The notes beneath the pieces were generated by a model that did not search any database, was not told where the DNA came from, and saw only the letters and a list, made by a program, of their open reading frames with translations. A program made the translations under genes and the position numbers. A stretch of DNA of 64,000 bases from Spartobacteria bacterium (GTDB lineage: Bacteria > Verrucomicrobiota > Verrucomicrobiia > Chthoniobacterales > UBA10450): positions 144,193-208,192 of the forward strand of contig PMTM01000009.1 of assembly GCA_003167365.1 (NCBI GenBank), read 5' to 3'. Shown piece after piece: positions 1 to 64,000 of the stretch; positions within the stretch are counted from its first letter, which is position 1; each line of letters starts with the position of its first letter.

Positions 1-405
1 TTGATCCGTCCGGGTATTGGCTTCATCCGTTCTGGTATTGGCTTGATCTGTCCGGGTATTGGCTTGCTGCGTCTGCGTGTCGGCTTGTTCGGTCTGCGTT
101 TTGAATTGTTCGGCCTGCGCGTTGGCTTGTTCGGCCTGCGAGGCGACTTGCTGCATCTGCTCCGTTTGCGTCGCAGCTTGATCAATCAGTGTCTCGGCGT
201 GATCAATCCGCGTCTCCGCGTGGTCAATCCGCGTCTCCGCTTGATCAATTCGCGTCTCCGCGTGCTCAATCCGCTTGCCGTGGCCGGCTCCACTCGCGTC
301 TTGATTCTTCTTATCTATGTCACCTTCATCATGAGCTACGGTTAGGCCTGAATCCTTCGCCGGTAATGGCTGACACTCTATTATTAAAGAGTCTTTAGAA
401 TTCAC
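1..405 (-). CDS. Heptad-repeat coiled-coil protein, partial (C terminus beyond the left edge)
   Basis: A minus-strand frame opens at a GTG (405-403), just after an in-frame TGA, and stays open for 135 codons to base 1. After about 45 non-repetitive residues the protein becomes a run of seven-residue units: AETRIDH/AETRIDQ four times, then a Gln/Ala-rich stretch, then ANTRTDQ-like units. This gives a strict heptad of polar and charged residues expected to form a long coiled coil. The repeat DNA (about 1-280) explains the apparent Leu/Gly/Arg-rich frame on the other strand. No strong Shine-Dalgarno was seen before the GTG, so the start is uncertain. Similar linkers occur ahead of sensor-kinase domains in this phylum (from memory, not checked). 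The function lies beyond the window. Confidence 0.6.
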   Translation of the reverse strand, partial: MNSKDSLIIECQPLPAKDSGLTVAHDEGDIDKKNQDASGAGHGKRIEHAETRIDQAETRIDHAETRIDHAETLIDQAATQTEQMQQVASQAEQANAQAEQFKTQTEQADTQTQQANTRTDQANTRTDEANTRTDQ

Positions 406-660
406 GTACGTTAAGAAGTTTCATTCTTGCGAGGCACGCGGCTTGCCAAGGCTAATAGGAGATCAGCCAGGTAATCTTGGACGAGGAGAAGCGCCTTTAG
501 GTCCTCATCGCAGCTTATCTCAGTCCGCGGCCCGATAAATCGCGCTCGAGAACATGAATCGTTTCAGCTAAATACCGCTTAGTGCGTTTAAACTCAGGAC
601 TTCGTTCAGGATCTCGCTGCGCGGCAAGTAGTCGCCGAACTTTCTCTTCGGAAGCCGCGA
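406..660. other. Spacer with no supported gene
   Basis: Between the coiled-coil start and the terminator at 662-694 I see no convincing gene. A 69-codon minus-strand frame with a TTG start (515-724) crosses a strong intrinsic terminator and has no ribosome-binding site, so I do not call it. Promoter signals for the flanking minus-strand gene were not clear. Confidence 0.5.
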
Positions 661-661
661 C

Positions 662-694
662 AAAGGAAAAGGCCAGGTCGAACGCGACCTGGCC
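662..694 (-). terminator. Rho-independent terminator of the small lipoprotein gene
   Basis: The minus strand carries a perfect 10-bp stem, GGCCAGGTCG pairing with CGACCTGGCC (671-680 with 685-694), with a 4-base loop. It is followed directly by TTTTCCTTTG (670-661). It lies 43 bases after the lipoprotein stop codon. This is the clearest intrinsic terminator in the window. Confidence 0.8.
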
Positions 695-737
695 CCCTTG
701 ATAAAGCTGTCTCGAAATGGACAACTCGTGGTTGAAG

Positions 738-863
738 TTACTTTGAGTATCCGTGTGTGGAACTCGCCGTTGTGGCGGTCGTTTCCTTCTTTTGTGCGCA
801 AGCTCCCAGGCTCAAAGCACTGGCCAAAACGGCCACGATCATGATCGCTTTCAAAAATTTCAA
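738..863 (-). CDS. Small lipoprotein, 41 residues
   Basis: A TTG start (863-861) is preceded by an excellent ribosome-binding site, AAAGGAGG, 9 bases upstream. The peptide begins with a Lys-containing n-region, has a hydrophobic core (AIMIVAVLASALS) and a lipobox LGAC with the lipidation Cys at residue 22. It ends in a short Lys/Thr/Ser-rich tail (stop 738-740). It would be processed by signal peptidase II and anchored in the membrane with only about 20 exposed residues. Its terminator lies at 662-694, so it is probably a single-gene transcript. The function is unknown; entericidin-like or envelope-stress small lipoproteins have this format. Confidence 0.7.
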   Translation of the reverse strand: MKFLKAIMIVAVLASALSLGACAQKKETTATTASSTHGYSK

Positions 864-967
864 TTAATCTCGCCTCCTTTCTCCGCTAGTTGCTCCGCTT
901 GTTTAGGCAGGGAACCCGATGGAAGCAACGCTTTTCTCGACTTTTTTAGGAGCTCCAAATCCGGGAT

Positions 968-1429
968 TTATTCCTCAATCACCACCGGCGTTTCCTCATC
1001 CACGAGATCGAATAGTTCGATCACGTCGGCGTTGCGCATTCGAATGCAGCCGTGACTGTCGGGCCGGCCGATTTTGTCTTCGTGCTTGGTCCCGTGAATG
1101 TAAATGAAGCGGTCGCGCGTGTTCGCGTTGTGCTCGTCCAAACCATCGAGCCAAAGAATTCGCGACGTGATCAAGTCCTCGCTCGCGGGAAGTGGATCGT
1201 CGGGCTTCAGCGGCACGCGGCCTTGAAAAATCGTGCCAACCGGCATGCCGTGACCGATCTTTGCCGCCACGCGAAAACTTCCGGTCGGCGTTTTGTTGCT
1301 GCCTTCTTCCGCGCCGATGCCGAAACGGGAACTGGAGATCGGATAAGAGCGGACTATTTCATCGCCGCGTTTCAAAGTGAGCCGTTGATCGTGAATAGAG
1401 ATGTCGATCTTCGCGCGTGGACTTTGCAT
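968..1429 (-). CDS. L,D-transpeptidase (YkuD domain), 153 residues
   Basis: This is a YkuD-fold L,D-transpeptidase, which forms or edits 3-3 peptidoglycan cross-links or attaches proteins to the wall. The catalytic signature is complete near the C terminus: IHGTKHED followed by GRPDSHGCIRM, giving the active-site His and Cys. The N terminus (IDISIHDQRLTLKRGDEIVRSYPIS) is the typical first strand pair of the domain. I prefer the ATG at 1429, since the longer frame to 1450 adds only a Cys-rich, unlikely leader. No signal peptide is visible, so an unannotated upstream start or non-classical export is possible. It is divergent from asd, with only about 32 bases between the starts, so the promoters must overlap the coding ends. 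Confidence 0.85.
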   Translation of the reverse strand: MQSPRAKIDISIHDQRLTLKRGDEIVRSYPISSSRFGIGAEEGSNKTPTGSFRVAAKIGHGMPVGTIFQGRVPLKPDDPLPASEDLITSRILWLDGLDEHNANTRDRFIYIHGTKHEDKIGRPDSHGCIRMRNADVIELFDLVDEETPVVIEE

Positions 1430-1461
1430 GTGAGTGCAGCAGCTATACAATCGGTTTGCCG

Positions 1462-2457
1462 ATGAAAAACTATCACATTGCGGTGGTGGGTGCGACTGGC
1501 GCGGTTGGATCCGAATTCATGCGGGTCCTCGAACAGCGCGGCTTCCCCGTTGCGAGCTTGCGTCCGCTCGGTTCTTCGCGGTCGGCCGGCAAATCTATCC
1601 GCTTTGGCGCCGAATCGCTTACCATCGAAGAGCTGAACGAACATTCGTTCGACAAGATCGACATCGCATTCTTCAGCGCCGGCAGCCAGGTCGCGCGAAG
1701 CTTCGTGCCGGTGGCACGGCAAGCCGGAGCGGTTGCGATCGACAACTCACCGGCTTTCCGGATGGATCCCGACGTGCCACTCGTGATACCGGAGATTAAC
1801 GCGGACGACGTGCGCGATCATCGGGGTTTAATTGCTAATCCGAATTGCACGGCAGCCGTGGCATTGATGGCGATCTATCCGTTGCACCGTGCCTTTGGAG
1901 TTCGACGTGTTATCGCCGCAAGTTATCAAGCGGTCTCCGGCAGCGGCGCGCGCGCCATTGCGGAATTGAAGCAACAAATCGAAGCCGCTACGAACAATCG
2001 CCAAGCAACACCTGAAGTTTATCCGCACCCGATCGCTTTTAATGTTTTGCCCCACGTCGGCTCGTTTCTTCCGACCGGTTACACAAGCGAAGAGGAAAAG
2101 CTGCAAAATGAAGGACGGAAGATTATGCATCTGCCGGACTTCAAAGCATCGGTCACGTGCGTACGCGTTCCGGTTTATCGGGCACATTCGGTGGCGGTAA
2201 GCGCAGAGTTCGATCGACCGGTCTCGGTCGAACAAGCATGCGAGGTTCTGGCGAAAGCGCCCGGCTTGGAACTGATCGATGAACCGCACAACAATCGCTA
2301 TCCGATGCCGCTGGATGTAGCCGGTAAAGATAATTGCGCGGTCGGACGCGTCCGGCGCGACTGTGCGTTTGAAAACGGTTTGTCGTTTTGGGTTTCAGGC
2401 GATCAGTTGCTCAAAGGCGCGGCACTAAACGCGGTACAAATCGCCGAGCTTCTCTAA
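1462..2457 (+). CDS. asd: Aspartate-semialdehyde dehydrogenase
   Basis: Asd reduces aspartyl-4-phosphate to aspartate semialdehyde with NADPH, the branch point to lysine/diaminopimelate, threonine and methionine. The ATG at 1462 gives the standard N terminus with the nucleotide-binding loop VGATGAVGSEF. The catalytic Cys is in NPNCTAA (about residue 130), and the substrate-binding segment SYQAVSGSGARAI follows. At 331 residues it has the usual family length. The frame opens earlier (1417), but those residues are not family-like. An exact copy of the 10-mer AAGATCGACA lies at 1654-1663, reading Lys-Ile-Asp. Confidence 0.95.
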   Translation: MKNYHIAVVGATGAVGSEFMRVLEQRGFPVASLRPLGSSRSAGKSIRFGAESLTIEELNEHSFDKIDIAFFSAGSQVARSFVPVARQAGAVAIDNSPAFRMDPDVPLVIPEINADDVRDHRGLIANPNCTAAVALMAIYPLHRAFGVRRVIAASYQAVSGSGARAIAELKQQIEAATNNRQATPEVYPHPIAFNVLPHVGSFLPTGYTSEEEKLQNEGRKIMHLPDFKASVTCVRVPVYRAHSVAVSAEFDRPVSVEQACEVLAKAPGLELIDEPHNNRYPMPLDVAGKDNCAVGRVRRDCAFENGLSFWVSGDQLLKGAALNAVQIAELL

Positions 2458-2562
2458 GCAAGAGATCGATGCAGCCGACACGGCTGCCGCTACAGCGCTT
2501 GTCGATGTACGCACCACGGCCCCGGATAAACCGGGGCCGCGATGGCCAAATTATTTGCGAAT
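2458..2562. terminator. Convergent spacer with two hairpins (terminator-like and REP-like)
   Basis: Two inverted repeats lie between the convergent ends of asd and the DUF6600 gene. The first is GCAGCCG-aca-CGGCTGC at 2471-2487, followed by CCGCTACAG. The second is CGGCCCCGG-ataaa-CCGGGGCCG at 2517-2539, a 9-bp perfect stem. Neither has a clean U-run. The second is a plausible bidirectional terminator. The first belongs to a repeat family also seen at 62615-62639. Confidence 0.55.
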
Positions 2563-4155
2563 TTACGGACTCGGAGAGGGAGAAGCGTTTTCGCTTTTCT
2601 TACCCTTTCCGCCCTGCGGTTTTCCCTGACTGTGCTCGACGGGCACGCCCGCGGCGCCCGAAGGTGTATTAGTTGATGGAACGCTTGTTTCTTGCGTCTT
2701 ATGTTTCATCCCCTGCCCGCTTTCGGTGGATTGAGCGCCGCCAACACTTGGAGTCCCTGTCGCTTCGAGCTGTTTCGCTTTGTATCGATTTTGCGGCGGT
2801 TCAGATGAAGTCGCGCCGGTTGGAGGCGGCGCCACACTAGGATTTCCGCGCTCGAATTTTGCTTTCGGTTTGCCGCCGAACGGGGTGGATTCCGGAGCGA
2901 CCGTCGATGTGGCGGCTGGAGATGCGGGAACATTCTGCAATTCACCGCGTCTGACCTTGCCAATTGGAGTCGTAACAGGCGAAGCCGAAGCGCTCGACGT
3001 GGCGATGGGTGTACCCGAAGCGTTAGGCTGAGTTTGCGCGCTAGAATTTCTTTTTCCGTTGCCGAATGGCGAAGCGGAGACAGCCGGTGAAGCCGATGTC
3101 GCCGGAACCGTTGAAGCAATGGGTGAAGTAGCAGTTGCCGGTGAAGCTGACGTCGCCGGACTTGCGGAAACTGCGGGCGAAGCGCTGCCGGCAGCGCGCG
3201 CGGCTGGAGACGCTCCGCCAGTCGGTGGCGGAATTTTCTTCGAATCCTCCGTCTGCATTTTTTTCTTTAGCTGTTCCTCCGCTTTCGGATCGGAACCAGA
3301 CCAACCATGGTCGAGCTTTGCTTGCGCCACTTTAACCTTCACGATTGGCGGCGCGACTTGGCTGGCCGACTTCCTAATCGTGAGCGGAGCGCCTACGACC
3401 AATCTATCTCCTTCAACTTTCGTCATCGCGCCGGACTTGGCCGCGACTGAAAAATCGACGTTGCTCTGGCGCTCCAACTTCAGCCGCTGAATGGGCCGGT
3501 TGGAACGAGCGCTGACCGTGTTGAAATCCGGTCCGTAATTGTAAACGACCTTGTTCTTGTACATGATGTTGGTCACGTTCACAGTTTGGTTGATGTAAGT
3601 GACGTTCTGGGACGGTTCTATAATCCGTTCGCGCAGGACCGGCTCGCCGATGTAACGCACGTCGATGAAGTTGTAGTAAGAAGGGCCAATATCGAATTCG
3701 ACATCAACGTGACCGGTGATCGCGCGGCCCTCATCGACGGCATGGCCGTGCGGGGGCAACGGCGCCCAACCAACATAATCGCCGCCGGTGCGCCACGACA
3801 CCCAAGCGGGACCCCATTCAAGCTCGCTATCGCTGCCTGGAACCCAGACCCAACCCAAGTCGGAAAGCCGGGCCCAACGGCCATAATGATAGGTGGCCCA
3901 GCCAAAATCTTCGTACGAAACCCACGTCCAGCCGAGGTCGGTGTAGGTCCAATAACCATCGGAGTAAGGCCGCCAATTTGAATCGCTCGCGGCAACGTCG
4001 GGTTGCCAGCAGTAGCCATAGTCCCCGACTTCGATCCAGCTTCCGCCGGAAAGATTATTGTAGAAAAAATCGACCGACACATCTTCTGCGTGCGCGCGCG
4101 GAACAGCAGGCAGAACGAGAGCGACGATGGTTAAGAAAAGAAGGAAGCGTTTCAT
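2563..4155 (-). CDS. DUF6600-type secreted protein with low-complexity tail, 530 residues
   Basis: The ATG at 4155 gives a clean signal peptide (KRFLLFLTIVALVLPAVPRAHA). The mature N-terminal 200 residues are rich in Trp, Tyr and Gly, with repeating units such as WRPYSDGYWTYTDLGWTWVSYEDFGWATYHYGRWARL, characteristic of DUF6600. A middle segment carries FNTVSARSNRP. The last 230 residues are Ala/Ser/Pro/Thr-rich with many near-repeats of SASPATSASPA, probably disordered, ending in a Lys/Gly-rich stretch. The biochemical role is unknown; an envelope or extracellular location follows from the signal peptide. The upstream 36 codons of the longer frame look non-coding. Confidence 0.8.
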   Translation of the reverse strand: MKRFLLFLTIVALVLPAVPRAHAEDVSVDFFYNNLSGGSWIEVGDYGYCWQPDVAASDSNWRPYSDGYWTYTDLGWTWVSYEDFGWATYHYGRWARLSDLGWVWVPGSDSELEWGPAWVSWRTGGDYVGWAPLPPHGHAVDEGRAITGHVDVEFDIGPSYYNFIDVRYIGEPVLRERIIEPSQNVTYINQTVNVTNIMYKNKVVYNYGPDFNTVSARSNRPIQRLKLERQSNVDFSVAAKSGAMTKVEGDRLVVGAPLTIRKSASQVAPPIVKVKVAQAKLDHGWSGSDPKAEEQLKKKMQTEDSKKIPPPTGGASPAARAAGSASPAVSASPATSASPATATSPIASTVPATSASPAVSASPFGNGKRNSSAQTQPNASGTPIATSSASASPVTTPIGKVRRGELQNVPASPAATSTVAPESTPFGGKPKAKFERGNPSVAPPPTGATSSEPPQNRYKAKQLEATGTPSVGGAQSTESGQGMKHKTQETSVPSTNTPSGAAGVPVEHSQGKPQGGKGKKSENASPSPSP

Positions 4156-4243
4156 AGCGTGATTGAATGTTCGAGGTTGGACTCGACGCTCCCGTCGTTT
4201 ATTCACCTCTAATTCGCCTACAACGCGGCCGATCCAAATCGGA

Positions 4244-5767
4244 TCAGCGCGGCCGCAAAACAATAAATGATCGCGCCCGGTGCCGGCAAACGGATAGCAC
4301 CTGGGTTTGATTTAAATCAAGCGATCCAACAACCTTGTTGTACTCCACGACCGAGCTCACTGGCTGCTGATTCAATTCTTCGATTACATCGCCTTTCTGC
4401 AAATCCGCGACGCCGCTGTCAGGATCGACATTCGTCACGACAACTCCGCGGACGCCGTTCGGCAAATCCAATTGCCGCGCCATCTCCGGAGTCAAGTCAC
4501 TCACATGAATAGATCTGAGGCCGCCTTCGCTTTGGTCTGGTTCGTCCGAGCGCGGCGACTCTTGCGGCTGCGGCTGGTCTTGGCGCGGGACGATTCGCGT
4601 CGCCTGATAATCGATCGGTTGTTCTTTTATCGCGGTCGTCACTTTCATCGGGTTCCCGTTTCGGACAACTTCCAGTTCGACATTCTTGTTCAACTCAACC
4701 TGCGAAACGAGGTTGCGCAGCTCGGGCAAACTCCTCACGTCACGTCCATTGAATTTGCGAATGACGTCCCCTTTTTGTAATTGCGCTTGGGCCGCCGGCG
4801 AACCCGGGACCACGTCATCGACAACTACGCCTTCCGCGTCGGTATTCGGATGGCCGGGCTGCGGTTGGCGCGCCTGAATTCCGAGATAACCACGAATGAT
4901 CCGGCCCTGCTTCAACAAACTCTCCAGCGCGTTGCGAACCGTATTCGATGGAATGGCGAAACCAATTCCCTGCGAACCGCCGCTGCGCGAAATGATCGCC
5001 GTGTTGATGCCGACGATTTCGCCGCGCAAATTGATCAACGGCCCGCCGCTATTGCCAGGATTAATTGCGGCATTGGTTTGCAGCAAATCGCCGAAACCGT
5101 CAGTGCGATTCGGCCGTCCTTTCGAACTGATGATTCCGTCCGTAACCGTCTCTTCGAATCCGAATGGATTCCCGATGGCGAGAACAAAATCCCCGGCTTG
5201 CACGCTATCCGAGTCAGCCAGCTTCAGCGGTTTGACGGCCGGATCGTCGATCTTTAATACAGCAAGATCGGCCTGCGCATCCGCGCCGACCACGCGCGCC
5301 TTTTTCGTCCGGCCATCGCTCAACTGCACTTCGATTTCGTCCACTTGATCGACAACGTGATTGTTCGTGATGATGTGGCCCTCGTCGGTCACGATGACGC
5401 CGGAACCAAGCGAATTTTGCACCACCGCTTCGTCACGCGGATTTCGAAGCGGCTGCCGATGGTTGCGGAAGTAAAACTCGAATGGGTCAAGCGCTCCCTG
5501 CCGCCGGACCGCGATCTTTTTGGACGTCTTGATTGCGACAACTGATGGAATAACGCTGTTTACCAGCACACGTCGCTCGCGATTTAACGCCTCCAGCGAA
5601 GCCACGTCTTTGGAGTCGACACTTGGCGCCGAGGCGAGCGTGTATTTCTCCGGCGTCCGTTGCGAAACCGGATTTAGCTCGCCACGCTTGATCCGCTGAT
5701 CGTAGAGCAGCGAAACCGCCGCGCTCAAGAGCACAACGAAAATCAAAAATTTAGCGAAATTTTTCAT
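4244..5767 (-). CDS. HtrA/DegP-family serine protease with two PDZ domains, 507 residues
   Basis: This is a periplasmic quality-control protease. A single N-terminal membrane segment (FAKFLIFVVLLSAAVSLLY) acts as anchor or uncleaved signal. The trypsin-like domain has all three catalytic residues: His in NNHVVD, Asp in ADLAVLK and Ser in NPGNSGGP. PDZ1 begins at GYLGIQ and a second PDZ contains RGVVVTNVDPDSGVA. The start is the ATG at 5767, overlapping the recG stop as TGATG, which indicates translational coupling in a recJ-recG-htrA operon. The last 15 residues (after NQTQVL) are Arg-rich and less family-like. Confidence 0.9.
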   Translation of the reverse strand: MKNFAKFLIFVVLLSAAVSLLYDQRIKRGELNPVSQRTPEKYTLASAPSVDSKDVASLEALNRERRVLVNSVIPSVVAIKTSKKIAVRRQGALDPFEFYFRNHRQPLRNPRDEAVVQNSLGSGVIVTDEGHIITNNHVVDQVDEIEVQLSDGRTKKARVVGADAQADLAVLKIDDPAVKPLKLADSDSVQAGDFVLAIGNPFGFEETVTDGIISSKGRPNRTDGFGDLLQTNAAINPGNSGGPLINLRGEIVGINTAIISRSGGSQGIGFAIPSNTVRNALESLLKQGRIIRGYLGIQARQPQPGHPNTDAEGVVVDDVVPGSPAAQAQLQKGDVIRKFNGRDVRSLPELRNLVSQVELNKNVELEVVRNGNPMKVTTAIKEQPIDYQATRIVPRQDQPQPQESPRSDEPDQSEGGLRSIHVSDLTPEMARQLDLPNGVRGVVVTNVDPDSGVADLQKGDVIEELNQQPVSSVVEYNKVVGSLDLNQTQVLSVCRHRARSFIVLRPR

Positions 5768-7824
5768 CAACTGACGTGGGAAAAGATTCGTCCCTGTTGT
5801 TCGACAATCAAATGCCGGAAACGTTGATTTTCAGGCAACTCCAGGCACGGATCAGTATCGAAGATCGACATCGCGGCGGTGCGCGCCTGCCGCATCAAGT
5901 GCGCGTCGCGTATAAGATTTCCAATCTTGAGCGCCGGCAAGCCGCTCTGTGCCGTCCCAAGTAAATCGCCCGGTCCACGCAAATTCCAATCAGCCTCGGC
6001 AACTTCGAATCCGTTAATCGTCTTCTCCAGGACAGCGAGCTTGGCGGCGGTTTCCGCCGATTGATCCACAGTTAGCAGGATGCAATAGGACTTGTGTTCG
6101 CCGCGACCGATTCGCCCTCGCAACTGATGAAGTTGCGCGAGACCGAAGCGCTCGGCGTTTTCAATCAGCATCACCGCCGCGTTCGGAACATCGACGCCCA
6201 CTTCGATGACCGTCGTACTAATCAACGCCTTGGTTTCGCCGCGTCGAAAACGCTCCATAATTTCCTGCTTCTCCGGCGCCGGGATGCGGCCGTGCAACAA
6301 TTCGCAGCGAAACGGATGCAAGCGCTCGCGCCAGAGCTCGAACTCCGCCGCCGCCGCTTTGACATCGAGCTTTTCACTCTCATCGATCAGCGGATAAATA
6401 ATGTAGGCTTGGCGGCCAGCCTCCAATTGTTTGCGCAGAAATCCTAAAACTTCGCCCAGCTTCGATTCATCGCGCGCCGCCGTAACGATTTTGCCGCGAT
6501 TGCGCGGCATCTCATCGATGATCGAGACATCGAGATCGCCGTAAATCGTCATCGTCAGCGTCCGCGGAATTGGCGTTGCCGTCATCACCAGCACATCGGG
6601 AGCGGGTTCGCGTCCGGTCAATTGCGCGCGCTGCGCAACACCAAACTTGTGCTGCTCATCAATTACGACGAGTCCCAAGTTCGAAAACGAAACGTTGTCG
6701 TAAAGAAGCGCATGCGTCCCGATGATTACATTCGGGTTTTCGTCACCCGCAACCAGGGGAAGAAAACTTTCCTCCTGTCGCGCCGCGGTGCGGATCGACA
6801 ATCGCACGCCGAGCGGCTCGAGCCAGCGCCGCAGAACGGCGTAGTGTTGTTCCGCCAGAATTTGCGTCGGCGCCATGAACGCGGCTTGAAAGCCGGCTTC
6901 GACTACAAGCAGGATCGCCGCAATCGCCACCACCGTTTTGCCTGAGCCAACGTCCCCCTGCAACAAACGGTTCATTGGTTGTTTCTCGGCGAGGTTCCGT
7001 CTGATCTCGGCAATCACTTTCGTTTGCGCTGCGGTCATCTCAAACGGCAACGCTCGCAAAAATTTCTCGAGAAGTTCCCCTCGCCCGCAATGCGCCACGC
7101 CAGGCCGAGCGCTCGATTCCGCGCGACGCGAAGCAATAAGCAGTTGCATCGCGAAAAACTCGGAGAGGACAAGGTGCTCACGAGCCGTATCGCGTGCCTC
7201 CCAACTTTCCGGGAAATGAATTGTGCGGATTGCCTGCCGCCTCTCACCGGGGACGAGCCCAGCCGGCGCCAACGTTTCTAACGGTTCATCGGAGAGTTCG
7301 CTTAAGAGTCGGTGGATGATGCTGCGCAAGAGCCGCTGCGAAAGACCTTCGGTCGCTGGATAGACCGGCGTGATTCGCCGGAAATGGATCGACATCTCCT
7401 CATCGTTCTCGATCACTTCGAATTCAGGGTGCTCCATGCAAATGCGTTTGCCGCGCAGCCGGGGTTTGCCGAAAACAACGAGCTGCTGTCCGGTCGCGAT
7501 CATCTTTTGCACGTAATGCAAATTGAACCAGCGACAGACGAGCGGCTGACTTAAGGCGTTCGCGTTCGGTTCTTGAATGGTTGCTTCGAAGATTTTTTTC
7601 CAGCCGCCGAAGCGCCGCAGCTGCGTTTTGGTTACTTCGCCGCATAAACAGATCGGCTTATCGCTCTCTTCGCGCGGAAACTCCGGAAACTGATGGCGAT
7701 CTTCGTAGCGCCGCGGGTAATGAGTGAACAGATCTTCCGCGGTCTCGATCCCAAGCCGGCGAAGCGCAAGCAGCTTTGGGCGCGGGATCCACTCCAGCTC
7801 TTCAAGGCTTTGCAAGATTTCCAT
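5767..7824 (-). CDS. recG: ATP-dependent DNA helicase RecG
   Basis: RecG remodels stalled replication forks and branch-migrates Holliday junctions. The order is an N-terminal wedge/OB region, then superfamily 2 motifs: Walker A LLQGDVGSGKTVVA, DEQHKFG (motif II), TATPIPRT (motif III), and the C-terminal helicase half with STTVIEVGVDVPNA and QLRGRIGRG. At 685 residues the length is normal. The start codon overlaps the recJ stop (TAATG) and the stop overlaps the htrA start. An exact copy of the repeated 10-mer at 5861-5870 reads Met-Ser-Ile here, not Lys-Ile-Asp, so codon preference alone does not explain it. Confidence 0.95.
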   Translation of the reverse strand: MEILQSLEELEWIPRPKLLALRRLGIETAEDLFTHYPRRYEDRHQFPEFPREESDKPICLCGEVTKTQLRRFGGWKKIFEATIQEPNANALSQPLVCRWFNLHYVQKMIATGQQLVVFGKPRLRGKRICMEHPEFEVIENDEEMSIHFRRITPVYPATEGLSQRLLRSIIHRLLSELSDEPLETLAPAGLVPGERRQAIRTIHFPESWEARDTAREHLVLSEFFAMQLLIASRRAESSARPGVAHCGRGELLEKFLRALPFEMTAAQTKVIAEIRRNLAEKQPMNRLLQGDVGSGKTVVAIAAILLVVEAGFQAAFMAPTQILAEQHYAVLRRWLEPLGVRLSIRTAARQEESFLPLVAGDENPNVIIGTHALLYDNVSFSNLGLVVIDEQHKFGVAQRAQLTGREPAPDVLVMTATPIPRTLTMTIYGDLDVSIIDEMPRNRGKIVTAARDESKLGEVLGFLRKQLEAGRQAYIIYPLIDESEKLDVKAAAAEFELWRERLHPFRCELLHGRIPAPEKQEIMERFRRGETKALISTTVIEVGVDVPNAAVMLIENAERFGLAQLHQLRGRIGRGEHKSYCILLTVDQSAETAAKLAVLEKTINGFEVAEADWNLRGPGDLLGTAQSGLPALKIGNLIRDAHLMRQARTAAMSIFDTDPCLELPENQRFRHLIVEQQGRIFSHVS

Positions 7825-9533
7825 TAATCAATCGGCGCTGACTGGCGCAACGCCTGGATTTGGATCCCCACCAGCCTTTCGCCTTCGTAGTCGTCCGCGC
7901 GAATCCGAAACGCGATATCCCACGGCGCCGAAGGAAGCGGTTCCGTCGCCCCCGCAAAATAGATTGCGCGCCGGTGAGAATCGCGCTGGCGGAGACGAAG
8001 GATGAGATGTTTGTCGTTGATCACGCGGGGCGGGGCTGCGGGTTCAACCCCGCGCGCAAGAAAAAGCGGCTGTGGATTGGCGTTGCCAAACGGTTGCAGC
8101 ATTTCGTGCCAATGGAGCAGATCGACGTTGAGTTCGGCAAGTGTCAGTTCGTGATCCAGCCGCAAACGCGCCTGCAGATCGTCATCGGAAAGCAGCTCGC
8201 GCGCGGCGCGCCTGAAAGCGGTGGCGAATTTTTCTATCTTATCTTCGCGAATGGTCAGACCAGCCGCCATTTCGTGGCCGCCAAATTTTTCCAGATGCTG
8301 GGCGCAAAGATCTAACGCTTTGACCAAGTTGAAATCTTCAATGCTACGGCCACTTCCCTTAGCTGATCCATTTTCGTCGACTCCAATGACAATCGCCGGC
8401 CGGTAATACTTGCGAACGATTCGTGAAGCGACAATTCCAAGCACGCCCGGATGCCAGCCCCGGCCACTGACAACTATGGCCGCGTCGCGAACGGGATCGA
8501 AATAGCGCGCAATTTGCTCATCGGCTGCGGCGACAGTTTGTTTCTCCACTTCCTGTCGTTCGCGATTCTGTTTGTCGAGAAACTCGGCCAGCGTCGCAGC
8601 TTCGCTCTCGTCCTTGGTGAGTAGAAGCTGCAAAGATTTTTCCGCCGTGCTCAATCGCCCCGCAGCATTCAACCGCGGCCCAAGCCGGAAACCGATGTCT
8701 TCCGCAAGGATCGGCGGGCGCACCGAACTCAGTTCCATCAGTTTTCTCAAACCTGGCCGCGTTGTGCGCGCGATCTCCCGCGAACCGTGCTGCACCAGCG
8801 TCCGATTCTCGCCTTTGAGCGGAACGATATCGGCCACGGTCCCAAGCGCGACAAGGTCGAGTTTCGAGCGAAGATCGAAGCCTTCAATCGGCCGGGTTTT
8901 AAGCAACGCGTGGCAAAGCTTGAAAACAATCCCAACGCTGCAGAGATAGTGAAGTCCGGAATCAGGATCGATTTTCGGATTAACAATCACGCAATTGGGC
9001 AACTCAATTTTCGGCTCATGGTGATCCAGCACGATCACGTCAACGCTGCGCCGCCCAAGATCTTCAATCTCCGCCACGGACGATGTGCCGCAATCAACTG
9101 CGACCAAGAGTCGTGGCTGATGCTTCTCGAGACAGCGCTCGACACTTTCGCGGCTCAAGCCGTAACCTTCCTCCATCCGCGACGGCAAAAACAAATCGGG
9201 CCCCGCCGCGGCGGGGCCGTACGTGCGCAAGGTTTCCGACAAGAGAGCAAGCGATGTCACACCATCGACATCGTAATCGCCGAACAGCACGATCCGCTCA
9301 CTTCGATCCAATGCGGTGAAAATTCGTGCAACGGCCGCGTCCATTTGCGGCAGCAAAAACGGATCGCTTAACGATTTGAGTCGCGGCCGCAGAAAATCTT
9401 CCACTTCCTCGATGTTCGCGAAACCCTTGCGCAAAAGCAGGCGCGCGATGCATTCAGCCCCGCAGATTTCACTCCACGAAATCGGCCCGCCGTTCAGCTC
9501 TTCCGGCGGCGCAATGATCCATCGGCTTTGCAC
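7824..9533 (-). CDS. recJ: Single-stranded-DNA-specific exonuclease RecJ
   Basis: RecJ is a 5'-3' single-strand exonuclease of the DHH phosphoesterase family, used in recombination and mismatch repair. The DHH signatures are visible: VLFGDYDVDGVTS, VDCGTSS and VLDHHEP. The C-terminal DHHA1 part has the glycine-rich GKGSGRS-like segment (GSAKGSGRSIEDFNLV) and FGGHEMAAGLT. I keep the GTG at 9533, preceded by AAGGTG at good spacing. It is the first gene of the recJ-recG-htrA run, in which coding ends overlap. Confidence 0.93.
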   Translation of the reverse strand: MQSRWIIAPPEELNGGPISWSEICGAECIARLLLRKGFANIEEVEDFLRPRLKSLSDPFLLPQMDAAVARIFTALDRSERIVLFGDYDVDGVTSLALLSETLRTYGPAAAGPDLFLPSRMEEGYGLSRESVERCLEKHQPRLLVAVDCGTSSVAEIEDLGRRSVDVIVLDHHEPKIELPNCVIVNPKIDPDSGLHYLCSVGIVFKLCHALLKTRPIEGFDLRSKLDLVALGTVADIVPLKGENRTLVQHGSREIARTTRPGLRKLMELSSVRPPILAEDIGFRLGPRLNAAGRLSTAEKSLQLLLTKDESEAATLAEFLDKQNRERQEVEKQTVAAADEQIARYFDPVRDAAIVVSGRGWHPGVLGIVASRIVRKYYRPAIVIGVDENGSAKGSGRSIEDFNLVKALDLCAQHLEKFGGHEMAAGLTIREDKIEKFATAFRRAARELLSDDDLQARLRLDHELTLAELNVDLLHWHEMLQPFGNANPQPLFLARGVEPAAPPRVINDKHLILRLRQRDSHRRAIYFAGATEPLPSAPWDIAFRIRADDYEGERLVGIQIQALRQSAPID

Positions 9534-9564
9534 CGATCACCTTAATCGCTGCCGATTCGATGAC

Positions 9565-9574
9565 AAGATCGACA
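9565..9574. repeat. Intergenic exact copy of AAGATCGACA upstream of recJ
   Basis: This is one of three exact copies of the over-represented 10-mer that fall between genes. It sits 32 bases upstream of the recJ start. No hairpin is centred on it. Confidence 0.8.
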
Positions 9575-9745
9575 ACTACGTGCATTGATAAACAGAGCCA
9601 AGCTGGTCGCGTTTCTAACTTGTTTCGCAGGCGATCTCTGAAACGGAGCGCGGCACAGCGCTTTTGGTTTTGTGCGAATTGGGTGTTCAAAGGTAGAGAC
9701 CAAGCCGCTTTCTAGAACGTCATGGCGGGCTCCAACGGCGACGCG

Positions 9746-10219
9746 TCAAGCATGGCCGCGATGCGCGGCCTCGGCCGCACGTTTCAGGCGTTGCAGCGAG
9801 TCAGCCGGGCCGTCCCGCAATTCGGAACCAAGGAGGGCGCGGATGGCGGCGCCGCGCCAACCCCGCGGAAAACTAAAATTGCAATGGTAGTTCACGCGGC
9901 AACGTCCGTCGTCGAGCGGAACACAATCCAGGTCCTCGTGAACGGATACGGAGAAAGGGAAGGTCACGTCGAATTCGAGCTTGTATGACGTCGGGTCGAT
10001 GTTTGTGAATCGGAAGGACACCTTGAGGTGGAGCCAACGAGGTCCCGATTCGCCGGACATAAGTTGGCCGACCGTCGCTGGTCCCACTGGATCGACGCGG
10101 TTCACGCGAACATCGTAGAAGTCGCCCCAGCCCGAGAGGTTTGTGAGCAGCCGCCACACGACGTCAACTGGGGCATTGACGAGGTCGGTCGGGCAGGCTT
10201 CGTAGGTGGTATTTGCCAA
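9746..10219 (-). CDS. SRPBCC-fold (START/polyketide-cyclase-like) protein, 157 residues
   Basis: The sequence has the layout of the SRPBCC helix-grip fold: an early strand then LVNAPVDVVWRLLTNLSGWGDFYD, several beta-hairpins (LKVSFRFTNIDPTSYKLEFDVTF) and a long C-terminal helix (DGPADSLQRLKRAAEAAH). Members bind hydrophobic ligands, and the ligand here cannot be guessed. I chose the TTG at 10219 because AAGGTG precedes it by 6 bases, and the residues upstream in the longer frame (to 10336) look like translated spacer. It faces the GIY-YIG remnant divergently. Confidence 0.6.
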   Translation of the reverse strand: MANTTYEACPTDLVNAPVDVVWRLLTNLSGWGDFYDVRVNRVDPVGPATVGQLMSGESGPRWLHLKVSFRFTNIDPTSYKLEFDVTFPFSVSVHEDLDCVPLDDGRCRVNYHCNFSFPRGWRGAAIRALLGSELRDGPADSLQRLKRAAEAAHRGHA

Positions 10220-10369
10220 GAGCGACACCTTAGGATGAAATTGGGCATCGGGGCAAGTGGCCGTTGAAGATGCGAATGACGACGGAACTCGGGTCGGTTT
10301 TGGGTTGCAAGACCTAACGAGAACAAGATCAGCCACCGCTGGCGAAATCGAACGTGAAGGTGATCATAA

Positions 10370-10644
10370 ATGTTTTATGTCTACGTGCTTCAATCCAAGA
10401 CCGACCAGGTCTTTACATCGGTTTTTCGAAAAACTTGAAGCAGCGGTTGGTGACTCACCGTGAGGGCAAAGCGTTCGCTACTTCGTTTAGAGGCCCTTGG
10501 AAATTAATCTATTATGAGGCTTATCTTGAGGAAGCCGATGCGTTAGGCCGCGAGAAATACCTGAAGAGTGGAGGCGGCCGGCGTTTCTTGCGCGCACAGT
10601 TGAGACCCCATTTCGGAGCCCATCCGTTGCCTACGACCGCGTAA
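10370..10644 (+). pseudogene. GIY-YIG endonuclease-like gene, frameshifted
   Basis: Two halves of one GIY-YIG domain lie in different frames. The ATG at 10370 reads MFYVYVLQSKTDQ, the canonical first strand. The rest of the domain (GLYIGFSKNLKQRL, then YYEAYLEEADALGREKYLK and an Arg-rich end to the stop at 10642-10644) is in another frame. One base is missing around 10405-10411 (region GACCAGG); adding one base restores a continuous protein of about 91 residues. The family is the small UPF0213-like endonuclease group. Either the gene is recently inactivated or this is a sequencing or assembly error; the intact remainder favours a very recent event or an error. Confidence 0.8.
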
Positions 10645-10689
10645 GCGAAGCTGCGTAGAACGCAGCGACCTTTTACGCGGCGATCGTGG

Positions 10690-11457
10690 CTACACGAGAT
10701 TGAACTCGATGTCGCGCTTTGGATGCAAGCCGTGCTTTTCGCCTAATCTTTGAAAAGTGCGAAGGCCTTCCTTCTCATTTTCTCCAAAGTTGAATCGCAA
10801 ATGATCTCGGTAATAGCGCAGGCAAAAATCGCGATCGAACTCTTTCTCTTCAGCGACGAGGCGGTCGAGGCTTACCAGGTTTTCATGGCGTAACGCGCGC
10901 AAACAATCGCCAATCGTTCTTACGTCGACAACTTCCGGCCGGACCAGCCAGAGCGCGTAAACGAATGGAAGATCGACAAGTTTCTTCCATTGTTCGCCAA
11001 GATCCCAGAAATGAAATTCGTTCTCGTGTTCCTTTCGAAAGCGAATGGCTTGATCGCCAATGATCAGACGCGCTCGACGATCCGTGACTATTGATGTCGA
11101 TGTGCGAGTCAGATCCGGAGTTAATTTTAATTCGGCGAGCAAGCAACGCAGCAGATTGACGGATGTTTCTGACGCCGGATCGAGTTCGATCTCCCCTATT
11201 TCCGAGATGTCTCCGCGATGCGCGACAAAAACGCTGTAGACCGGACCCGTCGAGGAAATGGAGACACCATCCACGATTCGATAGACCGGGTTGCGCAAGA
11301 ACTCGAAGCTCGAGACGAGGGCCACATCGAGCTCGCCGTGCGCGAGCTGATCACAAAGGGCCGCGGGATGATCGAGCGTGACTGGTCCGTCCCATCCATG
11401 GATCAGCGGTCGAGCGTTAAGATATTTAACGCAGCCAATTCGCAACGAGGCCTGCAC
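10690..11457 (-). CDS. mqnA: Chorismate dehydratase MqnA (futalosine pathway)
   Basis: MqnA dehydrates chorismate to 3-enolpyruvyl-benzoate, the first step of the futalosine route to menaquinone. The N terminus has the family hallmark VKYLNARPL (about residues 9-17), then DVALVSSFEF and the two-lobed periplasmic-binding-like fold. FVYALWLVRPE marks the second lobe. It has 255 residues, a normal length. It starts 3 bases after the mqnE stop, so the two are co-transcribed. The exact 10-mer at 10969-10978 encodes Val-Asp-Leu on this strand. Confidence 0.92.
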   Translation of the reverse strand: MQASLRIGCVKYLNARPLIHGWDGPVTLDHPAALCDQLAHGELDVALVSSFEFLRNPVYRIVDGVSISSTGPVYSVFVAHRGDISEIGEIELDPASETSVNLLRCLLAELKLTPDLTRTSTSIVTDRRARLIIGDQAIRFRKEHENEFHFWDLGEQWKKLVDLPFVYALWLVRPEVVDVRTIGDCLRALRHENLVSLDRLVAEEKEFDRDFCLRYYRDHLRFNFGENEKEGLRTFQRLGEKHGLHPKRDIEFNLV

Positions 11458-11460
11458 TCG

Positions 11461-12612
11461 TCAGGCGCAGGCCAATTCGGCTGCGACTGCTTCCGCGCCG
11501 TTGACCGGCGTGACGCCCGTCGATTTGATGCGGCGATAATGACTGTCGCGCTGCGCCGGTTCACGCCCGGCTTCCCGGATGGCGTGTTCGAGCGCCGCCG
11601 CGGTTTGCTGTTGTGGGGTAGTAGCGCCCGCCATGTGGAAAATCTTCTCCTCAAGGATGGTGCCGTGCAGGTCGTCCACGCCATAGCTGAGCGCAACCTG
11701 CGCGAGCGGCAGGCCCATACTCACCCAGTAAGCCGTGAGATGGTCAACGTTATCGAGGTAAATGCGACTGACAGCGAGATTGCGAAGCTGTTCAAAAGCG
11801 GAAGCGGCCTTTATGTGAGAGAGCACCGTCGTCTGCGGCTCAAAAGCAAATGGGACGAAACCGGTGAAACCGCCAGTTTCATCCTGCAATGCGCGAAGCT
11901 GTCGCAAATGGTCGACACGGTGTTCGAGCGTCTCGATATGGCCGTAGAGCATCGTGCAAGTGCTGCGGCCTCCCATTCCGTGCCAAGTTCGATGGACATC
12001 AAGCCATTCCTCCGCCGTTTCCTTGCCGCGACAAATCTCATCACGCACCGCGGCATCGAAAATCTCGGCGCCACCGCCGGTGATCGAACCGAGACCAGTC
12101 TCACGCAAAAGCTCCAGAGTATCGCGAATCGGCATGCGAAAAATCCGTCGCGCGAGGTGCCTGATTTCGATGGCGGTGAAAGCTTTGATATGCAAATCGG
12201 GATCGAGCGCGCGAAGGCTGCGCACGAGTCTGAGATACCAATCTTTCTTCAAAGTCGGATGCAAGCCGCCGACCATGTGTACTTCAGTAACGCCGAGGCG
12301 GAGCGCTTCCGCCACCGTGTGAACGATTTCCTCAATTGCGTATTCGAAGGCATGAGCGTCTCGCTTCCTAGCCGCGAAGGCGCAGAACTGGCAGGAGAGA
12401 ACGCAGATATTCGAGTAATTTATGTATCGGTTGTGGATATAGGTGGCGTAATTACCATTCTTTCGCTCGCGCACTGCGCTGGCCATGACCCCGAGGGCGT
12501 TTAGGTCGTTCGAGCGATAAAGATCGAGCGCGTCTGCGTCGGAAATGCGCACTCTCGCCTCGATTTTTTCGGCGATCGCTCTAAGTTCTTTCGGGATTAA
12601 TAGGGAATTCAT
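11461..12612 (-). CDS. mqnE: Aminodeoxyfutalosine synthase MqnE (radical SAM)
   Basis: This radical SAM enzyme joins the MqnA product to SAM to make aminodeoxyfutalosine. The cluster motif is NICVLSCQFCAF (C-x3-C-x2-C). EVHMVGGLHPT and IKAFTAIEI are typical of MqnE rather than MqnC. The ATG at 12612 (MNSLLIPKEL) gives 383 residues, the family length; the extra 31 codons upstream are Ser/Leu/Arg-rich and not conserved-looking. It forms an operon with mqnA. The organism therefore makes menaquinone by the futalosine pathway; mqnB, mqnC and mqnD are not in the window. Confidence 0.93.
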   Translation of the reverse strand: MNSLLIPKELRAIAEKIEARVRISDADALDLYRSNDLNALGVMASAVRERKNGNYATYIHNRYINYSNICVLSCQFCAFAARKRDAHAFEYAIEEIVHTVAEALRLGVTEVHMVGGLHPTLKKDWYLRLVRSLRALDPDLHIKAFTAIEIRHLARRIFRMPIRDTLELLRETGLGSITGGGAEIFDAAVRDEICRGKETAEEWLDVHRTWHGMGGRSTCTMLYGHIETLEHRVDHLRQLRALQDETGGFTGFVPFAFEPQTTVLSHIKAASAFEQLRNLAVSRIYLDNVDHLTAYWVSMGLPLAQVALSYGVDDLHGTILEEKIFHMAGATTPQQQTAAALEHAIREAGREPAQRDSHYRRIKSTGVTPVNGAEAVAAELACA

Positions 12613-12772
12613 TTTGCGGCGCCGAGATAGGGAAAGGATTTCAGAACTAAGCATGCACAGAGGGCTTCGGGCTTGCAACAAAAAGCATGGTGACGAAAGT
12701 GCCAAGCGAGGAAGGGGCGGCGAGCTGCCGATGTTAATCTCGTAAGCGTCATTGCGAAGGTCTATCTAAGCG

Positions 12773-13378
12773 ATGCCCCGCCATAGCCCACAGGACCCTG
12801 GGAGATCGGAAAACGATGCTGAGGACGTGCGACTCATGCGGCTAGTGGGTCGCGGCGATACCGCAGCCTTTGAGGAACTGATCGAGCGCCATCAATCTCT
12901 GGTCGCCGGCACGGTCGCCCGAATGCTTGGGAGCAACTCGGATGTCGAAGATATCGCCCAGCAAGTTTTCATTCGAGTGTGGAAAAGCGCGGGACGATAT
13001 GTGGCGCGCGCGAGATTTACGACGTGGCTGCTCAAAATCACGCGCAACCTCGTTTTCAACGAACTGCGGCGTTCCAAACGGCACGCCCAGGTTCCGATTC
13101 AGACTGAACCCGGAGCCGAAGAAAGGCCTCTGGAAGACGAAGCGGCACAAGCGCCCGACGCGTCGCTCTTGGAGGCTGAACTTCAGCAGGTAATCGAGCG
13201 TGCCATCACACAGCTTCCCGAGAGTCAGCGTATGGCGTTAATACTCCGCCGTTACGAAGAGATGAGCTATGAGCAAATCGGGGAGATTCTCGATCTTTCG
13301 GTGCCAGCGGTGAAGAGCGTTCTTTTTCGAGCCCGGACAGAACTGCGCGAACGTCTGCGCGTTTACCTTGAAAAATGA
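12773..13378 (+). CDS. RNA polymerase ECF sigma factor, 201 residues
   Basis: This is a sigma-70 family group 4 (ECF) factor. Region 2 is seen at AFEELIERHQSLVAGTVARML and DVEDIAQQVFIRVWKSAGRY, with ARFTTWLLKITRNLVFNELRRSKRH. Region 4 is seen at LPESQRMALILRRYEEMSYEQIGEILDLSVPAVKSVLFRARTELR, a clear helix-turn-helix. A 40-residue acidic linker joins them. No anti-sigma gene is adjacent: the next gene is convergent. The regulon is unknown. Transcription probably ends at the hairpin just downstream. Confidence 0.93.
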   Translation: MPRHSPQDPGRSENDAEDVRLMRLVGRGDTAAFEELIERHQSLVAGTVARMLGSNSDVEDIAQQVFIRVWKSAGRYVARARFTTWLLKITRNLVFNELRRSKRHAQVPIQTEPGAEERPLEDEAAQAPDASLLEAELQQVIERAITQLPESQRMALILRRYEEMSYEQIGEILDLSVPAVKSVLFRARTELRERLRVYLEK

Positions 13379-13387
13379 GAAAGCAAA

Positions 13388-13422
13388 AGAGGGCGGACCT
13401 CTCACGAGTATCCGCCCCCTCT
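13388..13422. terminator. Bidirectional terminator-like hairpin
   Basis: AGAGGGCGGA (13388-13397) pairs with TCCGCCCCCTCT (13411-13422), with one bulged C and a 13-base loop. It sits between the convergent sigma-factor and secretin genes. The U-runs are poor on both sides. Confidence 0.6.
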
Positions 13423-13444
13423 CAACCCCACATCTGCAAAATTT

Positions 13445-15160
13445 TTAGTTGTCGCGATCTTTGGCGGAACTCTTGAACTGCACGTCACTCGACTCTTCGG
13501 GAGGCGGCGGCATCCCAGGCTTGGCATAATCGGCTGCGAGCTGGCGATTAGACGTAGGGACCAATCGCGTGCTGCCTTTGGCATTGTTCCTCCAGCCATT
13601 CGGATCGGCATACTCCTCGCCGCTGTGGCGCAATCCATTGATCTGATCTTCCAACCCAGTGCCATACCGTTGGTCGATAGTCGTCGGTGTCACGAAAACA
13701 AGCAGATTGCGTTTGGTGCGCTCGTTATTACGGCTTTGAAACAGATATCCCAAGACCGGCACATCGCCCATTATTGGCACTTTGGTTCGGCTTTTCACAA
13801 CTTGGTCGGAGAGGAGGCCGCCAACGGCCAAAGTGTCGCCGCTCTTGATCAGCACATTAGAATCGAGCGTACGCGTGTCGATGATGGGACTTAGAATCGT
13901 GCCACCGCTTCCAGGAGGAGTAAATGCCTGATCGCCGACTTTGTTGCTGATTTCAGGCTTGACCATCAAAGTAATGAAGTTGTCTTTGTTGACCGACGGA
14001 CGCACTGTCAACGTGTTGCCGAATTTCTTATCCTGAAACCCGCTAAACTCGGATGTCGCAGTTTGTGCGTTGAAGGTCATTTGCGCGACTGGTTGGGCTC
14101 GTGTGATTTCGATTTTAGCCTGTTGATTGTCCGCCGTAACTATTCGCGGATTAGCGAGGAATTCGGCATCGGAGTCTTCGTTCAAAGCCTGCACCGTCGC
14201 CGTCATCTGCGGAACACTGAGGATGGCAAATTGGCCTAAACCAAGATGCCCAAGGCTACCCAAGATATTGCTGCTGGAGCCGTTACCAAGCACGAAGTTG
14301 CCAGTCGGAGCTGGACTTGCGCCGGCAACAGGGACACCGGCGGCGGTTTGAGTGCCATAGCTGTAAGTTTGCGGAGCCGTGGAGCTGCCGACCACGCCCG
14401 CCCAGTTAATTCCGTAGGCCTGTACTGGATTCGCGCTCACTTCCACCAGGCGCGCTTCAATCATCACCTGCTTGGTTGGCTTGTCGATTGAAACAAGCAA
14501 TTTGCGAATATTGTCGATGTTGCTGCGCGTCTCGCGGTAGAAAATCATGTTAATCCGCTCGTCCACCTGGGGCGGGTCTTTGCTCGCCAGCTGAGAAGCA
14601 AGCAGCGGAGCGACATCTTTGGCGCGTGAATAGCTGAACTGGTAACTGTCGCTTTCGGTCGGCTCAGCTGTGCGTTCTGCCCCAGTCTTGATGTAGTAAA
14701 CGTTCTCGATCTTATCCAGGAAGAGCGACTTCGCTTTTACGATAATGGTAATGGCCTGAAGCGCGGTCACATCTTCCAACCGCATTGTCACCGTGCCGGT
14801 AACAGCTTCGCTGACGACCATGTTGACCTTGGCCTGTCGCGCGAGCAATCGCAGCACTTGCCCGATTTCATCGCCCTGAAATTCACGAATGCCAACGCCC
14901 CCGTTTTCTAGTGCGGCAGCGGCTTCCGGGCCGGTCGCAGTGGGATTGGTTACAGCCGCAGGCGACCCGGATGGCGCGGAAGCCTGCACTAACAACAGGT
15001 CGCTGTTCTTTGCGGGACCGCTCGGATCGGTAGAACTTGGCTGGACTACCGCGGGAGTCCCAGCCGCGGCTGGCTGAGCTGCGGTTTGCGCTTGCGCCAG
15101 AGACGCTGCACTGAGCAGAGTTGCTGTCGCGCAGCCCAATCGTTTTAGAAGAGTAAACAT
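13445..15160 (-). CDS. Secretin-family outer-membrane channel (GspD/PilQ-like), 571 residues
   Basis: This is a multimeric outer-membrane secretin of the type II secretion/type IV pilus superfamily. The ATG at 15160 gives a signal peptide ending SLAQA. An Ala/Pro/Thr-rich linker follows, then the N-terminal secretin/TonB short domain (IREFQGDEIGQVLRLLARQAKVNMVVSEAVTGTVTM), an N1-like domain with LLVSIDKPTKQVMIEARLVEVS, and the C-terminal beta domain with the diagnostic LKSGDTLAVGG-like segment and VPIMGDVPVLGYLF. No other pilus or secretion genes flank it, so its machine cannot be assigned. In a species that may use uptake sequences, a PilQ-type role is worth testing. Confidence 0.85.
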   Translation of the reverse strand: MFTLLKRLGCATATLLSAASLAQAQTAAQPAAAGTPAVVQPSSTDPSGPAKNSDLLLVQASAPSGSPAAVTNPTATGPEAAAALENGGVGIREFQGDEIGQVLRLLARQAKVNMVVSEAVTGTVTMRLEDVTALQAITIIVKAKSLFLDKIENVYYIKTGAERTAEPTESDSYQFSYSRAKDVAPLLASQLASKDPPQVDERINMIFYRETRSNIDNIRKLLVSIDKPTKQVMIEARLVEVSANPVQAYGINWAGVVGSSTAPQTYSYGTQTAAGVPVAGASPAPTGNFVLGNGSSSNILGSLGHLGLGQFAILSVPQMTATVQALNEDSDAEFLANPRIVTADNQQAKIEITRAQPVAQMTFNAQTATSEFSGFQDKKFGNTLTVRPSVNKDNFITLMVKPEISNKVGDQAFTPPGSGGTILSPIIDTRTLDSNVLIKSGDTLAVGGLLSDQVVKSRTKVPIMGDVPVLGYLFQSRNNERTKRNLLVFVTPTTIDQRYGTGLEDQINGLRHSGEEYADPNGWRNNAKGSTRLVPTSNRQLAADYAKPGMPPPPEESSDVQFKSSAKDRDN

Positions 15161-15471
15161 AATTATATCGGGATGTGAGATATTGCGGCAATGCTTGAAG
15201 CAGGAAGCAGACCACCCCTCCCGGACTTTCCACGGTGCGCTAGGAACATTTCGGCCCACGAGGTCGATACCCCTTTCGCCATAAGTCTTTGGAACTGTGG
15301 GACCCGGCCGCCGCTGAATTAGTGGTCGTAAATGCGCTTGGACTTCCCGTTCCTGCCAAGGTCTACCGGCGGCTGGTCACGACCGGCGATCGATCACGCA
15401 GCGGTAGCAAAACCAATCGACTTGCTGATGTCGCGAGTGGGCAAAGCATTCCCAGACAGTCAGTCATTTGA
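15161..15471. other. Spacer with no recognisable gene
   Basis: This 311-base gap lies between the secretin start and the holin-like gene. It contains only short frames of non-protein-like composition. It should hold the secretin promoter; I could not single out convincing -35/-10 boxes. GGATCGACA at 15485-15493 is a partial copy of the repeated 10-mer. Confidence 0.4.
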
Positions 15472-15894
15472 TTAGCGTTCGTTTGGATCGACAACGCGAC
15501 CCCGCACACGCTTGATCTGAGTGTGGTGGGTAAGCACATGCACACGTCCGTCACTCCCGCGAAAGAACGCGCTCAAAATCCAGCTCACGATTGAAATGAT
15601 GAGTGCACCGAAAACAGCATTCCAAAAACCGTAAACCTTAAAGCACGGCACGATCTCGCTCACGAACTTCAACATCAGCGCGTTAACAATCAAAATGAAG
15701 AAGCCAAGAGTCAGCAAAATCAAGGGCGCGCTCAAAATTAGAAGTATCGGACGAACGAAAGCGTTCACAATGCCCAGCAGCAGTGATGCACCCAGCAGGC
15801 AACCGAGGCTGTCACCGTAATTAATGCCGACGATAGGTGCGGCAACGAACACAGCGATCGCGGTAAATATCCAGCGAAAGATAAAGTGACGCAT
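15472..15894 (-). CDS. Phage-holin-4_2/DUF360-like small membrane protein
   Basis: The protein has 140 residues and about four membrane segments: an N-terminal segment starting RHFIFRWIFTAIAVFVAAPIVG, then SLGCLLGASLLLGIVNAFVRPILLILSAPLILLTLGFFILIVNALML, and AVFGALIISIVSWILSAFF. The NAFVRPIL and LTLGFFILIVNALML motifs are typical of the bacterial membrane family PF04020, which is named after phage holins but is widespread on chromosomes. The start is the ATG at 15894. The hydrophilic tail is Arg-rich. No lysis genes or phage context are present. Confidence 0.75.
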   Translation of the reverse strand: MRHFIFRWIFTAIAVFVAAPIVGINYGDSLGCLLGASLLLGIVNAFVRPILLILSAPLILLTLGFFILIVNALMLKFVSEIVPCFKVYGFWNAVFGALIISIVSWILSAFFRGSDGRVHVLTHHTQIKRVRGRVVDPNER

Positions 15895-16002
15895 ATGCAA
15901 GCTTAGTTGAGTAGCGCTTTCGTGCAAAACGAAGTCGAGAATCTACTTGCCAAGCGCTTCGTCCACGGTAATCGGATTAGAGATTTCAAACCGAACACAT
16001 CT

Positions 16003-16329
16003 GTGGCGAAAAAAAGCAAAATTGTCCAAGACGAAAATCGTCGCTCCGCTGCGAATGGGCCACCTCTAACCGAAGAGAAAAGCAACCAGAAGGCGCCAAG
16101 CAAGAGATCAACCAGCGCCAGGAAATCCCCGGCGACCGCAAAGAAGAAGACCGCCGCAAAGACAAAGGGTTCAAAGGCGGCGGCGGCAATCGAGCCGACT
16201 GACGAGGAAATCCGGATTCGCGCTTACTTTATTGCCGAACGCCGGCACCGACTTGAGTTGGCTGGTGATGCGGACACTGACTGGCTCGAGGCGAAACGGC
16301 AGCTTCTCTCTGAGCTGGGACCGCGCTAG
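16003..16329 (+). CDS. DUF2934-domain protein with basic N-terminal region
   Basis: The C-terminal 45 residues (DEEIRIRAYFIAERRHRLELAGDADTDWLEAKRQLLSEL) are a typical DUF2934 helical hairpin, a small family often found in soil bacteria. The preceding 60 residues are Lys/Ala/Ser-rich (TAKKKTAAKTKGSKAAAA), resembling histone-H1-like or nucleic-acid-binding tails. I prefer the GTG at 16003 (reads VAKKSKIVQ); the frame extends to 15907 but overlaps the holin-like gene region and lacks a good start. The role is unknown; DNA or RNA association is only an inference from charge. Confidence 0.65.
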   Translation: MAKKSKIVQDENRRSAANGPPLTEEKSNQKAPSKRSTSARKSPATAKKKTAAKTKGSKAAAAIEPTDEEIRIRAYFIAERRHRLELAGDADTDWLEAKRQLLSELGPR

Positions 16330-16350
16330 GAAGACAGCGCGCTTGTCGCG

Positions 16351-16764
16351 TTATTGAAGCGACTCCAATCCCGGAACGCATTCCTTTGCCTTTTCGAGAA
16401 GTCGATTCATTGGAAACGGTTTGGCGATGAGTCCGGCGACCCCAGGTTCTTTTAACAATTCCTGGGCGCGCTGCTCATCCGCTCTTCCAGAAACAAGCAG
16501 CAATGGCGGAAGATCCCGCGGCGGCTGCATGTTGTCGTAGGCCTTGCCGATAAGAAAGAAGAGCATTGCGCCGTCGATCATCGGCATTGAGAAATCGAAA
16601 ATCAGCAGATCGTAGGTTTTCTTGAGGGCAAGCTCGAAGGCGTATTCTGGTTTCGGGGAAGTATCTACCTCGCAGCGCAGACACGAAGTCAGCGCTTCGC
16701 GGACGATACGCAGGAGCGCGACGTCGTCGTCCACCATCAGAATTCTTTTTGGCGTGTTAGCCAT
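16351..16764 (-). CDS. Stand-alone response regulator receiver protein, 137 residues
   Basis: This is a CheY-like receiver domain without an output domain. It has the acidic triad (ILMVDDDVAL), the phospho-acceptor Asp in LLIFDFSMPMIDG, and the conserved Ser and Lys at LLVSGRAD and GLIAKPFP. The start is the ATG at 16764 (MANTPKRIL). It probably relays phosphate from a kinase encoded elsewhere. It is convergent with the DUF2934 gene (about 21 bases between stops). Confidence 0.9.
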   Translation of the reverse strand: MANTPKRILMVDDDVALLRIVREALTSCLRCEVDTSPKPEYAFELALKKTYDLLIFDFSMPMIDGAMLFFLIGKAYDNMQPPRDLPPLLLVSGRADEQRAQELLKEPGVAGLIAKPFPMNRLLEKAKECVPGLESLQ

Positions 16765-16840
16765 CGCTGCACGCTTGCGCCAAACGGCCAGCCGTTTCAA
16801 GCTTAACTTTCGGACTCAACGCCCGCGGCCGCTCGAAACC

Positions 16841-17074
16841 ATGGAAAATTCAATTGCCAATCTTGCTACAGCCTTACGAGAGCGACTTGCCATTATCGGT
16901 GACGAAACCAGCCGACGCGACCCGGAGAGGCATATGGCGCGGCTGAAGAAAATTTCAGAACGCATCGAAGAACTGCGATTACAATTGCCGAAGCCGATCC
17001 ATCCTCAGCTCGCTCATTTTCTCGAGCGAAGCAGCTATGACAAAGCGCTCGAGTTTTTGGAAAATTCCCTGTAG
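16841..17074 (+). CDS. Conserved-looking small helical protein, 77 residues
   Basis: The ATG at 16841 opens MENSIANLATALRERLAIIGDE, followed by RMARLKKISERIEELRLQLP and a C-terminal helix (SYDKALEFLENSL). It is highly helical and amphipathic with balanced charge, so likely a real small cytoplasmic protein. The longer frame from 16622 reads through the start of the response regulator on the other strand and is not credible. No family was recognised. It converges on rpsD with a hairpin between them. Confidence 0.6.
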   Translation: MENSIANLATALRERLAIIGDETSRRDPERHMARLKKISERIEELRLQLPKPIHPQLAHFLERSSYDKALEFLENSL

Positions 17075-17075
17075 C

Positions 17076-17119
17076 AGCGGTTCCTGACCGCCGAAATTTC
17101 CCGATCGCCCTATCGGGAA
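17076..17119. terminator. REP-like element and hairpin across the rpsD stop codon
   Basis: Two stems are present. GCGGT-tcctg-ACCGC lies at 17078-17092, with the TAGCAGCGGT...GACCGCCG layout of the window's GCTACA/ACCGCCGC repeat family. TTCCCGAT-cgccct-ATCGGGAA (17098-17119), an 8-bp perfect stem, overlaps the rpsD stop (17110-17112). They separate two convergent transcripts and could end both. Confidence 0.55.
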
Positions 17120-17721
17120 TACAACTCGACAATCAACTGTTCGTTGACGATCGGCTGCATTTCATCGCGCGAGGGAATGCGCGCAACTTTGCCCTTAAGC
17201 GCATCGCGGTCCACCGTCAGCCAATCGGGCACTGGCACTATTTGTGTGAGCTCGATATTGCGCAGGGCGAGCTGTCTCGATTTTGGCTTGTCCTTGATTG
17301 CAACCTCGTCGCCCGCTTTCACATTGAATGAAGCAACGTTCACATTCCGGCCGTTAACCTGCACGTGCCCATGCGAAACGAGCTGGCGCGCGCCATTTCG
17401 GGTATTCGCGAGACCGAGACGGAAAATCACGTTATCAAGTCGCGTTTCCAAAAGCTGAAGCAACGTTTCGCCGGTGACGCCACGCTTGCGCAAAGCATTC
17501 TGGAAGATGCGGCGGAATTGTCGCTCGAGCAGTCCATACTGGTAACGAAGTTTTTGCTTTTCGCCTAGCGCAATGGCGTATTCCGATTGCTTGCGCCTGG
17601 AACCTTTCGGTCCGTGCATGCCGGGCGGATAATTTTTTCGCTCGAGCGATTTCGATGGCCCAAAGATCTGTACGCCGTAGCGGCGACTGACTTTGGTTTT
17701 CGGTCCGGTATATCTGCCCAT
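17110..17721 (-). CDS. rpsD: Ribosomal protein S4
   Basis: S4 is a primary binder of 16S rRNA that nucleates assembly of the 30S body. The 203-residue protein has the N-terminal MGRYTGPKTKVSRRYG, the KNYPPGMHGPKG segment and the S4 RNA-binding domain (LLQLLETRLDNVIFRLGLANTRNGARQLVSHGHVQVNGRNVNV). It is the last gene of the ribosomal cluster. rpoA and rplQ, which usually follow rpsD, are missing. The spacer before it contains a GTTGAGAGTTGAGA repeat and a one-mismatch copy of the 10-mer (17752-17761). Confidence 0.97.
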   Translation of the reverse strand: MGRYTGPKTKVSRRYGVQIFGPSKSLERKNYPPGMHGPKGSRRKQSEYAIALGEKQKLRYQYGLLERQFRRIFQNALRKRGVTGETLLQLLETRLDNVIFRLGLANTRNGARQLVSHGHVQVNGRNVNVASFNVKAGDEVAIKDKPKSRQLALRNIELTQIVPVPDWLTVDRDALKGKVARIPSRDEMQPIVNEQLIVELYSR

Positions 17722-17730
17722 GAAAAGTTG

Positions 17731-17761
17731 TAGGTTGAGAGTTGAGAAAAATGTCGATCTA
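17731..17761. repeat. GTTGAGAGTTGAG repeat plus uptake-like 10-mer between rpsK and rpsD
   Basis: The spacer between rpsK and rpsD holds GTTGAGAGTTGAGA, a unit also seen at 37525 and, in the other orientation, inside tgt (35905-35935). TGTCGATCTA follows, matching the repeated 10-mer at 9 of 10 positions. This shows the repeats tolerate insertion inside a ribosomal operon. Confidence 0.7.
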
Positions 17762-18406
17762 AACGCGGCGTTGTTTTGGCGGCCGGCAACCGTTATGCGG
17801 AACCGGCGTAACGTCGCGAATCAGCGTCAGATCGAGTCCGATCGCCTGCAAAGCGCGCACCGCCGACTCGCGTCCGGCTCCGGGTCCCCGTACCAGCACC
17901 TCGACCTCCTTGAGGCCGTGGCCCATCGCCTGACGTGACGCGTCTTGCGCCACCATTTGCGCCGCATACGCGGTGCTTTTTCGCGAACCTTTGAAGCCAA
18001 CTTTCCCTGCGCTCGACCATCCGATGACGTTCCCGTTTAGGTCGGTGATGGTGACGATCGTGTTGTTGAAAGTGGAAAGAACATGCGCAATGCCCGAGTG
18101 AATGTTCTTGCTTCCCTTGGCTTTGACGATTTTTGGCTTTTCTACGTCATCGGGATCGAGCGAAAGATTTTCGCGAGGAGCTTCAGCCGGCTTTGCTTCT
18201 TCTTTCGGCTTCTCAGTCTTCTTCGCCGGTCTGGCCGCAGCTTCGGGTTTCGACTTGGCGGGCTCCGGCGCGACCGCGATGGGCGCGACCGCTTCACCTA
18301 CGGGCGCCGCGGATGCCGCTGCCGCCTTTGGAGAACCCTCGGCTTTTGTCTTCTTAGCCTTCGGCTTCTCCGCTTTGGGCTTGGTCGGTTTCTTTGAGTC
18401 TGGCAT
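17759..18406 (-). CDS. rpsK: Ribosomal protein S11 with 85-residue basic N-terminal extension
   Basis: The S11 core starts near residue 95 ([25 protein letters not shown]) and ends with the usual [13 protein letters not shown]. Ahead of it are about 85 extra residues of Lys/Ala/Pro/Glu ([25 protein letters not shown]), giving 215 residues against the usual 125-130. The extension lies in the same frame and begins with ATG; no internal ATG sits at the core boundary, so it is probably translated. Such tails are disordered and may contact rRNA. It is followed by rpsD. Confidence 0.93.
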
Positions 18407-18418
18407 TGAAATTAGTTG

Positions 18419-18814
18419 TTAAACCTTGCCTGCCTTTGCGTCCTTGTTGCGAATCACGCCAACCGTCTTGCGCGGTCCCTTGCGCGTCCGCGCGTTTGTC
18501 GAAGTTCGCTGGCCGCGCACCGGCAACCCGCGACGATGCCGGACGCCCCGATAACTATTGATCGCCTGCAAGCGCTTCAAATTACCTTGCACTTCGCGCC
18601 GCAAATCGCCCTCGATCTGGATCTTGTTGTTCGTGATGGCATGAATGATTTCGTTGATCTGCTGCGGTGTGAGATCCTTTGCGCGCAAATTCGGATCGAT
18701 ATTGGTTTGCTCGAGAATGCGTCGCGCCGTGGTTAGTCCGACCCCGTAAATATAAGTGAGCGACGCTTCAATGCGTTTCTCAGCCGGAATTTCAACTCCC
18801 AATAATCTTGGCAT
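18419..18814 (-). CDS. rpsM: Ribosomal protein S13
   Basis: S13 sits in the 30S head and contacts the P-site tRNA and the 50S bridge. The ATG at 18814 ([15 protein letters not shown]) is set by the ribosome-binding site TAGGAG, which overlaps the rpmJ stop. The core has [34 protein letters not shown] and the Lys/Arg tail. It has 131 residues, slightly longer than usual at the C terminus. The frame upstream to 18874 overlaps rpmJ and is not used. Confidence 0.96.
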
Positions 18815-18824
18815 AAATAATCTC

Positions 18825-18938
18825 CTAGCCCTGGCGCTGTTTATGGCGCGGGTTCTTGCAGATGACGCGCACAACGTTCTTGCGCTTCACAATCTTGCAA
18901 GCTTCACAAAGTCTTTTTACTGATGGTCGCACTTTCAT
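18825..18938 (-). CDS. rpmJ: Ribosomal protein L36
   Basis: This is a 37-residue frame (ATG 18938, TAG 18825-18827). It reads [20 protein letters not shown], then [17 protein letters not shown]. It is the zinc-ribbon form of L36 with ligands C-x2-C, C and H intact. Position between infA and rpsM is the standard one. The rpsM ribosome-binding site overlaps its stop codon, which suggests coupled translation. Confidence 0.97.
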
Positions 18939-18974
18939 AATTACACGGGCGAAAACGAGAAACGTTTCCGGTTT

Positions 18975-19193
18975 TCACTTCTGGCGGAAGGTGATCCGCC
19001 CCTTCGACAAATCGTAGGGTGAAATCTCTAGCATAACTTTGTCTCCTGGCAAGATGCGAATGAAGTGCAGCCGCATTTTTCCGGAGATATGGGCCAGAAT
19101 ACGGTGCCCGTTCGGCAGCTCGACCCGAAACATGGTGTTCGGCAGTAAGTCAACGACGGTGCCTTCTACCTCAATTGCGTCTTTGCGCGCCAT
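18975..19193 (-). CDS. infA: Translation initiation factor IF-1
   Basis: IF-1 blocks the A site during initiation. The 72-residue OB-fold protein reads [19 protein letters not shown], then the core [20 protein letters not shown] and the end GRITFRQK. It begins 28 bases inside the 3' end of map, in another frame, a much deeper overlap than elsewhere in the cluster. This implies that infA is translated by re-initiation or from a ribosome-binding site within map. Confidence 0.97.
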
Positions 19194-19942
19194 GTCAGGA
19201 TTTCGGGCTCGTCTTTGGTGATTAAAACCGTGTGCTCGAAGTGCGCGGAGGGCATCCCATCCGTCGTGCGAACCGTCCAGCCGTCGTCCAGTAGTCTGAC
19301 GGCCGCCGTGCCCATGTTGATCATTGGCTCGATCGCGAGCGTCATTCCGGCTTTCAATTTCGGGCCGCTGCCACGTTTGCCGTAATTAGGAATTTGCGGT
19401 TCCTCGTGCAACCTCCGTCCGACGCCGTGGCCGACGAATTCGCGTACGACCGAAAAATGATTACGGACCGCTTCATCTTCAATCTCGGCACAGATGTCGC
19501 CGAGACGTGTTCCCTCTCGGGCGACCGAAATCGCCCGGTCGAGAGCGCTTTCTGTAACTCGCAATAGCTGTTCGACTCGATCGTCGACGACTCCGACAGC
19601 GACCGTAGTGGCAGTGTCCCCAACCCACCCCTCTTGAATAACGCCGATGTCGAGCTTCACGATGTCGCCATATTGGATACGGCGTTGGCTGCCGATGCCG
19701 TGCACAACTTCGTCGTTGAGTGAAATGCAAATGTTGCCCGGGAAAACACGATGCCCGAGCCGATAACCGAGAAAAGCGCTCTTCACACCCGCCTCTTCCA
19801 TTAAGTCAGCGGCAACTTCATCGATCTCTTTCGTGGACACTCCGGGTCGAATCGTTTCACTGACGCGATCAAGAACCTCACTGGCGGTGCGACACGCCTG
19901 CCGCATTTTTTCCACCTCTTTGGCACTTTTGATCGGGATCAT
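19166..19942 (-). CDS. map: Methionine aminopeptidase, type I
   Basis: Map removes initiator Met using two metal ions. The metal ligands are visible: Asp residues in [18 protein letters not shown], His in [14 protein letters not shown], Glu in LAIEPMIN and Glu in FEHTVLIT. The protein has 258 residues, normal for type I without an N-terminal zinc finger. The start overlaps the adk stop by 4 bases (ATGA), and the 3' end overlaps infA by 28 bases. Confidence 0.96.
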
Positions 19943-20598
19943 GCCGTGGCTTTTTGCTCAATCAATTGAGAGATATCACCAAACACCACGTCACGGTCTC
20001 GATTTCCATCGATCCGATGCAAGATCGACATCTTCTCGTAAAAATTAGCGAGCGGCTGCGTCTTGGTATTGAACTCTTGAAGTCTGGTTTGCAGAACCTC
20101 GGCCTCGTCGTCGGTGCGACGCACGAGCGGCCCATCGCAATAGGGACAGATCGGGCGCTCCGCGAACTTGGCGCTGGAAGCGCTGGTCGTGAACCCGCAT
20201 CCACCGCATTGCAGACGGCCGGAGATTCGGTCGCGGACAGTTTGCTCCGACACTTCCAGCCAGATCGCGAGATCAAGCGCGGTGTGCAGCCGTTTCAAGA
20301 TGGACAATAAACTTTCCGCTTGCGGGAGCGTTCGCGGAAACCCATCGAAAACAAAACCGCTCGCGCCGTGCAACCGAAGCCAATCTTCGATCAATTGGAC
20401 GATTATTTTATCCGAGACCAATCCACCGTGCTGAGTCGTTTCGGCAGTTTCCAGACCCAGCGGTGTACCGAGGTCGCTTTCGCGACGCAAAATTGCGCCC
20501 GGCGAAGTGACCGGAATACCGAACTGGCGCGTAATCATTTCTGCCTGGGTCCCCTTCCCGGAACCAGGCGCGCCCAGAAGAACAAGTCGCCTTTTCAC
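19939..20598 (-). CDS. adk: Adenylate kinase with zinc-type lid
   Basis: Adk interconverts 2 ADP with ATP and AMP. It has the P-loop LLGAPGSGKGTQAE, the AMP-binding segment GFVFDGFPRTLPQAE, and a long lid with four Cys (LQCGGCGF and PICPYC), the zinc-binding lid. It has 219 residues. It lies immediately after secY with no spacer. A copy of the 10-mer at 20021-20030 reads Met-Ser-Ile. Confidence 0.95.
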   Translation of the reverse strand: MKRRLVLLGAPGSGKGTQAEMITRQFGIPVTSPGAILRRESDLGTPLGLETAETTQHGGLVSDKIIVQLIEDWLRLHGASGFVFDGFPRTLPQAESLLSILKRLHTALDLAIWLEVSEQTVRDRISGRLQCGGCGFTTSASSAKFAERPICPYCDGPLVRRTDDEAEVLQTRLQEFNTKTQPLANFYEKMSILHRIDGNRDRDVVFGDISQLIEQKATA

Positions 20599-22101
20599 CT
20601 AGCGGCCGTATAGAAAAACTGCGACCCCGCCGATCACGATCACGGCGATGCCGACATAAAGCCACACCAGCGCGCCAGAGCCCGCCGCGTCGCCACGGCT
20701 ATACGAAGCTCGGTCGAACGATCGACCACGGATGCGGCCCTTCCGCAAAAAACCGTCGTAATGCCGCTGGATCAAATGCGTTTCCACCTGACGCATCGTG
20801 TCAAGAATCACGCCCACGATGATAAGCAAACTAGTGCCGCCAAAAAATTGGGCGGTGATTTGCGGCACGTGCAAGCCCTGACTAAGAAGGCTCGGCAAGA
20901 TCGCGATCAAGGTTAGAAATATTGCGCCGGCAAAAGTGAGCCGGGTCATGGTGAAATCGAGAAATTCCGATGTTGGTTTGCCCGGTCGAACACCGGGGAT
21001 ATAGCCGCCGTACTTCTTCAGATCGTCGGCGATCTGCGAAGGTTGAAACTGCGTCGCGACCCAAAAATAACTGAAAAAGAAAATCATCGCCGCGAGAAAA
21101 ACGTAATGGGCCCAGCCGGTGGAAAGCATGTCCGCGATCTGTTTGGCGACGCGACTGTTCTTGAAGGCGAAGCCAAGAATCTGAGTCGGAAAAAGCAAAA
21201 TAGCCCACGCAAAAATGATCGGCATGACACCCGCGTAATTCACTTTCAAGGGCATGTATTGCGTTTGTCCGCCGTACATTTTTCGGCCGACCACGCGCTT
21301 GGCGTATTGCACGGTGATTTTCCGCACGCCTTGCGTGATTGTGATCACTCCCGCGATCACCAAAAACAAGAATGCCACCATCAGGACAAGGATCGCAGGA
21401 CTCACCTGACTTGTTCCCGTTTCCGCTGACGGCACAAATGTCTTCCATGCCTGCGCCAGGGCCGCCGGCAGGCGCGCCACAATTCCAATCGTAATGATGA
21501 GCGAAATACCGTTGCCGATTCCACGCTCCGTGATTTGATCTCCAAGCCACATCAAAAAAAGTGTCCCCGTTGTCAGTGAAATCACCGTCACGACCCGGAA
21601 TGTCCATCCGGTGTCTTCAACCAGCGGGACCCCAAGATTTCGAATCGTGTCGCTAATTCCTCCCAGAACGGTGTGATACGATTCCGGATGTTGGAACGAC
21701 ACGGCGAGGAGGTAGCCCTGAAAAATACACAGCACCAATGTCGCGTAGCGCGTGTATTGCATGATCTTTTGCCGGCCGCCATCCTCGCGCGCCAACCTTC
21801 CCAATCGTGGAATCACGGCCGTTAAGAGTTGCATCATAATCGACGCACTGATGTACGGCATGATGCCGAGCGAAAAAATCGCGCAATTCTCCAGCGCGCC
21901 GCCACTAAACAAATTGAATAACGCCGCGACTCCGCCGCTTCTATCAGCGGAAGTGCGAAACCACTCCTGAAGCACGGCTGAATTGACACCCGGTGTGGTG
22001 ATCGCTGCGCCCAACCGCACAATCACGATCACGGCCAGCGTGAACAGAATCCGGCGGCGAAGTTCCGGTATCTTGACCGTGTTGAGGAACGCCGAAACCA
22101 T
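20599..22101 (-). CDS. secY: Protein translocase subunit SecY
   Basis: SecY is the channel of the Sec translocon. About ten membrane segments are visible. Conserved pieces include PYISASIMMQLLTAVIPRLGRLAREDGG, ITERGIGNGISLIITIGI, KRVVGRKMYGGQTQYMPLKVNYAGVMPIIFA and GGTSLLIIVGVILDTMRQVETHLIQRHYDGFLRKGRIRGR. At 500 residues it is somewhat longer than E. coli SecY because of periplasmic-loop and C-terminal insertions. The position after rplO is standard. Confidence 0.97.
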   Translation of the reverse strand: MVSAFLNTVKIPELRRRILFTLAVIVIVRLGAAITTPGVNSAVLQEWFRTSADRSGGVAALFNLFSGGALENCAIFSLGIMPYISASIMMQLLTAVIPRLGRLAREDGGRQKIMQYTRYATLVLCIFQGYLLAVSFQHPESYHTVLGGISDTIRNLGVPLVEDTGWTFRVVTVISLTTGTLFLMWLGDQITERGIGNGISLIITIGIVARLPAALAQAWKTFVPSAETGTSQVSPAILVLMVAFLFLVIAGVITITQGVRKITVQYAKRVVGRKMYGGQTQYMPLKVNYAGVMPIIFAWAILLFPTQILGFAFKNSRVAKQIADMLSTGWAHYVFLAAMIFFFSYFWVATQFQPSQIADDLKKYGGYIPGVRPGKPTSEFLDFTMTRLTFAGAIFLTLIAILPSLLSQGLHVPQITAQFFGGTSLLIIVGVILDTMRQVETHLIQRHYDGFLRKGRIRGRSFDRASYSRGDAAGSGALVWLYVGIAVIVIGGVAVFLYGR

Positions 22102-22128
22102 TTGCTAAATCCGGATCATCGCGGAGCG

Positions 22129-22731
22129 CTAGCTCTTACGTGACGTCTTCTTTGCTTTTGCCTTGGTCGGCGCCTTAACTGTCGATCTTTTCTTCGCCGT
22201 CACTTTGCCGGTTGCTTCTTTCGGTGTTTCCTTTTCCGCAAGATCGACCTCTTCCTTTGCCGGCATTTCTCGCCGGACGCGAGCCTCGCGCAACGTAATC
22301 GTCCCACCGGCCTTCTCGATCTTTTCCCGGGCCGACGCGCTCACTTTGTCGGCTTCAATCGTCAGCCCATGTTTTAATTCGCCGTCGCCAAGAATTTTGA
22401 CCCCTTCGAAATTTCCTCGAATCAGTTTCGATTCGCGCAGCGCTTGTTCGTTAACCACCGAGCCAGCCTTGAATCCGTTGAGCGTGTCGAGATTAACGAT
22501 CGCGTAGCTCTTGTGAAACGCCGCATTGTTGAATCCACGTTTCGGCAAACGACGGATCAGCGGCATCTGCCCGCCTTCAAATCCAAGGCGAATGCTGCCG
22601 CCAGAACGCGCTTTCTGTCCTTTGTGACCTTTGCCGCTCGTCTTTCCGTGACCGGAACTCTCGCCGCAGCCGAGTCGCTTGACGCGATGACGCGAACCGG
22701 GCCGCGGACGCAGATTATGCAAACGCATCAT
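22129..22731 (-). CDS. rplO: Ribosomal protein L15 with basic C-terminal extension
   Basis: The core has [44 protein letters not shown] and [18 protein letters not shown], both diagnostic. The usual 145-150 residues are followed by about 45 more ([35 protein letters not shown]), Lys/Thr/Ala-rich and probably disordered. Two adjacent ATGs are possible starts; the first overlaps the rpsE stop. rpmD (L30), normally between rpsE and rplO, is absent. An exact 10-mer copy (22180-22189) lies in the tail and reads Arg-Ser-Thr. Confidence 0.96.
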
Positions 22732-23279
22732 GATTGCACCGGCTCCTTTCCGTCACCGTTTTTGATCCCGCGCACTTTCATAATCTGATCTCGCCGGCGC
22801 AATGAGCGCAGCGCCACGATCGTCGCCTTAACCACGTTCGCGTGATTGCTCGAACCGAGCGATTTGGCCAGCACATCTCGAATTCCAGCCGCCTCGACCA
22901 CCGCGCGCACGCCGCCACCGGCAATTACGCCTGTTCCCGGGGACGCCGGCCGCAATAGAACGCGACCCCCACCGAACTCGCCGATCACCTCGTGCGGAAT
23001 GGTATTCTCACGCAATGAAACTTTCTCCATCGCCTTGCGCGCCGCTTCCGACGCTTTGCGAATCGCTTCCGAAACTTCGTTCGCTTTGCCGAAACCGCAG
23101 CCGACTTTGCCGTCGTGGTCGCCGGCCACGATCAATGCGCTGAAACTAAAACGGCGGCCGCCTTTCACCACTTTCGCGCAGCGATTGATGAACACTACTT
23201 TCTCGGTCGTTTCGCCTCTGGCCGCGGCCGTTTTGTCCGTGTGTCGCTCCTGCCGTCTGCCTTGATTGGGTGCTGCCAT
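22728..23279 (-). CDS. rpsE: Ribosomal protein S5
   Basis: S5 controls decoding accuracy and mRNA unwinding. After a 25-residue polar leader the S5 core begins [42 protein letters not shown]. The C-terminal ribosomal S5 fold is seen in [44 protein letters not shown]. It has 183 residues. It overlaps rplO by 4 bases. Confidence 0.96.
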
Positions 23280-23283
23280 GAAA

Positions 23284-23646
23284 TTAAAACTTTAATCCGC
23301 CTTCGCGAGCTGCGTCCGCGAGGGCCTTTACTTTTCCGTGATAAATGAATCCGCCGCGATCGAAAACAACGCTGTCGATCTTCTTCGCCTTGGCGCGTTC
23401 GGCGATTGTTTTGCCGACCACTTCCGCGCTCGCGCGATTGGCCGCAGTTTTGTTCTTTCCAGAAATAACCCTTTCCGTCGTAGCCACGGCGACTAGGGTT
23501 TTGCCTGCGTCGTCATCGACCACCTGCGCGTAAACATGTTTGCCCGAAAAGTGCACGCACAGACGTGGACGATCCGCCGTTCCAACGACTTTCTTCCGGA
23601 TTCGTTTATGAATGCGGTCGCGCACAGTTTTGCGATTAAGTGCCAT
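23284..23646 (-). CDS. rplR: Ribosomal protein L18
   Basis: L18 binds 5S rRNA together with L5. The 120-residue protein contains [76 protein letters not shown], a full match to the family layout. The exact 10-mer at 23373-23382 encodes the Lys-Ile-Asp in AKKIDSV. Confidence 0.96.
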
Positions 23647-23648
23647 AA

Positions 23649-24188
23649 CTATTGGACCGTCTTTCCTTCCTTGCGTCGAACCTGCTCGCCTGCGTAACGC
23701 ACGCCTTTGCCCTTGTAAGGTTCCGGCGGATAGAACCGGCGAATGTCCGCCGCTACCTGGCCAACGAGTTTCTTATCGATCCCCTGGATCGTAAGTTTCG
23801 TGTTCTCCAGGATCGTGATTTTGATCTCCTTTGGAATCGGAAATAGAATCGGATGCGAAAATCCCAAGCTCAGGTTCAAGTTCGAACCTTGCACAGCGGC
23901 TTTAAAGCCGACGCCTTCGATCTCGAGATTCTTGGTAAAGCCTTGGCTGACACCTTGCACCATGTTGTTCACGAGCGACCGCGACAATCCGTGCAGCGCT
24001 TTCACGCTGCGCGTCTCCGCGTCACGCGCGAGCGACACGCGATTGTCTTTCACGTTGCCCTTGATCCCGCGCGGCAAAGTCCAATTCAGTTTCCCTTTCG
24101 GCCCTTCCACCGACACGCTTCCCGCGTCATCGATGTTGATCTTAACCTTGTCTGGAATCTCGACCGCTTTGTTTCCGATTCGTGACAT
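23649..24188 (-). CDS. rplF: Ribosomal protein L6
   Basis: L6 lies near the sarcin-ricin loop and the factor-binding site. The start [17 protein letters not shown] and the C-terminal [30 protein letters not shown] are family signatures. It has 179 residues with the two tandem L6 folds. It is spaced 2-3 bases from its neighbours. Confidence 0.97.
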
Positions 24189-24191
24189 AAA

Positions 24192-24590
24192 TTACCAGAC
24201 GTAAGCCAGTAGCTCGCCGCCAACTTTTTGCTTCTTCGCTTCGCGTCCCGACATGACGCCGCGTGGTGTCGAAAGAATGCTGATGCCCATTCCGCCAAGC
24301 ACGCGCGGGATTTCCTCGGCGCCAACGTAACGGCGCAACCCCGGCCGGCTCACACGCTTCAACCCCGTGATCGCGCTCGTACGGTCCACCAATTTGTTCG
24401 TGATCTTGATTCGTGGATGGGCCGCTTCCGTGTCGACCGAATAATCGGTGATGTACCCCTCGTCCTTCAAAATGCGGACGACCTCGGCTTTGATCTTCGA
24501 GTACGGAACAAAGATGTCGACCTTCTGCGCCTGCGCGCCATTACGCACGCGCGCCAAAAGATCTGCGATAGGATCTGTAACTGTACTCAT
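24192..24590 (-). CDS. rpsH: Ribosomal protein S8
   Basis: S8 binds helix 21 of 16S rRNA and in many bacteria represses the spc operon. The core has [19 protein letters not shown] and [35 protein letters not shown]. It has 132 residues. It overlaps rplE by 4 bases, so rpsN (S14), which usually separates them, is missing here. Confidence 0.97.
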
Positions 24591-25168
24591 GAAACTGAAG
24601 CGGTTTGCGCGGCGGGCTTCTTCGCCCGATCACTGAACGGCATTCCCATTTCGCTCAAGAGCGATTTGGCCTCTTCGTTCGTCCGCGCGGTGGTGACGAT
24701 TGTAACATCAAATCCAATGTTGCGCTTAATTTTATCGAGCTCGACTTCGGGAAAAATCGACTGATCGGAAACGCCGAGCGTGTAATTACCGTTTCCATCG
24801 AAGCAACGCGGCGAAACACCGCGAAAATCGCGAATGCGCGGCAACGCGGTCTTGATCAGGCGTTCCAAAAATTCGTACATCCGTTCGCCGCGCAACGTCA
24901 CCTTTGCGCCGATGGCCTGCTCTTTGCGCAACTTGAAGTTCGCGATGCTTTTCTTTGCGCGCGTTTCCGCGGCGCGTTGACCGCTAATCAGCGCCAATTC
25001 CGTCTTCGCCTCTTCCAGCGCCTGCTTCACATCGGTCTGCGATCCGACCGAGGTGTTGATCACGACCTTCTCCACCTTCGGAACCTGGTGCAGATTCTTG
25101 TAGCCATGCTGCTTCTGCAGCGCAGGCATCACGCGGTCTTTGTAATCTTTGTAAAATTCGTTTTCCAT
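24587..25168 (-). CDS. rplE: Ribosomal protein L5
   Basis: L5 bridges 5S rRNA to the central protuberance. It has [76 protein letters not shown] and [14 protein letters not shown]. It has 193 residues with a short extra C-terminal tail (PAAQTASVS). It overlaps both rplX and rpsH ends. Confidence 0.97.
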
Positions 25169-25473
25169 TACGCCGCTTTCTTCTCAGCCTCTTTCGTCGG
25201 CTTCTTTTCTTTTTTCGCCTTTTTATCGGCCTTCGTCGCGCGCTCGATCAATTTCACATTCGAGATATGAATGGGGCCTTCGCGCTCCGCGATCTTGCCG
25301 TTCGGATTGTCTTCCGATTTGCGGAGATGCTTCTTAATAATCCGAACGCCTTCGACCAATACTCGTTGTTTACGGTGAATCACTTCCAGAATCTTGCCCG
25401 ATGAACCTCTGAAGTTCCCGGAGATGACCTCGACTTGGTCACCTTTCTTTACGTGGAACTTGGCGCGATTCAT
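25168..25473 (-). CDS. rplX: Ribosomal protein L24 with Lys-rich tail
   Basis: The KOW motif region is clear ([44 protein letters not shown]). The family C-terminal [10 protein letters not shown] is followed by a Lys/Ala tail ([21 protein letters not shown]). It has 101 residues. The start overlaps rplN's stop by 4 bases. Confidence 0.96.
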
Positions 25474-25838
25474 AAAACTTCCGGAGCAAGCGATACGATT
25501 TTCATAAAATTACGCTCGCGCAATTCGCGCGCGACCGGCCCGAAAATGCGAGTGCCGCGCGGATTCAAATCCTTGTCGATAATGACGATCGCGTTGTTGT
25601 CGAAACGCAAAAGCGAGCCGTCATCGCGGCGAATCGGCTGTTTCGTCCGGACCAATACCGCGCGCACAACTTCACCTTTTTTCACCGTTCCGGTGGCGCT
25701 CGCTTCTTTCACGTTCGCCGTGATCACGTCGCCGATTCCGGCGAACTGACTGCTGCCTTTGCCGATTACGCCGATCATCGTCGCCATGCGCGCGCCGCTG
25801 TTGTCTGCTACATCCAATCTGGATCGAATTTGCACCAT
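25470..25838 (-). CDS. rplN: Ribosomal protein L14
   Basis: L14 forms an intersubunit bridge. It is a standard 122-residue protein: [37 protein letters not shown] and the end [26 protein letters not shown]. Confidence 0.97.
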
Positions 25839-25848
25839 AAATTAACAG

Positions 25849-26160
25849 TTATTTTTGGAGGACTTCCACTAGACGCCACCGTTTCAATTTGCTCAGCGGG
25901 CGCGTCTCCATAATGCGCACCGTGTCGCCGGCCTTCGCCTTGTTCTCTTCGTCGTGCGCGTAAAATTTTCGCTGTTGCTTCACGATCTTGCCAAACTTCG
26001 GATGCGGCACGCGAGTCGTTGTACGCACGACAATCGTCTTGTTCATGCTGCTTGAAAGCACTTCGCCGACCCGCGTCTTGCGGGTCCCGCGATCAGACGC
26101 CAACGCGGAAGTCGGTAGCGGCGGCGGTTGAGCAGTTGACTGTCGATCTTGTTCGGCCAT
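25849..26160 (-). CDS. rpsQ: Ribosomal protein S17 with N-terminal extension
   Basis: The core starts near residue 29 ([45 protein letters not shown]) and ends [15 protein letters not shown]. The first 28 residues are polar, Gln/Pro/Ser-rich, and not part of the family. An exact copy of the 10-mer (26141-26150) lies in this extension and reads Asp-Arg-Gln, so the extra segment may have been shaped by that element. Confidence 0.95.
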
Positions 26161-26164
26161 AAAA

Positions 26165-26368
26165 TTATTTCTTTTCCGCAGTCTTATTTCGCTGCGAAAG
26201 CACGGTTTCGATTCGCGCGACGTCGCGCCGCAACAAGCGCAACCGGCTCGGTTGTTCGAGTTGGCCGCTTTGCTGTTGCAAACGCAAATGCAGACTCTCC
26301 TGACGAAAATCGCGCTTCTTGGTCAGAAGCTCGTCCGTGCTCATCTCAATGATTTCTTTGATCTTCAT
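26165..26368 (-). CDS. rpmC: Ribosomal protein L29
   Basis: A 67-residue two-helix protein with the family pattern [30 protein letters not shown] and [14 protein letters not shown]. Position between rplP and rpsQ is canonical. L29 sits beside the exit tunnel and helps dock trigger factor and SRP. Confidence 0.96.
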
Positions 26369-26374
26369 GCCTCG

Positions 26375-26797
26375 TTAAGCCGCAACGTGGTGCCGGCTCA
26401 AGAACTTCGTCCGCACCGGCAGTTTATCCGCGGCCAGTCGCAATGATTCGCGCGCGACCGATTCCGGGACGCCGTCGAGCTCGAACAAAATATTTCCCGG
26501 CTTTACCGTCGCCACCCAGTACTCAGGCTGTCCCTTTCCTTTACCCATTCGCGTTTCCGGCGGACGACCGGTGACCGATTTGTCCGGAAAAATGCGAATC
26601 CATAATTTGCCTTTACGTTTCATGTTGCGAGTCAGCGCCACACGCGCGGCTTCGATCTGTGTGTTCGTGATCCACGCGCGCTCGAGCGTTTGCAGACCAA
26701 ACTCGCCGAAATCGATTCGCAGATTGCGCGATGCAGTCCCCTTGCGGCTCCCCCGCTGGGTCTTGCGATACTTCACGCGTTTGGGCATTAACGGCAT
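26375..26797 (-). CDS. rplP: Ribosomal protein L16
   Basis: L16 organises the A-site tRNA region of the 50S. The sequence has [13 protein letters not shown], the conserved [41 protein letters not shown] and ends [10 protein letters not shown]. It has 140 residues. The start may be the first Met or the MPKR three codons later. Confidence 0.97.
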
Positions 26798-26808
26798 AAA
26801 TTTCCTCC

Positions 26809-27498
26809 CTAGACTGCGGCAGGTTCAGGTGGCGGAGGCGGCGGGGCGGACGCAGCCGGCTGGTCTGGCGACACTTCTTCTTTCTTACACATCCAGCATT
26901 TCACGCCGATCTTTCCGTAAACGGTGTTGGCTTCCGCAAATCCGTAATCGATGGTCTTGCGCAAAGTGTGCAGAGGAACACTTCCCTCGCGGTACCACTC
27001 CGAACGCGAAATCTCCGCGCCGTTCAAACGTCCCGAACAGCGCAATCGAATTCCCTCCGCACCAAAATCCATCGCGACTTGCACTGCCTTTTTCATGGCA
27101 CGGCGATAGGCGATACGGCGCTCGATTTGCAGCGCTACGTTTTCCGCAACCAATTGCGCATCGAGTTCGGGCGTCTTGATCTCCTGGATGTCGATCTTGA
27201 TTTGTTTGCCCTGCGCCATTTTCGAAATCTCTTCCGTCATCTTCTCGATCTCCGCGCCTTTGCGTCCGATCACGATGCCGGGACGCGCGGTGTGGATCGT
27301 TACGCGAATAGAGTTCCACGCGCGTTCGATCACGATTTTCGCTACAGCCGCGAACAGGAGTTTCTTCTTCACGTAATCGCGGATCTTGAGATCGCTGTGC
27401 AAAAATGCGGGAAGCTCCTGAGGCGATGCGTACCAGCGCGAACGCCAATCGCGGTTCACACCGAGACGAAAACCAATCGGATTAACTTTTTGACCCAT
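26809..27498 (-). CDS. rpsC: Ribosomal protein S3 with Pro-rich tail
   Basis: S3 forms part of the mRNA entry channel. It has [24 protein letters not shown], the KH motif [13 protein letters not shown], and the C-terminal domain [46 protein letters not shown] short tail of Pro and Ala ([10 protein letters not shown]) follows. It has 229 residues. It is separated from rplV by an unusual 134-base spacer carrying a repeat. Confidence 0.97.
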
Positions 27499-27632
27499 AA
27501 TCTAGTGCGTCATCCCGAACGTAGTGAGGGATCGCTCAAATGCGCCCACGTTTTCCGAGAGCAACCCGCTCGATAACATCGAGAGATTCTTCGACTCCGC
27601 TTCGCTCCGCTCAGAATAACAATTCATAAAAA
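27499..27632. repeat. Inverted intergenic repeat inside the S10 operon
   Basis: The only large gap within the S10 block separates rplV from rpsC. It holds GTCATCCCGAACGTAGTGAG (from 27509), and further on the opposing arm ending CGCTTCGCTCCGCTCAGAATAAC (to 27620), that is, a head-to-head pair of the common GTCAT-CCGAGCG-AAG-GGATCTC type element. A 23-base segment starting at 27509 recurs exactly, inverted, at 63852-63874. It could fold into a long hairpin in the mRNA. Confidence 0.8.
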
Positions 27633-28127
27633 TCACTTCTTCGCTTTTCCTTTGCCGCTTTTCTTCGGCTTCATCTGCTTCTTCTCGGCAGTAGCTGTCG
27701 ATTTTTCAGCTCCTTCGCCGGCTTTCGCTTCCTTCTTCGCAGCTTTCTTCTCAGCCTCCGCTCTCGCTTTGCGCGCTGCGCGGGTGTTGATTGGGATCTC
27801 GTCGCTCAAGACGATCCGGATGTGGCTGCTGCGCTTCAAAATTCTACTGCCGCTGCCGCGCGCCCGCGGCATCATCCGCTTCATTGTCGGGCCCTCACCG
27901 ACGATTGCTTCTTTTACGACCAGGACATCGACGCGCATGTTCGCGTTGTTCTCGGCATTCGCGACCGCGCTTTTCAACGTCTTGCCAATGAGAAAGGCGG
28001 CCTTCTTCGGCGTGAAAGCGAGAAGGTCGAGCGCTGCCGAAACCGGCAGACCCTGAATCTCACGCGTAACTTCGCGCACCTTGAAGGGCGAAATCCGCGC
28101 GTATCTTAATATCGATCTAACTTCCAT
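27633..28127 (-). CDS. rplV: Ribosomal protein L22 with Lys/Ala-rich tail
   Basis: L22 lines the exit tunnel. The core has RYARISPFKVREVTREIQGLPVSAALDLLAFTPKKAAFLIGKTLKSAVANAENN and MPRARGSGSRILKRSSHIRIVLSDE. At 164 residues it exceeds the usual 110 by about 50, all in a basic tail (AAKKEAKAGEGAEK, KPKKSGKGKAKK). The start abuts the stop of the inserted coiled-coil gene (TAAATG). Confidence 0.96.
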   Translation of the reverse strand: MEVRSILRYARISPFKVREVTREIQGLPVSAALDLLAFTPKKAAFLIGKTLKSAVANAENNANMRVDVLVVKEAIVGEGPTMKRMMPRARGSGSRILKRSSHIRIVLSDEIPINTRAARKARAEAEKKAAKKEAKAGEGAEKSTATAEKKQMKPKKSGKGKAKK

Positions 28128-28919
28128 TTATTTTAAAGTCACATTCGGGCGGGTCTCCACTTGAAGACGGTCGCCCACTTTTATTTGTTCTTTTCCAGAA
28201 TCCATCTCTTGAATCACCGCGCCGCAAATCCGTTGCCGGACATCGACCACTCGAAGCGTTGCGATTTTTTTGTCGCCGCGCATCACGCGCATCGGCATTC
28301 CGATTTTCACGCCCTGTTTTTCGCCGAGATTGCCGACCACAAACGACCATTCGTCTTTCACACTGATCACGCTGCCGTCCATCAAGCTCGGCTGTGCTGA
28401 TTGCGGAGAAGTCGTTGTCGATCTTGTCGCGATCTCGTTGGCCTTGCGCAATTGCGTTTCCACGTCCATTCGCGCCTGCGCATCGCCGCCCTGCGACGTC
28501 TTCAAATATCGCAACATCGATTCGTTGAGCCGCAACATTTGATCTCGAAATTCGTCGCGCTCTTTGTTCGCCAACTGCAAATCGCTCACCGCAGTCAACA
28601 AACGTTGCTCCAGCTTCGAGCGATCCTTGTTCGCCGATTCGAGCCCTAGCGCTTCCATTCGCAATTGCAGATCGGAATACTTGCGGCGAAACAATTCCGC
28701 TTCGGCGTTCGATTCCGCCAGGCTGCTCGTCACAGTCTTGAGCGATTCCTGTTGGATCGACAATTGCCGGCGCAGTTCTTCATTCTGCGCAAGCAGCGTC
28801 GCCGCCGTCACGGTCTGTCCCGCGTTTTCAATTTTGGATTCTGACAAAGAACTATTTCCCTCTGCCGCTAGCCCTCGAGCCAGCGTTACGCAGCCCAACA
28901 CTGCCCAAACAAATTTCAA
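28128..28919 (-). CDS. Secreted coiled-coil protein inserted between rpsS and rplV
   Basis: This 263-residue protein does not belong to any ribosomal family. The TTG start directly follows the rpsS TAA, with AAGGTG as ribosome-binding site inside rpsS; the stop directly precedes the rplV ATG. The first 20 residues (KFVWAVLGCVTLARGLAAE) are a signal peptide. Residues 40-165 are a coiled coil (LLAQNEELRRQLSIQQESLKTV, LEQRLLTAVSDLQLANKERDEF). The last 90 residues form a beta-rich domain (VKDEWSFVVGNLGEKQGVKIGMPMRVMRGDKKIATLRVVDV) resembling barrel domains of MreC/FlgT-like envelope proteins. The role is unknown; an envelope location is likely. Its tight coupling to ribosomal genes is unusual. 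Confidence 0.8.
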   Translation of the reverse strand: MKFVWAVLGCVTLARGLAAEGNSSLSESKIENAGQTVTAATLLAQNEELRRQLSIQQESLKTVTSSLAESNAEAELFRRKYSDLQLRMEALGLESANKDRSKLEQRLLTAVSDLQLANKERDEFRDQMLRLNESMLRYLKTSQGGDAQARMDVETQLRKANEIATRSTTTSPQSAQPSLMDGSVISVKDEWSFVVGNLGEKQGVKIGMPMRVMRGDKKIATLRVVDVRQRICGAVIQEMDSGKEQIKVGDRLQVETRPNVTLK

Positions 28920-29198
28920 TTATTTCGTCACCTTCGCCGTGTGCGAACCGTGTTTCTTAAACACTCGCGTGGGCGAAAATTCACCGAGCTTGTGACCCAC
29001 CATGTTCTCGGTCACGAAGACGGATTGAAAAATCTTTCCGTTGTGAACGAGAAACGTGTGGCCGACAAAGTCCGGCGTCACCATCGAGCGCCGCGACCAG
29101 GTCTTGATCGATTTTTTCGCGCTCGCGTTGTTCATTTTGTCGATCTTTTCCAGGAGATGCGACTCGACGAAGGGTCCTTTCTTCAACGATCTAGACAT
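28920..29198 (-). CDS. rpsS: Ribosomal protein S19
   Basis: S19 in the 30S head contacts S13 and the A-site finger. It is a standard 92-residue protein: [42 protein letters not shown] and [18 protein letters not shown]. The 10-mer at 29138-29147 encodes its LEKIDKM. Its stop codon touches the start of the inserted coiled-coil gene, not rplV as is usual. Confidence 0.97.
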
Positions 29199-29207
29199 AA
29201 AATCAAA

Positions 29208-30047
29208 TTACTTTTTCCCCCGGCGCTCCATAATGAAGCGATCGCTCGGTTTGTGTTTCGTGCGTGTTTTGAATCCTTTGGCGAGCTGGCCCCACGGACT
29301 GACCGGGTGATGCCGCCCGCCGCCGCCCTTCGATTTACCCTGGCCGCCGCCCATCGGGTGATCGACGGGATTCATGGCCATGCCGCGCACATGTGATCGC
29401 CGGCCCTGCCAGCGCGTGCGTCCGGCTTTGCCGCTCGAGACGTTCATATGATCGACGTTGCCGACCTGACCGATTGTTGCGTAAGCATTTTCGTGAATGC
29501 GGCGAATTTCGCCGGAAGGCATTTTCACGAGGGCATAACCGGCTTCGAGGTTATTCAGAATCGCCTGTTGTCCGGCGCTGCGCGCAACCTGGCCGCCGCG
29601 TCCCGGCGTTAGTTCGATGTTATGAATGTTTGAGCCGAGCGGAATGGCGCGCAAAGGCAACGCATTCCCAAGATCGGGCGCGACATTATCGCCGGCCGTG
29701 ACCTTCGATCCAACGAGCAATCCATCGGGCGCAAGAATGTAACTAAGCTCGCCGTCGGTATATTTAATAAGAGCAATGCGGGCCGAGCGATTTGGATCGT
29801 ACTCGATGCCGATCACTTCCGCCGAAACTCCGCGTTTACGGCGCTTGAAATCAACCTTACGATATTTTTGCTTGTGGCCGCCGCCGATGTGGCGCGCGGT
29901 CATCCGGCCGTTGTTATTACGACCACCCGTCCTTTTCTTTACCTCAACCAGGCTCTTTTCCGGCGCCCACTTCGTGATTTCCTCAAAAGCAGGAAGCGAC
30001 TTGAAGCGCTGCGGCGGCGTAAGCGGGCGATAGCTTTTGAGTGCCAT
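29208..30047 (-). CDS. rplB: Ribosomal protein L2
   Basis: L2 is a core 23S-binding protein near the peptidyl-transferase centre. It has [40 protein letters not shown] and the active-region [29 protein letters not shown] with the conserved His. It has 279 residues, normal. Confidence 0.97.
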
Positions 30048-30048
30048 A

Positions 30049-30333
30049 TTAAACGAGGTCGATCTTCTCGCCTTCCTTCAATGTCACGATCGCTTTTTTC
30101 CAATGTGGCTTGCGCCCGTAATCAGCGCGGCGTTCGCGCTTCTTTTTCCCGGCATAGTTGCAGGTGTTAACATCGACAACTTTCTTTTGGAACATGCGCT
30201 CGATCGCGTTCTTGATCTGAATCTTGTTCGCGCGCGGACTCACCCGGAAGACGTACTTGTTTAGCTTCTCGCTCAACAACGACGATTTCTCGGTCAGCGA
30301 CGCGGTTTGAATGATGTCGTACGGCTCGTTCAT
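30049..30333 (-). CDS. rplW: Ribosomal protein L23
   Basis: L23 is the docking site for trigger factor and SRP at the tunnel exit. It has 94 residues with [54 protein letters not shown]. It overlaps rplD by 4 bases. GGTCGATCTT (9 of 10 match to the repeated element) overlaps its C-terminal codons (30057-30066). Confidence 0.96.
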
Positions 30334-30938
30334 CGGGTCCTTTCCGCGAGCAGCTCAAGTGCTTTTGCCGTCACCACAATTTTCTCGAATGCGAGCAACT
30401 GCTCCGTGTTCACATCTGAGGCAGTCGCGAGTCGTGCTGACTTCACATTGCGCGCAGATTTCAAAGTTTTCTCGTCGAACGAATCTGAGATCAGCAAAAC
30501 TTTCCGCGCGTCCGTCGCCTTCTTAACCATCGACACGAACGATTTCGTTTTGATTTCGCTAACGCCCAACTTGTCAATCGTGAGGACATCGCCGGCGCTG
30601 ATTCGCTCACTGAGCGCCTTTTGAAATGCGAGACGCCGGACTGTTTTTGAAACTTTCTTGGAATAATCGCGCGGCTTTGGGCCAAACACGACGCCGCCGC
30701 CGCGCCAAACCGGCGATGACGCGTACCCGGCCCGCGCACGTCCCGTCCCCTTTTGCCGCCACGGCTTTGCACCGGAAAGATCGACTTCCGCTTTCGTTTT
30801 CGTGTTCGCGCTCCCTGAGCGCCGCGCCGCGCGCATTGCTACCACGACATCGTGGACCGCTTGCGTCCCGCGACCGCTTTCGATCAGCTCGATCTTCGCT
30901 TCCTTCGCTGCGGCTTTCGTTAAAACTTTCGCGCTCAT
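30330..30938 (-). CDS. rplD: Ribosomal protein L4
   Basis: L4 forms part of the tunnel constriction and in some bacteria represses the S10 operon. The tunnel loop is clear: KPWRQKGTGRARAGYASSPVWRGGGVVFGPKPRDYSKKVSK. It has 202 residues. It overlaps rplC and rplW by 4 bases each. Confidence 0.97.
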   Translation of the reverse strand: MSAKVLTKAAAKEAKIELIESGRGTQAVHDVVVAMRAARRSGSANTKTKAEVDLSGAKPWRQKGTGRARAGYASSPVWRGGGVVFGPKPRDYSKKVSKTVRRLAFQKALSERISAGDVLTIDKLGVSEIKTKSFVSMVKKATDARKVLLISDSFDEKTLKSARNVKSARLATASDVNTEQLLAFEKIVVTAKALELLAERTR

Positions 30939-31669
30939 TTCTTTGCCGCTTCTTCTTTGGGGACAGGTGCCACTGCCTCCGGTTTCTTGACAGCCGCTTC
31001 AGGCTTCTTGGCAGGCGCTTCGGCTTTCTTGGTGCTTCCTTCCGGTTTCTTAATAGCCGGACGAACGACGACGTAGCTGCCGTTCGATCCCGGCACCGCG
31101 CCGCTAATCAAAATGATCTTGTCCACTTCGCGCACTTGCACGATCTGCAAATTCAGCACGGTCACACGCTCGTCGCCCATATGGCCAGGCATGCCCATGT
31201 TTTTCCAAATGCGACCAGGTGTGGAACGATTGCCGATGGCGCCGTTACGTCGATGCGTCTTCGATCCGTGGGCCGCGCCCTGGCCGTGGAAGTTGTGCTT
31301 CTTCATTACGCCCTGGAAGCCTTTGCCCTTCGAACGGCCGGTAACATCGACATAATCGCCCGGCTGAAATTGAGAAATGCTCAAATTGATTTCGCCTTCC
31401 GGCGCATCGGCATCGAGACGAAATTCGCGAATCAATTTTTTTGGTTCCACGCCGGCCTTCTTGAATTCGCCGAGCAATTGCTTCGTCACCCGCGATTCTT
31501 TTTGCGTGGCGAAGCCGACCTGGATCGCCGAGTAGCCTTCGTTTTCCGAAGTGAGACGACGCAACAAAACGTTATCGCCCGCGGCAACCACGGTTACAGG
31601 ACACAGCCGACCCTTCGCGTCGTAAACGCTGGTCATGCCGATTTTCTGTCCAAGTAACCCGATGCTCAT
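30935..31669 (-). CDS. rplC: Ribosomal protein L3 with repetitive C-terminal tail
   Basis: The core has GLLGQKIGMTSVYDAKGRLCPVTVVAAGDN and GKGFQGVMKKHNFHGQGAAHGSKTHRRNGAIGNRSTPGRIWKNMGMPGHMGDERVTVLNL. About 30 extra residues follow the normal end, built of near-repeats of KKPEA (STKKAEAPAKKPEAAVKKPEA). It has 244 residues. The tail is probably disordered. Confidence 0.96.
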   Translation of the reverse strand: MSIGLLGQKIGMTSVYDAKGRLCPVTVVAAGDNVLLRRLTSENEGYSAIQVGFATQKESRVTKQLLGEFKKAGVEPKKLIREFRLDADAPEGEINLSISQFQPGDYVDVTGRSKGKGFQGVMKKHNFHGQGAAHGSKTHRRNGAIGNRSTPGRIWKNMGMPGHMGDERVTVLNLQIVQVREVDKIILISGAVPGSNGSYVVVRPAIKKPEGSTKKAEAPAKKPEAAVKKPEAVAPVPKEEAAKK

Positions 31670-31694
31670 GATGTTGTTGCAAAATTCTCAAGCG

Positions 31695-32006
31695 CTAGAT
31701 CTTAATCGTAATATCGACGCCCGCAGGCAAATTTAACTTCTTCAGTTCATCCACCGTTTTCGAAGTCGGCTCGATGATGTCGAGCAGGCGTTTGTGCGTG
31801 CGGATTTCAAATTGGTCCATCGATTTCTTATCGACGTGCGGGGAACGGTTCACCGTGAACTTCTCGATCAAAGTCGGCAGCGGAATCGGTCCCGCCACGC
31901 GCGCACCAGTGCGCTTCGCCGTCTCGACGATGTCGACGGCGGATTGATCAAGCATTCGATGGTCGAACGCCTTCAAGCGAATACGAATACGTTGGCCATC
32001 CGCCAT
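31695..32006 (-). CDS. rpsJ: Ribosomal protein S10 (NusE)
   Basis: S10 also serves as NusE in antitermination. It is a standard 103-residue protein with [40 protein letters not shown] and [25 protein letters not shown]. The start lies 3 bases after fusA; there is no tuf gene between them. Confidence 0.97.
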
Positions 32007-32008
32007 AA

Positions 32009-34186
32009 TTATTTTGTCTCCTTCTGATCGAGAATGGCGGCCACTAAATTTTGCGGCACCGGCTCGAAGTGTGACGGCTCCATCGAGTAGCTCGAGCGGC
32101 CTTTGGAAAGTGAGCGGATCGCGGTGGCGTAACCGAACAACTCGGCCAGCGGAACTTCGGCATGAATGATCGTCAGGTTACCGCGTGTCTCGATGCTTTC
32201 GATGCTGCCGCGACGACGGCTTAAGTCACCACAGATGTCGCCCTGATATTCTTCCGGCGTAATGTTTTCCACCTTCATGATTGGCTCGAGCAGGATCGGT
32301 TTGCCCTGCTTGAAGCCATCTTTCATCGCGAAAATCGCCGCCAGCTTGAACGCGAGTTCGTTCGAATCGACCTCGTGGAAGCTTCCGTAAACAATATCGA
32401 CTTCGACATCGACAACCGGATAACCGCCGAGGACGCCATTAAGAATGGCTTCCTCGATCCCCTTCTTCACTGCCGGGATGTATTCGCGCGGAATAGTGCC
32501 GCCGACGATCTTGTTCTCCAACACCAAGCCGGTACTGCGTGCGCCCGGCCGCACATCCACTTCGACGTGGCCATACTGACCGCGCCCACCAGACTGTTTG
32601 ATCAACTTGCCGACGCCGTGTGCGCTGCCGGTGATTGTCTCGCGATACGCGATCTGCGGTTTGCCCGCGTTCGCATCCACTTTGAATTCCCGGAACATGC
32701 GGTCGCGAATGATTTCCAAATGCAATTCGCCCATGCCGGCGATGATCGTCTGGCCGGTGTCTTCATGGGTGAAGACCTTGAATGTCGGATCTTCTTCAGA
32801 CAACCGCTGCAGGGCGATGCCCATTTTTTCCTGATCCAATTTTGTCTTTGGCTCAATCGCCATCGAAATTACAGGATCAGGAAACGTGGGCGGCTCGAGC
32901 AAGATCGGGTGATCCTCATCGCACAACGTATCCCCCGTTGTGATATTCTTAATTCCGACAATCGCCGCGATGTCGCCCGAATAACACGTATCGATGTCTT
33001 CGCGCTTGTCCGCCTGAATCTGAATCAGGCGTGAAATGCGTTCGCGCTTGTTCGTGCGCGGATTGTAAACCGTGTCGCCTTTGCTCAGGGTTCCGGAATA
33101 AACGCGGAAGAAAACCAGCTTGCCGACAAACGGATCGCTCCAAAGCTTGAAGGCGAGCGAGCAAAACTTTCCGTTATCATCGGTCGCCGCTTCCATCGGC
33201 TCGTGCGTATCCGGTTCCATTCCTTTGGCCGGCGGAATATCGAGAGGACTCGGAAGATAATCGACGACGGCATCGACCAGGTACTGCACGCCTTTGTTTT
33301 TCAATGCAGTGCCAGCTATGACCGGAACAAATTTGTTCGCGATGGTTTGACGACGAATGCCCGCCTTCAACAACTCCGGCGTGATCGGTTTTTCTTCGAG
33401 CACAGCTTCCGCCAGTTGATCGTCGAGATTTGAGATTTGCTCGACCAGATCGGCATAAGCCTTGTCGACAAGATCGACATATTCCTTCGGAATCTCGCCC
33501 AGCTCGTAGGTCGATCCCATTTGGTCATTGTCCAAATAAATGATCGCCTTTTTATTGATAACGTCGAGCTGGCCGTTGAACTGATCTTCTTTGCCGAGCG
33601 GCAGCAGGACCGGCCACGCATTTGCGCCCAGCTTCTTGCGCATGCTGTCGATCGACATGTTAAAGTCGGCGCCGACGCGGTCCATCTTGTTAATGAACCC
33701 GAGGCACGGCACGTTGTACTTTGTCGCCTGCCGCCAAACGGTTTCCGATTGCGGTTGCACGCCCGCAACGGCATCGAACACGGCGATCGCGCCATCGAGC
33801 ACGCGCAATGAGCGCTCCACTTCCGCGGTGAAATCGACGTGACCAGGCGTGTCGATGATGTTAACGCGCTGCTTGATTCCTTCGAAAATTTTGTAAACGC
33901 CTTCTTCCTTGCGCTGTGTCCACGAACAGGTCGTCGCGGCGGAAGTAATTGTGATGCCGCGTTCGCGCTCCTGCTCCATCCAATCGGTCACGGTCGTGCC
34001 ATCGTGCACTTCGCCGATCTTGTGAATCATTCCCGTGTAAAAAAGAATGCGCTCGGTCAGCGTCGTTTTGCCGGCATCGATGTGCGCAGCGATGCCGATG
34101 TTGCGCGTCCGCTCGAGCGGAAAGTTGCGGTCCGGCGAATTTGGATTCGTCGAAGCAGCCGGTTTTTTCTCGAGTGTGGCGGGCAT
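32009..34186 (-). CDS. fusA: Elongation factor G
   Basis: EF-G drives translocation and, with RRF, ribosome recycling. The G motifs are complete: [26 protein letters not shown]. Domain II follows after about residue 310, and domains III-V contain GMGELHLEI and [13 protein letters not shown]-like text ([28 protein letters not shown]). It has 725 residues. The gene holds one exact 10-mer (33470-33479) and a back-to-back palindromic pair TGTCGATCGACA at 33646-33657. Confidence 0.97.
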
Positions 34187-34191
34187 AATAA

Positions 34192-34665
34192 TTACCAGCG
34201 GAAATGCGCAAAGGCGCGGTTTGCTTGCGCCATCTTGTGCGTGTCTTCGCGTTTCTTGATTGCGTTGCCCTGACCTGAGGCGGCTTCTTTAATTTCCTGC
34301 GCGAGCGCGGCCGCCATCGGCACGCCGCGACGCTTGTCCGCATATTGCACGATCCAACGCATCGCGAGTGAAACCTGGCGCGCCGGCGTCACTTCCATCG
34401 GCACCTGATACGTCGCGCCACCGACGCGGCGTGATTTCACCTCGAGACGCGGACGAACATTTTCCAGCGCCTTGTTTAAAACTTCGAGCGGATCGACCGA
34501 ATCGGAACCTTCGCGCGATTTATCGATCGCGGTGTAAACGATCCGTTCCGCGAGCGACTTCTTGCCGCGCTTCATCACGGTGGAAATAAGGCGAGCGACT
34601 GACGCGCTGCCGTAGCGCGAGTCGAGCTTCTCCTCCTTTTTGTAAACTTTCCGCCGTCGTGACAT
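34192..34665 (-). CDS. rpsG: Ribosomal protein S7
   Basis: S7 nucleates the 30S head. It has SRRRKVYKKEEKLDSRYGSASVARLISTVMKRGKKSLAERIVYTAI and VGGATYQVPMEVTPARQVSLAMRWIVQYA. It has 157 residues. The bases just before its ATG (34675-34666) are an exact AAGATCGACA, so the element abuts the start codon and occupies the Shine-Dalgarno position. Confidence 0.97.
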   Translation of the reverse strand: MSRRRKVYKKEEKLDSRYGSASVARLISTVMKRGKKSLAERIVYTAIDKSREGSDSVDPLEVLNKALENVRPRLEVKSRRVGGATYQVPMEVTPARQVSLAMRWIVQYADKRRGVPMAAALAQEIKEAASGQGNAIKKREDTHKMAQANRAFAHFRW

Positions 34666-34675
34666 TGTCGATCTT
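34666..34675. repeat. Exact 10-mer directly upstream of the rpsG start codon
   Basis: Read on the minus strand, AAGATCGACA is followed immediately by the rpsG ATG. It lies in the short rpsL-rpsG spacer where a ribosome-binding site would normally be. The same element elsewhere sits in coding sequence, so this is not a translation signal in itself. Confidence 0.75.
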
Positions 34676-34686
34676 TCTATCCAAAA

Positions 34687-35139
34687 TTATTTTTTCTCGG
34701 CAGCTGCTTTTGGCGCGGCCTCCTTGCCGCCGCCCGCTTTCCCCTTTGCGTCCGCGCCGCCCCCGCCAGCTTTCGGGCGCTTCGCGCCGTATTTCGAACG
34801 GCTCCGGCGCCGCCCATCGACGCCTAACGAGTCGAGCGTTCCGCGCACAATGTGATAGCGCACGCCCGGCAAATCTTTCACTCGTCCGCCGCGTACGAGC
34901 ACGATCGAGTGCTCCTGCAAATTGTGTCCCTCGCCCGGAATATAGGCGATCACTTCTTGGCCGTTCGTCAATCGCACCTTGGCCACTTTGCGCAAGGCAG
35001 AGTTCGGCTTCTTCGGAGTGCGCGTCATCACCTGCACGCACACACCGCGCCGTTGCGGACAATTGGTCAGCGCCGGTGACTTCGATTTCACCGACACCTT
35101 GCGGCGTCCTTTTCGAATAAGCTGATTAATCGTTGGCAT
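34687..35139 (-). CDS. rpsL: Ribosomal protein S12 with Gly/Ala/Lys tail
   Basis: S12 shapes the decoding centre. It has [71 protein letters not shown]. The Lys positions linked to streptomycin resistance (TPKKPN and the GRVKDLPG loop) are the sensitive form. The ATG at 35139 gives 150 residues; about 25 extra residues ([20 protein letters not shown]) follow the usual end. It is the first gene of the ribosomal cluster. Confidence 0.97.
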
Positions 35140-35333
35140 TTTCTCTAAACAAAGCGCCGCCCGAAGGTTGAACTCGGGCGACAAAAAAATCCGCTCAGGC
35201 CGCGCAATAAACTCCTTACGCGCCTGATGCGGGGAGCGGCACTATAAAGTTGAAACGCGAAGCTGCAAAGAATTTTTTGCGCGATCATTTGTCATTCCGA
35301 GCGGAGTCGAGGAATCTCTCATTCCACCGGAAA
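35140..35333. promoter_or_regulatory. Divergent control region between rpsL and tgt
   Basis: This 194-base region must hold the promoters of the whole ribosomal cluster (leftward) and tgt (rightward). A hairpin CGCCCGA-n9-TCGGGCG (35158-35180) lies in the rpsL leader, 19 bases upstream of its start. No clear -35/-10 pair was identified. A GTCATTCCGAGCGGAGTCGA-type repeat lies at 35290-35320 just before tgt. Confidence 0.45.
35290..35320. repeat. GTCATTCCGAGCG-type intergenic repeat upstream of tgt
   Basis: GTCATTCCGAGCGGAGTCGA continues as GGAATCTCTC. It is the same class as the arms at 27509-27620 and 63767-63874. It lies in the tgt leader, ending 13 bases before its ATG. Confidence 0.75.
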
Positions 35334-36524
35334 ATGTTTCAACTTCTCGCACATGATCGATCATCGAAAGCGCGGCGCGGCCGACTAACGACCGCGCACG
35401 GCGTGATCGATACGCCGACATTCATGCCGGTGGGAACGCAAGGCAGCGTAAAAGCAATGAGTCCACGCGAATTGCGCGAAGTGAATGCGCAAATCATTCT
35501 CGGAAACACTTATCATTTGTTCGTTCGACCCGGTCTCGATGTGATCAAATATTTCGGCGGACTGCATAAGTTCATGAACTGGGATGGACCAATCCTAACC
35601 GATAGCGGCGGCTACCAAATTTTTTCGCTGGCAAAGTTGCGCAAGATCACAGAAGAAGGCGTGCATTTCCAAAATCATGTTGATGGAACGCCGGCGTTCA
35701 TCAGTCCGGAGATCGCGATGGAAATTCAGGCGACGCTCGGCAGCGACATCGCGATGACGCTCGATGAATGCCCGCCCTATCCGTGCGAGCGCGATTACGC
35801 CGCGCGCAGTTCGGAAATGACAACGCGTTGGGCGAGAAGATGCAAAGAAGCAGCGGGCCGCGGGAAAGCAGAAAACGCTCAACGCCCAATAGAAGAGTCT
35901 GCTTCTCTCAACTCTCAACCCTCAACCCTCAACACTCTGATTTTCGGCATTATCCAGGGTGCGACGTTCGAAGATCTGCGCAAGGCGAGCGCGCAAGCGA
36001 TTGTCGATCTTGATTTCGACGGTTATGCCGTCGGCGGCGTGAGCGTGGGCGAACCGGAAGAAGAAATGATGCGCGCAGTGGAATCGAGCGAGCCGTTCCT
36101 GCCGAAGGACAAACCGCGTTACGCCATGGGGCTCGGCACGCCGCCGCAATTATTAGAGATGATCGCGCGCGGAATGGACATGTTCGATTGCGTGTTGCCG
36201 ACGCGACTCGCGCGCAACGGCACCGCGTTTACCTCGACCGGCACGATCAACCTAAAGAACGCCGAGTTCGCGCTCGATAAGCGCCCCATCGAAGAAGGCT
36301 GCGCCTGCTCCACCTGCCACGAGTTCGCGCGCGGTTACATCCGTCACCTGGTGAAGTCCGAAGAGATTCTCGGGTTGCGCTTGATCTCGCTGCACAACCT
36401 CCATTTCTATCTCGATCTTATGCGGCAAGCGCGCGCCGCAATCGAAAATGAAAGCTTCGATGAATTCCGAAAAGGATTCGTAGGAGACTACAAGACGCGC
36501 GATATTGATCTTACAATCAAATAG
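35334..36524 (+). CDS. tgt: Queuine tRNA-ribosyltransferase with repeat-derived insertion
   Basis: Tgt exchanges guanine-34 of GUN-anticodon tRNAs for preQ1. The ATG at 35334 gives MFQLLAHDRSSKARRGRL; the 28 codons upstream in the same frame are a translated intergenic repeat. It has TPTFMPVGTQGSVKAMSPRE, the Asp nucleophile region (FDCVLPTRLARNG) and the zinc ligands CACSTCH with a later His. Between RWARRCKEA and LIFGIIQGA about 20 residues are inserted compared with E. coli Tgt (QRPIEESASLNSQPSTLNT). Their DNA is a CTCAACCCTCAACCCTCAAC-type repeat. queF and queC for preQ1 are at 51.5-52.7 kb. Confidence 0.95.
   Translation: MFQLLAHDRSSKARRGRLTTAHGVIDTPTFMPVGTQGSVKAMSPRELREVNAQIILGNTYHLFVRPGLDVIKYFGGLHKFMNWDGPILTDSGGYQIFSLAKLRKITEEGVHFQNHVDGTPAFISPEIAMEIQATLGSDIAMTLDECPPYPCERDYAARSSEMTTRWARRCKEAAGRGKAENAQRPIEESASLNSQPSTLNTLIFGIIQGATFEDLRKASAQAIVDLDFDGYAVGGVSVGEPEEEMMRAVESSEPFLPKDKPRYAMGLGTPPQLLEMIARGMDMFDCVLPTRLARNGTAFTSTGTINLKNAEFALDKRPIEEGCACSTCHEFARGYIRHLVKSEEILGLRLISLHNLHFYLDLMRQARAAIENESFDEFRKGFVGDYKTRDIDLTIK
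35863..35937. repeat. CTCAAC-type repeat inserted in frame within tgt
   Basis: The segment begins GGGAAAGCAGAAAACGCTCAA and ends with three tandem CTCAACCCTCAAC-like units. The complementary GTTGAGAGTTGAG with GGAAAAC-type flanks occurs in spacers at 17731 and 37524-37575. Its length keeps the tgt frame open. Confidence 0.75.
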
Positions 36525-36627
36525 CTATAGCCACCACGCTTTGCGCGGTCCTAATTTATCCTCCTGCCTTCAACCTTTCAAAGGAGATGCGAAGTAGAGT
36601 TTGAGCCCCGGCGAAAAAAATTCCGAT
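36525..36627. other. Short spacer after tgt
   Basis: No gene was seen. A run of A residues with CCGGCG just upstream (36607-36620) follows the 3' end of the small minus-strand ORF and might serve as a weak terminator, but no strong stem was found. Confidence 0.3.
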
Positions 36628-36729
36628 TTATCGTTTCATCAGGAACACGTCCGGAGCTGCGAGACCGAGGATTCCCTGCACAACCAAGAGCACACCGATG
36701 AGCAGAGCCAGGATGCGTAATGTGCGCAT
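36628..36729 (-). CDS. Possible 33-residue hydrophobic peptide or truncated membrane protein
   Basis: An ATG (36729-36727) opens a 33-residue frame: MRTLRILALLIGVLLVVQGI then LGLAAPDVFLMKR, stop TAA 36628-36630. One membrane segment occupies most of it. The text resembles the first helix of longer DUF-type membrane proteins, so this may be a remnant. No strong ribosome-binding site was found. Confidence 0.4.
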   Translation of the reverse strand: MRTLRILALLIGVLLVVQGILGLAAPDVFLMKR

Positions 36730-36780
36730 TGGAGTCTAACGAGATGGTTGCCGTAACTTCATATCATGGGCAAGAGCGCG

Positions 36781-36951
36781 CTATTTTTGGCAGTCCGGAT
36801 CCGTCGACTTGGGGCGGATCACTACCAGAGAGCAAACAGCCAATGCCGGTAAAATAATACTGGATAAGACAGCAGGTGCATGGACCAGCGCCGACGCGAT
36901 TATCGCAGCGGCCCAAAGAATGGCATTTCCGATGAAATATTTATTGTTCAT
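36781..36951 (-). CDS. Small membrane protein, 56 residues
   Basis: An ATG (36951-36949) opens a frame with two hydrophobic segments, GNAILWAAAIIASALV and VLSSIILPALAVCSLVVI, separated by a short turn (HAPA), and a polar tail to the TAG at 36781-36783. The composition is that of a genuine two-helix membrane protein. No family was recognised and no clear Shine-Dalgarno was seen. It lies 51 bases upstream of the 33-residue peptide on the same strand. Confidence 0.5.
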   Translation of the reverse strand: MNNKYFIGNAILWAAAIIASALVHAPAVLSSIILPALAVCSLVVIRPKSTDPDCQK

Positions 36952-37198
36952 AAGGTTATTCTAGATTCTGCTTCCTGACATCTAACGATAAATAGACCGC
37001 AATTTGCAGTCTATTTTGGGAGCAAAGAGCGGGGGCACGGGATGAAGTCTTGCGAAATTTTTCGCCGCCGACAAGGATTGCCGCGGCGACACGCGCGCTC
37101 GGCATTTATTCCAGCTGGTTCGCTTGAGGCCGCGTTTGTCGATTAAAGAATTGCAGTGAACGCTTTCGCGTTTAAGGTGCGCTCCGCTTCATTTCTGC
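36952..37198. other. Spacer upstream of yajC
   Basis: No gene was recognised. It must hold the promoter of yajC-secDF and possibly that of the minus-strand small membrane protein. TTGTCGATTAAAG at 37137 resembles, but does not match, the repeated 10-mer. Confidence 0.35.
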
Positions 37199-37525
37199 AT
37201 GATCCTTTTATTTTTAGCTCTAGCGCAAACGACAGCTCCGGCGACGCCAGGAGTGGGCGGCGGCTTAGGCGGCTTCATTGTCCCGATGACATTGATGCTG
37301 GTGATCATGTACTTCCTCATGATCCGCCCGCAGCGAAAACGGGCAGCGGATCAGGAGCGCTTGATCGCTTCGATGAAGACAGGCGACAAGGTGGTAACAA
37401 ACGCGGGGATTCATGGACTGATTTCGAACGTGAAAGACACGACCGTGATCGTGAAGGTGGCTGACAACGTAAAGATCGAGATGGAGAAGTCGGCCGTCGC
37501 GACGGTGATCAAAGCAGATTCCTAG
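37199..37525 (+). CDS. yajC: Preprotein translocase accessory subunit YajC
   Basis: YajC associates with SecDF. The 108-residue protein has one membrane segment followed by the family signature (MTLMLVIMYFLMIRPQRKRAADQERLIASMKTGDKVVTNAGIHGLISNV). The Ala/Gly-rich N terminus is longer than in E. coli. It is co-directional with secDF, with a 55-base repeat-containing spacer. Confidence 0.94.
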   Translation: MILLFLALAQTTAPATPGVGGGLGGFIVPMTLMLVIMYFLMIRPQRKRAADQERLIASMKTGDKVVTNAGIHGLISNVKDTTVIVKVADNVKIEMEKSAVATVIKADS

Positions 37526-37575
37526 TTGAGAGTTGAGAAATGACTTTCCGGTTTCCGCTTTCAGTTTTCCGCTTT
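37524..37575. repeat. GTTGAGAGTTGAG-type repeat between yajC and secDF
   Basis: The spacer reads AGTTGAGAGTTGAGAAATG followed by purine/pyrimidine blocks TTTCCGGTTTCCGC and TTTTCCGCTTTTCC. The same pairing of GTTGAGA units with GGAAA(A)GCGGAAAAC units, in the other orientation, is found within tgt. It is a mobile or expanding intergenic repeat by appearance; its mechanism is unknown. Confidence 0.7.
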
Positions 37576-37580
37576 TCCTC

Positions 37581-39923
37581 ATGACTCCCGCGCTCACGTT
37601 TTTCATCGGCCTCGGCTTGCTCGTTCTTTTCGGCTGGTATTTCGCCACCGATCAGGGCGTACGAAAACGCTCGCTGGCGACGACGCTGATGGTGCTGCTG
37701 GTCGCTTTCAGTTTCGCGGAAATTTGGCCCCCGGAGAAAAAGATCGCGCTCGGCTTGGATATTCAAGGCGGCACTTCATTCCTGATTCGCCTTGTAGGCG
37801 GAGACAAAGAGATCAGCAAGGCGATGCTCGACCAGGCGGTGGAAGTGATCCGCAAGCGGGTTGATTATTTCGGCGGCGGCGAACCGGTCATCACTCCGGT
37901 GGGCGAGGATCGCATCCTGGTACAAATTCCCGGGCTCGATCCGGCTAAGATTCAAGAAGCGCGCGAGCAACTGTCGCGTGTGGCCAAATTGGAATTTCGG
38001 CTGGTCTATGCCGATGGCGGCGAGCGGCTGGACAAGATCGACAAAGGCCAGGAAGTGATTCCGCCGGATTATCGGATCGAGGTTTACAAACCGCACGCCG
38101 AGCCGAATCAAAAGCCGCGGGAGGAACGCTTGTTGGTGAAAAAGAAAGCGGACCTGGGCGGCAATCGCGTTTCCGAATCACACGCTTACTACGGGAACGA
38201 AGGTTGGGCCGTGCAATTGAAGTTCGATAGCGAAGGGGCCACCCAATTCGGCAAAATCACGGAAGCGCACGTCAATCACCGTTTCGCCATCGTCCTCGAT
38301 GGGACCATCCAATCGGCGCCAGTCATCAAGACTGCAATTTACGGTGGCGACGCCGTTATCTCGGGCCGATTCACCGAGCAGGAAGCGCGCGGATTGGCCA
38401 GCGTGCTCGAAAACCCCTTGCAAACGCCGGTGGCGATCGAGGAGGAGCGCAGTGTTTCGCCGACGCTCGGAATGGATTCGATCCGCGCCAGCGTCAACGC
38501 CGGCTTGGTCGGCCTCGCGATCACGCTCCTGTGCGTGGTCGTTTATTATAGACTCGCCGGCCTGATCGCGGGTCTCGCGCTCATCATCAATCTCGTTCTG
38601 TTGATGGGAGCGCTCACGATGTTCCGTTTTGTTCTGACGCTGCCGGGAATCGCGGGCATCATCCTGACGATCGGTCTCTCGGTGGACGCGAGTGTGCTGA
38701 TCTACGAACGGTTGCGCGAGGAATTGGCGCTGGGCAAGACGCTCAAGGTCGCGGTGCAAACGGCCTATGAAAAGGCTTTCAGTTCGATCTTCGACGCCAA
38801 CGTGACGACGCTGATCACGGCGGCCATTTTATTCTGGAAGGCGAGCGGGCCAATCAAGGGGTTCGCGATTTCGCTTACCCTCGGCATCCTGGCCTCGCTA
38901 TTCACGGCGCTCATCGTCGGTCGGAATGCCTTCAATTGGTTGGTCGATAGCGGGCGGCTCAAGCAAATCAAGATGCTGCATTTGATCTCCTCCAAGAACA
39001 TCAACTTTCTCGGCAAAGGTTTTCTCGCTTGCATGCTTTCACTCGCGCTCCTAATCGCCGGGGGAACCGCGTTCTACATTCGAGGCGACAAGAATTTCGG
39101 CGTCGATTTCCGCGGCGGCGATTTGGTTACCTTAAGCACGGTGCACGACGTCCCGATCCATCAGGTTCGCGAGACACTCAAACCGCTCAACTTGGAAGAC
39201 GCGTTGATCCAGCAATCGCAACAAGGGGGCAAGAATTACATCACCATTCGCTCCGCTCTCAATACGAGCGAAAAGATCGAAAAACAGGTCATACAATCCC
39301 TGCCGACTGAGGGCTTCAAAGTCGAACGCTCGGAGCGTGTCGGCGCGCTCGTCGGCGGCGAGTTGGCCAAAAACTCGCTGATCGCGCTCGGCCTCGGCAT
39401 TTTGGGAATTCTGATCTTCGTCACCATGCGCTTCGAGCTCTCCTTCGCGGTTGGCGCGATCGTCGCGCTTTTGCACGATGTGCTCATCACGGTCGGCGTC
39501 TTTTCGTTGTTGGGCCGCGAATTGACCCTGACCATGGTCGGCGCCGTGCTGACGATCGCCGGTTATTCGATTAACGACACCATCGTCGTTTACGACCGGA
39601 TTCGTGAAGGATTGGGCAGCGGGCGGCGTGGCTCGATCGAGCAAATCATGAACGAGAGCATCAACCAAACGCTGAGCCGCACGATCTTGACCAGCACGGT
39701 TACGCTCATTCCGATCTTGTGTTTATTTTTCTTCGGGGGCGCGGTCCTGCGCGATTTCTCGCTCGCCATCATTATCGGCGTAGCCGTGGGGACCTATTCA
39801 TCAATTTTCATTGCCTCACCTATCGTGCTTTGGTGGACGCGAGCTCGCGGAGGCGGCACCTCCTCCCTGCGCAAAGAAGTCATCCAAACCAAGAGCGCGA
39901 CCGGCCCGTCGGTAGCCTCTTAA
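37581..39923 (+). CDS. secDF: SecDF fusion protein, 780 residues
   Basis: SecD and SecF are fused, as in Bacillus and several other phyla. They use the proton gradient to complete protein export. The SecD half has LGLDIQGGTSFLIRLVG, a periplasmic P1 domain, and GIAGIILTIGLSVDASVLIYERLREEL. The SecF half starts near residue 470 with FGVDFRGGDLVTLS and has YSINDTIVVYDRIRE. Twelve membrane segments are expected. The ATG at 37581 is preferred, since the longer frame from 37533 translates the repeat. The 10-mer at 38034 encodes DKIDKGQ. Confidence 0.95.
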   Translation: MTPALTFFIGLGLLVLFGWYFATDQGVRKRSLATTLMVLLVAFSFAEIWPPEKKIALGLDIQGGTSFLIRLVGGDKEISKAMLDQAVEVIRKRVDYFGGGEPVITPVGEDRILVQIPGLDPAKIQEAREQLSRVAKLEFRLVYADGGERLDKIDKGQEVIPPDYRIEVYKPHAEPNQKPREERLLVKKKADLGGNRVSESHAYYGNEGWAVQLKFDSEGATQFGKITEAHVNHRFAIVLDGTIQSAPVIKTAIYGGDAVISGRFTEQEARGLASVLENPLQTPVAIEEERSVSPTLGMDSIRASVNAGLVGLAITLLCVVVYYRLAGLIAGLALIINLVLLMGALTMFRFVLTLPGIAGIILTIGLSVDASVLIYERLREELALGKTLKVAVQTAYEKAFSSIFDANVTTLITAAILFWKASGPIKGFAISLTLGILASLFTALIVGRNAFNWLVDSGRLKQIKMLHLISSKNINFLGKGFLACMLSLALLIAGGTAFYIRGDKNFGVDFRGGDLVTLSTVHDVPIHQVRETLKPLNLEDALIQQSQQGGKNYITIRSALNTSEKIEKQVIQSLPTEGFKVERSERVGALVGGELAKNSLIALGLGILGILIFVTMRFELSFAVGAIVALLHDVLITVGVFSLLGRELTLTMVGAVLTIAGYSINDTIVVYDRIREGLGSGRRGSIEQIMNESINQTLSRTILTSTVTLIPILCLFFFGGAVLRDFSLAIIIGVAVGTYSSIFIASPIVLWWTRARGGGTSSLRKEVIQTKSATGPSVAS

Positions 39924-40023
39924 AAGGAAAGTTATTCACCAAAGTTGACGGAGCCCTTTTGGCACGTAAACTCCGCCTCGCCGGTCGATTCCGGCTAGTT
40001 TCCAATCCAGGAGTTGATCATAG

Positions 40024-40218
40024 ATGCCAGAAGTTATCGTTCGTAAAGGTGAACCCGTAGACCGGGCCTTGAAACGGCTTAAGAACAAGCTGGATGCCGA
40101 AGGCATTCTCGAGGAAGTCCGCCGCCTGCGCGCATTTGAGACGCCGAATCAAAAGACTCGCCGCAAAGCAAAAGCGAACGCAAAGCGGGGCCGAACAAAG
40201 TTCCGATTTACTCCGTAA
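40024..40218 (+). CDS. rpsU: Ribosomal protein S21
   Basis: S21 assists base-pairing between mRNA and 16S rRNA. The 64-residue protein reads MPEVIVRKGEPVDRALKRLK, with the basic tail KTRRKAKANAKRGRTKFR. AGGAG lies 11 bases before the ATG. It is downstream of secDF by 100 bases and ends at a hairpin that carries a copy of the uptake-like repeat. Confidence 0.95.
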   Translation: MPEVIVRKGEPVDRALKRLKNKLDAEGILEEVRRLRAFETPNQKTRRKAKANAKRGRTKFRFTP

Positions 40219-40226
40219 CCAGCTCC

Positions 40227-40244
40227 GTTAGATCGACATCTAAC
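40227..40244. terminator. Terminator-like hairpin with the uptake-like 10-mer in its centre
   Basis: GTTAGAT-cgac-ATCTAAC forms a perfect 7-bp stem with a 4-base loop between the convergent ends of rpsU and the SUMF1 gene. The centre reads AGATCGACA, matching 9 of 10 bases of the window-wide element. An outer CCAG/CTGG pair could extend the stem. There is no long U-run. In Neisseria, uptake sequences commonly form intergenic terminators, which makes this placement informative. Confidence 0.65.
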
Positions 40245-40271
40245 TCTGGCGCGAATCAGACGCCCCGTGCT

Positions 40272-41873
40272 TTATTCGCACTCGCAGACGATTCGGAACC
40301 CGAGGTCGTTGCAGGAATAGCTTGGAACGTTCGATCCGCGTGCTGTCGCTCTCAAACTGTTGAAGCGCGACTTCCAGCTTCCGCCACGATAAACGCGCTT
40401 CGCGCCCGAGGTCGGCCCCCGCGGGTTCACCTTGTGCGTCCCGCGGTAGGATTCGAAATAATCGAGACACCATTCCCAGACGTTGCCTGCCATGTCCTCC
40501 ATCCCGAAGGGACCGGCACCAAGCGGGAACGCGCCCACCGGCGAGCTTTCTGGGTAACCGTCGTCGATCTCGCGATCGCTCCAGGCAAAAACGGTGTTCT
40601 TGTCGGCAAAGTTCGCCAGGTCGCCCCGTCCCGCGTAATTGCCCCACGGATACTTTCGGCCGTCCGGCCCGCGAGCGGCGAATTCCCATTCTGCCTCCGT
40701 CGGCAACCGGTATTTCTTCCGTTCTCGACTGCCAAGCCATTCACAAAACTTCATCGCCTCAAGGCAGCTCACGTATACGACGGGGTGGAGATCGCCGGCG
40801 CCGGGCATACGCTTGCGCTTGTGAGCGGCATCAAATTGTTCGTACTCCCGATTCGTAACTGGATACCGCGAAAGATAATAACGGCTCAGAGTTACTTTTG
40901 TAAGGGGCCGCTCGTTCGGCGCGGCATCCACGTCTTCACAGCCGATAACGAATTCACTCGACGGCACGAAGAGCATCTGTTCGCCAAGCGAGTTTTCGAA
41001 GTTTACGAAGCGCAAGCGTTCCGACACGGCGTTGATCTCGATCGCCGGCTCAACCGGTTTACGCTGCTCAGCCGCTTGGGCCGAGGCGGGCTTCGGAACC
41101 TCGATGCGCGGCGCTTGTGGAGTCGCCATCGATTTTTCATCGGCTTCCTCGAAGTAAAGATCGACAAGGTCCTCCGCCTCATCCGCCGCAAGGCCGAGAT
41201 TTTCGGCCATATTGATGAATGCATCGCGTTGATCGTCACTCATGGAAATGCTGTCCAACGCGCTCAAGCGCAGCATGCGTAGAAATTCGTCCTGAGGATT
41301 TCCAGAGCCCGCGAGTTGCGATCCCTGGCCGGCCATGGGTGCCGGCGGCACGATCGTTTCCACTCGCTGGATACCGCTATCTTTCAATTCGGCCTCGACG
41401 AGCGACTCGATTTGTTCCTTGGTCAGTCCCTGTTCTGCGCCAAACCGGAAAAGATTCTCTTCCTCGTCCTCAGTCAGAACGCCATTGGCCGTTGCGAAAT
41501 TCAAATACTTTTGAAACTCGGTAGTGGCCTCCTCGCGGTCTTGCGTGGCCAGTTCCTGATCCATCACGCGTCGTCGCACCGGATCGAGAAGCTCCACGCG
41601 GGCCTCAGTCAGAAATCGCGACGATTCATCGAGCCCGGATCGAAGTAACTGGGCCAACGGGTTGCTCGGCTGGTTCTTCAGCGGCAATTTTTTCTGCCAC
41701 CAGCGCAACAGTTCCCGGCAATGCTCTTCGATGACTTCGTTGCTCGGGTTCGCGTGCGGATCGAGACAGAGCCGTTCGTAAAAATTGGAAGACTTGTAAT
41801 TGTTCCAACCTTCCCACTTTCGCGGATCGTCAGGGAGCGGAAGTGGAAAACTAATGTCGCATTTAGAGTTCAC
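40272..41873 (-). CDS. SUMF1/FGE-like protein with degenerate J-like N-terminal domain, 533 residues
   Basis: Three parts are seen. Residues about 25-110 (NFYERLCLDPHANPSNEVIEEHCRELLRWW, later FLTEARVELLDPVRRRVMDQ) follow the pattern of a J-domain, but the HPD tripeptide is absent. Residues about 118-165 and 197-248 are two similar helical repeats (GVLTEDEEENLFRFGAEQGL and SISMSDDQRDAFINMAENLGL). From about 285 a SUMF1 domain runs to the end (PVTNREYEQF, LPTEAEWEFAARG, YPWGN, GNVWEWCLDYF, RVYRGGSW, LGFRI). The two Cys that make FGE an oxidase are missing from GGSWKSRFNSLRATAR, so formylglycine formation is unlikely. The start overlaps the Hsp70 stop (ATGA), so it is probably a partner of that chaperone. 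Confidence 0.85.
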   Translation of the reverse strand: MNSKCDISFPLPLPDDPRKWEGWNNYKSSNFYERLCLDPHANPSNEVIEEHCRELLRWWQKKLPLKNQPSNPLAQLLRSGLDESSRFLTEARVELLDPVRRRVMDQELATQDREEATTEFQKYLNFATANGVLTEDEEENLFRFGAEQGLTKEQIESLVEAELKDSGIQRVETIVPPAPMAGQGSQLAGSGNPQDEFLRMLRLSALDSISMSDDQRDAFINMAENLGLAADEAEDLVDLYFEEADEKSMATPQAPRIEVPKPASAQAAEQRKPVEPAIEINAVSERLRFVNFENSLGEQMLFVPSSEFVIGCEDVDAAPNERPLTKVTLSRYYLSRYPVTNREYEQFDAAHKRKRMPGAGDLHPVVYVSCLEAMKFCEWLGSRERKKYRLPTEAEWEFAARGPDGRKYPWGNYAGRGDLANFADKNTVFAWSDREIDDGYPESSPVGAFPLGAGPFGMEDMAGNVWEWCLDYFESYRGTHKVNPRGPTSGAKRVYRGGSWKSRFNSLRATARGSNVPSYSCNDLGFRIVCECE

Positions 41874-43432
41874 GCGACCGTCAAATCGCTCAGGCCGGAC
41901 ATGGCCGCGTCGATTTCTTCAGGGGCCAGGCCGGTGTTCCTGCCGATGGAAACCTTCGAGCGATTGCCGCACGCCTCCACCGCCACCTCTAGCACTTGGT
42001 TGGCGTTGTATTCGTAGGTCAATTCGACCGGTGAACCTTTAGGCAGGAAGGGCGGCAGTTTGACGTCGCAAATCCCGAGCGGCGTACACTCCGCCGGCAG
42101 GGAACTTTCACCCTCGACAATTTTTACCACGGCGTGCTGCATGTTTGCGCTGGCCGTTCCGAAGGAGTTTTTCGCCAGCGCCGGAATCGACGTCATTTTC
42201 CGGATCATCGGAAAAACGTATTCCTGAAGCTGCTTTTCATCCCACAGAACCACGCCCAGGGTGTGCGAAGTGATGTCTATGACTTGAATCAAGCCGCCTT
42301 CGCGAGAGGAAAATTGCTGCCGTGTATCATCGCCGAGGACCTTTTCGCCGGTCACAGTCTCTTCACGCAACATTGACAGGATCGCCTGAATAGCGGCGCC
42401 CAGCGCTACCGCTTCATCAGGGTTCACAGTGTCGATGATCGGCGAAGGCGTCAGATCTAAAATCAACGCCTGCACCATCGGCATGCGCGACATTCCACCG
42501 ACCAGGAGAACCTTGTCGATCTTGTCCCACTTCATCTTCGCTTCCTGCATGACCATCTCGCAGATTGTCTTGCATTTCTCGACCAGGTGCCGGGTGCTCT
42601 TTTCGAATTCCTCGCGAGTCAGCTCGATCTTGACGCTCTTGCCATTGTGATGGTGGACAATCGCGGTGCGTTTACGGCTCGAAAGCTGGATCTTGGCCGC
42701 AAGCGCCCGGCTCTGCAGGTCCTGATAACTCTGCAAATCGAGCAGCGGATTTTCGCCATGCTGCTTATCGAACTCCTGCGCCACCTTGTTTACAATGACG
42801 TCGTCCCAATCTTTTCCGCCAAGCCGATGATCTCCGTTGGTCGCGATCATCTCGATCGTATGCTCGTGAATGCGCATGATGGTCACGTCGAACGTGCCAC
42901 CACCTAAATCGAAGACGAAAACCGTCTGGTCTTCGTCGAGTTTATCCAGGCCATAAGCCAAAGCCGCGGCCGTAGGTTCGTTGATAATCTGGAGAACGTT
43001 CAGGCCGGCGAGCTGGCCCGCGGTAATCGTCGCGGTGCGCTCAGCATCGTTGAAATAAGCGGGCACGGTAATGACAGCGTCCGTGATCGGTTCGCCAAGA
43101 TATTTTTCCGCGTCCGCTTTTAGCTTCTTGATAATGAGCGCCGAAAGCTCTTCCGCTGAATAAATCTTCCCCCCGAACTCGCGATGAAATTGTTCCTTCG
43201 ACTTCCCCACCTCGCGCTTCACGAAATCGACGATTTTTTCGGGTTCGGCCACGGAGTTGTTTTTCGCAACCGAGCCGACCACCACATTCGTGCCGTCGAA
43301 AAGAATCACCGAAGGCGTGATCCGCTCACTTTCGGCGTTCGGGATCATTTGTGGCTTCCCGTACGGATCGATGTGTGCCGCGGCCGAGAATGTCGTGCCC
43401 AAGTCGAGGCCTACTGCTTTGCGTGTTGCCAT
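41870..43432 (-). CDS. Short Hsp70 (DnaK-like) lacking the C-terminal lid, 520 residues
   Basis: The ATP-binding domain is complete: AVGLDLGTTFSA, ITVPAYFNDAERTAT, NEPTAAALAYGLD, VFDLGGGTFDVTI, VLLVGGMSRMPMV. The beta substrate-binding part follows (DITSHTLGVVLWD, IPALAKNSFGTA, GICDVKLPPFLPKGSPVELTYEYNANQVLEV). The protein ends soon after, without the roughly 100-residue helical lid and the EEVD-like tail of DnaK (about 630 residues). It is therefore a specialised Hsp70, not the housekeeping DnaK. The ATG at 43432 is preferred to the longer frame. It lies between a GrpE-like gene and the SUMF1/J-like gene in one operon. No CIRCE heat-shock operator was seen. Confidence 0.9.
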   Translation of the reverse strand: MATRKAVGLDLGTTFSAAAHIDPYGKPQMIPNAESERITPSVILFDGTNVVVGSVAKNNSVAEPEKIVDFVKREVGKSKEQFHREFGGKIYSAEELSALIIKKLKADAEKYLGEPITDAVITVPAYFNDAERTATITAGQLAGLNVLQIINEPTAAALAYGLDKLDEDQTVFVFDLGGGTFDVTIMRIHEHTIEMIATNGDHRLGGKDWDDVIVNKVAQEFDKQHGENPLLDLQSYQDLQSRALAAKIQLSSRKRTAIVHHHNGKSVKIELTREEFEKSTRHLVEKCKTICEMVMQEAKMKWDKIDKVLLVGGMSRMPMVQALILDLTPSPIIDTVNPDEAVALGAAIQAILSMLREETVTGEKVLGDDTRQQFSSREGGLIQVIDITSHTLGVVLWDEKQLQEYVFPMIRKMTSIPALAKNSFGTASANMQHAVVKIVEGESSLPAECTPLGICDVKLPPFLPKGSPVELTYEYNANQVLEVAVEACGNRSKVSIGRNTGLAPEEIDAAMSGLSDLTVA

Positions 43433-43566
43433 AGTGGAGAATTCAGAGCGTTCATTGGTATTGCGCTTCTCTTTTAGTCGCAATTTCTATGCCGAACGAA
43501 GAGATGATTTTCAGCGAGCTCGAGCCGCGGAAAATTGGCTGGGATCGATAATTCGCCGCAACGGTC

Positions 43567-44292
43567 CTAGCCGAAGCGTTTCGCGATAACTTCTTCGGGC
43601 CGAATGAGCTTTTCTCGCCAGAGAAACCCGCGCTTCACCCGCATAACGATGCGGCCGTCTTCCTCGGGAAAATCCGCCGGTTCGTAGCTGAGAACGCGAT
43701 GCAGGGACCGGTCCACGTTTTCGCGCGGCTCGATTTCGTTGACTTCGAACCGGTGGAGAATCTCGGTGAGCGAATGAACCGCGTTCTCCAGATTGTCGCG
43801 CCATTGTGCGACATGAGTGCGCTTCCCCTTCTCTTCCGACGCGTTTCGCAACTGTGCGGAAAGGGCCGTTAGGTCGTCAAAGAGGTGCACGAGGTCGTGG
43901 ATGAAAGGCTTCTGCAGGGACTCGTGCAGAAAATTGTCGCGGTATTTCAGCAATTCGTCATGCAAAGAATCGAAAAGCCGCTGATTAACGCTTTCCGTGC
44001 TGCGAATCGCGGAGAGCTGCTCGTCCACTTTCTGAAATTGCTGAACGAGATTCAAATCCGAAGTCTTTTGCATCGAAGTCGCCAACTCGTTGATGCGATC
44101 AGCCAGCGAATTCTCGAGATGCTGCATCCGCGCGCTGAGCCCGCGAAACTCTTGCACCATCTCCGCAGTGCGGCTTTCGGCGATAGCGCTGTCGCCGTTT
44201 TCCTCGTTGTTGGGCGGAAGCGCTTTCTCGGCCTCGGCGCTCAGCAGCTTCATCACGGCCGCGAATTCGTCCTTCTTCGATGTCTTACCCAT
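43567..44292 (-). CDS. GrpE-like nucleotide-exchange factor, 241 residues
   Basis: A long helical N-terminal half (FRGLSARMQHLENSLADRINELATSMQKTSDLNLVQQF) leads into a GrpE-like segment (LFDSLHDELLKYRDNFLHESLQKPFIHDLVHLFDDL) and a beta domain with FEVNEIEPRENVDRSLHRVLSYEPA and VMRVKRGFLWREKLIRPEEVIAKR. The C-terminal pattern is that of GrpE. The length is larger than E. coli GrpE (197). The ATG at 44292 overlaps the cobA-hemD stop by 8 bases. With the next two genes it forms an Hsp70 module; it presumably serves the lid-less Hsp70. Confidence 0.8.
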   Translation of the reverse strand: MGKTSKKDEFAAVMKLLSAEAEKALPPNNEENGDSAIAESRTAEMVQEFRGLSARMQHLENSLADRINELATSMQKTSDLNLVQQFQKVDEQLSAIRSTESVNQRLFDSLHDELLKYRDNFLHESLQKPFIHDLVHLFDDLTALSAQLRNASEEKGKRTHVAQWRDNLENAVHSLTEILHRFEVNEIEPRENVDRSLHRVLSYEPADFPEEDGRIVMRVKRGFLWREKLIRPEEVIAKRFG

Positions 44293-45826
44293 TCCGGTCC
44301 TTTGCGAAAAAATTGCGGATCGCTTCGACCAGACCTTCGACGTCGTGCCGCCGTGCTTCGACGCCAATCTTCAAACCGTGATCGCGCGCTGTTTTCGACG
44401 TGATCGGTCCGATGCTCGCCACTTGCATTCCTTTTGGCCACGGCACGCCGAGTGCGAGAAAATTTTCCACCGTCGACGAACTGGTAAATGTGATCAAATC
44501 GGCCCCTTCCTCCAATAGACGGCGTCGCGCGCCGGTAGCGTCGCGCGTCTCTGGAACCGTGCGATAAGCGAAACCTTCGTCCACAATTGCTCCCAAGCCC
44601 GAGAGCTTCTTAGGCAGCACGTCCCGCGCCTTTTCCGCTCGGGCGATAAGAATTCGCAAATTTTCCAGGCCACCCTGTTTTATAAACTCACGCACAATCG
44701 CTTCCGCTACGAATTCCGCGGGCTGAAGATCGACGTGCACATGATAATCTTTCACCCGTTGCGCCGTGGCCGGTCCAATCGCCGCAATCCTCGACGCGCC
44801 GATCTCACGTACGTCGTCGTAAAGTTTAAAGAACATCTCAAAGAACGCCTCCACGCCGTTTGGACTCGTGAAGATGATCCAATCGTAAGAATGCGCGTCC
44901 TGCACGAGCTCGGCGAATTCGCGCAGTTCCGTTGGCGGTTCGATCCGTATCGTAGGTAATTCGACGACCTCCGCACCGAGCGCGCGCAATTGGTTGCTCA
45001 ACTCACTCGCCTGCTTTCGCGTCCGCGTGACGACGATCCGCTTGCCCGAGAGCGGTCGCTTCTCGTACCAATTCAAGTTTTCGCGCAGCGAAACCACTTC
45101 ACCAAAGACCGCCACGCCCGGCGCTTCGAAACCAATATCGACAACTTGCTTCGCTATGTTTTCGAGAGTGCCGACCAACGTCTCCTGCCGGCCAGTCGTC
45201 GCCCAACGCACGAGCGCAACGGGAAGATCCTTGCGCGCACCTTGTTCCATCATCTGGCGCGCGATCGATTCGATCCGTTCCACGCCCATCAACATCACTT
45301 GCGTGCCGCCAAGTTTCGTCAGCGCCGCGTAATCGATCGAACTTTGCGCCTTCGTGGGGTCTTCGTGCCCAGTGAAGAAGGTGACATGCGAATTCTGTCC
45401 GCGATGCGTCACCGGAATTCCCGCATAGGCCGGCCCCGCGATCGTCGAAGTAATTCCGGGAACAATCTCGAAGGCGATTCCTGCATCGACAATTGCCCCC
45501 GCTTCCTCCGCGCCGCGTCCGAAAACAAAAGGATCGCCCCCTTTCAATCGCACGACCTGCTTTCCTTCGCGCGCTTTTGTCACCAGCAGCGCATTGATCT
45601 CGTCCTGCTTCAGCACGTGTTTGCCCGCCTCCTTGCCGGCGTAAATGATCTCCGCATCTTCGCGCGCCCAACTCAGCATCTCGGGATTCGCAAGATGATC
45701 GTAGACGATCACGTTTGCCTGTTCGATGCACTCTTTCGCTCGCAACGTCACCAGCCCGAGATCGCCCGGCCCCGCTCCCACGAGATAAACTTTGGCCGCG
45801 CCACTCTTACTTTTACTCGTGTCCAT
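44285..45826 (-). CDS. Fused uroporphyrinogen-III methyltransferase and synthase (CobA-HemD)
   Basis: The N-terminal 250 residues are SAM-dependent uroporphyrinogen-III C-methyltransferase (VYLVGAGPGDLGLVTLRAKECI, VVRLKGGDPFVFGRGAEEA, VPGITSTIAGPAYAGIPVTHRG). The C-terminal half is uroporphyrinogen-III synthase (KRIVVTRTRKQASELSNQLRALGAEVVELPTI, WIIFTSPNGVEAFF, LITFTSSSTVENFL). The fusion closes the ring made by HemC and starts the siroheme/cobalamin branch. It is downstream of hemC by 14 bases and coupled to the GrpE-like gene by an 8-base overlap. Confidence 0.93.
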   Translation of the reverse strand: MDTSKSKSGAAKVYLVGAGPGDLGLVTLRAKECIEQANVIVYDHLANPEMLSWAREDAEIIYAGKEAGKHVLKQDEINALLVTKAREGKQVVRLKGGDPFVFGRGAEEAGAIVDAGIAFEIVPGITSTIAGPAYAGIPVTHRGQNSHVTFFTGHEDPTKAQSSIDYAALTKLGGTQVMLMGVERIESIARQMMEQGARKDLPVALVRWATTGRQETLVGTLENIAKQVVDIGFEAPGVAVFGEVVSLRENLNWYEKRPLSGKRIVVTRTRKQASELSNQLRALGAEVVELPTIRIEPPTELREFAELVQDAHSYDWIIFTSPNGVEAFFEMFFKLYDDVREIGASRIAAIGPATAQRVKDYHVHVDLQPAEFVAEAIVREFIKQGGLENLRILIARAEKARDVLPKKLSGLGAIVDEGFAYRTVPETRDATGARRRLLEEGADLITFTSSSTVENFLALGVPWPKGMQVASIGPITSKTARDHGLKIGVEARRHDVEGLVEAIRNFFAKDRNG

Positions 45827-45840
45827 GCTCGTAATCGAAA

Positions 45841-46803
45841 TTAGCCCCCATTGATTTTCCGAAACAATTCCGCCGCGAGACTTTCCGCGTCTGCGCTTGG
45901 TCCTTCAATCGCGCCCTCTCGGGGCGCCGTGGCCCCGAGATCGAAAACCTGTCCCCGAATTTTCATCATTGTCCCTTTGATAGTCGCAAGAACTCCCACC
46001 GGTTGATTGCAATCGCCATGCAGCAATCGGAGAAATTCGCGCTCCGCTCGCAAACATAGTCGCGTGTCGAAATCATTTATTGAGTCGACCACCACCTTAA
46101 CGCGATCGTCGCCACTACGGATTTGAACCGCGATAACTCCCTGTCCACCGGCCGGAAGAAAAACTTCTTGTGGAAGAAGCGTCGCGGAAAATTCGTTTCC
46201 CGCGAAAGCAACACGATCCTTCTGCTCGACAAATCCGAGACGCTCGAGGCCGGCGCGCGCCAGAACGATCGCATGCCATTCGCTTTTGGCGAGCTTGCTC
46301 AAGCGCGTCGGGACATTGCCGCGAAGATCGACAATCTCCAGGTCGGGCCGCTTCCAATGAAGCTGATGTTTTCGCCGGATGCTGCCCGTCGCGACAATTC
46401 CATTCATTGGAATCGACTCCAGATCGCACGGCGTCGTTGCAACCAAAACATCGTCCACCGACGCGCGCGGCAGGACCACGGCGATCTCTGTTCCGGCGGT
46501 CAATTCGCTCGGCAAATCTTTTGCGCTGTGTACCGCAAGATCGACGTCTCCGGCCAACAGCGCTCGTTCGATCTCCGCGGTGAACAATCCTTTTCGGCCG
46601 GCGTGCAAGTCTACTGGCTTCTTTCCTTCATCTCCGGGCGTTCGAATGATCTTTGTTTCGATTGTTAAGCCAGGCCAGTGCGCACGCAATCCATTGGCAA
46701 CCGCAGTCGTCTGCGTGCGCGCCAACTCGCTCCCGCGCGTTCCGAGCACAATTTTCCGTGGCGGCGGTCCGTGACCGCCGATTGAGATATTTTCGGCGCT
46801 CAT
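45841..46803 (-). CDS. hemC: Porphobilinogen deaminase (hydroxymethylbilane synthase)
   Basis: HemC polymerises four porphobilinogens. It has LGTRGSELARTQT, the catalytic Asp loop VHSAKDLPSEL, and the dipyrromethane-attachment Cys region (REFLRLLHGDCNQPVGV). It has 320 residues. It follows hemA by 9 bases. The exact 10-mer at 46324-46333 reads Val-Asp-Leu in EIVDLRG. Confidence 0.95.
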   Translation of the reverse strand: MSAENISIGGHGPPPRKIVLGTRGSELARTQTTAVANGLRAHWPGLTIETKIIRTPGDEGKKPVDLHAGRKGLFTAEIERALLAGDVDLAVHSAKDLPSELTAGTEIAVVLPRASVDDVLVATTPCDLESIPMNGIVATGSIRRKHQLHWKRPDLEIVDLRGNVPTRLSKLAKSEWHAIVLARAGLERLGFVEQKDRVAFAGNEFSATLLPQEVFLPAGGQGVIAVQIRSGDDRVKVVVDSINDFDTRLCLRAEREFLRLLHGDCNQPVGVLATIKGTMMKIRGQVFDLGATAPREGAIEGPSADAESLAAELFRKINGG

Positions 46804-46812
46804 AGAGCGCCG

Positions 46813-47889
46813 CTACAATTCCGAGGCACGAAGCGAGGCGTCGTTAATCGGCGATCCCTCCTGTGCCTTTTGGCGCAAAACTCCACTACCCTCATCGAGA
46901 AACTTATTCCGAAAATCTTCGACGTGCTCGGCAATGATCGTCTCGGCCGCCGCGACCTGTTGCCGGCGCAGCGCGAGCGATTGATCGGCCACCGATTGCA
47001 GCGAATCGATATCATAAAGATAAACGCCTTCCATTTCGTTCACCCTAGGATCGACATCTCGCGGCACCGCGATATCGATGATAAAAAGTGGGCGATCGAT
47101 GCGGTCGTCCAACACCGGCGCAAGATCTTCCGGTTTGAGTAACGGCGCGTCGGAAGATGTCGACGTGATCAAGATGTCGATCTGGCGGCATTGTTCGCGC
47201 CACTGATCGAACGGAATCGCCACGCCGCCGACGAGCTGGGCAAGCTCTTCAGCGCGTTCGCCGGACCGATTGCTTACTCGTAGATCGGTGACGCCACGCG
47301 AAACCAAAGCGCGCGCCGTGCGCTCGCTGTTTTCTCCAGCGCCAAGCACCAGAACTTTTCGGACCGAGAGATCGCCGAAGATTCGTTGCGCAAGATCGAC
47401 GGTCACCGATCCAACCGAGACCGCGCCGCGCGTGATCTGAGTGCGGCTGCGGACCTGCTTGGCCACCCGAAACGCGCGCTGAAACAAGCGATGAAGTTTC
47501 GGGCCGGCCGCTCCGCATGCTCGCGCGCCTTCATACGCCTTCTTTGTCTGTCCGAAAACTTCCGTTTCACCCACCACCATCGAGTCGATCCCGGAGGCTA
47601 CGCGAAAAAGATGCTGCACACATTGAACCTCTTCGTAGCGATAGAACGCCGAGGCGTGGCTCGGATCATACTGGTCGATCTTGCGCGCAAGGCAGCGCGC
47701 AATCTCTTCGGTCGACACACGTTTTTCAGACGCACCGTAGACTTCCACGCGGTTGCAAGTCGTTAATATCAATGCTTCCGCGCAGCCAGACTTGCGCAAG
47801 GAGCACTCAGTCTCGGCATCACCAGCAAAGCGCTCGCGCGTTTCTACGTTCGCGCTGTGATGACTAAGCCCTACGCAGAAAAGATTCAT
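46813..47889 (-). CDS. hemA: Glutamyl-tRNA reductase
   Basis: HemA starts the C5 route to heme by reducing glutamyl-tRNA. It has GLSHHSANVETRERF, the catalytic Cys in LTTCNRVEVYG, and the NADPH-binding VLVLGAGENSERTARALVSRGV. The C-terminal helical dimerisation domain is truncated compared with plant enzymes but normal for bacteria (358 residues). It overlaps the CcsA/HemX-like gene by 4 bases. Confidence 0.95.
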   Translation of the reverse strand: MNLFCVGLSHHSANVETRERFAGDAETECSLRKSGCAEALILTTCNRVEVYGASEKRVSTEEIARCLARKIDQYDPSHASAFYRYEEVQCVQHLFRVASGIDSMVVGETEVFGQTKKAYEGARACGAAGPKLHRLFQRAFRVAKQVRSRTQITRGAVSVGSVTVDLAQRIFGDLSVRKVLVLGAGENSERTARALVSRGVTDLRVSNRSGERAEELAQLVGGVAIPFDQWREQCRQIDILITSTSSDAPLLKPEDLAPVLDDRIDRPLFIIDIAVPRDVDPRVNEMEGVYLYDIDSLQSVADQSLALRRQQVAAAETIIAEHVEDFRNKFLDEGSGVLRQKAQEGSPINDASLRASEL

Positions 47890-48680
47890 GGCAGTGAGTG
47901 CAGCTGTGCGCTGAAACTAATGCCCCAAAGAAGTGTTAGCGCCGCGCTGAACCCGATAATGCACAGTGCCGCGACGCGACGCGGCGCCAACCGGCGAAGG
48001 TGCCTGCCTTGGAGAATCGCCGCGTAAAGCAGCCAGACCCCGACCGCGCAAATCACTTGAATCCGCGGCAAAGGTTCGCCGACGAAGAAGCCGCTCGCGA
48101 GCCCGAGTGTATATAGCGCGAACCCCAACCAGAGCAGTCGCGTGATTGCGGCAAACAGATCAGTCAACGGCGGCAGATGATAAAAAATGGAACGCATCTG
48201 GTGGGTCTTGAGCTGGCGCTCCTGCACCAGATACATCACGCCCGCAACGCAGGCGAGCGCGAACGCGCCATATGCCACGATTGACATCGATGCGTGAAAC
48301 TCGAGCCACGAATTCACCGGCAACTTCACCGGATGCCGCACGTCTATCGGCGCGAGCAAAGCGAATGCTTGAATCAGAAAAACTAGCGGCGCCGTGAACG
48401 CGCCCATAAGCGACAGACGGTAGGCCGGTCCGATCAGCATGTAGATTAATGCCACCGACCAGCCGAGGAAGATGAGAACCTCAAACAAATTCGTCAGCGG
48501 GCATCGGTGCAGTTCGTGGCCGCGGACCGACAAGAAAGCCGTCTGAAAAATAAAGCCAAGCCCGATTGCAAAAAAGTTAAAACGACCGCGCGGAAAAATT
48601 CGCGCACGCAAGGCCACCACCAAGCGCAAAACGGCCGCCAGATAACAGATTGTCGAGAGAACAAGAAGATGCCGATCCAT
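47886..48680 (-). CDS. CcsA/HemX-like cytochrome c assembly membrane protein
   Basis: The 264-residue protein has about eight hydrophobic segments. SWLEFHASMSIVAYGAFALACVAGVMYLVQERQLK is the typical core of the HemX/CcsA family, which handles heme or regulates HemA level. The full Trp-rich WGxxWxWD motif of CcsA is not seen, so a HemX-type role beside hemA is more likely. It is the first gene of the heme operon; the spacer to the divergent membrane protein gene is about 126 bases. Confidence 0.8.
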   Translation of the reverse strand: MDRHLLVLSTICYLAAVLRLVVALRARIFPRGRFNFFAIGLGFIFQTAFLSVRGHELHRCPLTNLFEVLIFLGWSVALIYMLIGPAYRLSLMGAFTAPLVFLIQAFALLAPIDVRHPVKLPVNSWLEFHASMSIVAYGAFALACVAGVMYLVQERQLKTHQMRSIFYHLPPLTDLFAAITRLLWLGFALYTLGLASGFFVGEPLPRIQVICAVGVWLLYAAILQGRHLRRLAPRRVAALCIIGFSAALTLLWGISFSAQLHSLP

Positions 48681-48806
48681 CGGGAGCCGCCACTGTAAGA
48701 TTACGCCTTGCGCTTGGCAATGCTCCGCTCATCCTCAACTCGCGGTTAACCTTTGCTTCGCTTTAGGCTCGCCATTCCATCTGGGAGCGGGCCATCATCC
48801 GCGCTC

Positions 48807-49232
48807 ATGAACATCAAACGCCTTATTCTCGCGATTGTTGCTGGTTACGTGGTCATCTTTGCGACCGACTTCCTTATTCACCATGTGTGGATGAACCCCG
48901 ATTACGAAGCAACCCAGCAAGTCTGGCGAGCCGAACCGGAAATGAAATCTATGATGGGTTGGTTTATAGGCGCGCAAATCGTGACCGTGATCACCTTCGT
49001 TCTCCTTTGGACGCGCTGGGCGGATACCGCACGGCTCGGTTGCGCCGTGGGCTTTGGTTTCCTCATGGGAGCATTCTCCGGCGCGTGGCCGATCACGCTG
49101 TACGCGGTGCTCCCGATTCCTTGCACGATTGCCTGCAAATGGTTCTTCGCCGGCATCGCGCAATGCATCCTGCTCGGTATCGTCACCTTCTTCGTTTACA
49201 AGCCTGCGCAAGCAGCAGCACCACTCAGTTAA
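48807..49232 (+). CDS. Four-helix integral membrane protein, 141 residues
   Basis: The ATG at 48807 opens NIKRLILAIVAGYVVIFATDFLIHHVWM. Three further hydrophobic segments follow (GWFIGAQIVTVITFVLLWTRW, GCAVGFGFLMGAFSGAWPITLYAV, FFAGIAQCILLGIVTFFVY). A conserved-looking H-H-V-W motif sits at the end of the first helix. It resembles small DUF1761-like membrane families, but I could not assign it. It is a single gene with hairpins after it. Confidence 0.65.
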   Translation: MNIKRLILAIVAGYVVIFATDFLIHHVWMNPDYEATQQVWRAEPEMKSMMGWFIGAQIVTVITFVLLWTRWADTARLGCAVGFGFLMGAFSGAWPITLYAVLPIPCTIACKWFFAGIAQCILLGIVTFFVYKPAQAAAPLS

Positions 49233-49527
49233 GCGTTTGGTAGGTCTGCGTCCTCCAAGCGGGTGGTTTCCCTAAAGAAGGCGTCCCGCTGTCGCAGCCA
49301 ACGCGACAGCGGGGCAGCCCGATCGTCCGAGGGAGGAAGCCGATATCTTTACCGGTATGTGAGGATCGTCCTCACACAAGGGACTACGGAATAAGGATGG
49401 CGAAGTTCCCGAAATATTCTCGAATGCTAGCGACCGCCCGAAAACTCTCGGGGCTGTCTGCAGACGCCGCAGCGCGGCGTCCCTACCTTGTTGACGTTTA
49501 GTAGCGACTCATTAGCCTTTCGGGCCG
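49233..49527. repeat. Spacer with three perfect hairpins between the membrane-protein gene and apt
   Basis: Three inverted repeats are present. CCGCTGTCGC pairs with GCGACAGCGG at 49286-49312 (10-bp stem, 7-base loop; terminator-like for the upstream gene). TGTGAGGATCGTCCTCACA lies at 49358-49376 (8-bp arms, operator- or hairpin-like). GACGCCGC-agc-GCGGCGTC lies at 49463-49481, followed by CCCTACC, the REP-like GGCGTCCCTACC class. No gene was seen. Confidence 0.65.
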
Positions 49528-50058
49528 ATGGCTGCCGATTTAATCGAAAAGTTGCGAGCAGGTGTGCGCGATGTGCCGGATTTTCCCAAGCCCGGAATTG
49601 TCTTCAAAGACATCACGCCGATCTTGAGCGACGGCGCGCTTTTCAAAGCGTCGATCGATGTTTTTCTCGAGCGTTGCCGCGGGAAAAAGATCGACAAGAT
49701 CGTGGGCATCGACGCGCGCGGATTCCTTTTTGGGTCGGCGGTCGCCTATGAGCTCGGGGTCGGCTTCGTTCCGATTCGCAAGCGCGGGAAGTTGCCTTAC
49801 AAAACGGAGACGGCGAAATATTCGCTGGAGTACGGCGAAGCGGAAATGGAGATGCACGTCGATGCGATCTCGCCCGGTGAACAAATTGTGCTGGTGGACG
49901 ATTTGCTGGCGACCGGTGGAACTTCCGCCGCGGCCGCGATGCTTATCGCTAAGACCGGCGGCAAGCTCCTCGAGGCGCAGTTTTTGATCGAGCTCGAGTT
50001 TCTGCATGGCCGCCAAAAGCTGGTGCCCACGCCGGTGGTATCGTTCTTGAAATATTGA
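49528..50058 (+). CDS. apt: Adenine phosphoribosyltransferase
   Basis: Apt salvages adenine to AMP with PRPP. It has VRDVPDFPKPGIVFKDITPIL, GIDARGFLFG, and the PRPP loop IVLVDDLLATGGTSAAA. It has 176 residues, normal. The exact 10-mer at 49687-49696 reads Lys-Ile-Asp in GKKIDKIVGID. Confidence 0.96.
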   Translation: MAADLIEKLRAGVRDVPDFPKPGIVFKDITPILSDGALFKASIDVFLERCRGKKIDKIVGIDARGFLFGSAVAYELGVGFVPIRKRGKLPYKTETAKYSLEYGEAEMEMHVDAISPGEQIVLVDDLLATGGTSAAAAMLIAKTGGKLLEAQFLIELEFLHGRQKLVPTPVVSFLKY

Positions 50059-50059
50059 T

Positions 50060-50092
50060 TCTGTTTCGGCTGGTCATAGACCGCCGCTACAG
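50060..50092. repeat. REP-like GGTC-ata-GACCGCCGCTACAG element
   Basis: GGTCATAGACCGCCGCTACAG lies between the convergent ends of apt and the DUF6572-like gene. It shares ACCGCCG with 17076-17092 and GCTACAG with 2487-2495 and 62632-62639, which defines a short intergenic repeat family. Confidence 0.55.
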
Positions 50093-50485
50093 TTCGCCGC
50101 AACCACAGTCCGGCGCGCAACTCGTCCGCTCCGCGACGACGACTTCCATTTTAATGTCCTGAAAACGGAGCTGATCGTGAATCATGCCGAGAAGTTCAAT
50201 TGCACGCGCGTCCGGCATATGCGCGCAACGCACCTCGATGCGCGCGCGCTTCTTAGCCAGCTCGGGATGTGAGTCGGCTAATTCGCCATCGAGCAAAAAC
50301 GAAGCGTAAGCGTTGAAGCGTTCCTGCAATTCGTGCAACCGCGCGTCCGAACTATCCCACGGCCGCGGCTCGTTCATCACCAGCAGGACCTCATCCGCTT
50401 TTGTGTCGTGGGCGAGCAGGTCGATGACGCCAATGCGATCTTTGATGTTTAATGTTTGAGCTTCGGTCTTCAAGAAAGCGAACAT
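50087..50485 (-). CDS. Uncharacterised protein with C-terminal Cys motif, 132 residues
   Basis: The central part, IKDRIGVIDLLAHDTKADEVLLVMNEPRPW, followed by a long helix and a short RIEVRCAHMPDARAIELLGMIHDQ segment, suggests a DUF6572-like fold, at low certainty. The last residues (SCAPDCGCGEL) place three Cys that could bind a metal or cluster. The first 13 codons are translated from a TTTGATGTTTAATGTTTGAG-type repeat, so the true start may be later or the repeat has become coding. Confidence 0.55.
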   Translation of the reverse strand: MFAFLKTEAQTLNIKDRIGVIDLLAHDTKADEVLLVMNEPRPWDSSDARLHELQERFNAYASFLLDGELADSHPELAKKRARIEVRCAHMPDARAIELLGMIHDQLRFQDIKMEVVVAERTSCAPDCGCGEL

Positions 50486-50512
50486 TCAACGCTCAACGTT
50501 CAAGATTCAAAC
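50440..50512. repeat. ATGTTTAATGTTTGAG / GTTCAAC repeat at the start of the 50.1-kb gene
   Basis: The segment reads GATGTTTAATGTTTGAG, then, after a short gap, CATTCAACGCTCAACGTTCAAG. These short purine- or pyrimidine-biased tandem motifs resemble the GTTGAGAG class elsewhere in the window and overlap the first codons of the minus-strand gene. Confidence 0.5.
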
Positions 50513-50549
50513 GGCTCGACATAGTCTCTGCCCGTCATAACGTGCGGGG

Positions 50550-51413
50550 ATGAGGGCCACGCGCGCGCTCGTAACGGCGATCACTTGCGCCTTCCTGGCA
50601 AGAGCGTCCGCGCAATTCACGCCTGCGCTTTTGCAAAACGACAGCTATTGGAGCGACGGTAAAGCGGAGTTAAATTTCTATGACACACAGGTTGTTCGCG
50701 AAGGACAAACGCGGCCGTGCGAAGTGCTACACATTCTATTGCGCGAGCCGTTCGATCCGAAACAGTGCGTAAGAGTGGATGATTGGAAACGGCCGGGCGT
50801 GGTGCCGGTGATAAAGCTAAACCAAGTCCTGCACGTGCCGATGGGCGTTTCCGTTCATCAGCAGATGCATTCGAACTTTTGGCGGATCGACAACGGCGTC
50901 TTGCTGAAATGGTCGCTCACGCACAGCGACGGCTTCGGCAACACGTTCAAAGAAGCGCGTCGTTTCGGTGAACAACTCGCCTTCAACTGGCACACCTATT
51001 GGGACGGCATGGCCGACGGCAATGAAAATATCACGCCGCCGGCAAACGGTTACTTCTATGACGAACTGCCGTTGCGCGTGCGGACAATTGATTTCTCCAA
51101 AGCGACCGGCGAGTTCGAGATTGAGTTGGCGCCGACGGTGATCAATTCCAAAAAAGACACGATCGAGTTCAAACCGGCGAAGATTTCGTTTACTTCCAGC
51201 GACAAGACAATCGATGTCGATCTGCAGCATTCCGGCGGCAAAGATCATTTTGTTCTCGACCACGAATTTCCTTTTCTGCTGCGCGAATGGAGCGCGGCGG
51301 ACGGCAGCCATTTGAAATTGAAGAACAGCTTGAAGATCGACTACTGGAATTACGGTAGAAATGGCGATCGTGAGCGAGCGCTGAACAATCCGATGCTGCG
51401 GCATCCGGACTGA
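50550..51413 (+). CDS. Secreted protein of unknown function, 287 residues
   Basis: A signal peptide is present (RATRALVTAITCAFLARASAQ, cleavage after Ala). The mature protein has alternating beta-type segments (KAELNFYDTQVVREGQTRPCEVLHILLREPF, EFEIELAPTVINSKK) with many Trp/Tyr (QLAFNWHTYWDGMADG, KIDYWNYGRNGD). No transmembrane helix, no recognised domain. Possibly a periplasmic or extracellular beta-sandwich protein. It is monocistronic by spacing, followed by a REP hairpin. Confidence 0.7.
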   Translation: MRATRALVTAITCAFLARASAQFTPALLQNDSYWSDGKAELNFYDTQVVREGQTRPCEVLHILLREPFDPKQCVRVDDWKRPGVVPVIKLNQVLHVPMGVSVHQQMHSNFWRIDNGVLLKWSLTHSDGFGNTFKEARRFGEQLAFNWHTYWDGMADGNENITPPANGYFYDELPLRVRTIDFSKATGEFEIELAPTVINSKKDTIEFKPAKISFTSSDKTIDVDLQHSGGKDHFVLDHEFPFLLREWSAADGSHLKLKNSLKIDYWNYGRNGDRERALNNPMLRHPD

Positions 51414-51430
51414 TCAAAACGATCCGATCT

Positions 51431-51484
51431 TGTAGCCACCAGCCTCTGGCCCGTTTGCCAGACGCGTATAGCGTCGTGGCTACA
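51431..51484. repeat. TGTAGCCAC...GTGGCTACA REP-type hairpin
   Basis: TGTAGCCAC (51431-51439) pairs with GTGGCTACA (51476-51484), and inside are smaller stems (TCTGGC/GCCAGA). The GCTACA end is shared with the repeats at 2490, 50085 and 62634. It lies between the secreted protein gene and queF and could terminate the former. Confidence 0.7.
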
Positions 51485-51524
51485 TGTCGTTTGAAGCGCG
51501 GGCGAATTGAGCGTTATTCGCCTT

Positions 51525-51974
51525 GTGCCGAAAACAAAGAGAGCAGCGCCAAATCGACTAACCCTGCTGGGACGAAGCGAAACGAAACTTCCGGCATCGC
51601 CGGCCGAAGCGTGTTTGGAAACCTTTCCGAATCCTGCGCGGCGAAATTATTGGATTCACTTCGAGACCGATGATTTTACTTCGCTCTGTCCGGTAACCGG
51701 CCAGGCCGATTTCGCCAGGATCGACATCGACTACTTGCCGGATCGTTCGTGCGTCGAGAGCAAGTCGCTCAAATTTTATCTCGCGTCGTATCGCAACGAA
51801 CGCGCGTTCAATGAAGCGGTCACGAACCGCATTCTCGATGATTTCGTGCGCGCGTGTTCGCCGCGCGAAGCGATCGTGACGGCGCAATTTTCTGCGCGCG
51901 GCGGCATCGCCCTTACTGTGCGCGCGCAATTTCCGGATAAGAACTCGAAGAAGGCTGGCCGCAACGGCCGATGA
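51525..51974 (+). CDS. queF: NADPH-dependent preQ0 reductase QueF
   Basis: QueF reduces 7-cyano-7-deazaguanine (preQ0) to preQ1. It is the short (type I) form with the catalytic Cys in [12 protein letters not shown], the NADPH segment [22 protein letters not shown], and [12 protein letters not shown] favour the GTG at 51525 (reads VPKTKR) over the TTG at 51507; neither has a strong ribosome-binding site. It overlaps queC by 4 bases and feeds Tgt, which is in the same window. Confidence 0.93.
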
Positions 51975-52657
51975 AGCGCGCGGTCGTTCTGTTAAGCGGC
52001 GGACTCGATTCCACGACAACTCTTGCCCTGGCAATTGCAGAAGGTTTCGAAGCTTACTCGCTTTCGTTCGATTATGGTCAGCGCCACAAAATCGAGATCG
52101 ATGCCGCGCGTCGCGTGGCAAAATCGTTGGGAGCAAAAGAGCATCGCGTAGCCAAGATCGATAATGACATTTTTGGCGGCTCCGCGCTGACGAGCGATGT
52201 CGACGTCCCCAAGGCGCGCTCCGAAGCCGAGATCATACGCGGCATTCCAATCACTTACGTGCCGGCGCGCAACACGGTCTTCCTTTCCCACGCCTTGGCT
52301 TGGGCCGAAGTCGTCGGCGCACTCGACATTTTCATCGGTGTGAACGCGCTCGATTACAGCGGTTATCCCGATTGCCGTCCCGAGTTCGTCGCCGCATTTG
52401 AAAAGCTGGCGAACCTTTCCACAAAAACCGGCGTGGAAGGCGCGCATTTCAAGATTCACACGCCGCTGATCAAAATGTCGAAGGCGGAGATCGTTCGCAA
52501 GGCGCTCGAGCTCGATGTCGATCTTTCGCTCACGCACAGTTGCTACGACCCGCTCCCGGATGGTCGCGCTTGCAGCCAATGCGATTCATGTCAGTTGCGC
52601 CGGAAAGGTTTTCGCGAAGCGGGCGTGAACGATCCGATCGAATACGCAACGTCATGA
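51971..52657 (+). CDS. queC: 7-cyano-7-deazaguanine synthase QueC
   Basis: QueC converts CDG to preQ0 using ATP and ammonia. It has the PP-loop [15 protein letters not shown], the SYGQRH-like [27 protein letters not shown], and the zinc-binding Cys set [22 protein letters not shown]. It has 228 residues. It starts within the queF stop (ATGA). queD and queE are not nearby. Confidence 0.96.
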
Positions 52658-52836
52658 AGTCCGCGTTCGGAATGTTTGGCCTGACGAAAGGCGAGCAGCG
52701 CGTGGTCGTAGTTATCGTGTTCGCGCTTATCGCGCTCGCGCTCACGAAACATTACCGTGAGACAGGAACAATCACTCCCGCGCAGCCGGCGCCTTCTCCC
52801 GAAGCGAGCACGACTCCAGCCAAGATCGATCATTAA
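52654..52836 (+). CDS. Small single-span membrane protein, 60 residues
   Basis: The ATG overlaps the queC stop by 4 bases. The protein has one membrane helix ([18 protein letters not shown]) after a short polar start (GLTKGEQR) and a Pro/Ala/Thr-rich tail. It resembles the helix-hairpin leader found before ComEA-type proteins in some genomes, but no DNA-binding domain is present. Its coupling to queC may be accidental. It converges on the NlpC/P60 gene with a 4-base overlap of the two stops. Confidence 0.6.
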
Positions 52837-53759
52837 CCGTCGTGCAGGCCCGGGATGCGTCCGTAACCGACGAAGATCGGGCCCGGTTTGGCGTCGGATT
52901 TTGCGCCGAGCCGCGAGACTCTGAATTCAAACACGCTTACGCCAAATCGTGATTGGCCCTTGTAAATGCGACCATCGCTGGCGCCGACCATGACGCGATG
53001 ATTGGTCGCCTTTTCACGACCAAGATAAATCATCGTGTGCGTGATATCGGGATCGCGATCGACGCTGTAGGTGCCGCTCCAAAAAAGAAGATCGCCCGGC
53101 TTGAGGGAATCGAGCTCGAATGTGTCGTCGCTGTGTCCGAGAACTGCCTGAAAACTGCCCGCCTTGCGCAACCAAACGTATTGCTCACGCGCATCGCGCG
53201 GCACGTCGCCTATCCCGCTTTTTGACAGGACATAATAAACGAAGCCGGAGCAATCCATCCCGCCGTTGGCTGGATCGGCCGAGCCGTATTTATAACCAAG
53301 GTTCTGCGTGGTCAGTGCCAGCGCCGATTCGATAATTTTGCGCACTTCCGGCGAGTAATTTTCGTAACCAACAATCTCGTCGGTCGAAATTGTGGCGTTC
53401 GGGGTGTTCTTCTTCGCGACAGGCGATGGACTTGGCGCCGGCGTTTCGCCCGGTATCGGCGTTATGGTGGGATTTGAAACCAGTTTGGGAGATGTGGAAG
53501 GCCGTGGCGTGACCGATGGTTCAGGCGTCGAGCTCGGTTTAGGAGTGACTGCCGCGCCGGGCGAAGGACTTGGAGCTTCCGTTTTCTTGGGCGTTGCCGA
53601 TGTCTTGCGATGTTTGCGCGGCATTGGCGTCGGCGTTCTAACAAGAAAATCTCTTACCTTTTTGGAGAACGATTCGTCTTCCTCTTCGGTTGCACGCACG
53701 CCCCCAACCACTGCGAATACCGCTGCTATTATGATCAAGAGCCGCAATGTTCTTTTCAT
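52833..53759 (-). CDS. NlpC/P60 cell-wall hydrolase with Pro/Thr-rich linker
   Basis: The signal peptide is at the N terminus (KRTLRLLIIIAAVFAVVGGVRA). Residues 40-125 are a Ser/Pro/Thr-rich linker with many PSP repeats (TPKPSSTPEPSVTPRPSTSP). The C-terminal NlpC/P60 domain has the catalytic Cys in NGGMDCSGFVYYVL and His in DITHTMIYLG. Members cleave peptide bonds in peptidoglycan stems. It is likely a secreted, wall-associated endopeptidase. Confidence 0.9.
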   Translation of the reverse strand: MKRTLRLLIIIAAVFAVVGGVRATEEEDESFSKKVRDFLVRTPTPMPRKHRKTSATPKKTEAPSPSPGAAVTPKPSSTPEPSVTPRPSTSPKLVSNPTITPIPGETPAPSPSPVAKKNTPNATISTDEIVGYENYSPEVRKIIESALALTTQNLGYKYGSADPANGGMDCSGFVYYVLSKSGIGDVPRDAREQYVWLRKAGSFQAVLGHSDDTFELDSLKPGDLLFWSGTYSVDRDPDITHTMIYLGREKATNHRVMVGASDGRIYKGQSRFGVSVFEFRVSRLGAKSDAKPGPIFVGYGRIPGLHDG

Positions 53760-53776
53760 GTACCCTTGTCCGAGAA

Positions 53777-55111
53777 TCAGGCTGCCAATTCCTGGAGGAC
53801 AGCTTTATTCATTCGGATGCCTGCGTCGAGATTCTCCAGCGGAAAATTTTCGTTTGGCGAATGGGCCCGGCAATCCGGCAAAGCCAGCCCGAGCAGAAGC
53901 GTCTCGACGCCAAGAATATTTCGGAACTCGGAGACGATCGGTATGCTGCCGCCTTCGCGGATGACCGCGACGTCCGCGTTGAAAGCTTTGCGCAAAGCGC
54001 GTTGCGCGGCCTGGCTTTGAGCCGAATGCGGATCGGTCAAATACCACGGACCGCTGTGACCGTCGGTCAGCTCGAGCGTAACGCCCGGCGGCAGATTCTT
54101 TCGCAAATGCTGCTTGGCCAAATCCAAAATTTCCTCGCCCTTCTGATTCGGGACTAATCGAAAGGTTAACTTCGCCATCGCGTGACTTGCGATCACGGTT
54201 TTCGTTCCCATTCCTTGATAACCGCCGCCAATACCGTTGATTTCCGCGGTGGGCCGCCCCCAGAGCCGCTCAAGCGTGCTGTATCCAGCTTCGCCGAACA
54301 ATGATGGCGCACCCGTTTCTTTTAGAATTTCCTTGTCCGCGTCGATCGGTAATTTTTTCCAGGCTTCGCGTTCCCAATCTTCCAGCGGCTTAACCTGTTC
54401 GTAGAAACCCGGGATGGCAACGTGCCCATCGCGATCGTGCAAAGTCGCGAGCAAACGCGCCAGAGCCGTGACCGGGTTCGCCACCGCACCGCCGAAGACG
54501 CCGGAGTGCAAATCGATCTTTGGGCCGGTCACCTTTACTTCCAGCGCAGTAATCCCCCGCAAACCATAGCCCAGCGTCGGCACACCACGCGCGATCATTC
54601 CCGTGTCGGAAACCACCACCACATCGCATTTCAGAGCCTCACGATTTTGTGAAAGGAAATTTCCGAGGTTTCCACTGCCGATTTCTTCCTCGCCTTCGAT
54701 GACGAAATGCAAATTCACCGGCAGATCGCCTTGCTGCTCGATCGTTTCCTGAACGCCGAGGATGTGGGAAAGAATCTGACCTTTGTTATCCGTCGCGCCG
54801 CGCGCAAAAACGTATCCGTCCTTCAAAACCGGCTCGAACGGCGGCGATTCCCACAACTCGAGCGGGTCCGGCGGCTGCACATCGTAATGCCCGTAAATGA
54901 GAACGGTGCGCCGCCCTTTTTGATGTTTGTTCCGCGCCCAAACAATCGGATGGCCGGGAGTCGGAACCAATTGCGCCGTGAGTCCAACGTCGTTTAATTT
55001 CTTAACCAACCAATGCGCGCACTCGTTTAGCTTTTCCGAATAATCGGCGTCCGTCGAGACGCTTGGAAATCGCAGAAACGTGTAAAAATCTTCAAGATGA
55101 CTTGCGCGCAT
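53777..55111 (-). CDS. M20-family dipeptidase (ArgE/DapE/CNDP-like)
   Basis: The metal ligands are visible: His in YGHYDVQPPDPLELW, Asp in RGATDNKGQ, the catalytic Glu pair in VIEGEEEIGSGN, and Asp in VVSDTGM. A dimerisation (lid) domain lies in the middle, with LHSGVFGGAVANP typical of dipeptidases. It has 444 residues. The next gene (NlpC/P60) starts 18 bases downstream on the same strand, so the two may be co-transcribed. Confidence 0.92.
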   Translation of the reverse strand: MRASHLEDFYTFLRFPSVSTDADYSEKLNECAHWLVKKLNDVGLTAQLVPTPGHPIVWARNKHQKGRRTVLIYGHYDVQPPDPLELWESPPFEPVLKDGYVFARGATDNKGQILSHILGVQETIEQQGDLPVNLHFVIEGEEEIGSGNLGNFLSQNREALKCDVVVVSDTGMIARGVPTLGYGLRGITALEVKVTGPKIDLHSGVFGGAVANPVTALARLLATLHDRDGHVAIPGFYEQVKPLEDWEREAWKKLPIDADKEILKETGAPSLFGEAGYSTLERLWGRPTAEINGIGGGYQGMGTKTVIASHAMAKLTFRLVPNQKGEEILDLAKQHLRKNLPPGVTLELTDGHSGPWYLTDPHSAQSQAAQRALRKAFNADVAVIREGGSIPIVSEFRNILGVETLLLGLALPDCRAHSPNENFPLENLDAGIRMNKAVLQELAA

Positions 55112-55407
55112 GTTTGCACTCTAGCGCGGAAATTTAATGCGGGAACAGAAGTTTTCCGGGCGCGAAAATGATTTTGTAGAGCGGTGATCGTCGCCGCGGA
55201 AAGATGGCCATTAAAATGACCTGTCCTGTAATCCTCCAAATCAGAAATCGCTATTGGGTTGTCGATTATCGCCCAGATGGTTCGCCCGCTAAGCACAAAA
55301 TCTAGCGTTCACTCAGACCTTGAGACCCCGCTAATAGTATGATTTTGGCCTTGTAACGCTCCGCAGCTCATTATATTGACTTTCGAGGCCGAGAAATTGG
55401 CCACGAC
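55112..55407. other. Spacer upstream of smc
   Basis: This 296-base gap holds no clear gene. A 33-codon plus-strand frame (55204-55305, containing RYWVVDYRPDGSPAKHKI) has the flavour of the N-terminal arm of an integrase or transposase, but it is too short to call. The smc promoter must lie here. Confidence 0.35.
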
Positions 55408-58400
55408 ATGCATCTGCAATCTCTCGAGCTATTCGGCTTTAAATCGTTCGCCGATAAAACCGCTTTCAATTTCCACGAAGGCGTCACCGCCATTGTCGGC
55501 CCGAATGGCTGTGGCAAATCCAACGTGCTCGACGCGATTCGCTGGGTGCTCGGCGAGCAATCGGCCAAGTCGCTTCGCGGCGGCGAAATGGCGGACGTTA
55601 TCTTCAACGGAACGGACACGCGCAAGCCGCTCGGTTTTGCCGAGGTCTCGCTAACTTTCACTGATTGCGCGAGTGAACTCGGAGTTGACTGGCACGACGT
55701 GCGCGTAACGCGCCGCGTTTATCGCGACGGCAATTCCGAATATCTCCTCAACAAGACGCAATGCCGTTTGCGCGACATTCAAAATCTTTTCGCGGACACC
55801 GGCGTCGCGCGCGCCGCCTATTCCATGATGGAACAAGGCAAGATCGACATGATCTTGAGCTCGCGGCCAGAGGATCGCCGCACGGTTTTCGAAGAAGCTG
55901 CGGGTATTACAAAATACAAAGCTCAAAAGCGTGAGGCATTGCGCAAACTCGAGGCGACGGAAGCGAATCTTCTGCGCATTGGCGACATCATCAAGGAGGT
56001 CAAGCGTCAGATTGGATCGCTTCAACGCCAGGCGGGAAAGGCGAGAAGATATCAAGCGTTGCACGCTGATCTGCGCGTGCTCGATACTCATCATGCACGA
56101 AAGCAGCTTCAGGCGCTCGAGACCAAACTTGGCGAATGTCAGCGCGAAATTGAACGGCTAACTGAGTCGGAAAAAGAATCTCGCGCCAAGATCAACAACA
56201 GCGAATCCAAGTTAGCGGAAGAACGCCAGGTCTTGGACAAGATCGACACGCAGATCGCCGATGGCCGCGCGGAGGCACAACGGCTACACAGCGAAATCGC
56301 GGCGCATCGCAGCCGCATCGAACTGAATAAGCAACGCGCACAGGAATTGAACGAACTGCTCGAACGCTCACGGCAAGACATTACTGCGGCAGAATCGAAA
56401 CAAAGCCAGCAAACCGTCGCCATGCAGGAAGCGAACGCGCTCATTGAAAAAACCGGGCGACTGCTTCAAGCAAAAGAAGCCGAATTGAAAAAGCTTGCCG
56501 ACGAGCTTTCGGAGCTTCGCGCGAAACGGACGGCGCACGAATCCGAAATCCAACAACTGCAAATGGCGCTGACCAAGAGCGAGACTCACGTCGATGCTTT
56601 GGAAGACGAGCTGTCCGGAATCACGATTCGCCGGGAAACAACTGGCGAGCATTTGAAAGACCTTGACGCAGCAATCGTGAAAGCACGCGCGACCCGAGAG
56701 AGAACTGAAAAGGAAATTGCCGCCGTGCGTTTGGCTTCGGAGAAAGATCGAAAGAGCATTGACGTTCTTCTCGCCGAAATGCGCGAAAACGAAGGGCGAT
56801 TGGAACAACAGCGTCAACTGCTCGACGACGCGGAAAAGAAATTGATCGCACTCGAACGAGCGCTCGCAGAAAAGGAGTCGCGCCTCGATGTTCTTAGGCA
56901 GCTAAACGAAGAAGGCGAAGGCCTCGCGCAAGGTTCGCAAGCTGTTCTCAAAGGTCTCACCGATCCGAAGCGATTTCAACCGGCGGTCCTCGGCGCGCTC
57001 GTGGCAAAGCTCGATGTCGATCAAAAATTTGCCGTCGCGGTCGAAGCGGCGCTCGGGCGGAACTTGCACGCGATCGTTTTGCAAAACGCCGACATGACGG
57101 TCGAGATTATGGCGACCCTAAGTGGAAAAAAACTCGGCCAAGCCGCTTTGTTCGTCCCGGGATTGGGCAATTCGTCCGCCGACTCCAAACGGACGCTGCT
57201 GCCGGAACGCGCGCTGGCCTGGGCGGTGGATCAGGTCGAAGCGCCGGAACCATTTCAACCGCTCGTCCGTCAATTGTTGCGCGATATCGCGATCTTCGAA
57301 GATCTCGATCAAGCGATGCGCTTCAAAAAAACTTCACCCCACCTTGCCGCCGCTACTCTTGCCGGCGAATTTATTTCGGTTGAGGGAATCGTCTTCGGCG
57401 GTCGCGGCAGCGCGCAAAACGAATCGCTCCTCGAACGCAAATCCCGCATTTCGATTCTAACCGCGGAGTTTTCGGTATTGAGCGCACAACGAGACACGCT
57501 GCGCAAGAAGTGGGATGACACAAAATTTCAATCGAAAAAGGCGGCGCACGATCTCGAGGAATCGCGTGCAAAACATCAAGCGGCCGATCTCGCTCAATCG
57601 GCTTCGAAAAACAACCTGACGCTGCTGGAACGCGAACTGAGCGACGCTACGCAGAAGATCGATAATCTAATTTCGGAAAGGTCAGCTCTCGCTCAGCAAC
57701 TCGACTCGGCCGACGCTCGGATCACGACGCTAGAAACTGAATTGGAAGCATCGCGCGACGATTTCGCGACGCAGCAAGATCGGCAATCGAGCGCAACAAT
57801 CGAGCGCGAGGAAGCAACAAAGGAAGAAGAAAAAGGGGCGGAAAAATTGACCGATCTGCGTTTGGCGGTCGCGACCGAGCGGCAGCGTCTCGAAAGTTTG
57901 ATCGCGCAGCGAAACCCGATGACCGCGCGCGAGGCGGAACTAAACGAGCTGATAAGCGCCCGCCAAGCAGACATTGCGACTTTTGAGAAGCGCTTGTCCG
58001 TGCAAGCGGTCGAATCAACCGCCGCGGCCGAAGCGATCGAGCAGCAGGCTGCGTTGTCCGCCGAGTCCGAAAAAACCCTCGCCAGACTCGGGGAGCAGCG
58101 TGCGAACCAGCTCGCGACCATCAACGAGCGCGAAGCGGAGTTGCGTAAAGTGCGAGATTCATTGAGCGAGTTGCATGACCGTCGCGGGCAGCAGCAAGTG
58201 CGGCAAAGCCAGCTGCAAATGAAGATCGACAATCTTGCGGAACGCGTCACGCAACGTTACCAGGTCGATCTGCGCGCGTTCCAGGCAGACGAACCGGCTT
58301 TCGAAAAGACTTTGCGAGTGCAATTGAAGCGGCGCTCGAAAGGAGTCGAACCCGCCTCTTCGGAAACGGCTGAAGAGCCACCGATAACGAGCGAGGCAGA

Positions 58401-59196
58401 AGTCGAGGAAGTTCCGGAGGAGATTGTCGATCTTGGCGGCGCCGATGTGGAAAAATTGATTCTCGAACTTACGCGCCAGCTCGACAACATGGGCCCGGTG
58501 AATCTCGAAGCGGTGCAGGAGTACGACGAACTCGAAGAACGTCATCGCTTCCTGGAGTCGCAGAACAACGATCTGACCGCCTCGCGCCGCGAATTGCTCG
58601 AAGTGATCTCGCAAATCAACAACACGACGAAGAAGTTGTTCGCCGAAACCTTTGCGCAGGTGCGAACCAACTTCCGCGAAATGTTTTCGGAAATGTTCGG
58701 CGGCGGGCGCGCGGACTTGTCGCTCATGGACGAGAGCGATCCGCTGAATTGTGGAATCGAGATCACGGCAAAACCCCCGGGCAAACAACTTCAAAGCATT
58801 ACGCTGCTTTCCGGTGGTGAGCGCTCGATGGTAGCGGTTGCGTTGCTTTTCGCCATTTACATCGTGCGGCCGAGCCCGTTCTGCGTGCTTGACGAAGTGG
58901 ACGCCGCCTTAGATGAGGGCAGTATCAACCGCTTCGTCGCTGCACTGGACCGATTCATTGCAGAAAGCCAGTTCATCATTATCACGCACAACAAGCGCAC
59001 AATCGCGAAGGCCAGCGTTCTGTATGGCGTGACAATGGAAGAGCGCGGCGTAAGCAAGCTCGTCGGAATGAAATTGAGCGAGCGCCGCGAAGGTGAACGC
59101 GAACCGTCTAATCGCGAAACAATTTCGTCGCAGCGTCAATTCGCGCTCGCGGAAAACGGTCACGCCGAGCCCAAGGCTAACTTCGCCGCGCGATAA
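55408..59196 (+). CDS. smc: Chromosome segregation ATPase SMC
   Basis: SMC compacts and aligns the chromosome arms. The N-terminal head has Walker A GPNGCGKSNVLDAIRWVLGEQ. Two long coiled coils flank a hinge (about residues 500-640, PAVLGALVAKLDVDQKFAVAVEAALGRNLHAIV). The C-terminal head has the signature LLSGGERSMVAVALLFAIY and Walker B PFCVLDEVDAALDE. It has 1262 residues, slightly long, with an extra polar tail (RQFALAENGHAEPKANFAAR). Four exact 10-mer copies fall within it. scpA and scpB are not adjacent. Confidence 0.96.
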   Translation: MHLQSLELFGFKSFADKTAFNFHEGVTAIVGPNGCGKSNVLDAIRWVLGEQSAKSLRGGEMADVIFNGTDTRKPLGFAEVSLTFTDCASELGVDWHDVRVTRRVYRDGNSEYLLNKTQCRLRDIQNLFADTGVARAAYSMMEQGKIDMILSSRPEDRRTVFEEAAGITKYKAQKREALRKLEATEANLLRIGDIIKEVKRQIGSLQRQAGKARRYQALHADLRVLDTHHARKQLQALETKLGECQREIERLTESEKESRAKINNSESKLAEERQVLDKIDTQIADGRAEAQRLHSEIAAHRSRIELNKQRAQELNELLERSRQDITAAESKQSQQTVAMQEANALIEKTGRLLQAKEAELKKLADELSELRAKRTAHESEIQQLQMALTKSETHVDALEDELSGITIRRETTGEHLKDLDAAIVKARATRERTEKEIAAVRLASEKDRKSIDVLLAEMRENEGRLEQQRQLLDDAEKKLIALERALAEKESRLDVLRQLNEEGEGLAQGSQAVLKGLTDPKRFQPAVLGALVAKLDVDQKFAVAVEAALGRNLHAIVLQNADMTVEIMATLSGKKLGQAALFVPGLGNSSADSKRTLLPERALAWAVDQVEAPEPFQPLVRQLLRDIAIFEDLDQAMRFKKTSPHLAAATLAGEFISVEGIVFGGRGSAQNESLLERKSRISILTAEFSVLSAQRDTLRKKWDDTKFQSKKAAHDLEESRAKHQAADLAQSASKNNLTLLERELSDATQKIDNLISERSALAQQLDSADARITTLETELEASRDDFATQQDRQSSATIEREEATKEEEKGAEKLTDLRLAVATERQRLESLIAQRNPMTAREAELNELISARQADIATFEKRLSVQAVESTAAAEAIEQQAALSAESEKTLARLGEQRANQLATINEREAELRKVRDSLSELHDRRGQQQVRQSQLQMKIDNLAERVTQRYQVDLRAFQADEPAFEKTLRVQLKRRSKGVEPASSETAEEPPITSEAEVEEVPEEIVDLGGADVEKLILELTRQLDNMGPVNLEAVQEYDELEERHRFLESQNNDLTASRRELLEVISQINNTTKKLFAETFAQVRTNFREMFSEMFGGGRADLSLMDESDPLNCGIEITAKPPGKQLQSITLLSGGERSMVAVALLFAIYIVRPSPFCVLDEVDAALDEGSINRFVAALDRFIAESQFIIITHNKRTIAKASVLYGVTMEERGVSKLVGMKLSERREGEREPSNRETISSQRQFALAENGHAEPKANFAAR

Positions 59197-59322
59197 GTGG
59201 AACGTGCAGTCCCTTGCGCGTTGGTAATTCAACGCGACTTCGCCGCTACTCTTTGACACCGAGCGACGGAGCGCTCGATCCACCTTCGCAACGCTGCCCA
59301 GAAAAAAATTTTGCGCGCGGCT

Positions 59323-59332
59323 GTCGATCTTG
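59323..59332. repeat. Intergenic exact copy of TGTCGATCTT upstream of pdhA
   Basis: This copy lies 15 bases before the pdhA ATG. It is not centred on a hairpin. It is one of the three exact copies outside coding sequence. Confidence 0.75.
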
Positions 59333-59346
59333 CGTAAAATCGCTGG

Positions 59347-60381
59347 ATGCTTCAGGCGGCGCAGCGCTCGGAAAAGAAAACCAAGGGAAAGAAAACCGCG
59401 CCGCACGAGCGCTACCTCGAAGCGTATCGCTGGATGTTGCAGACGCGCGTCTTCGAAGACAAACTCGCCAGTCTCTATCGTGGCGGATTGATCACCGGCG
59501 GCGTTTATGTCGGGCGTGGACAAGAGGCGATCAGCGCCGCCTGCGGGATGTTTTTGCAAAAGGGCGATATCTTTGCGCCGCTGATTCGCGATCAAGCAGG
59601 ACGATCCGCTTTCGGTGAACCTCTAATCGATGTCGCCCGGACCTATCTTGGTTCGCGGCAGGGCCCGATGCGCGGGCGTGACGGCAATATCCATCGCGGC
59701 AAGCCGGGCCAAGGACAACTCGCCATGATCAGTCACCTCGGCGCAATGATTTCGGTGACGGTTGGAGTTTTGCTGGCAAAGAAATTCAAGGGAGAAACGG
59801 GGTTCGTCGGCTTGACCACGATCGGTGAAGGCGGAATGCAAAGCGGCGCCACGCACGAGGGAATGAACATCGCGGCGGTCGAGCAAGTTCCGCTCGTCTT
59901 GGTCGCGACGAACAATCATTACGCGTATTCGACACCGAACGACCGCGAGTTTGCCTGCACCGATTTGGTGGATCGCGCGAAAGGATATGGATTTGAAGGT
60001 TACACGGTTGATGGGACCGATCTCGCGGCTTGTCTCGACGTGATCGGTGGCGCGGTGAAGCGTGCACGCGCGGGTCGTCCGCCGCAGTTGGTCGTCGCTT
60101 CGGTTTTGCGGCTGGCCGGTCACGGCGAACATGATGATGCCAGTTACATCACCGATGAAATCAAGCGCGAGCCGTTCGCGCAGGATTGCCTCAAATGCGC
60201 GGAAAAGGTCATTGTCGATCTTAACCTCGCGGACGCCGAGACGCTGAAAAAGTGGCGCGACGAGGCCGCGGCCGAAGTGGAAAACGCAGTCGCGACTGCG
60301 CAAAAAGAAGCTGCGCCCGAGGCTGGCGAAGAAGATTGGTGCGCGATCTCGATGCGGCACCTGGTCGATCAAATTCCATGA
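59347..60381 (+). CDS. pdhA: Pyruvate/2-oxoacid dehydrogenase E1 alpha subunit
   Basis: The thiamine-diphosphate E1 alpha subunit decarboxylates the 2-oxoacid. It has YVGRGQEAISAACGMFL, the ThDP motif beginning IGEGGMQSGATHEGMNIAAV and ending with NN (ATNNHYAYST), and the phosphorylation-loop region after GHGEHDDASY. It has 344 residues. The substrate (pyruvate or branched-chain acids) cannot be fixed from sequence. It overlaps pdhB by 4 bases. Confidence 0.92.
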   Translation: MLQAAQRSEKKTKGKKTAPHERYLEAYRWMLQTRVFEDKLASLYRGGLITGGVYVGRGQEAISAACGMFLQKGDIFAPLIRDQAGRSAFGEPLIDVARTYLGSRQGPMRGRDGNIHRGKPGQGQLAMISHLGAMISVTVGVLLAKKFKGETGFVGLTTIGEGGMQSGATHEGMNIAAVEQVPLVLVATNNHYAYSTPNDREFACTDLVDRAKGYGFEGYTVDGTDLAACLDVIGGAVKRARAGRPPQLVVASVLRLAGHGEHDDASYITDEIKREPFAQDCLKCAEKVIVDLNLADAETLKKWRDEAAAEVENAVATAQKEAAPEAGEEDWCAISMRHLVDQIP

Positions 60382-61346
60382 GCATCACGTATCTCGAAGC
60401 GATTCGTGAAGCGCAAGCCAAGTTGTTGCGCGATGACGATCGCGTTTTCATTTACGGCCAGGACGTCGGCGGAAATTTTGGCGGCGCGTTTAAGGCGACG
60501 AAAGGTTTGGCAAAAGAATTTCCGGGTCGTGTTTTGAATGCGCCGATTAGCGAAGACGCCATGGTTGGGACGGCCATTGGCGCGGCGCTGCAAGGAATGC
60601 GCCCGATCGTCGAGATGCAGTTCGCGGATTTTTCCAGCATTGCGCTGAACCAAATTTTAAATAACGCGGGCACGCATTACTGGCGGACGAACATTCCGAT
60701 ACCGATCACGGTGCGATTGCCATCAGGCGGAACAAAAGGCAGCGGACCGTTTCACAGTCAATCGATGGAATCGCTCTATGCGCATTATCCCGGTCTCGTC
60801 GTGATGACGCCGGCGACGGTGGAGGATGCATATACGATGTTGATCGAGGCGGTCGCGATCGACGATCCGGTTGTCTACTGCGAGCACAAATATCTCTATT
60901 ACCATCTCAAGGCCGACAGACTTCCGACCGAAGGTTTGCCTATTGGAAAGGCGCGGATTGCGCGCGAAGGCCGCGACCTGACCATCGTGACCTACAGCGC
61001 GATGCTGCACGAGTCACTCACTGTTGCGGAGGAATTCGCGAACGAAGGTCTCGAGATAGAAGTTGTCGATCTTCGCACGGTTAAACCGCTCGACACAGAC
61101 ACGGTGCTTGCGTCGGTCGCGCGCACCGGCCGATTGCTTTGCGTGGGCGAATCATTTCCATGGGGCGGCGCGACTGCGGAAGTCATCGCGCGCGTGACCG
61201 CGGAAGGTTTTCATCTGCTCGACGCCGCGCCCGCGCGGATTAACGCGAAAGACACGCCGATTCCGTATCATCCCAATCTTTGGAGTGCCCACCGTCCGAG
61301 CGCGAAAACAATTGCCGAGAAAGCGCGAAATCTTCTTCGAGAATAA
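60378..61346 (+). CDS. pdhB: Pyruvate/2-oxoacid dehydrogenase E1 beta subunit
   Basis: The ATG at 60378 reads MSITYLEAIREAQAKLLRDD. The transketolase-type pyrimidine domain has NAPISEDAMVGTAIGAALQGMRPIVEMQFADF, and the C-terminal domain has EVVDLRTVKPLDTDTVLASVARTGRLLCVGE. It has 322 residues. The longer frame from 60252 is an overlap with pdhA in another frame and is not used. Two residues of the 10-mer family (60213 and 61064) lie in pdhA and pdhB. Confidence 0.93.
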   Translation: MSITYLEAIREAQAKLLRDDDRVFIYGQDVGGNFGGAFKATKGLAKEFPGRVLNAPISEDAMVGTAIGAALQGMRPIVEMQFADFSSIALNQILNNAGTHYWRTNIPIPITVRLPSGGTKGSGPFHSQSMESLYAHYPGLVVMTPATVEDAYTMLIEAVAIDDPVVYCEHKYLYYHLKADRLPTEGLPIGKARIAREGRDLTIVTYSAMLHESLTVAEEFANEGLEIEVVDLRTVKPLDTDTVLASVARTGRLLCVGESFPWGGATAEVIARVTAEGFHLLDAAPARINAKDTPIPYHPNLWSAHRPSAKTIAEKARNLLRE

Positions 61347-61350
61347 TCTT

Positions 61351-62580
61351 ATGCCGCAAGTTCCCATCATCATGCCGCAGCTGGGCGAATCGATCGCCGA
61401 AGCAACGATCGTCGATATCAAAGTCAAACCGGGCGACGAAGTCGTTGCCGACCAGGAAATCATGGAGGTCGAAACGAACAAGGCGGTGATGGGCGTGACC
61501 ACGCCGTGCAAAGGCAAGATCGACAAGATCGCTGCGCAAGTGAAGGAAACGTATCCGATCGGCACAGTGCTCGGATACGTAGAGGCAAGCGCAGAAGACG
61601 CGGCCAAATTCACGAAGACGACCCCCAAAGATGTGCAGCAGAAGGTCGCCCAAGAAATCCCCGGGCGCTCGGAGCAGGAGGTCGCACCGGCTCGGCAGCA
61701 AAAGGTCGCTGCACGCGGCGGCAACGGCGCGCAACAATCGACCGGTGGTCTGCCGGTTCCGGCAGGATTGAAAGGCGCGGGATTTTTGTCGCCGCGGGTG
61801 CGTGCCCGCATGGCCGAGTTGCAACTGACGAACGCCGACCTTGCCGGCATTCTCGGCACCGGTAGCGGAAATCGTGTGACGATTAAGGATTTGGAAAACT
61901 TTTTGAGTAATATCGACAACCAAAAATCGAGTGACGCTTCGGCAATTCGCACCGGCGTTGCCGACGCGATGCGGCGAAGCTGGTCACGGCCACTGGCGAC
62001 GATCGGTTCTTCGGTGCGGCTAGACGCGGTGCTGCAAGATCGACAATCGCGCGATTCGAAACCGGGACCCGCGCTTTATGCGGTGCGCGCGCTTGCACTC
62101 GCACTTGCGGAAAATCCTTCAGCCGCGGCAAAACTGATTGGTGGAAAAGTTGTGCAGTCAAATTCGATCGACATTGGCGTCGCAGTGGAAGCTGAAGATG
62201 GAATCATGGTTCCAATCATTCGCGCTGCGGACAAGACGTCGCTTATCGATCTTACGACGAAGTATCAAGAACTTGTCGATCTTGCGCGCAAACGCCGCGT
62301 TTCGCCGGACATGCAAGCCGGCGGCATCGCGGCAGTTTCGAATTTCGGAACGTTCGGAATTGAATGGGGAACGCCGATTCCACTGCCCGATCAAACCGTG
62401 CTGCTCGGGCTCGGTGTCGGCAAGAAAGTTCCGCGCTGGGATGAAACGAAGAAAGAATTCGTTCCAGTGACGGAAGCGCAACTGACGTTGAGCTTCGATC
62501 ACCGCAGCCTGGATGGCGGCGGCGGCGGGCGTTTGCTCAAGCGCGTAATCGAGTTACTGGAAGACCCGAAGAAGCTGTAG
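61351..62580 (+). CDS. pdhC: Dihydrolipoyl acyltransferase (E2) subunit
   Basis: The N-terminal lipoyl domain (VPIIMPQLGESIAEATIV) carries the lipoylated Lys in VETNKAVMGV. A peripheral-subunit-binding segment follows (GAGFLSPRVRARMAELQLTNADLAGILGTG). The C-terminal catalytic domain ends with the catalytic His in SFDHRSLDGG and Asp. It has 409 residues. E3 (lipoamide dehydrogenase) is not in the window. The linker contains a 10-mer copy (62036-62045) reading Asp-Arg-Gln, in the start of the catalytic domain. Confidence 0.92.
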   Translation: MPQVPIIMPQLGESIAEATIVDIKVKPGDEVVADQEIMEVETNKAVMGVTTPCKGKIDKIAAQVKETYPIGTVLGYVEASAEDAAKFTKTTPKDVQQKVAQEIPGRSEQEVAPARQQKVAARGGNGAQQSTGGLPVPAGLKGAGFLSPRVRARMAELQLTNADLAGILGTGSGNRVTIKDLENFLSNIDNQKSSDASAIRTGVADAMRRSWSRPLATIGSSVRLDAVLQDRQSRDSKPGPALYAVRALALALAENPSAAAKLIGGKVVQSNSIDIGVAVEAEDGIMVPIIRAADKTSLIDLTTKYQELVDLARKRRVSPDMQAGGIAAVSNFGTFGIEWGTPIPLPDQTVLLGLGVGKKVPRWDETKKEFVPVTEAQLTLSFDHRSLDGGGGGRLLKRVIELLEDPKKL

Positions 62581-62640
62581 CGGCGGGCCTGCCGCCTGCA
62601 TCCGCTTAATCACCGCAGCCGACACGGCTGGCGCTACAGT
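62578..62640. repeat. REP cluster downstream of pdhC
   Basis: GCGGC-gggcct-GCCGC (62581-62596) is followed by GCAGCCGACACGGCTG at 62615-62630 and GCGCTACAG. The second unit shares 16 bases exactly with 2471-2486, 60 kb away, and the trailing GCTACAG. These are short palindromic repeats of an interspersed family. Confidence 0.75.
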
Positions 62641-62675
62641 TGCAGTTCGATCACGGCGACTTAACTTTCTCTCCA

Positions 62676-63233
62676 ATGAATTCCGCGCCGGCAACAATCG
62701 ATCCGAACATGACGATGCGGGAATTGCTGATGCAGTTTCCCTGTGCCCAGCGTGCGCTCTTTCGCAAGTACCACATCGGCGGGTGCAGCAGTTGCGGATT
62801 CAGTCCGGATGAGACGCTCGCGCAAGTTTGTGCGCGCAATGAGAATGTCGATGTCGATGAAGCGATCGAGCACATCGTCGCAAGCGAGGAAGCGGAGCGC
62901 GCGATGCAGATCGAACCACGAGAAGTAGCAGAGCGAATCGCGCGCGGCGAGAAAGTTTACCTTCTTGATGTGCGGACGCGCGAAGAATACGACGCGGTCA
63001 AGATCGACAAGTCGCATTTGTTCACGCAGGAGTTGATGCAGGAAATCCAAAGTAGCTGGTCGCGCGAAAATCTTTTGGTGATTTACGATCATCAGGGAAC
63101 GCGCAGCCTGGACGCGGCCGCGTATTTTCAAGGACATGCCTTCGACAATGTAAAGAGTCTACGCGGCGGAATCGAAGCCTGGAGTATCGACGTCGATCCC
63201 AAATTGCCGCGCTACCATTTGGAGAATTCGTAG
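62676..63233 (+). CDS. Rhodanese-domain protein with DUF1858-like N terminus; catalytic Cys replaced by Asp
   Basis: An N-terminal helical domain (MTMRELLMQFPCAQRALFRKYHIGGCSSCGFSPDETLAQVCAR) resembles DUF1858/ScdA-N, which often binds metal or Fe-S through its Cys pair. The C-terminal rhodanese domain (VYLLDVRTREEYDAVKI to RGGIEAWSID) has LLVIYDHQGTRS where active enzymes have VxYCxxGxRS, so the sulfur-carrying Cys is Asp. It therefore probably cannot transfer sulfane sulfur. It precedes the IscU scaffold and sufT, suggesting a role in Fe-S biogenesis. The ATG at 62676 is preferred. Confidence 0.8.
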   Translation: MNSAPATIDPNMTMRELLMQFPCAQRALFRKYHIGGCSSCGFSPDETLAQVCARNENVDVDEAIEHIVASEEAERAMQIEPREVAERIARGEKVYLLDVRTREEYDAVKIDKSHLFTQELMQEIQSSWSRENLLVIYDHQGTRSLDAAAYFQGHAFDNVKSLRGGIEAWSIDVDPKLPRYHLENS

Positions 63234-63258
63234 ATGCAATACGCGACTCACGTCTAAC

Positions 63259-63738
63259 ATGATTGTCCCTGTGAAGAAAAACGACGAACTAGAATCGAAA
63301 ATCGAGGAAGCGATCAAGAATCCGCGCAACCTCGGTGAGATGAAGGATGCCGATGCGATCGGCACGGTTGGCAGCGCAGATTGCGGCGACATGCTTCGAA
63401 TGTGGATCAAGTTCAAGGAGGAAAACGGGCGTAAAGTTATCGATCGCGCGACGTTTCAATCATTTGGCTGTCAGACGGCGATCGCCGTTGCCAGCGTGGC
63501 CACCGAAATGCTCAGAGGCAAAACCGCCGATGAGGCGAAGTCGATGTCGGGCGAGGAATTGGCCGCGCCTCTTGGCCCATTGCCGCCGGTGAAAATTCAT
63601 TGCGCGCAGCTTGTGGAAGGTGCGCTGCGCTCGGCTTTAGGAGCGGAAACAACCGCGCCCAGATCGACCTCTCCAACGCTGATCGAACAATTGTCAGGAA
63701 ACGGGAAGCAGAAAGTAAGAGTAGTGATCGACAAATGA
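63259..63738 (+). CDS. IscU/NifU-type Fe-S cluster scaffold
   Basis: The three conserved Cys of IscU are present: ADCGDMLRMWIK, SFGCQTAIAVAS, and KIHCAQLVEGAL, with the Asp/Gly between. The C-terminal tail after the scaffold domain (SGNGKQKVRVVIDK) is longer than in E. coli. It has 159 residues. It lies 25 bases after the rhodanese gene. I leave the symbol empty because iscU, sufU and nifU cannot be separated from this sequence alone. Confidence 0.88.
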   Translation: MIVPVKKNDELESKIEEAIKNPRNLGEMKDADAIGTVGSADCGDMLRMWIKFKEENGRKVIDRATFQSFGCQTAIAVASVATEMLRGKTADEAKSMSGEELAAPLGPLPPVKIHCAQLVEGALRSALGAETTAPRSTSPTLIEQLSGNGKQKVRVVIDK

Positions 63739-63905
63739 AGGCTTGTACCGCCACTGCCTCTCTTCCGTGTCATCCTGAGCAAAGCGAAGGATCTCTCAAA
63801 AACTTGTTGATCCTCAGTGAAACGAGCGTGACACAATCTTCGAATGCGAGGTCCCTCACTACGTTCGGGATGACAGTGCTAGTTTAGAAGGAAGGAATAA
63901 CGATT
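63739..63905. repeat. Head-to-head GTCATCC-type repeats between the scaffold gene and sufT
   Basis: GTGTCATCCTGAGCAAAGCG (from 63765) is followed by the opposing arm CCTCACTACGTTCGGGATGAC (to 63874). The 23 bases at 63852-63874 are an exact inverted copy of 27509-27531 in the S10 operon. Such elements are common spacers in soil bacteria; their mechanism of spread is not visible here. Confidence 0.8.
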
Positions 63906-64000
63906 ATGCACGAAAACACTGAATTCACTTTGAGCCGCGACTGCGAGGCGATTCAAATTCCGAGCGGAAACACAATGACGATTCCCGCCGGCACCAAGGG
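63906..64000 (+). CDS. sufT: SufT-like Fe-S assembly protein, partial (truncated by the right edge)
   Basis: The ATG at 63906 follows AGAAGGAAGGA, a good ribosome-binding site. The 31 visible residues (HENTEFTLSRDCEAIQIPSG then NTMTIPAGTK) match the start of SufT proteins, in which a polar N terminus precedes an IPxG-type strand. It would continue beyond the window. With the IscU scaffold and the Cys-less rhodanese it forms an Fe-S biogenesis run. Confidence 0.7.
   Translation, partial: MHENTEFTLSRDCEAIQIPSGNTMTIPAGTK

What the first reader, a model, noticed from the sequence alone, without database searches (positions are those of the whole stretch)
28128..28919. Secreted coiled-coil protein wedged into the ribosomal operon with zero spacing
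A signal peptide, a 120-residue coiled coil and a beta-barrel-like tail are encoded between rpsS and rplV. The neighbours abut it exactly (TAATTG and TAAATG), so it must be translated with ribosomal proteins. An exported envelope protein expressed at ribosomal-protein level and coupled to ribosome synthesis is unusual.
Basis: seen in the sequence. Interest (0 to 1): 0.65.

Follow-up and report, generated by a model that had tools for sequence, protein, structure and literature searches.

The report
Ribosomal-operon envelope gene hiding a boxA
Across much of the phylum Verrucomicrobiota an exported protein gene sits in the middle of the main ribosomal-protein operon, and in many of these bacteria its first codons double as an RNA signal (a hairpin plus 'boxA') of the kind that normally keeps RNA polymerase going through ribosomal-RNA genes, which suggests a control of ribosomal-protein synthesis not seen in model bacteria.

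Summary
In detail: a 263-codon gene on the minus strand (28128-28919; TTG start) abuts rpsS and rplV. It is no oddity of one genome. In every intact locus examined in the order, most of the class and several other classes of Verrucomicrobiota, a homologue lies between rpsS and rplV. It has an N-terminal signal or anchor, usually a coiled coil, and a C-terminal barrel resembling the FlgT C-terminal domain. The zero spacing is not conserved; the gene order is. High expression is not shown.

Codons 23-27 (AGT TCT TTG TCA GAA) use identical codons in all 60 related species compared wherever the residue is kept. The DNA string GTTCTTTGA recurs at the same place across classes, directly after a hairpin supported by compensatory changes. 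The same hairpin-boxA arrangement occurs in the rRNA operons of this phylum. I read it as a NusB-S10 (boxA) site nested in the coding sequence, probably protecting transcription of the distal S10/spc genes from Rho; translational feedback by S10 is the rival. NusB-S10 binding and function are untested. The protein's own role is unknown; it is not MreC, which the genome encodes elsewhere.

The parts
28920..29198 (-). rpsS (S19), upstream neighbour
   Evidence: ORF and translation
28128..28919 (-). exported coiled-coil/barrel protein gene, 263 codons, TTG start, TAA stop
   Evidence: homologues at the same place in relatives
28863..28919 (-). signal-peptide codons 1-19 (MKFVWAVLGCVTLARGLAA), inferred cleavage before E20
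   Evidence: hydrophobic N-terminal peak in most homologues; no signal-peptide predictor was available
28866..28885 (-). RNA hairpin (CGCUGGCU-CGAG-GGCUAGCG), boxB-like position directly upstream of boxA
   Evidence: covariation: 87% of cells paired against 21-56% for slid versions, 7 of 8 pairs with two-sided changes, score 0.466 against at most 0.225 slid; fold
28842..28853 (-). boxA-like element AGTTCTTTGTCA
   Evidence: codon invariance in 60 species, cross-class recurrence and enrichment, same sequence class in rRNA operons of the phylum
28839..28853 (-). codons 23-27 (AGT TCT TTG TCA GAA), synonymously invariant block
28413..28805 (-). coiled-coil region, residues 39-169
   Evidence: AlphaFold2 model; shortened or absent in several lineages
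28152..28388 (-). C-terminal beta-barrel domain, residues 178-256
   Evidence: AlphaFold2; FlgT C-terminal domain Z 10.4-10.8
27633..28127 (-). rplV (L22), downstream neighbour
   Evidence: ORF and translation

Best explanation
Two things are stacked at this place. (1) A conserved gene for an exported protein (signal peptide or N-terminal anchor, variable coiled coil, one FlgT-C-like barrel) that has resided between rpsS and rplV since early in Verrucomicrobiota and is co-transcribed with the S10 operon (shown: conservation and order; inferred: co-transcription, envelope location). (2) In many members, including the window, the 5' part of its coding sequence is also an RNA site: a hairpin followed after 1-10 nt by a boxA element of the kind bound by NusB and S10 (NusE) in rRNA transcripts (shown: sequence conservation beyond the protein code, covarying hairpin, same arrangement in rRNA operons of the phylum; inferred: Nus binding). 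Most likely mechanism: as RNA polymerase leaves rpsS, the nascent hairpin-boxA recruits NusB-S10 and then NusA/NusG/SuhB. This makes polymerase resistant to Rho for the remaining stretch (rplV, rpsC ... spc genes), just where a poorly initiated (TTG in this genome) and membrane-targeted gene would leave mRNA uncovered. S10 is encoded at the head of the same operon, so the site could also link distal operon output to free S10.
For: Gene order rplB-rpsS-gene-rplV-rpsC in every complete locus of the order and class sets and in other classes. In an even sample of 135 phylum genomes the barrel profile hit lies directly downstream of rpsS in 43 (comparison of the tables, made by eye); in four further genomes the gene stays directly upstream of rplV although rpsS is elsewhere. 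Purifying selection; distances follow rpsC and rpsS (Mantel r 0.49 and 0.56, p 0.001). boxA: codons 23-27 are 100% codon-identical in 60 species, whereas other conserved codons average 0.65, and Ser/Leu/Arg codons elsewhere reach at most 0.91 (n = 53). Core G[ACT]TCTTT[AG][AT] in the first 230 nt after rpsS in 19 of 46 non-redundant loci, against a shuffled mean of 0.46 (maximum 3 in 300), 1 of 525 other operon windows and 0 antisense. Hairpin covariation in two alignments. rRNA leaders and spacers of the phylum carry CGTTCTTTGAAAACT, AGCTCTTTGACATCC, GGTTCTTTGACAATC and others, several with a hairpin 1-3 nt upstream. The window's genome has only five GWTCTTTGWYAG sites; one is 323 nt upstream of the 16S gene on its strand and one is this site. 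boxA is bound by NusB-S10 and blocks Rho (PMC10931766, PMC5725501).
Against: No binding, transcript or protein data. The window's own boxA has T where the rRNA boxA has A (GTTCTTTGTCA against GTTCTTTGACA). In 27 of the 46 non-redundant loci, Akkermansia-like genomes among them, no element matches the strict core, so the element is not universal with the gene. All plausible matches lie in the same reading frame, so a codon-level cause cannot be fully excluded. If the gene is well translated, ribosomes would compete with NusB-S10 for the site. The covariance model built here did not match the rRNA sites beyond boxA itself.
Confidence: 0.62

Rival explanations
1. The hairpin-boxA is a Nus-factor site used for repression: NusB-S10 bound near the start of the gene blocks its translation and, by uncoupling, lets Rho stop transcription of the distal genes when free S10 is in excess (autogenous control as at E. 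coli suhB).
For: boxA represses suhB in this way, and putative boxA sites lie upstream of rpsJ in some gamma-proteobacteria (PMC5725501). The site lies within about 60-210 nt of the rpsS stop and overlaps the first codons of the gene. In the window's family boxA can also pair with upstream GGCAGAGGG in the predicted fold.
Against: The site is downstream of rpsJ, so it cannot block S10 translation directly. The alternative pairing has no covariation support.
Confidence: 0.28
2. The invariant string is an internal promoter (-35 TTGACA/TTGTCA) for the distal operon.
For: TTTGACA and TTTGTCA contain or resemble the sigma-70 -35 hexamer in the window's family.
Against: Outside the family the conserved core is GTTCTTTGA or CTCTTTAAAA, with the hexamer broken (TTGAAG, TTGAAT, TTGATG, TTTAAA). 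No shared -10 box was seen, and the covarying hairpin upstream is an RNA feature.
Confidence: 0.05
3. The invariant codons serve translation or the protein (slow codons after the signal peptide, or a required Ser-Ser-Leu motif), not RNA binding.
For: The string is always read in the same frame as x-Ser-Leu after the leader.
Against: The protein leader around it is among the least constrained parts (dN/dS 0.2-2.3) while the codons are identical. The hairpin covaries, and the string matches the phylum's rRNA boxA.
Confidence: 0.07
4. The protein is a periplasmic scaffold for cell-wall growth (MreC-like), placed in the S10 operon so that envelope growth keeps pace with ribosome production.
For: Leader + coiled coil + barrel resembles MreC in outline (Foldseek match to Listeria MreC, E 2.9e-4); conserved co-expression with the growth-rate-regulated operon (inferred).
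Against: 32 of 34 genomes tested, the window's own among them, have a separate true MreC; two Akkermansia-like genomes keep this gene but lack an MreC match; short forms have no coil.
Confidence: 0.2

Closest known systems
boxB-boxA site of rRNA operons (NusB-NusE/S10 antitermination)
   Same: Hairpin followed within a few nt by (N)GYTCTTTGANA; same sequence class as the rRNA leaders and spacers of the same phylum.
   Different: Lies inside a protein-coding sequence in a ribosomal-protein operon; window variant has T at the tenth boxA position; binding untested.
boxA in E. coli suhB and upstream of rpsJ in some gamma-proteobacteria (PMC5725501)
   Same: boxA in an mRNA connected with Nus factors; S10 is NusE.
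   Different: Those lie in 5' leaders within 50 nt of a start codon; this one is internal to the S10 operon, after rpsS, overlapping codons about 20-50 of the next gene, and spread over several classes.
FlgT C-terminal domain (PF16538)
   Same: Fold: Z 10.8 and 10.4 over 73-75 residues.
   Different: Sequence match below Pfam's cut-off (best E 0.012); no FlgT N-terminal or middle domains.
MreC (PF04085)
   Same: Membrane/secretion signal, coiled coil, beta-barrel outline.
   Different: One barrel instead of two, no Pfam match; the genome encodes a separate MreC.
secY in the spc operon
   Same: An envelope protein gene inside a ribosomal-protein operon.
   Different: SecY is universal and of known function; this family is confined to Verrucomicrobiota as far as seen and has no assigned function.

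Membership tests
boxA (NusB-NusE binding site) | Core sequence as in the rRNA operons of the same phylum, GYTCTTTGANA | tested here: met
   Met in relatives (GTTCTTTGACA and others); the window copy differs at one position (GTTCTTTGTCA), shared by most of its family.
boxA (NusB-NusE binding site) | Gamma-proteobacterial consensus GYTCTTTAANA | tested here: inconclusive
   Window differs at two positions; that consensus is stated for gamma-proteobacteria and may differ elsewhere (PMC5725501).
boxA (NusB-NusE binding site) | Conserved beyond the protein code and enriched at the site | tested here: met
boxB-boxA antitermination site | Hairpin immediately upstream of boxA | tested here: met
   Covariation; folds.
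boxA (NusB-NusE binding site) | Binds NusB-S10 and changes Rho-dependent termination or translation | not testable with these tools
   Needs binding and reporter assays.
MreC (PF04085) | Match to the Pfam MreC profile | tested here: not met
   No PF04085 match in the Pfam scan; the genome's MreC is a different gene, G000:C23.
FlgT_C (PF16538) | Profile score above the curated cut-off | tested here: not met
   Best E 0.012 in 3 of 8 members; genome search with PF16538 found nothing.
FlgT_C (PF16538) | Fold of the FlgT C-terminal domain | tested here: met
   VIA-align Z 10.4-10.8, rmsd about 2 A over 73-75 residues; F1-ATPase N-terminal barrels score nearly as high, so the fold is common.
Exported (Sec) protein | N-terminal hydrophobic signal or anchor | tested here: inconclusive
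   Hydrophobic N-terminal peak in most homologues; no dedicated predictor and no experiment.

The most novel reading that the evidence does not exclude
In many Verrucomicrobiota the S10 ribosomal-protein operon carries an rRNA-type hairpin-boxA antitermination site nested in the signal-peptide end of a resident envelope-protein gene, so that S10/NusB controls whether polymerase completes the distal ribosomal-protein genes and couples envelope-protein and ribosome synthesis through one overlapping RNA/protein code.
Probability: 0.45. Interest if true: 0.85.

Novelty: new variant of a known kind. Interest (0 to 1): 0.72.

Why it matters
How ribosomal-protein operons are regulated outside E. coli and Bacillus is largely open. 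A boxA site inside the S10 operon, conserved in several classes and overlapping a coding sequence, would be a regulatory link between rRNA-type antitermination and ribosomal-protein synthesis. It also gives a concrete, testable case of an envelope protein that evolution has kept inside the core ribosomal operon. Verrucomicrobium spinosum and Akkermansia muciniphila make tests feasible, and Akkermansia, which seems to lack the boxA both here and in its rRNA leader, is a natural contrast.

Tried and rejected
Pfam, NCBIfam, PDB-sequence and Rfam searches gave no annotation above threshold. MreC replacement was rejected because a separate MreC is present. Codon usage as a sign of high expression was not informative. 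Shine-Dalgarno strength was not informative because most neighbours have none by the simple scan. The -35 promoter reading was judged unlikely from cross-class alignments. A second hairpin pairing boxA with GGCAGAGGG in the window has no covariation support. Absence of boxA in 27 loci lacking the gene is not evidence of linkage, because those gaps are mostly very short. A hairpin-boxA-like hit in L255 looks like an intrinsic terminator followed by a chance match and was discarded. The covariance model does not match the rRNA sites as a whole. No held paper describing this gene or a boxA inside the S10 operon was found; the library lacks most subscription journals. Supplementary essentiality tables of PMC12283558 could not be read.

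Full report
Observation. The ORF at complement(28128..28919) encodes 263 residues and abuts rpsS (TAA|TTG) and rplV (TAA|ATG) exactly. It is the only one of the 23 genes compared here (secY to rpsG) that starts with TTG.

Conservation. A protein search found it in 35 of 39 relatives. In every locus with both flanks the order is rplB-rpsS-gene-rplV-rpsC. A scan of the 84,980-species genome collection gave 102 relatives; the 80 listed are Verrucomicrobia, Chthoniobacterales (including Ca. Udaeobacter) or PVC-group records, so the window's organism is very probably a Chthoniobacterales bacterium. Class and phylum searches extend it. Among those fetched from other classes most again lie between rpsS and rplV, and four others keep gene-rplV-rpsC although rpsS and rplB are elsewhere. 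Comparing the tables by eye, the barrel profile hit is directly downstream of rpsS in 43 of 135 evenly drawn phylum genomes. Several lineages have rpsS and rplV adjacent without it. Two 0.9 Mb genomes have a short non-coding remnant gap. Distances follow those of rpsC and rpsS, as expected from vertical descent. Zero spacing is common but not the rule.

Protein. The N-terminus is a hydrophobic leader in most homologues. The coil varies in length and is absent in some lineages, where about 130 residues remain with the barrel. The model gives three helices and a six-stranded barrel (mean pLDDT 72, barrel about 70-83). The barrel matches the FlgT C-terminal domain (Z 10.4-10.8), with F1/V-type ATPase N-terminal barrels close behind. 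Sequence similarity to FlgT_C is below threshold. The genome has a separate MreC. The function of the protein is therefore open; an envelope scaffold is a guess from architecture.

The hidden RNA element. While measuring selection I saw that dS is unusually low in the first 35 codons although dN/dS there is high. The DNA shows why: AGTTCTTTG(T/A)CAGAATCC is nearly invariant in the family, while the leader before it is variable and often built from repeat-like strings. Among 60 species, codons 23-27 are 100% codon-identical where the residue is kept, against a mean of 0.65 for 159 other conserved codons and a maximum of 0.91 for 53 other Ser/Leu/Arg codons. In other families and classes the protein context changes but the DNA string stays: TGTTCTTTGAAG, CGTTCTTTGAAT, CGATCTTTGACAGA, CGCTCTTTAAAA and others. 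In 46 loci clustered at 55% identity the core occurs in 19 within 230 nt of the rpsS stop, against 0.46 expected from shuffles (maximum 3), 1 of 525 other operon windows and none antisense. One of the 19 is a second, frameshifted member of the window's family and one (L153) is in another frame and may be chance, so 17 is a conservative count.

Identity of the element. It matches boxA, the RNA bound by NusB and S10. The rRNA leaders and 16S-23S spacers of this phylum carry the same class of sequence (AGCTCTTTGACATCC, CGTTCTTTGAAAACT, GGTTCTTTGACAATC, TGTTCTTTGAAAACT). In the window's genome TGATCTTTGATAGTT lies about 345 nt before the 16S 5' end, and only five genomic sites fit GWTCTTTGWYAG, two of which are this rRNA leader and this operon. 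In four genomes assigned to one genus, one of them 2,664,102 bp long (the size of the A. muciniphila type strain, from memory), no such string was found near the 16S gene except one at -457 in one of them, and none was found at the S10 site of the two loci of that genus examined.

Hairpin. Directly upstream of boxA lies a hairpin. On an ungapped alignment of 49 sequences, 87% of cells pair, against 21-56% when slid; 7 of 8 pairs show two-sided changes; the covariation score is 0.466 against at most 0.225 when slid and 0.309 on average when shuffled. In 13 sequences of other families the outer stem and apical stem also covary (90.6% paired, score 0.507). A second possible hairpin that would hide boxA shows no covariation and served as a negative control. 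Several rRNA boxA sites in the phylum also follow a hairpin by 1-3 nt, matching the boxB-boxA order listed for rRNA leaders (PMC10931766).

Mechanism. Known: NusB-S10 on boxA protects transcription from Rho, and at suhB it represses translation (PMC5725501, PMC10931766). Inferred: here the site loads the complex after rpsS, so that polymerase passes a weakly started, membrane-targeted gene and completes the distal operon; or it feeds back free S10 on the distal genes. I prefer the first (about 0.6 against 0.3). All binding and function steps are untested.

Limits. Genome names in the whole-genome searches are hidden, so class names are indirect. The element is not found in all carriers. The frame of the string is constant in the plausible matches, so an additional codon-level role cannot be excluded. 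Most subscription papers were not searchable.

Noticed in passing
window 27499-27632 (+), 63850-63873 (-): The gap between rplV and rpsC holds a dispersed-repeat-like sequence (TCATCCCGAACGTAGTGAGGGATC); a second copy with one mismatch lies at 63850-63873, none expected by chance.
   Followed up: partly
L009, L018, L020, L021, L040, L047 and others, first 30 codons of the gene: In the window's family the leader region of the gene seems repeatedly built from repeat-like strings (NFRFSIFDFRL, LSTLNYLLST, SAICxLxSA), i.e. signal peptides remodelled by repeats.
   Followed up: no
G131, G099: Two genomes of one genus, one of them 2,664,102 bp long (probably Akkermansia muciniphila), have no MreC profile match although they keep this gene.
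   Followed up: no
L220, L231, L233, L234: The S10 operon is broken upstream of the gene, which stays with rplV-rpsC; in L231 tatA- and tatC-like ORFs lie directly upstream.
   Followed up: partly
L167, L168 (0.9 Mb genomes): Reduced genomes of the same order have a 148 or 313 nt non-coding gap at the site, possibly the decayed gene.
   Followed up: no
L002 856-1761, L273 3478-5120: Paralogues with coiled coil and the same barrel occur elsewhere in many genomes, often as a tandem pair of about 260-300 residues; function unknown.
   Followed up: partly
L163 1568-2308: A locus without a full-profile hit still has an ORF in the gap with a signal peptide and a degenerate barrel-like tail.
   Followed up: no
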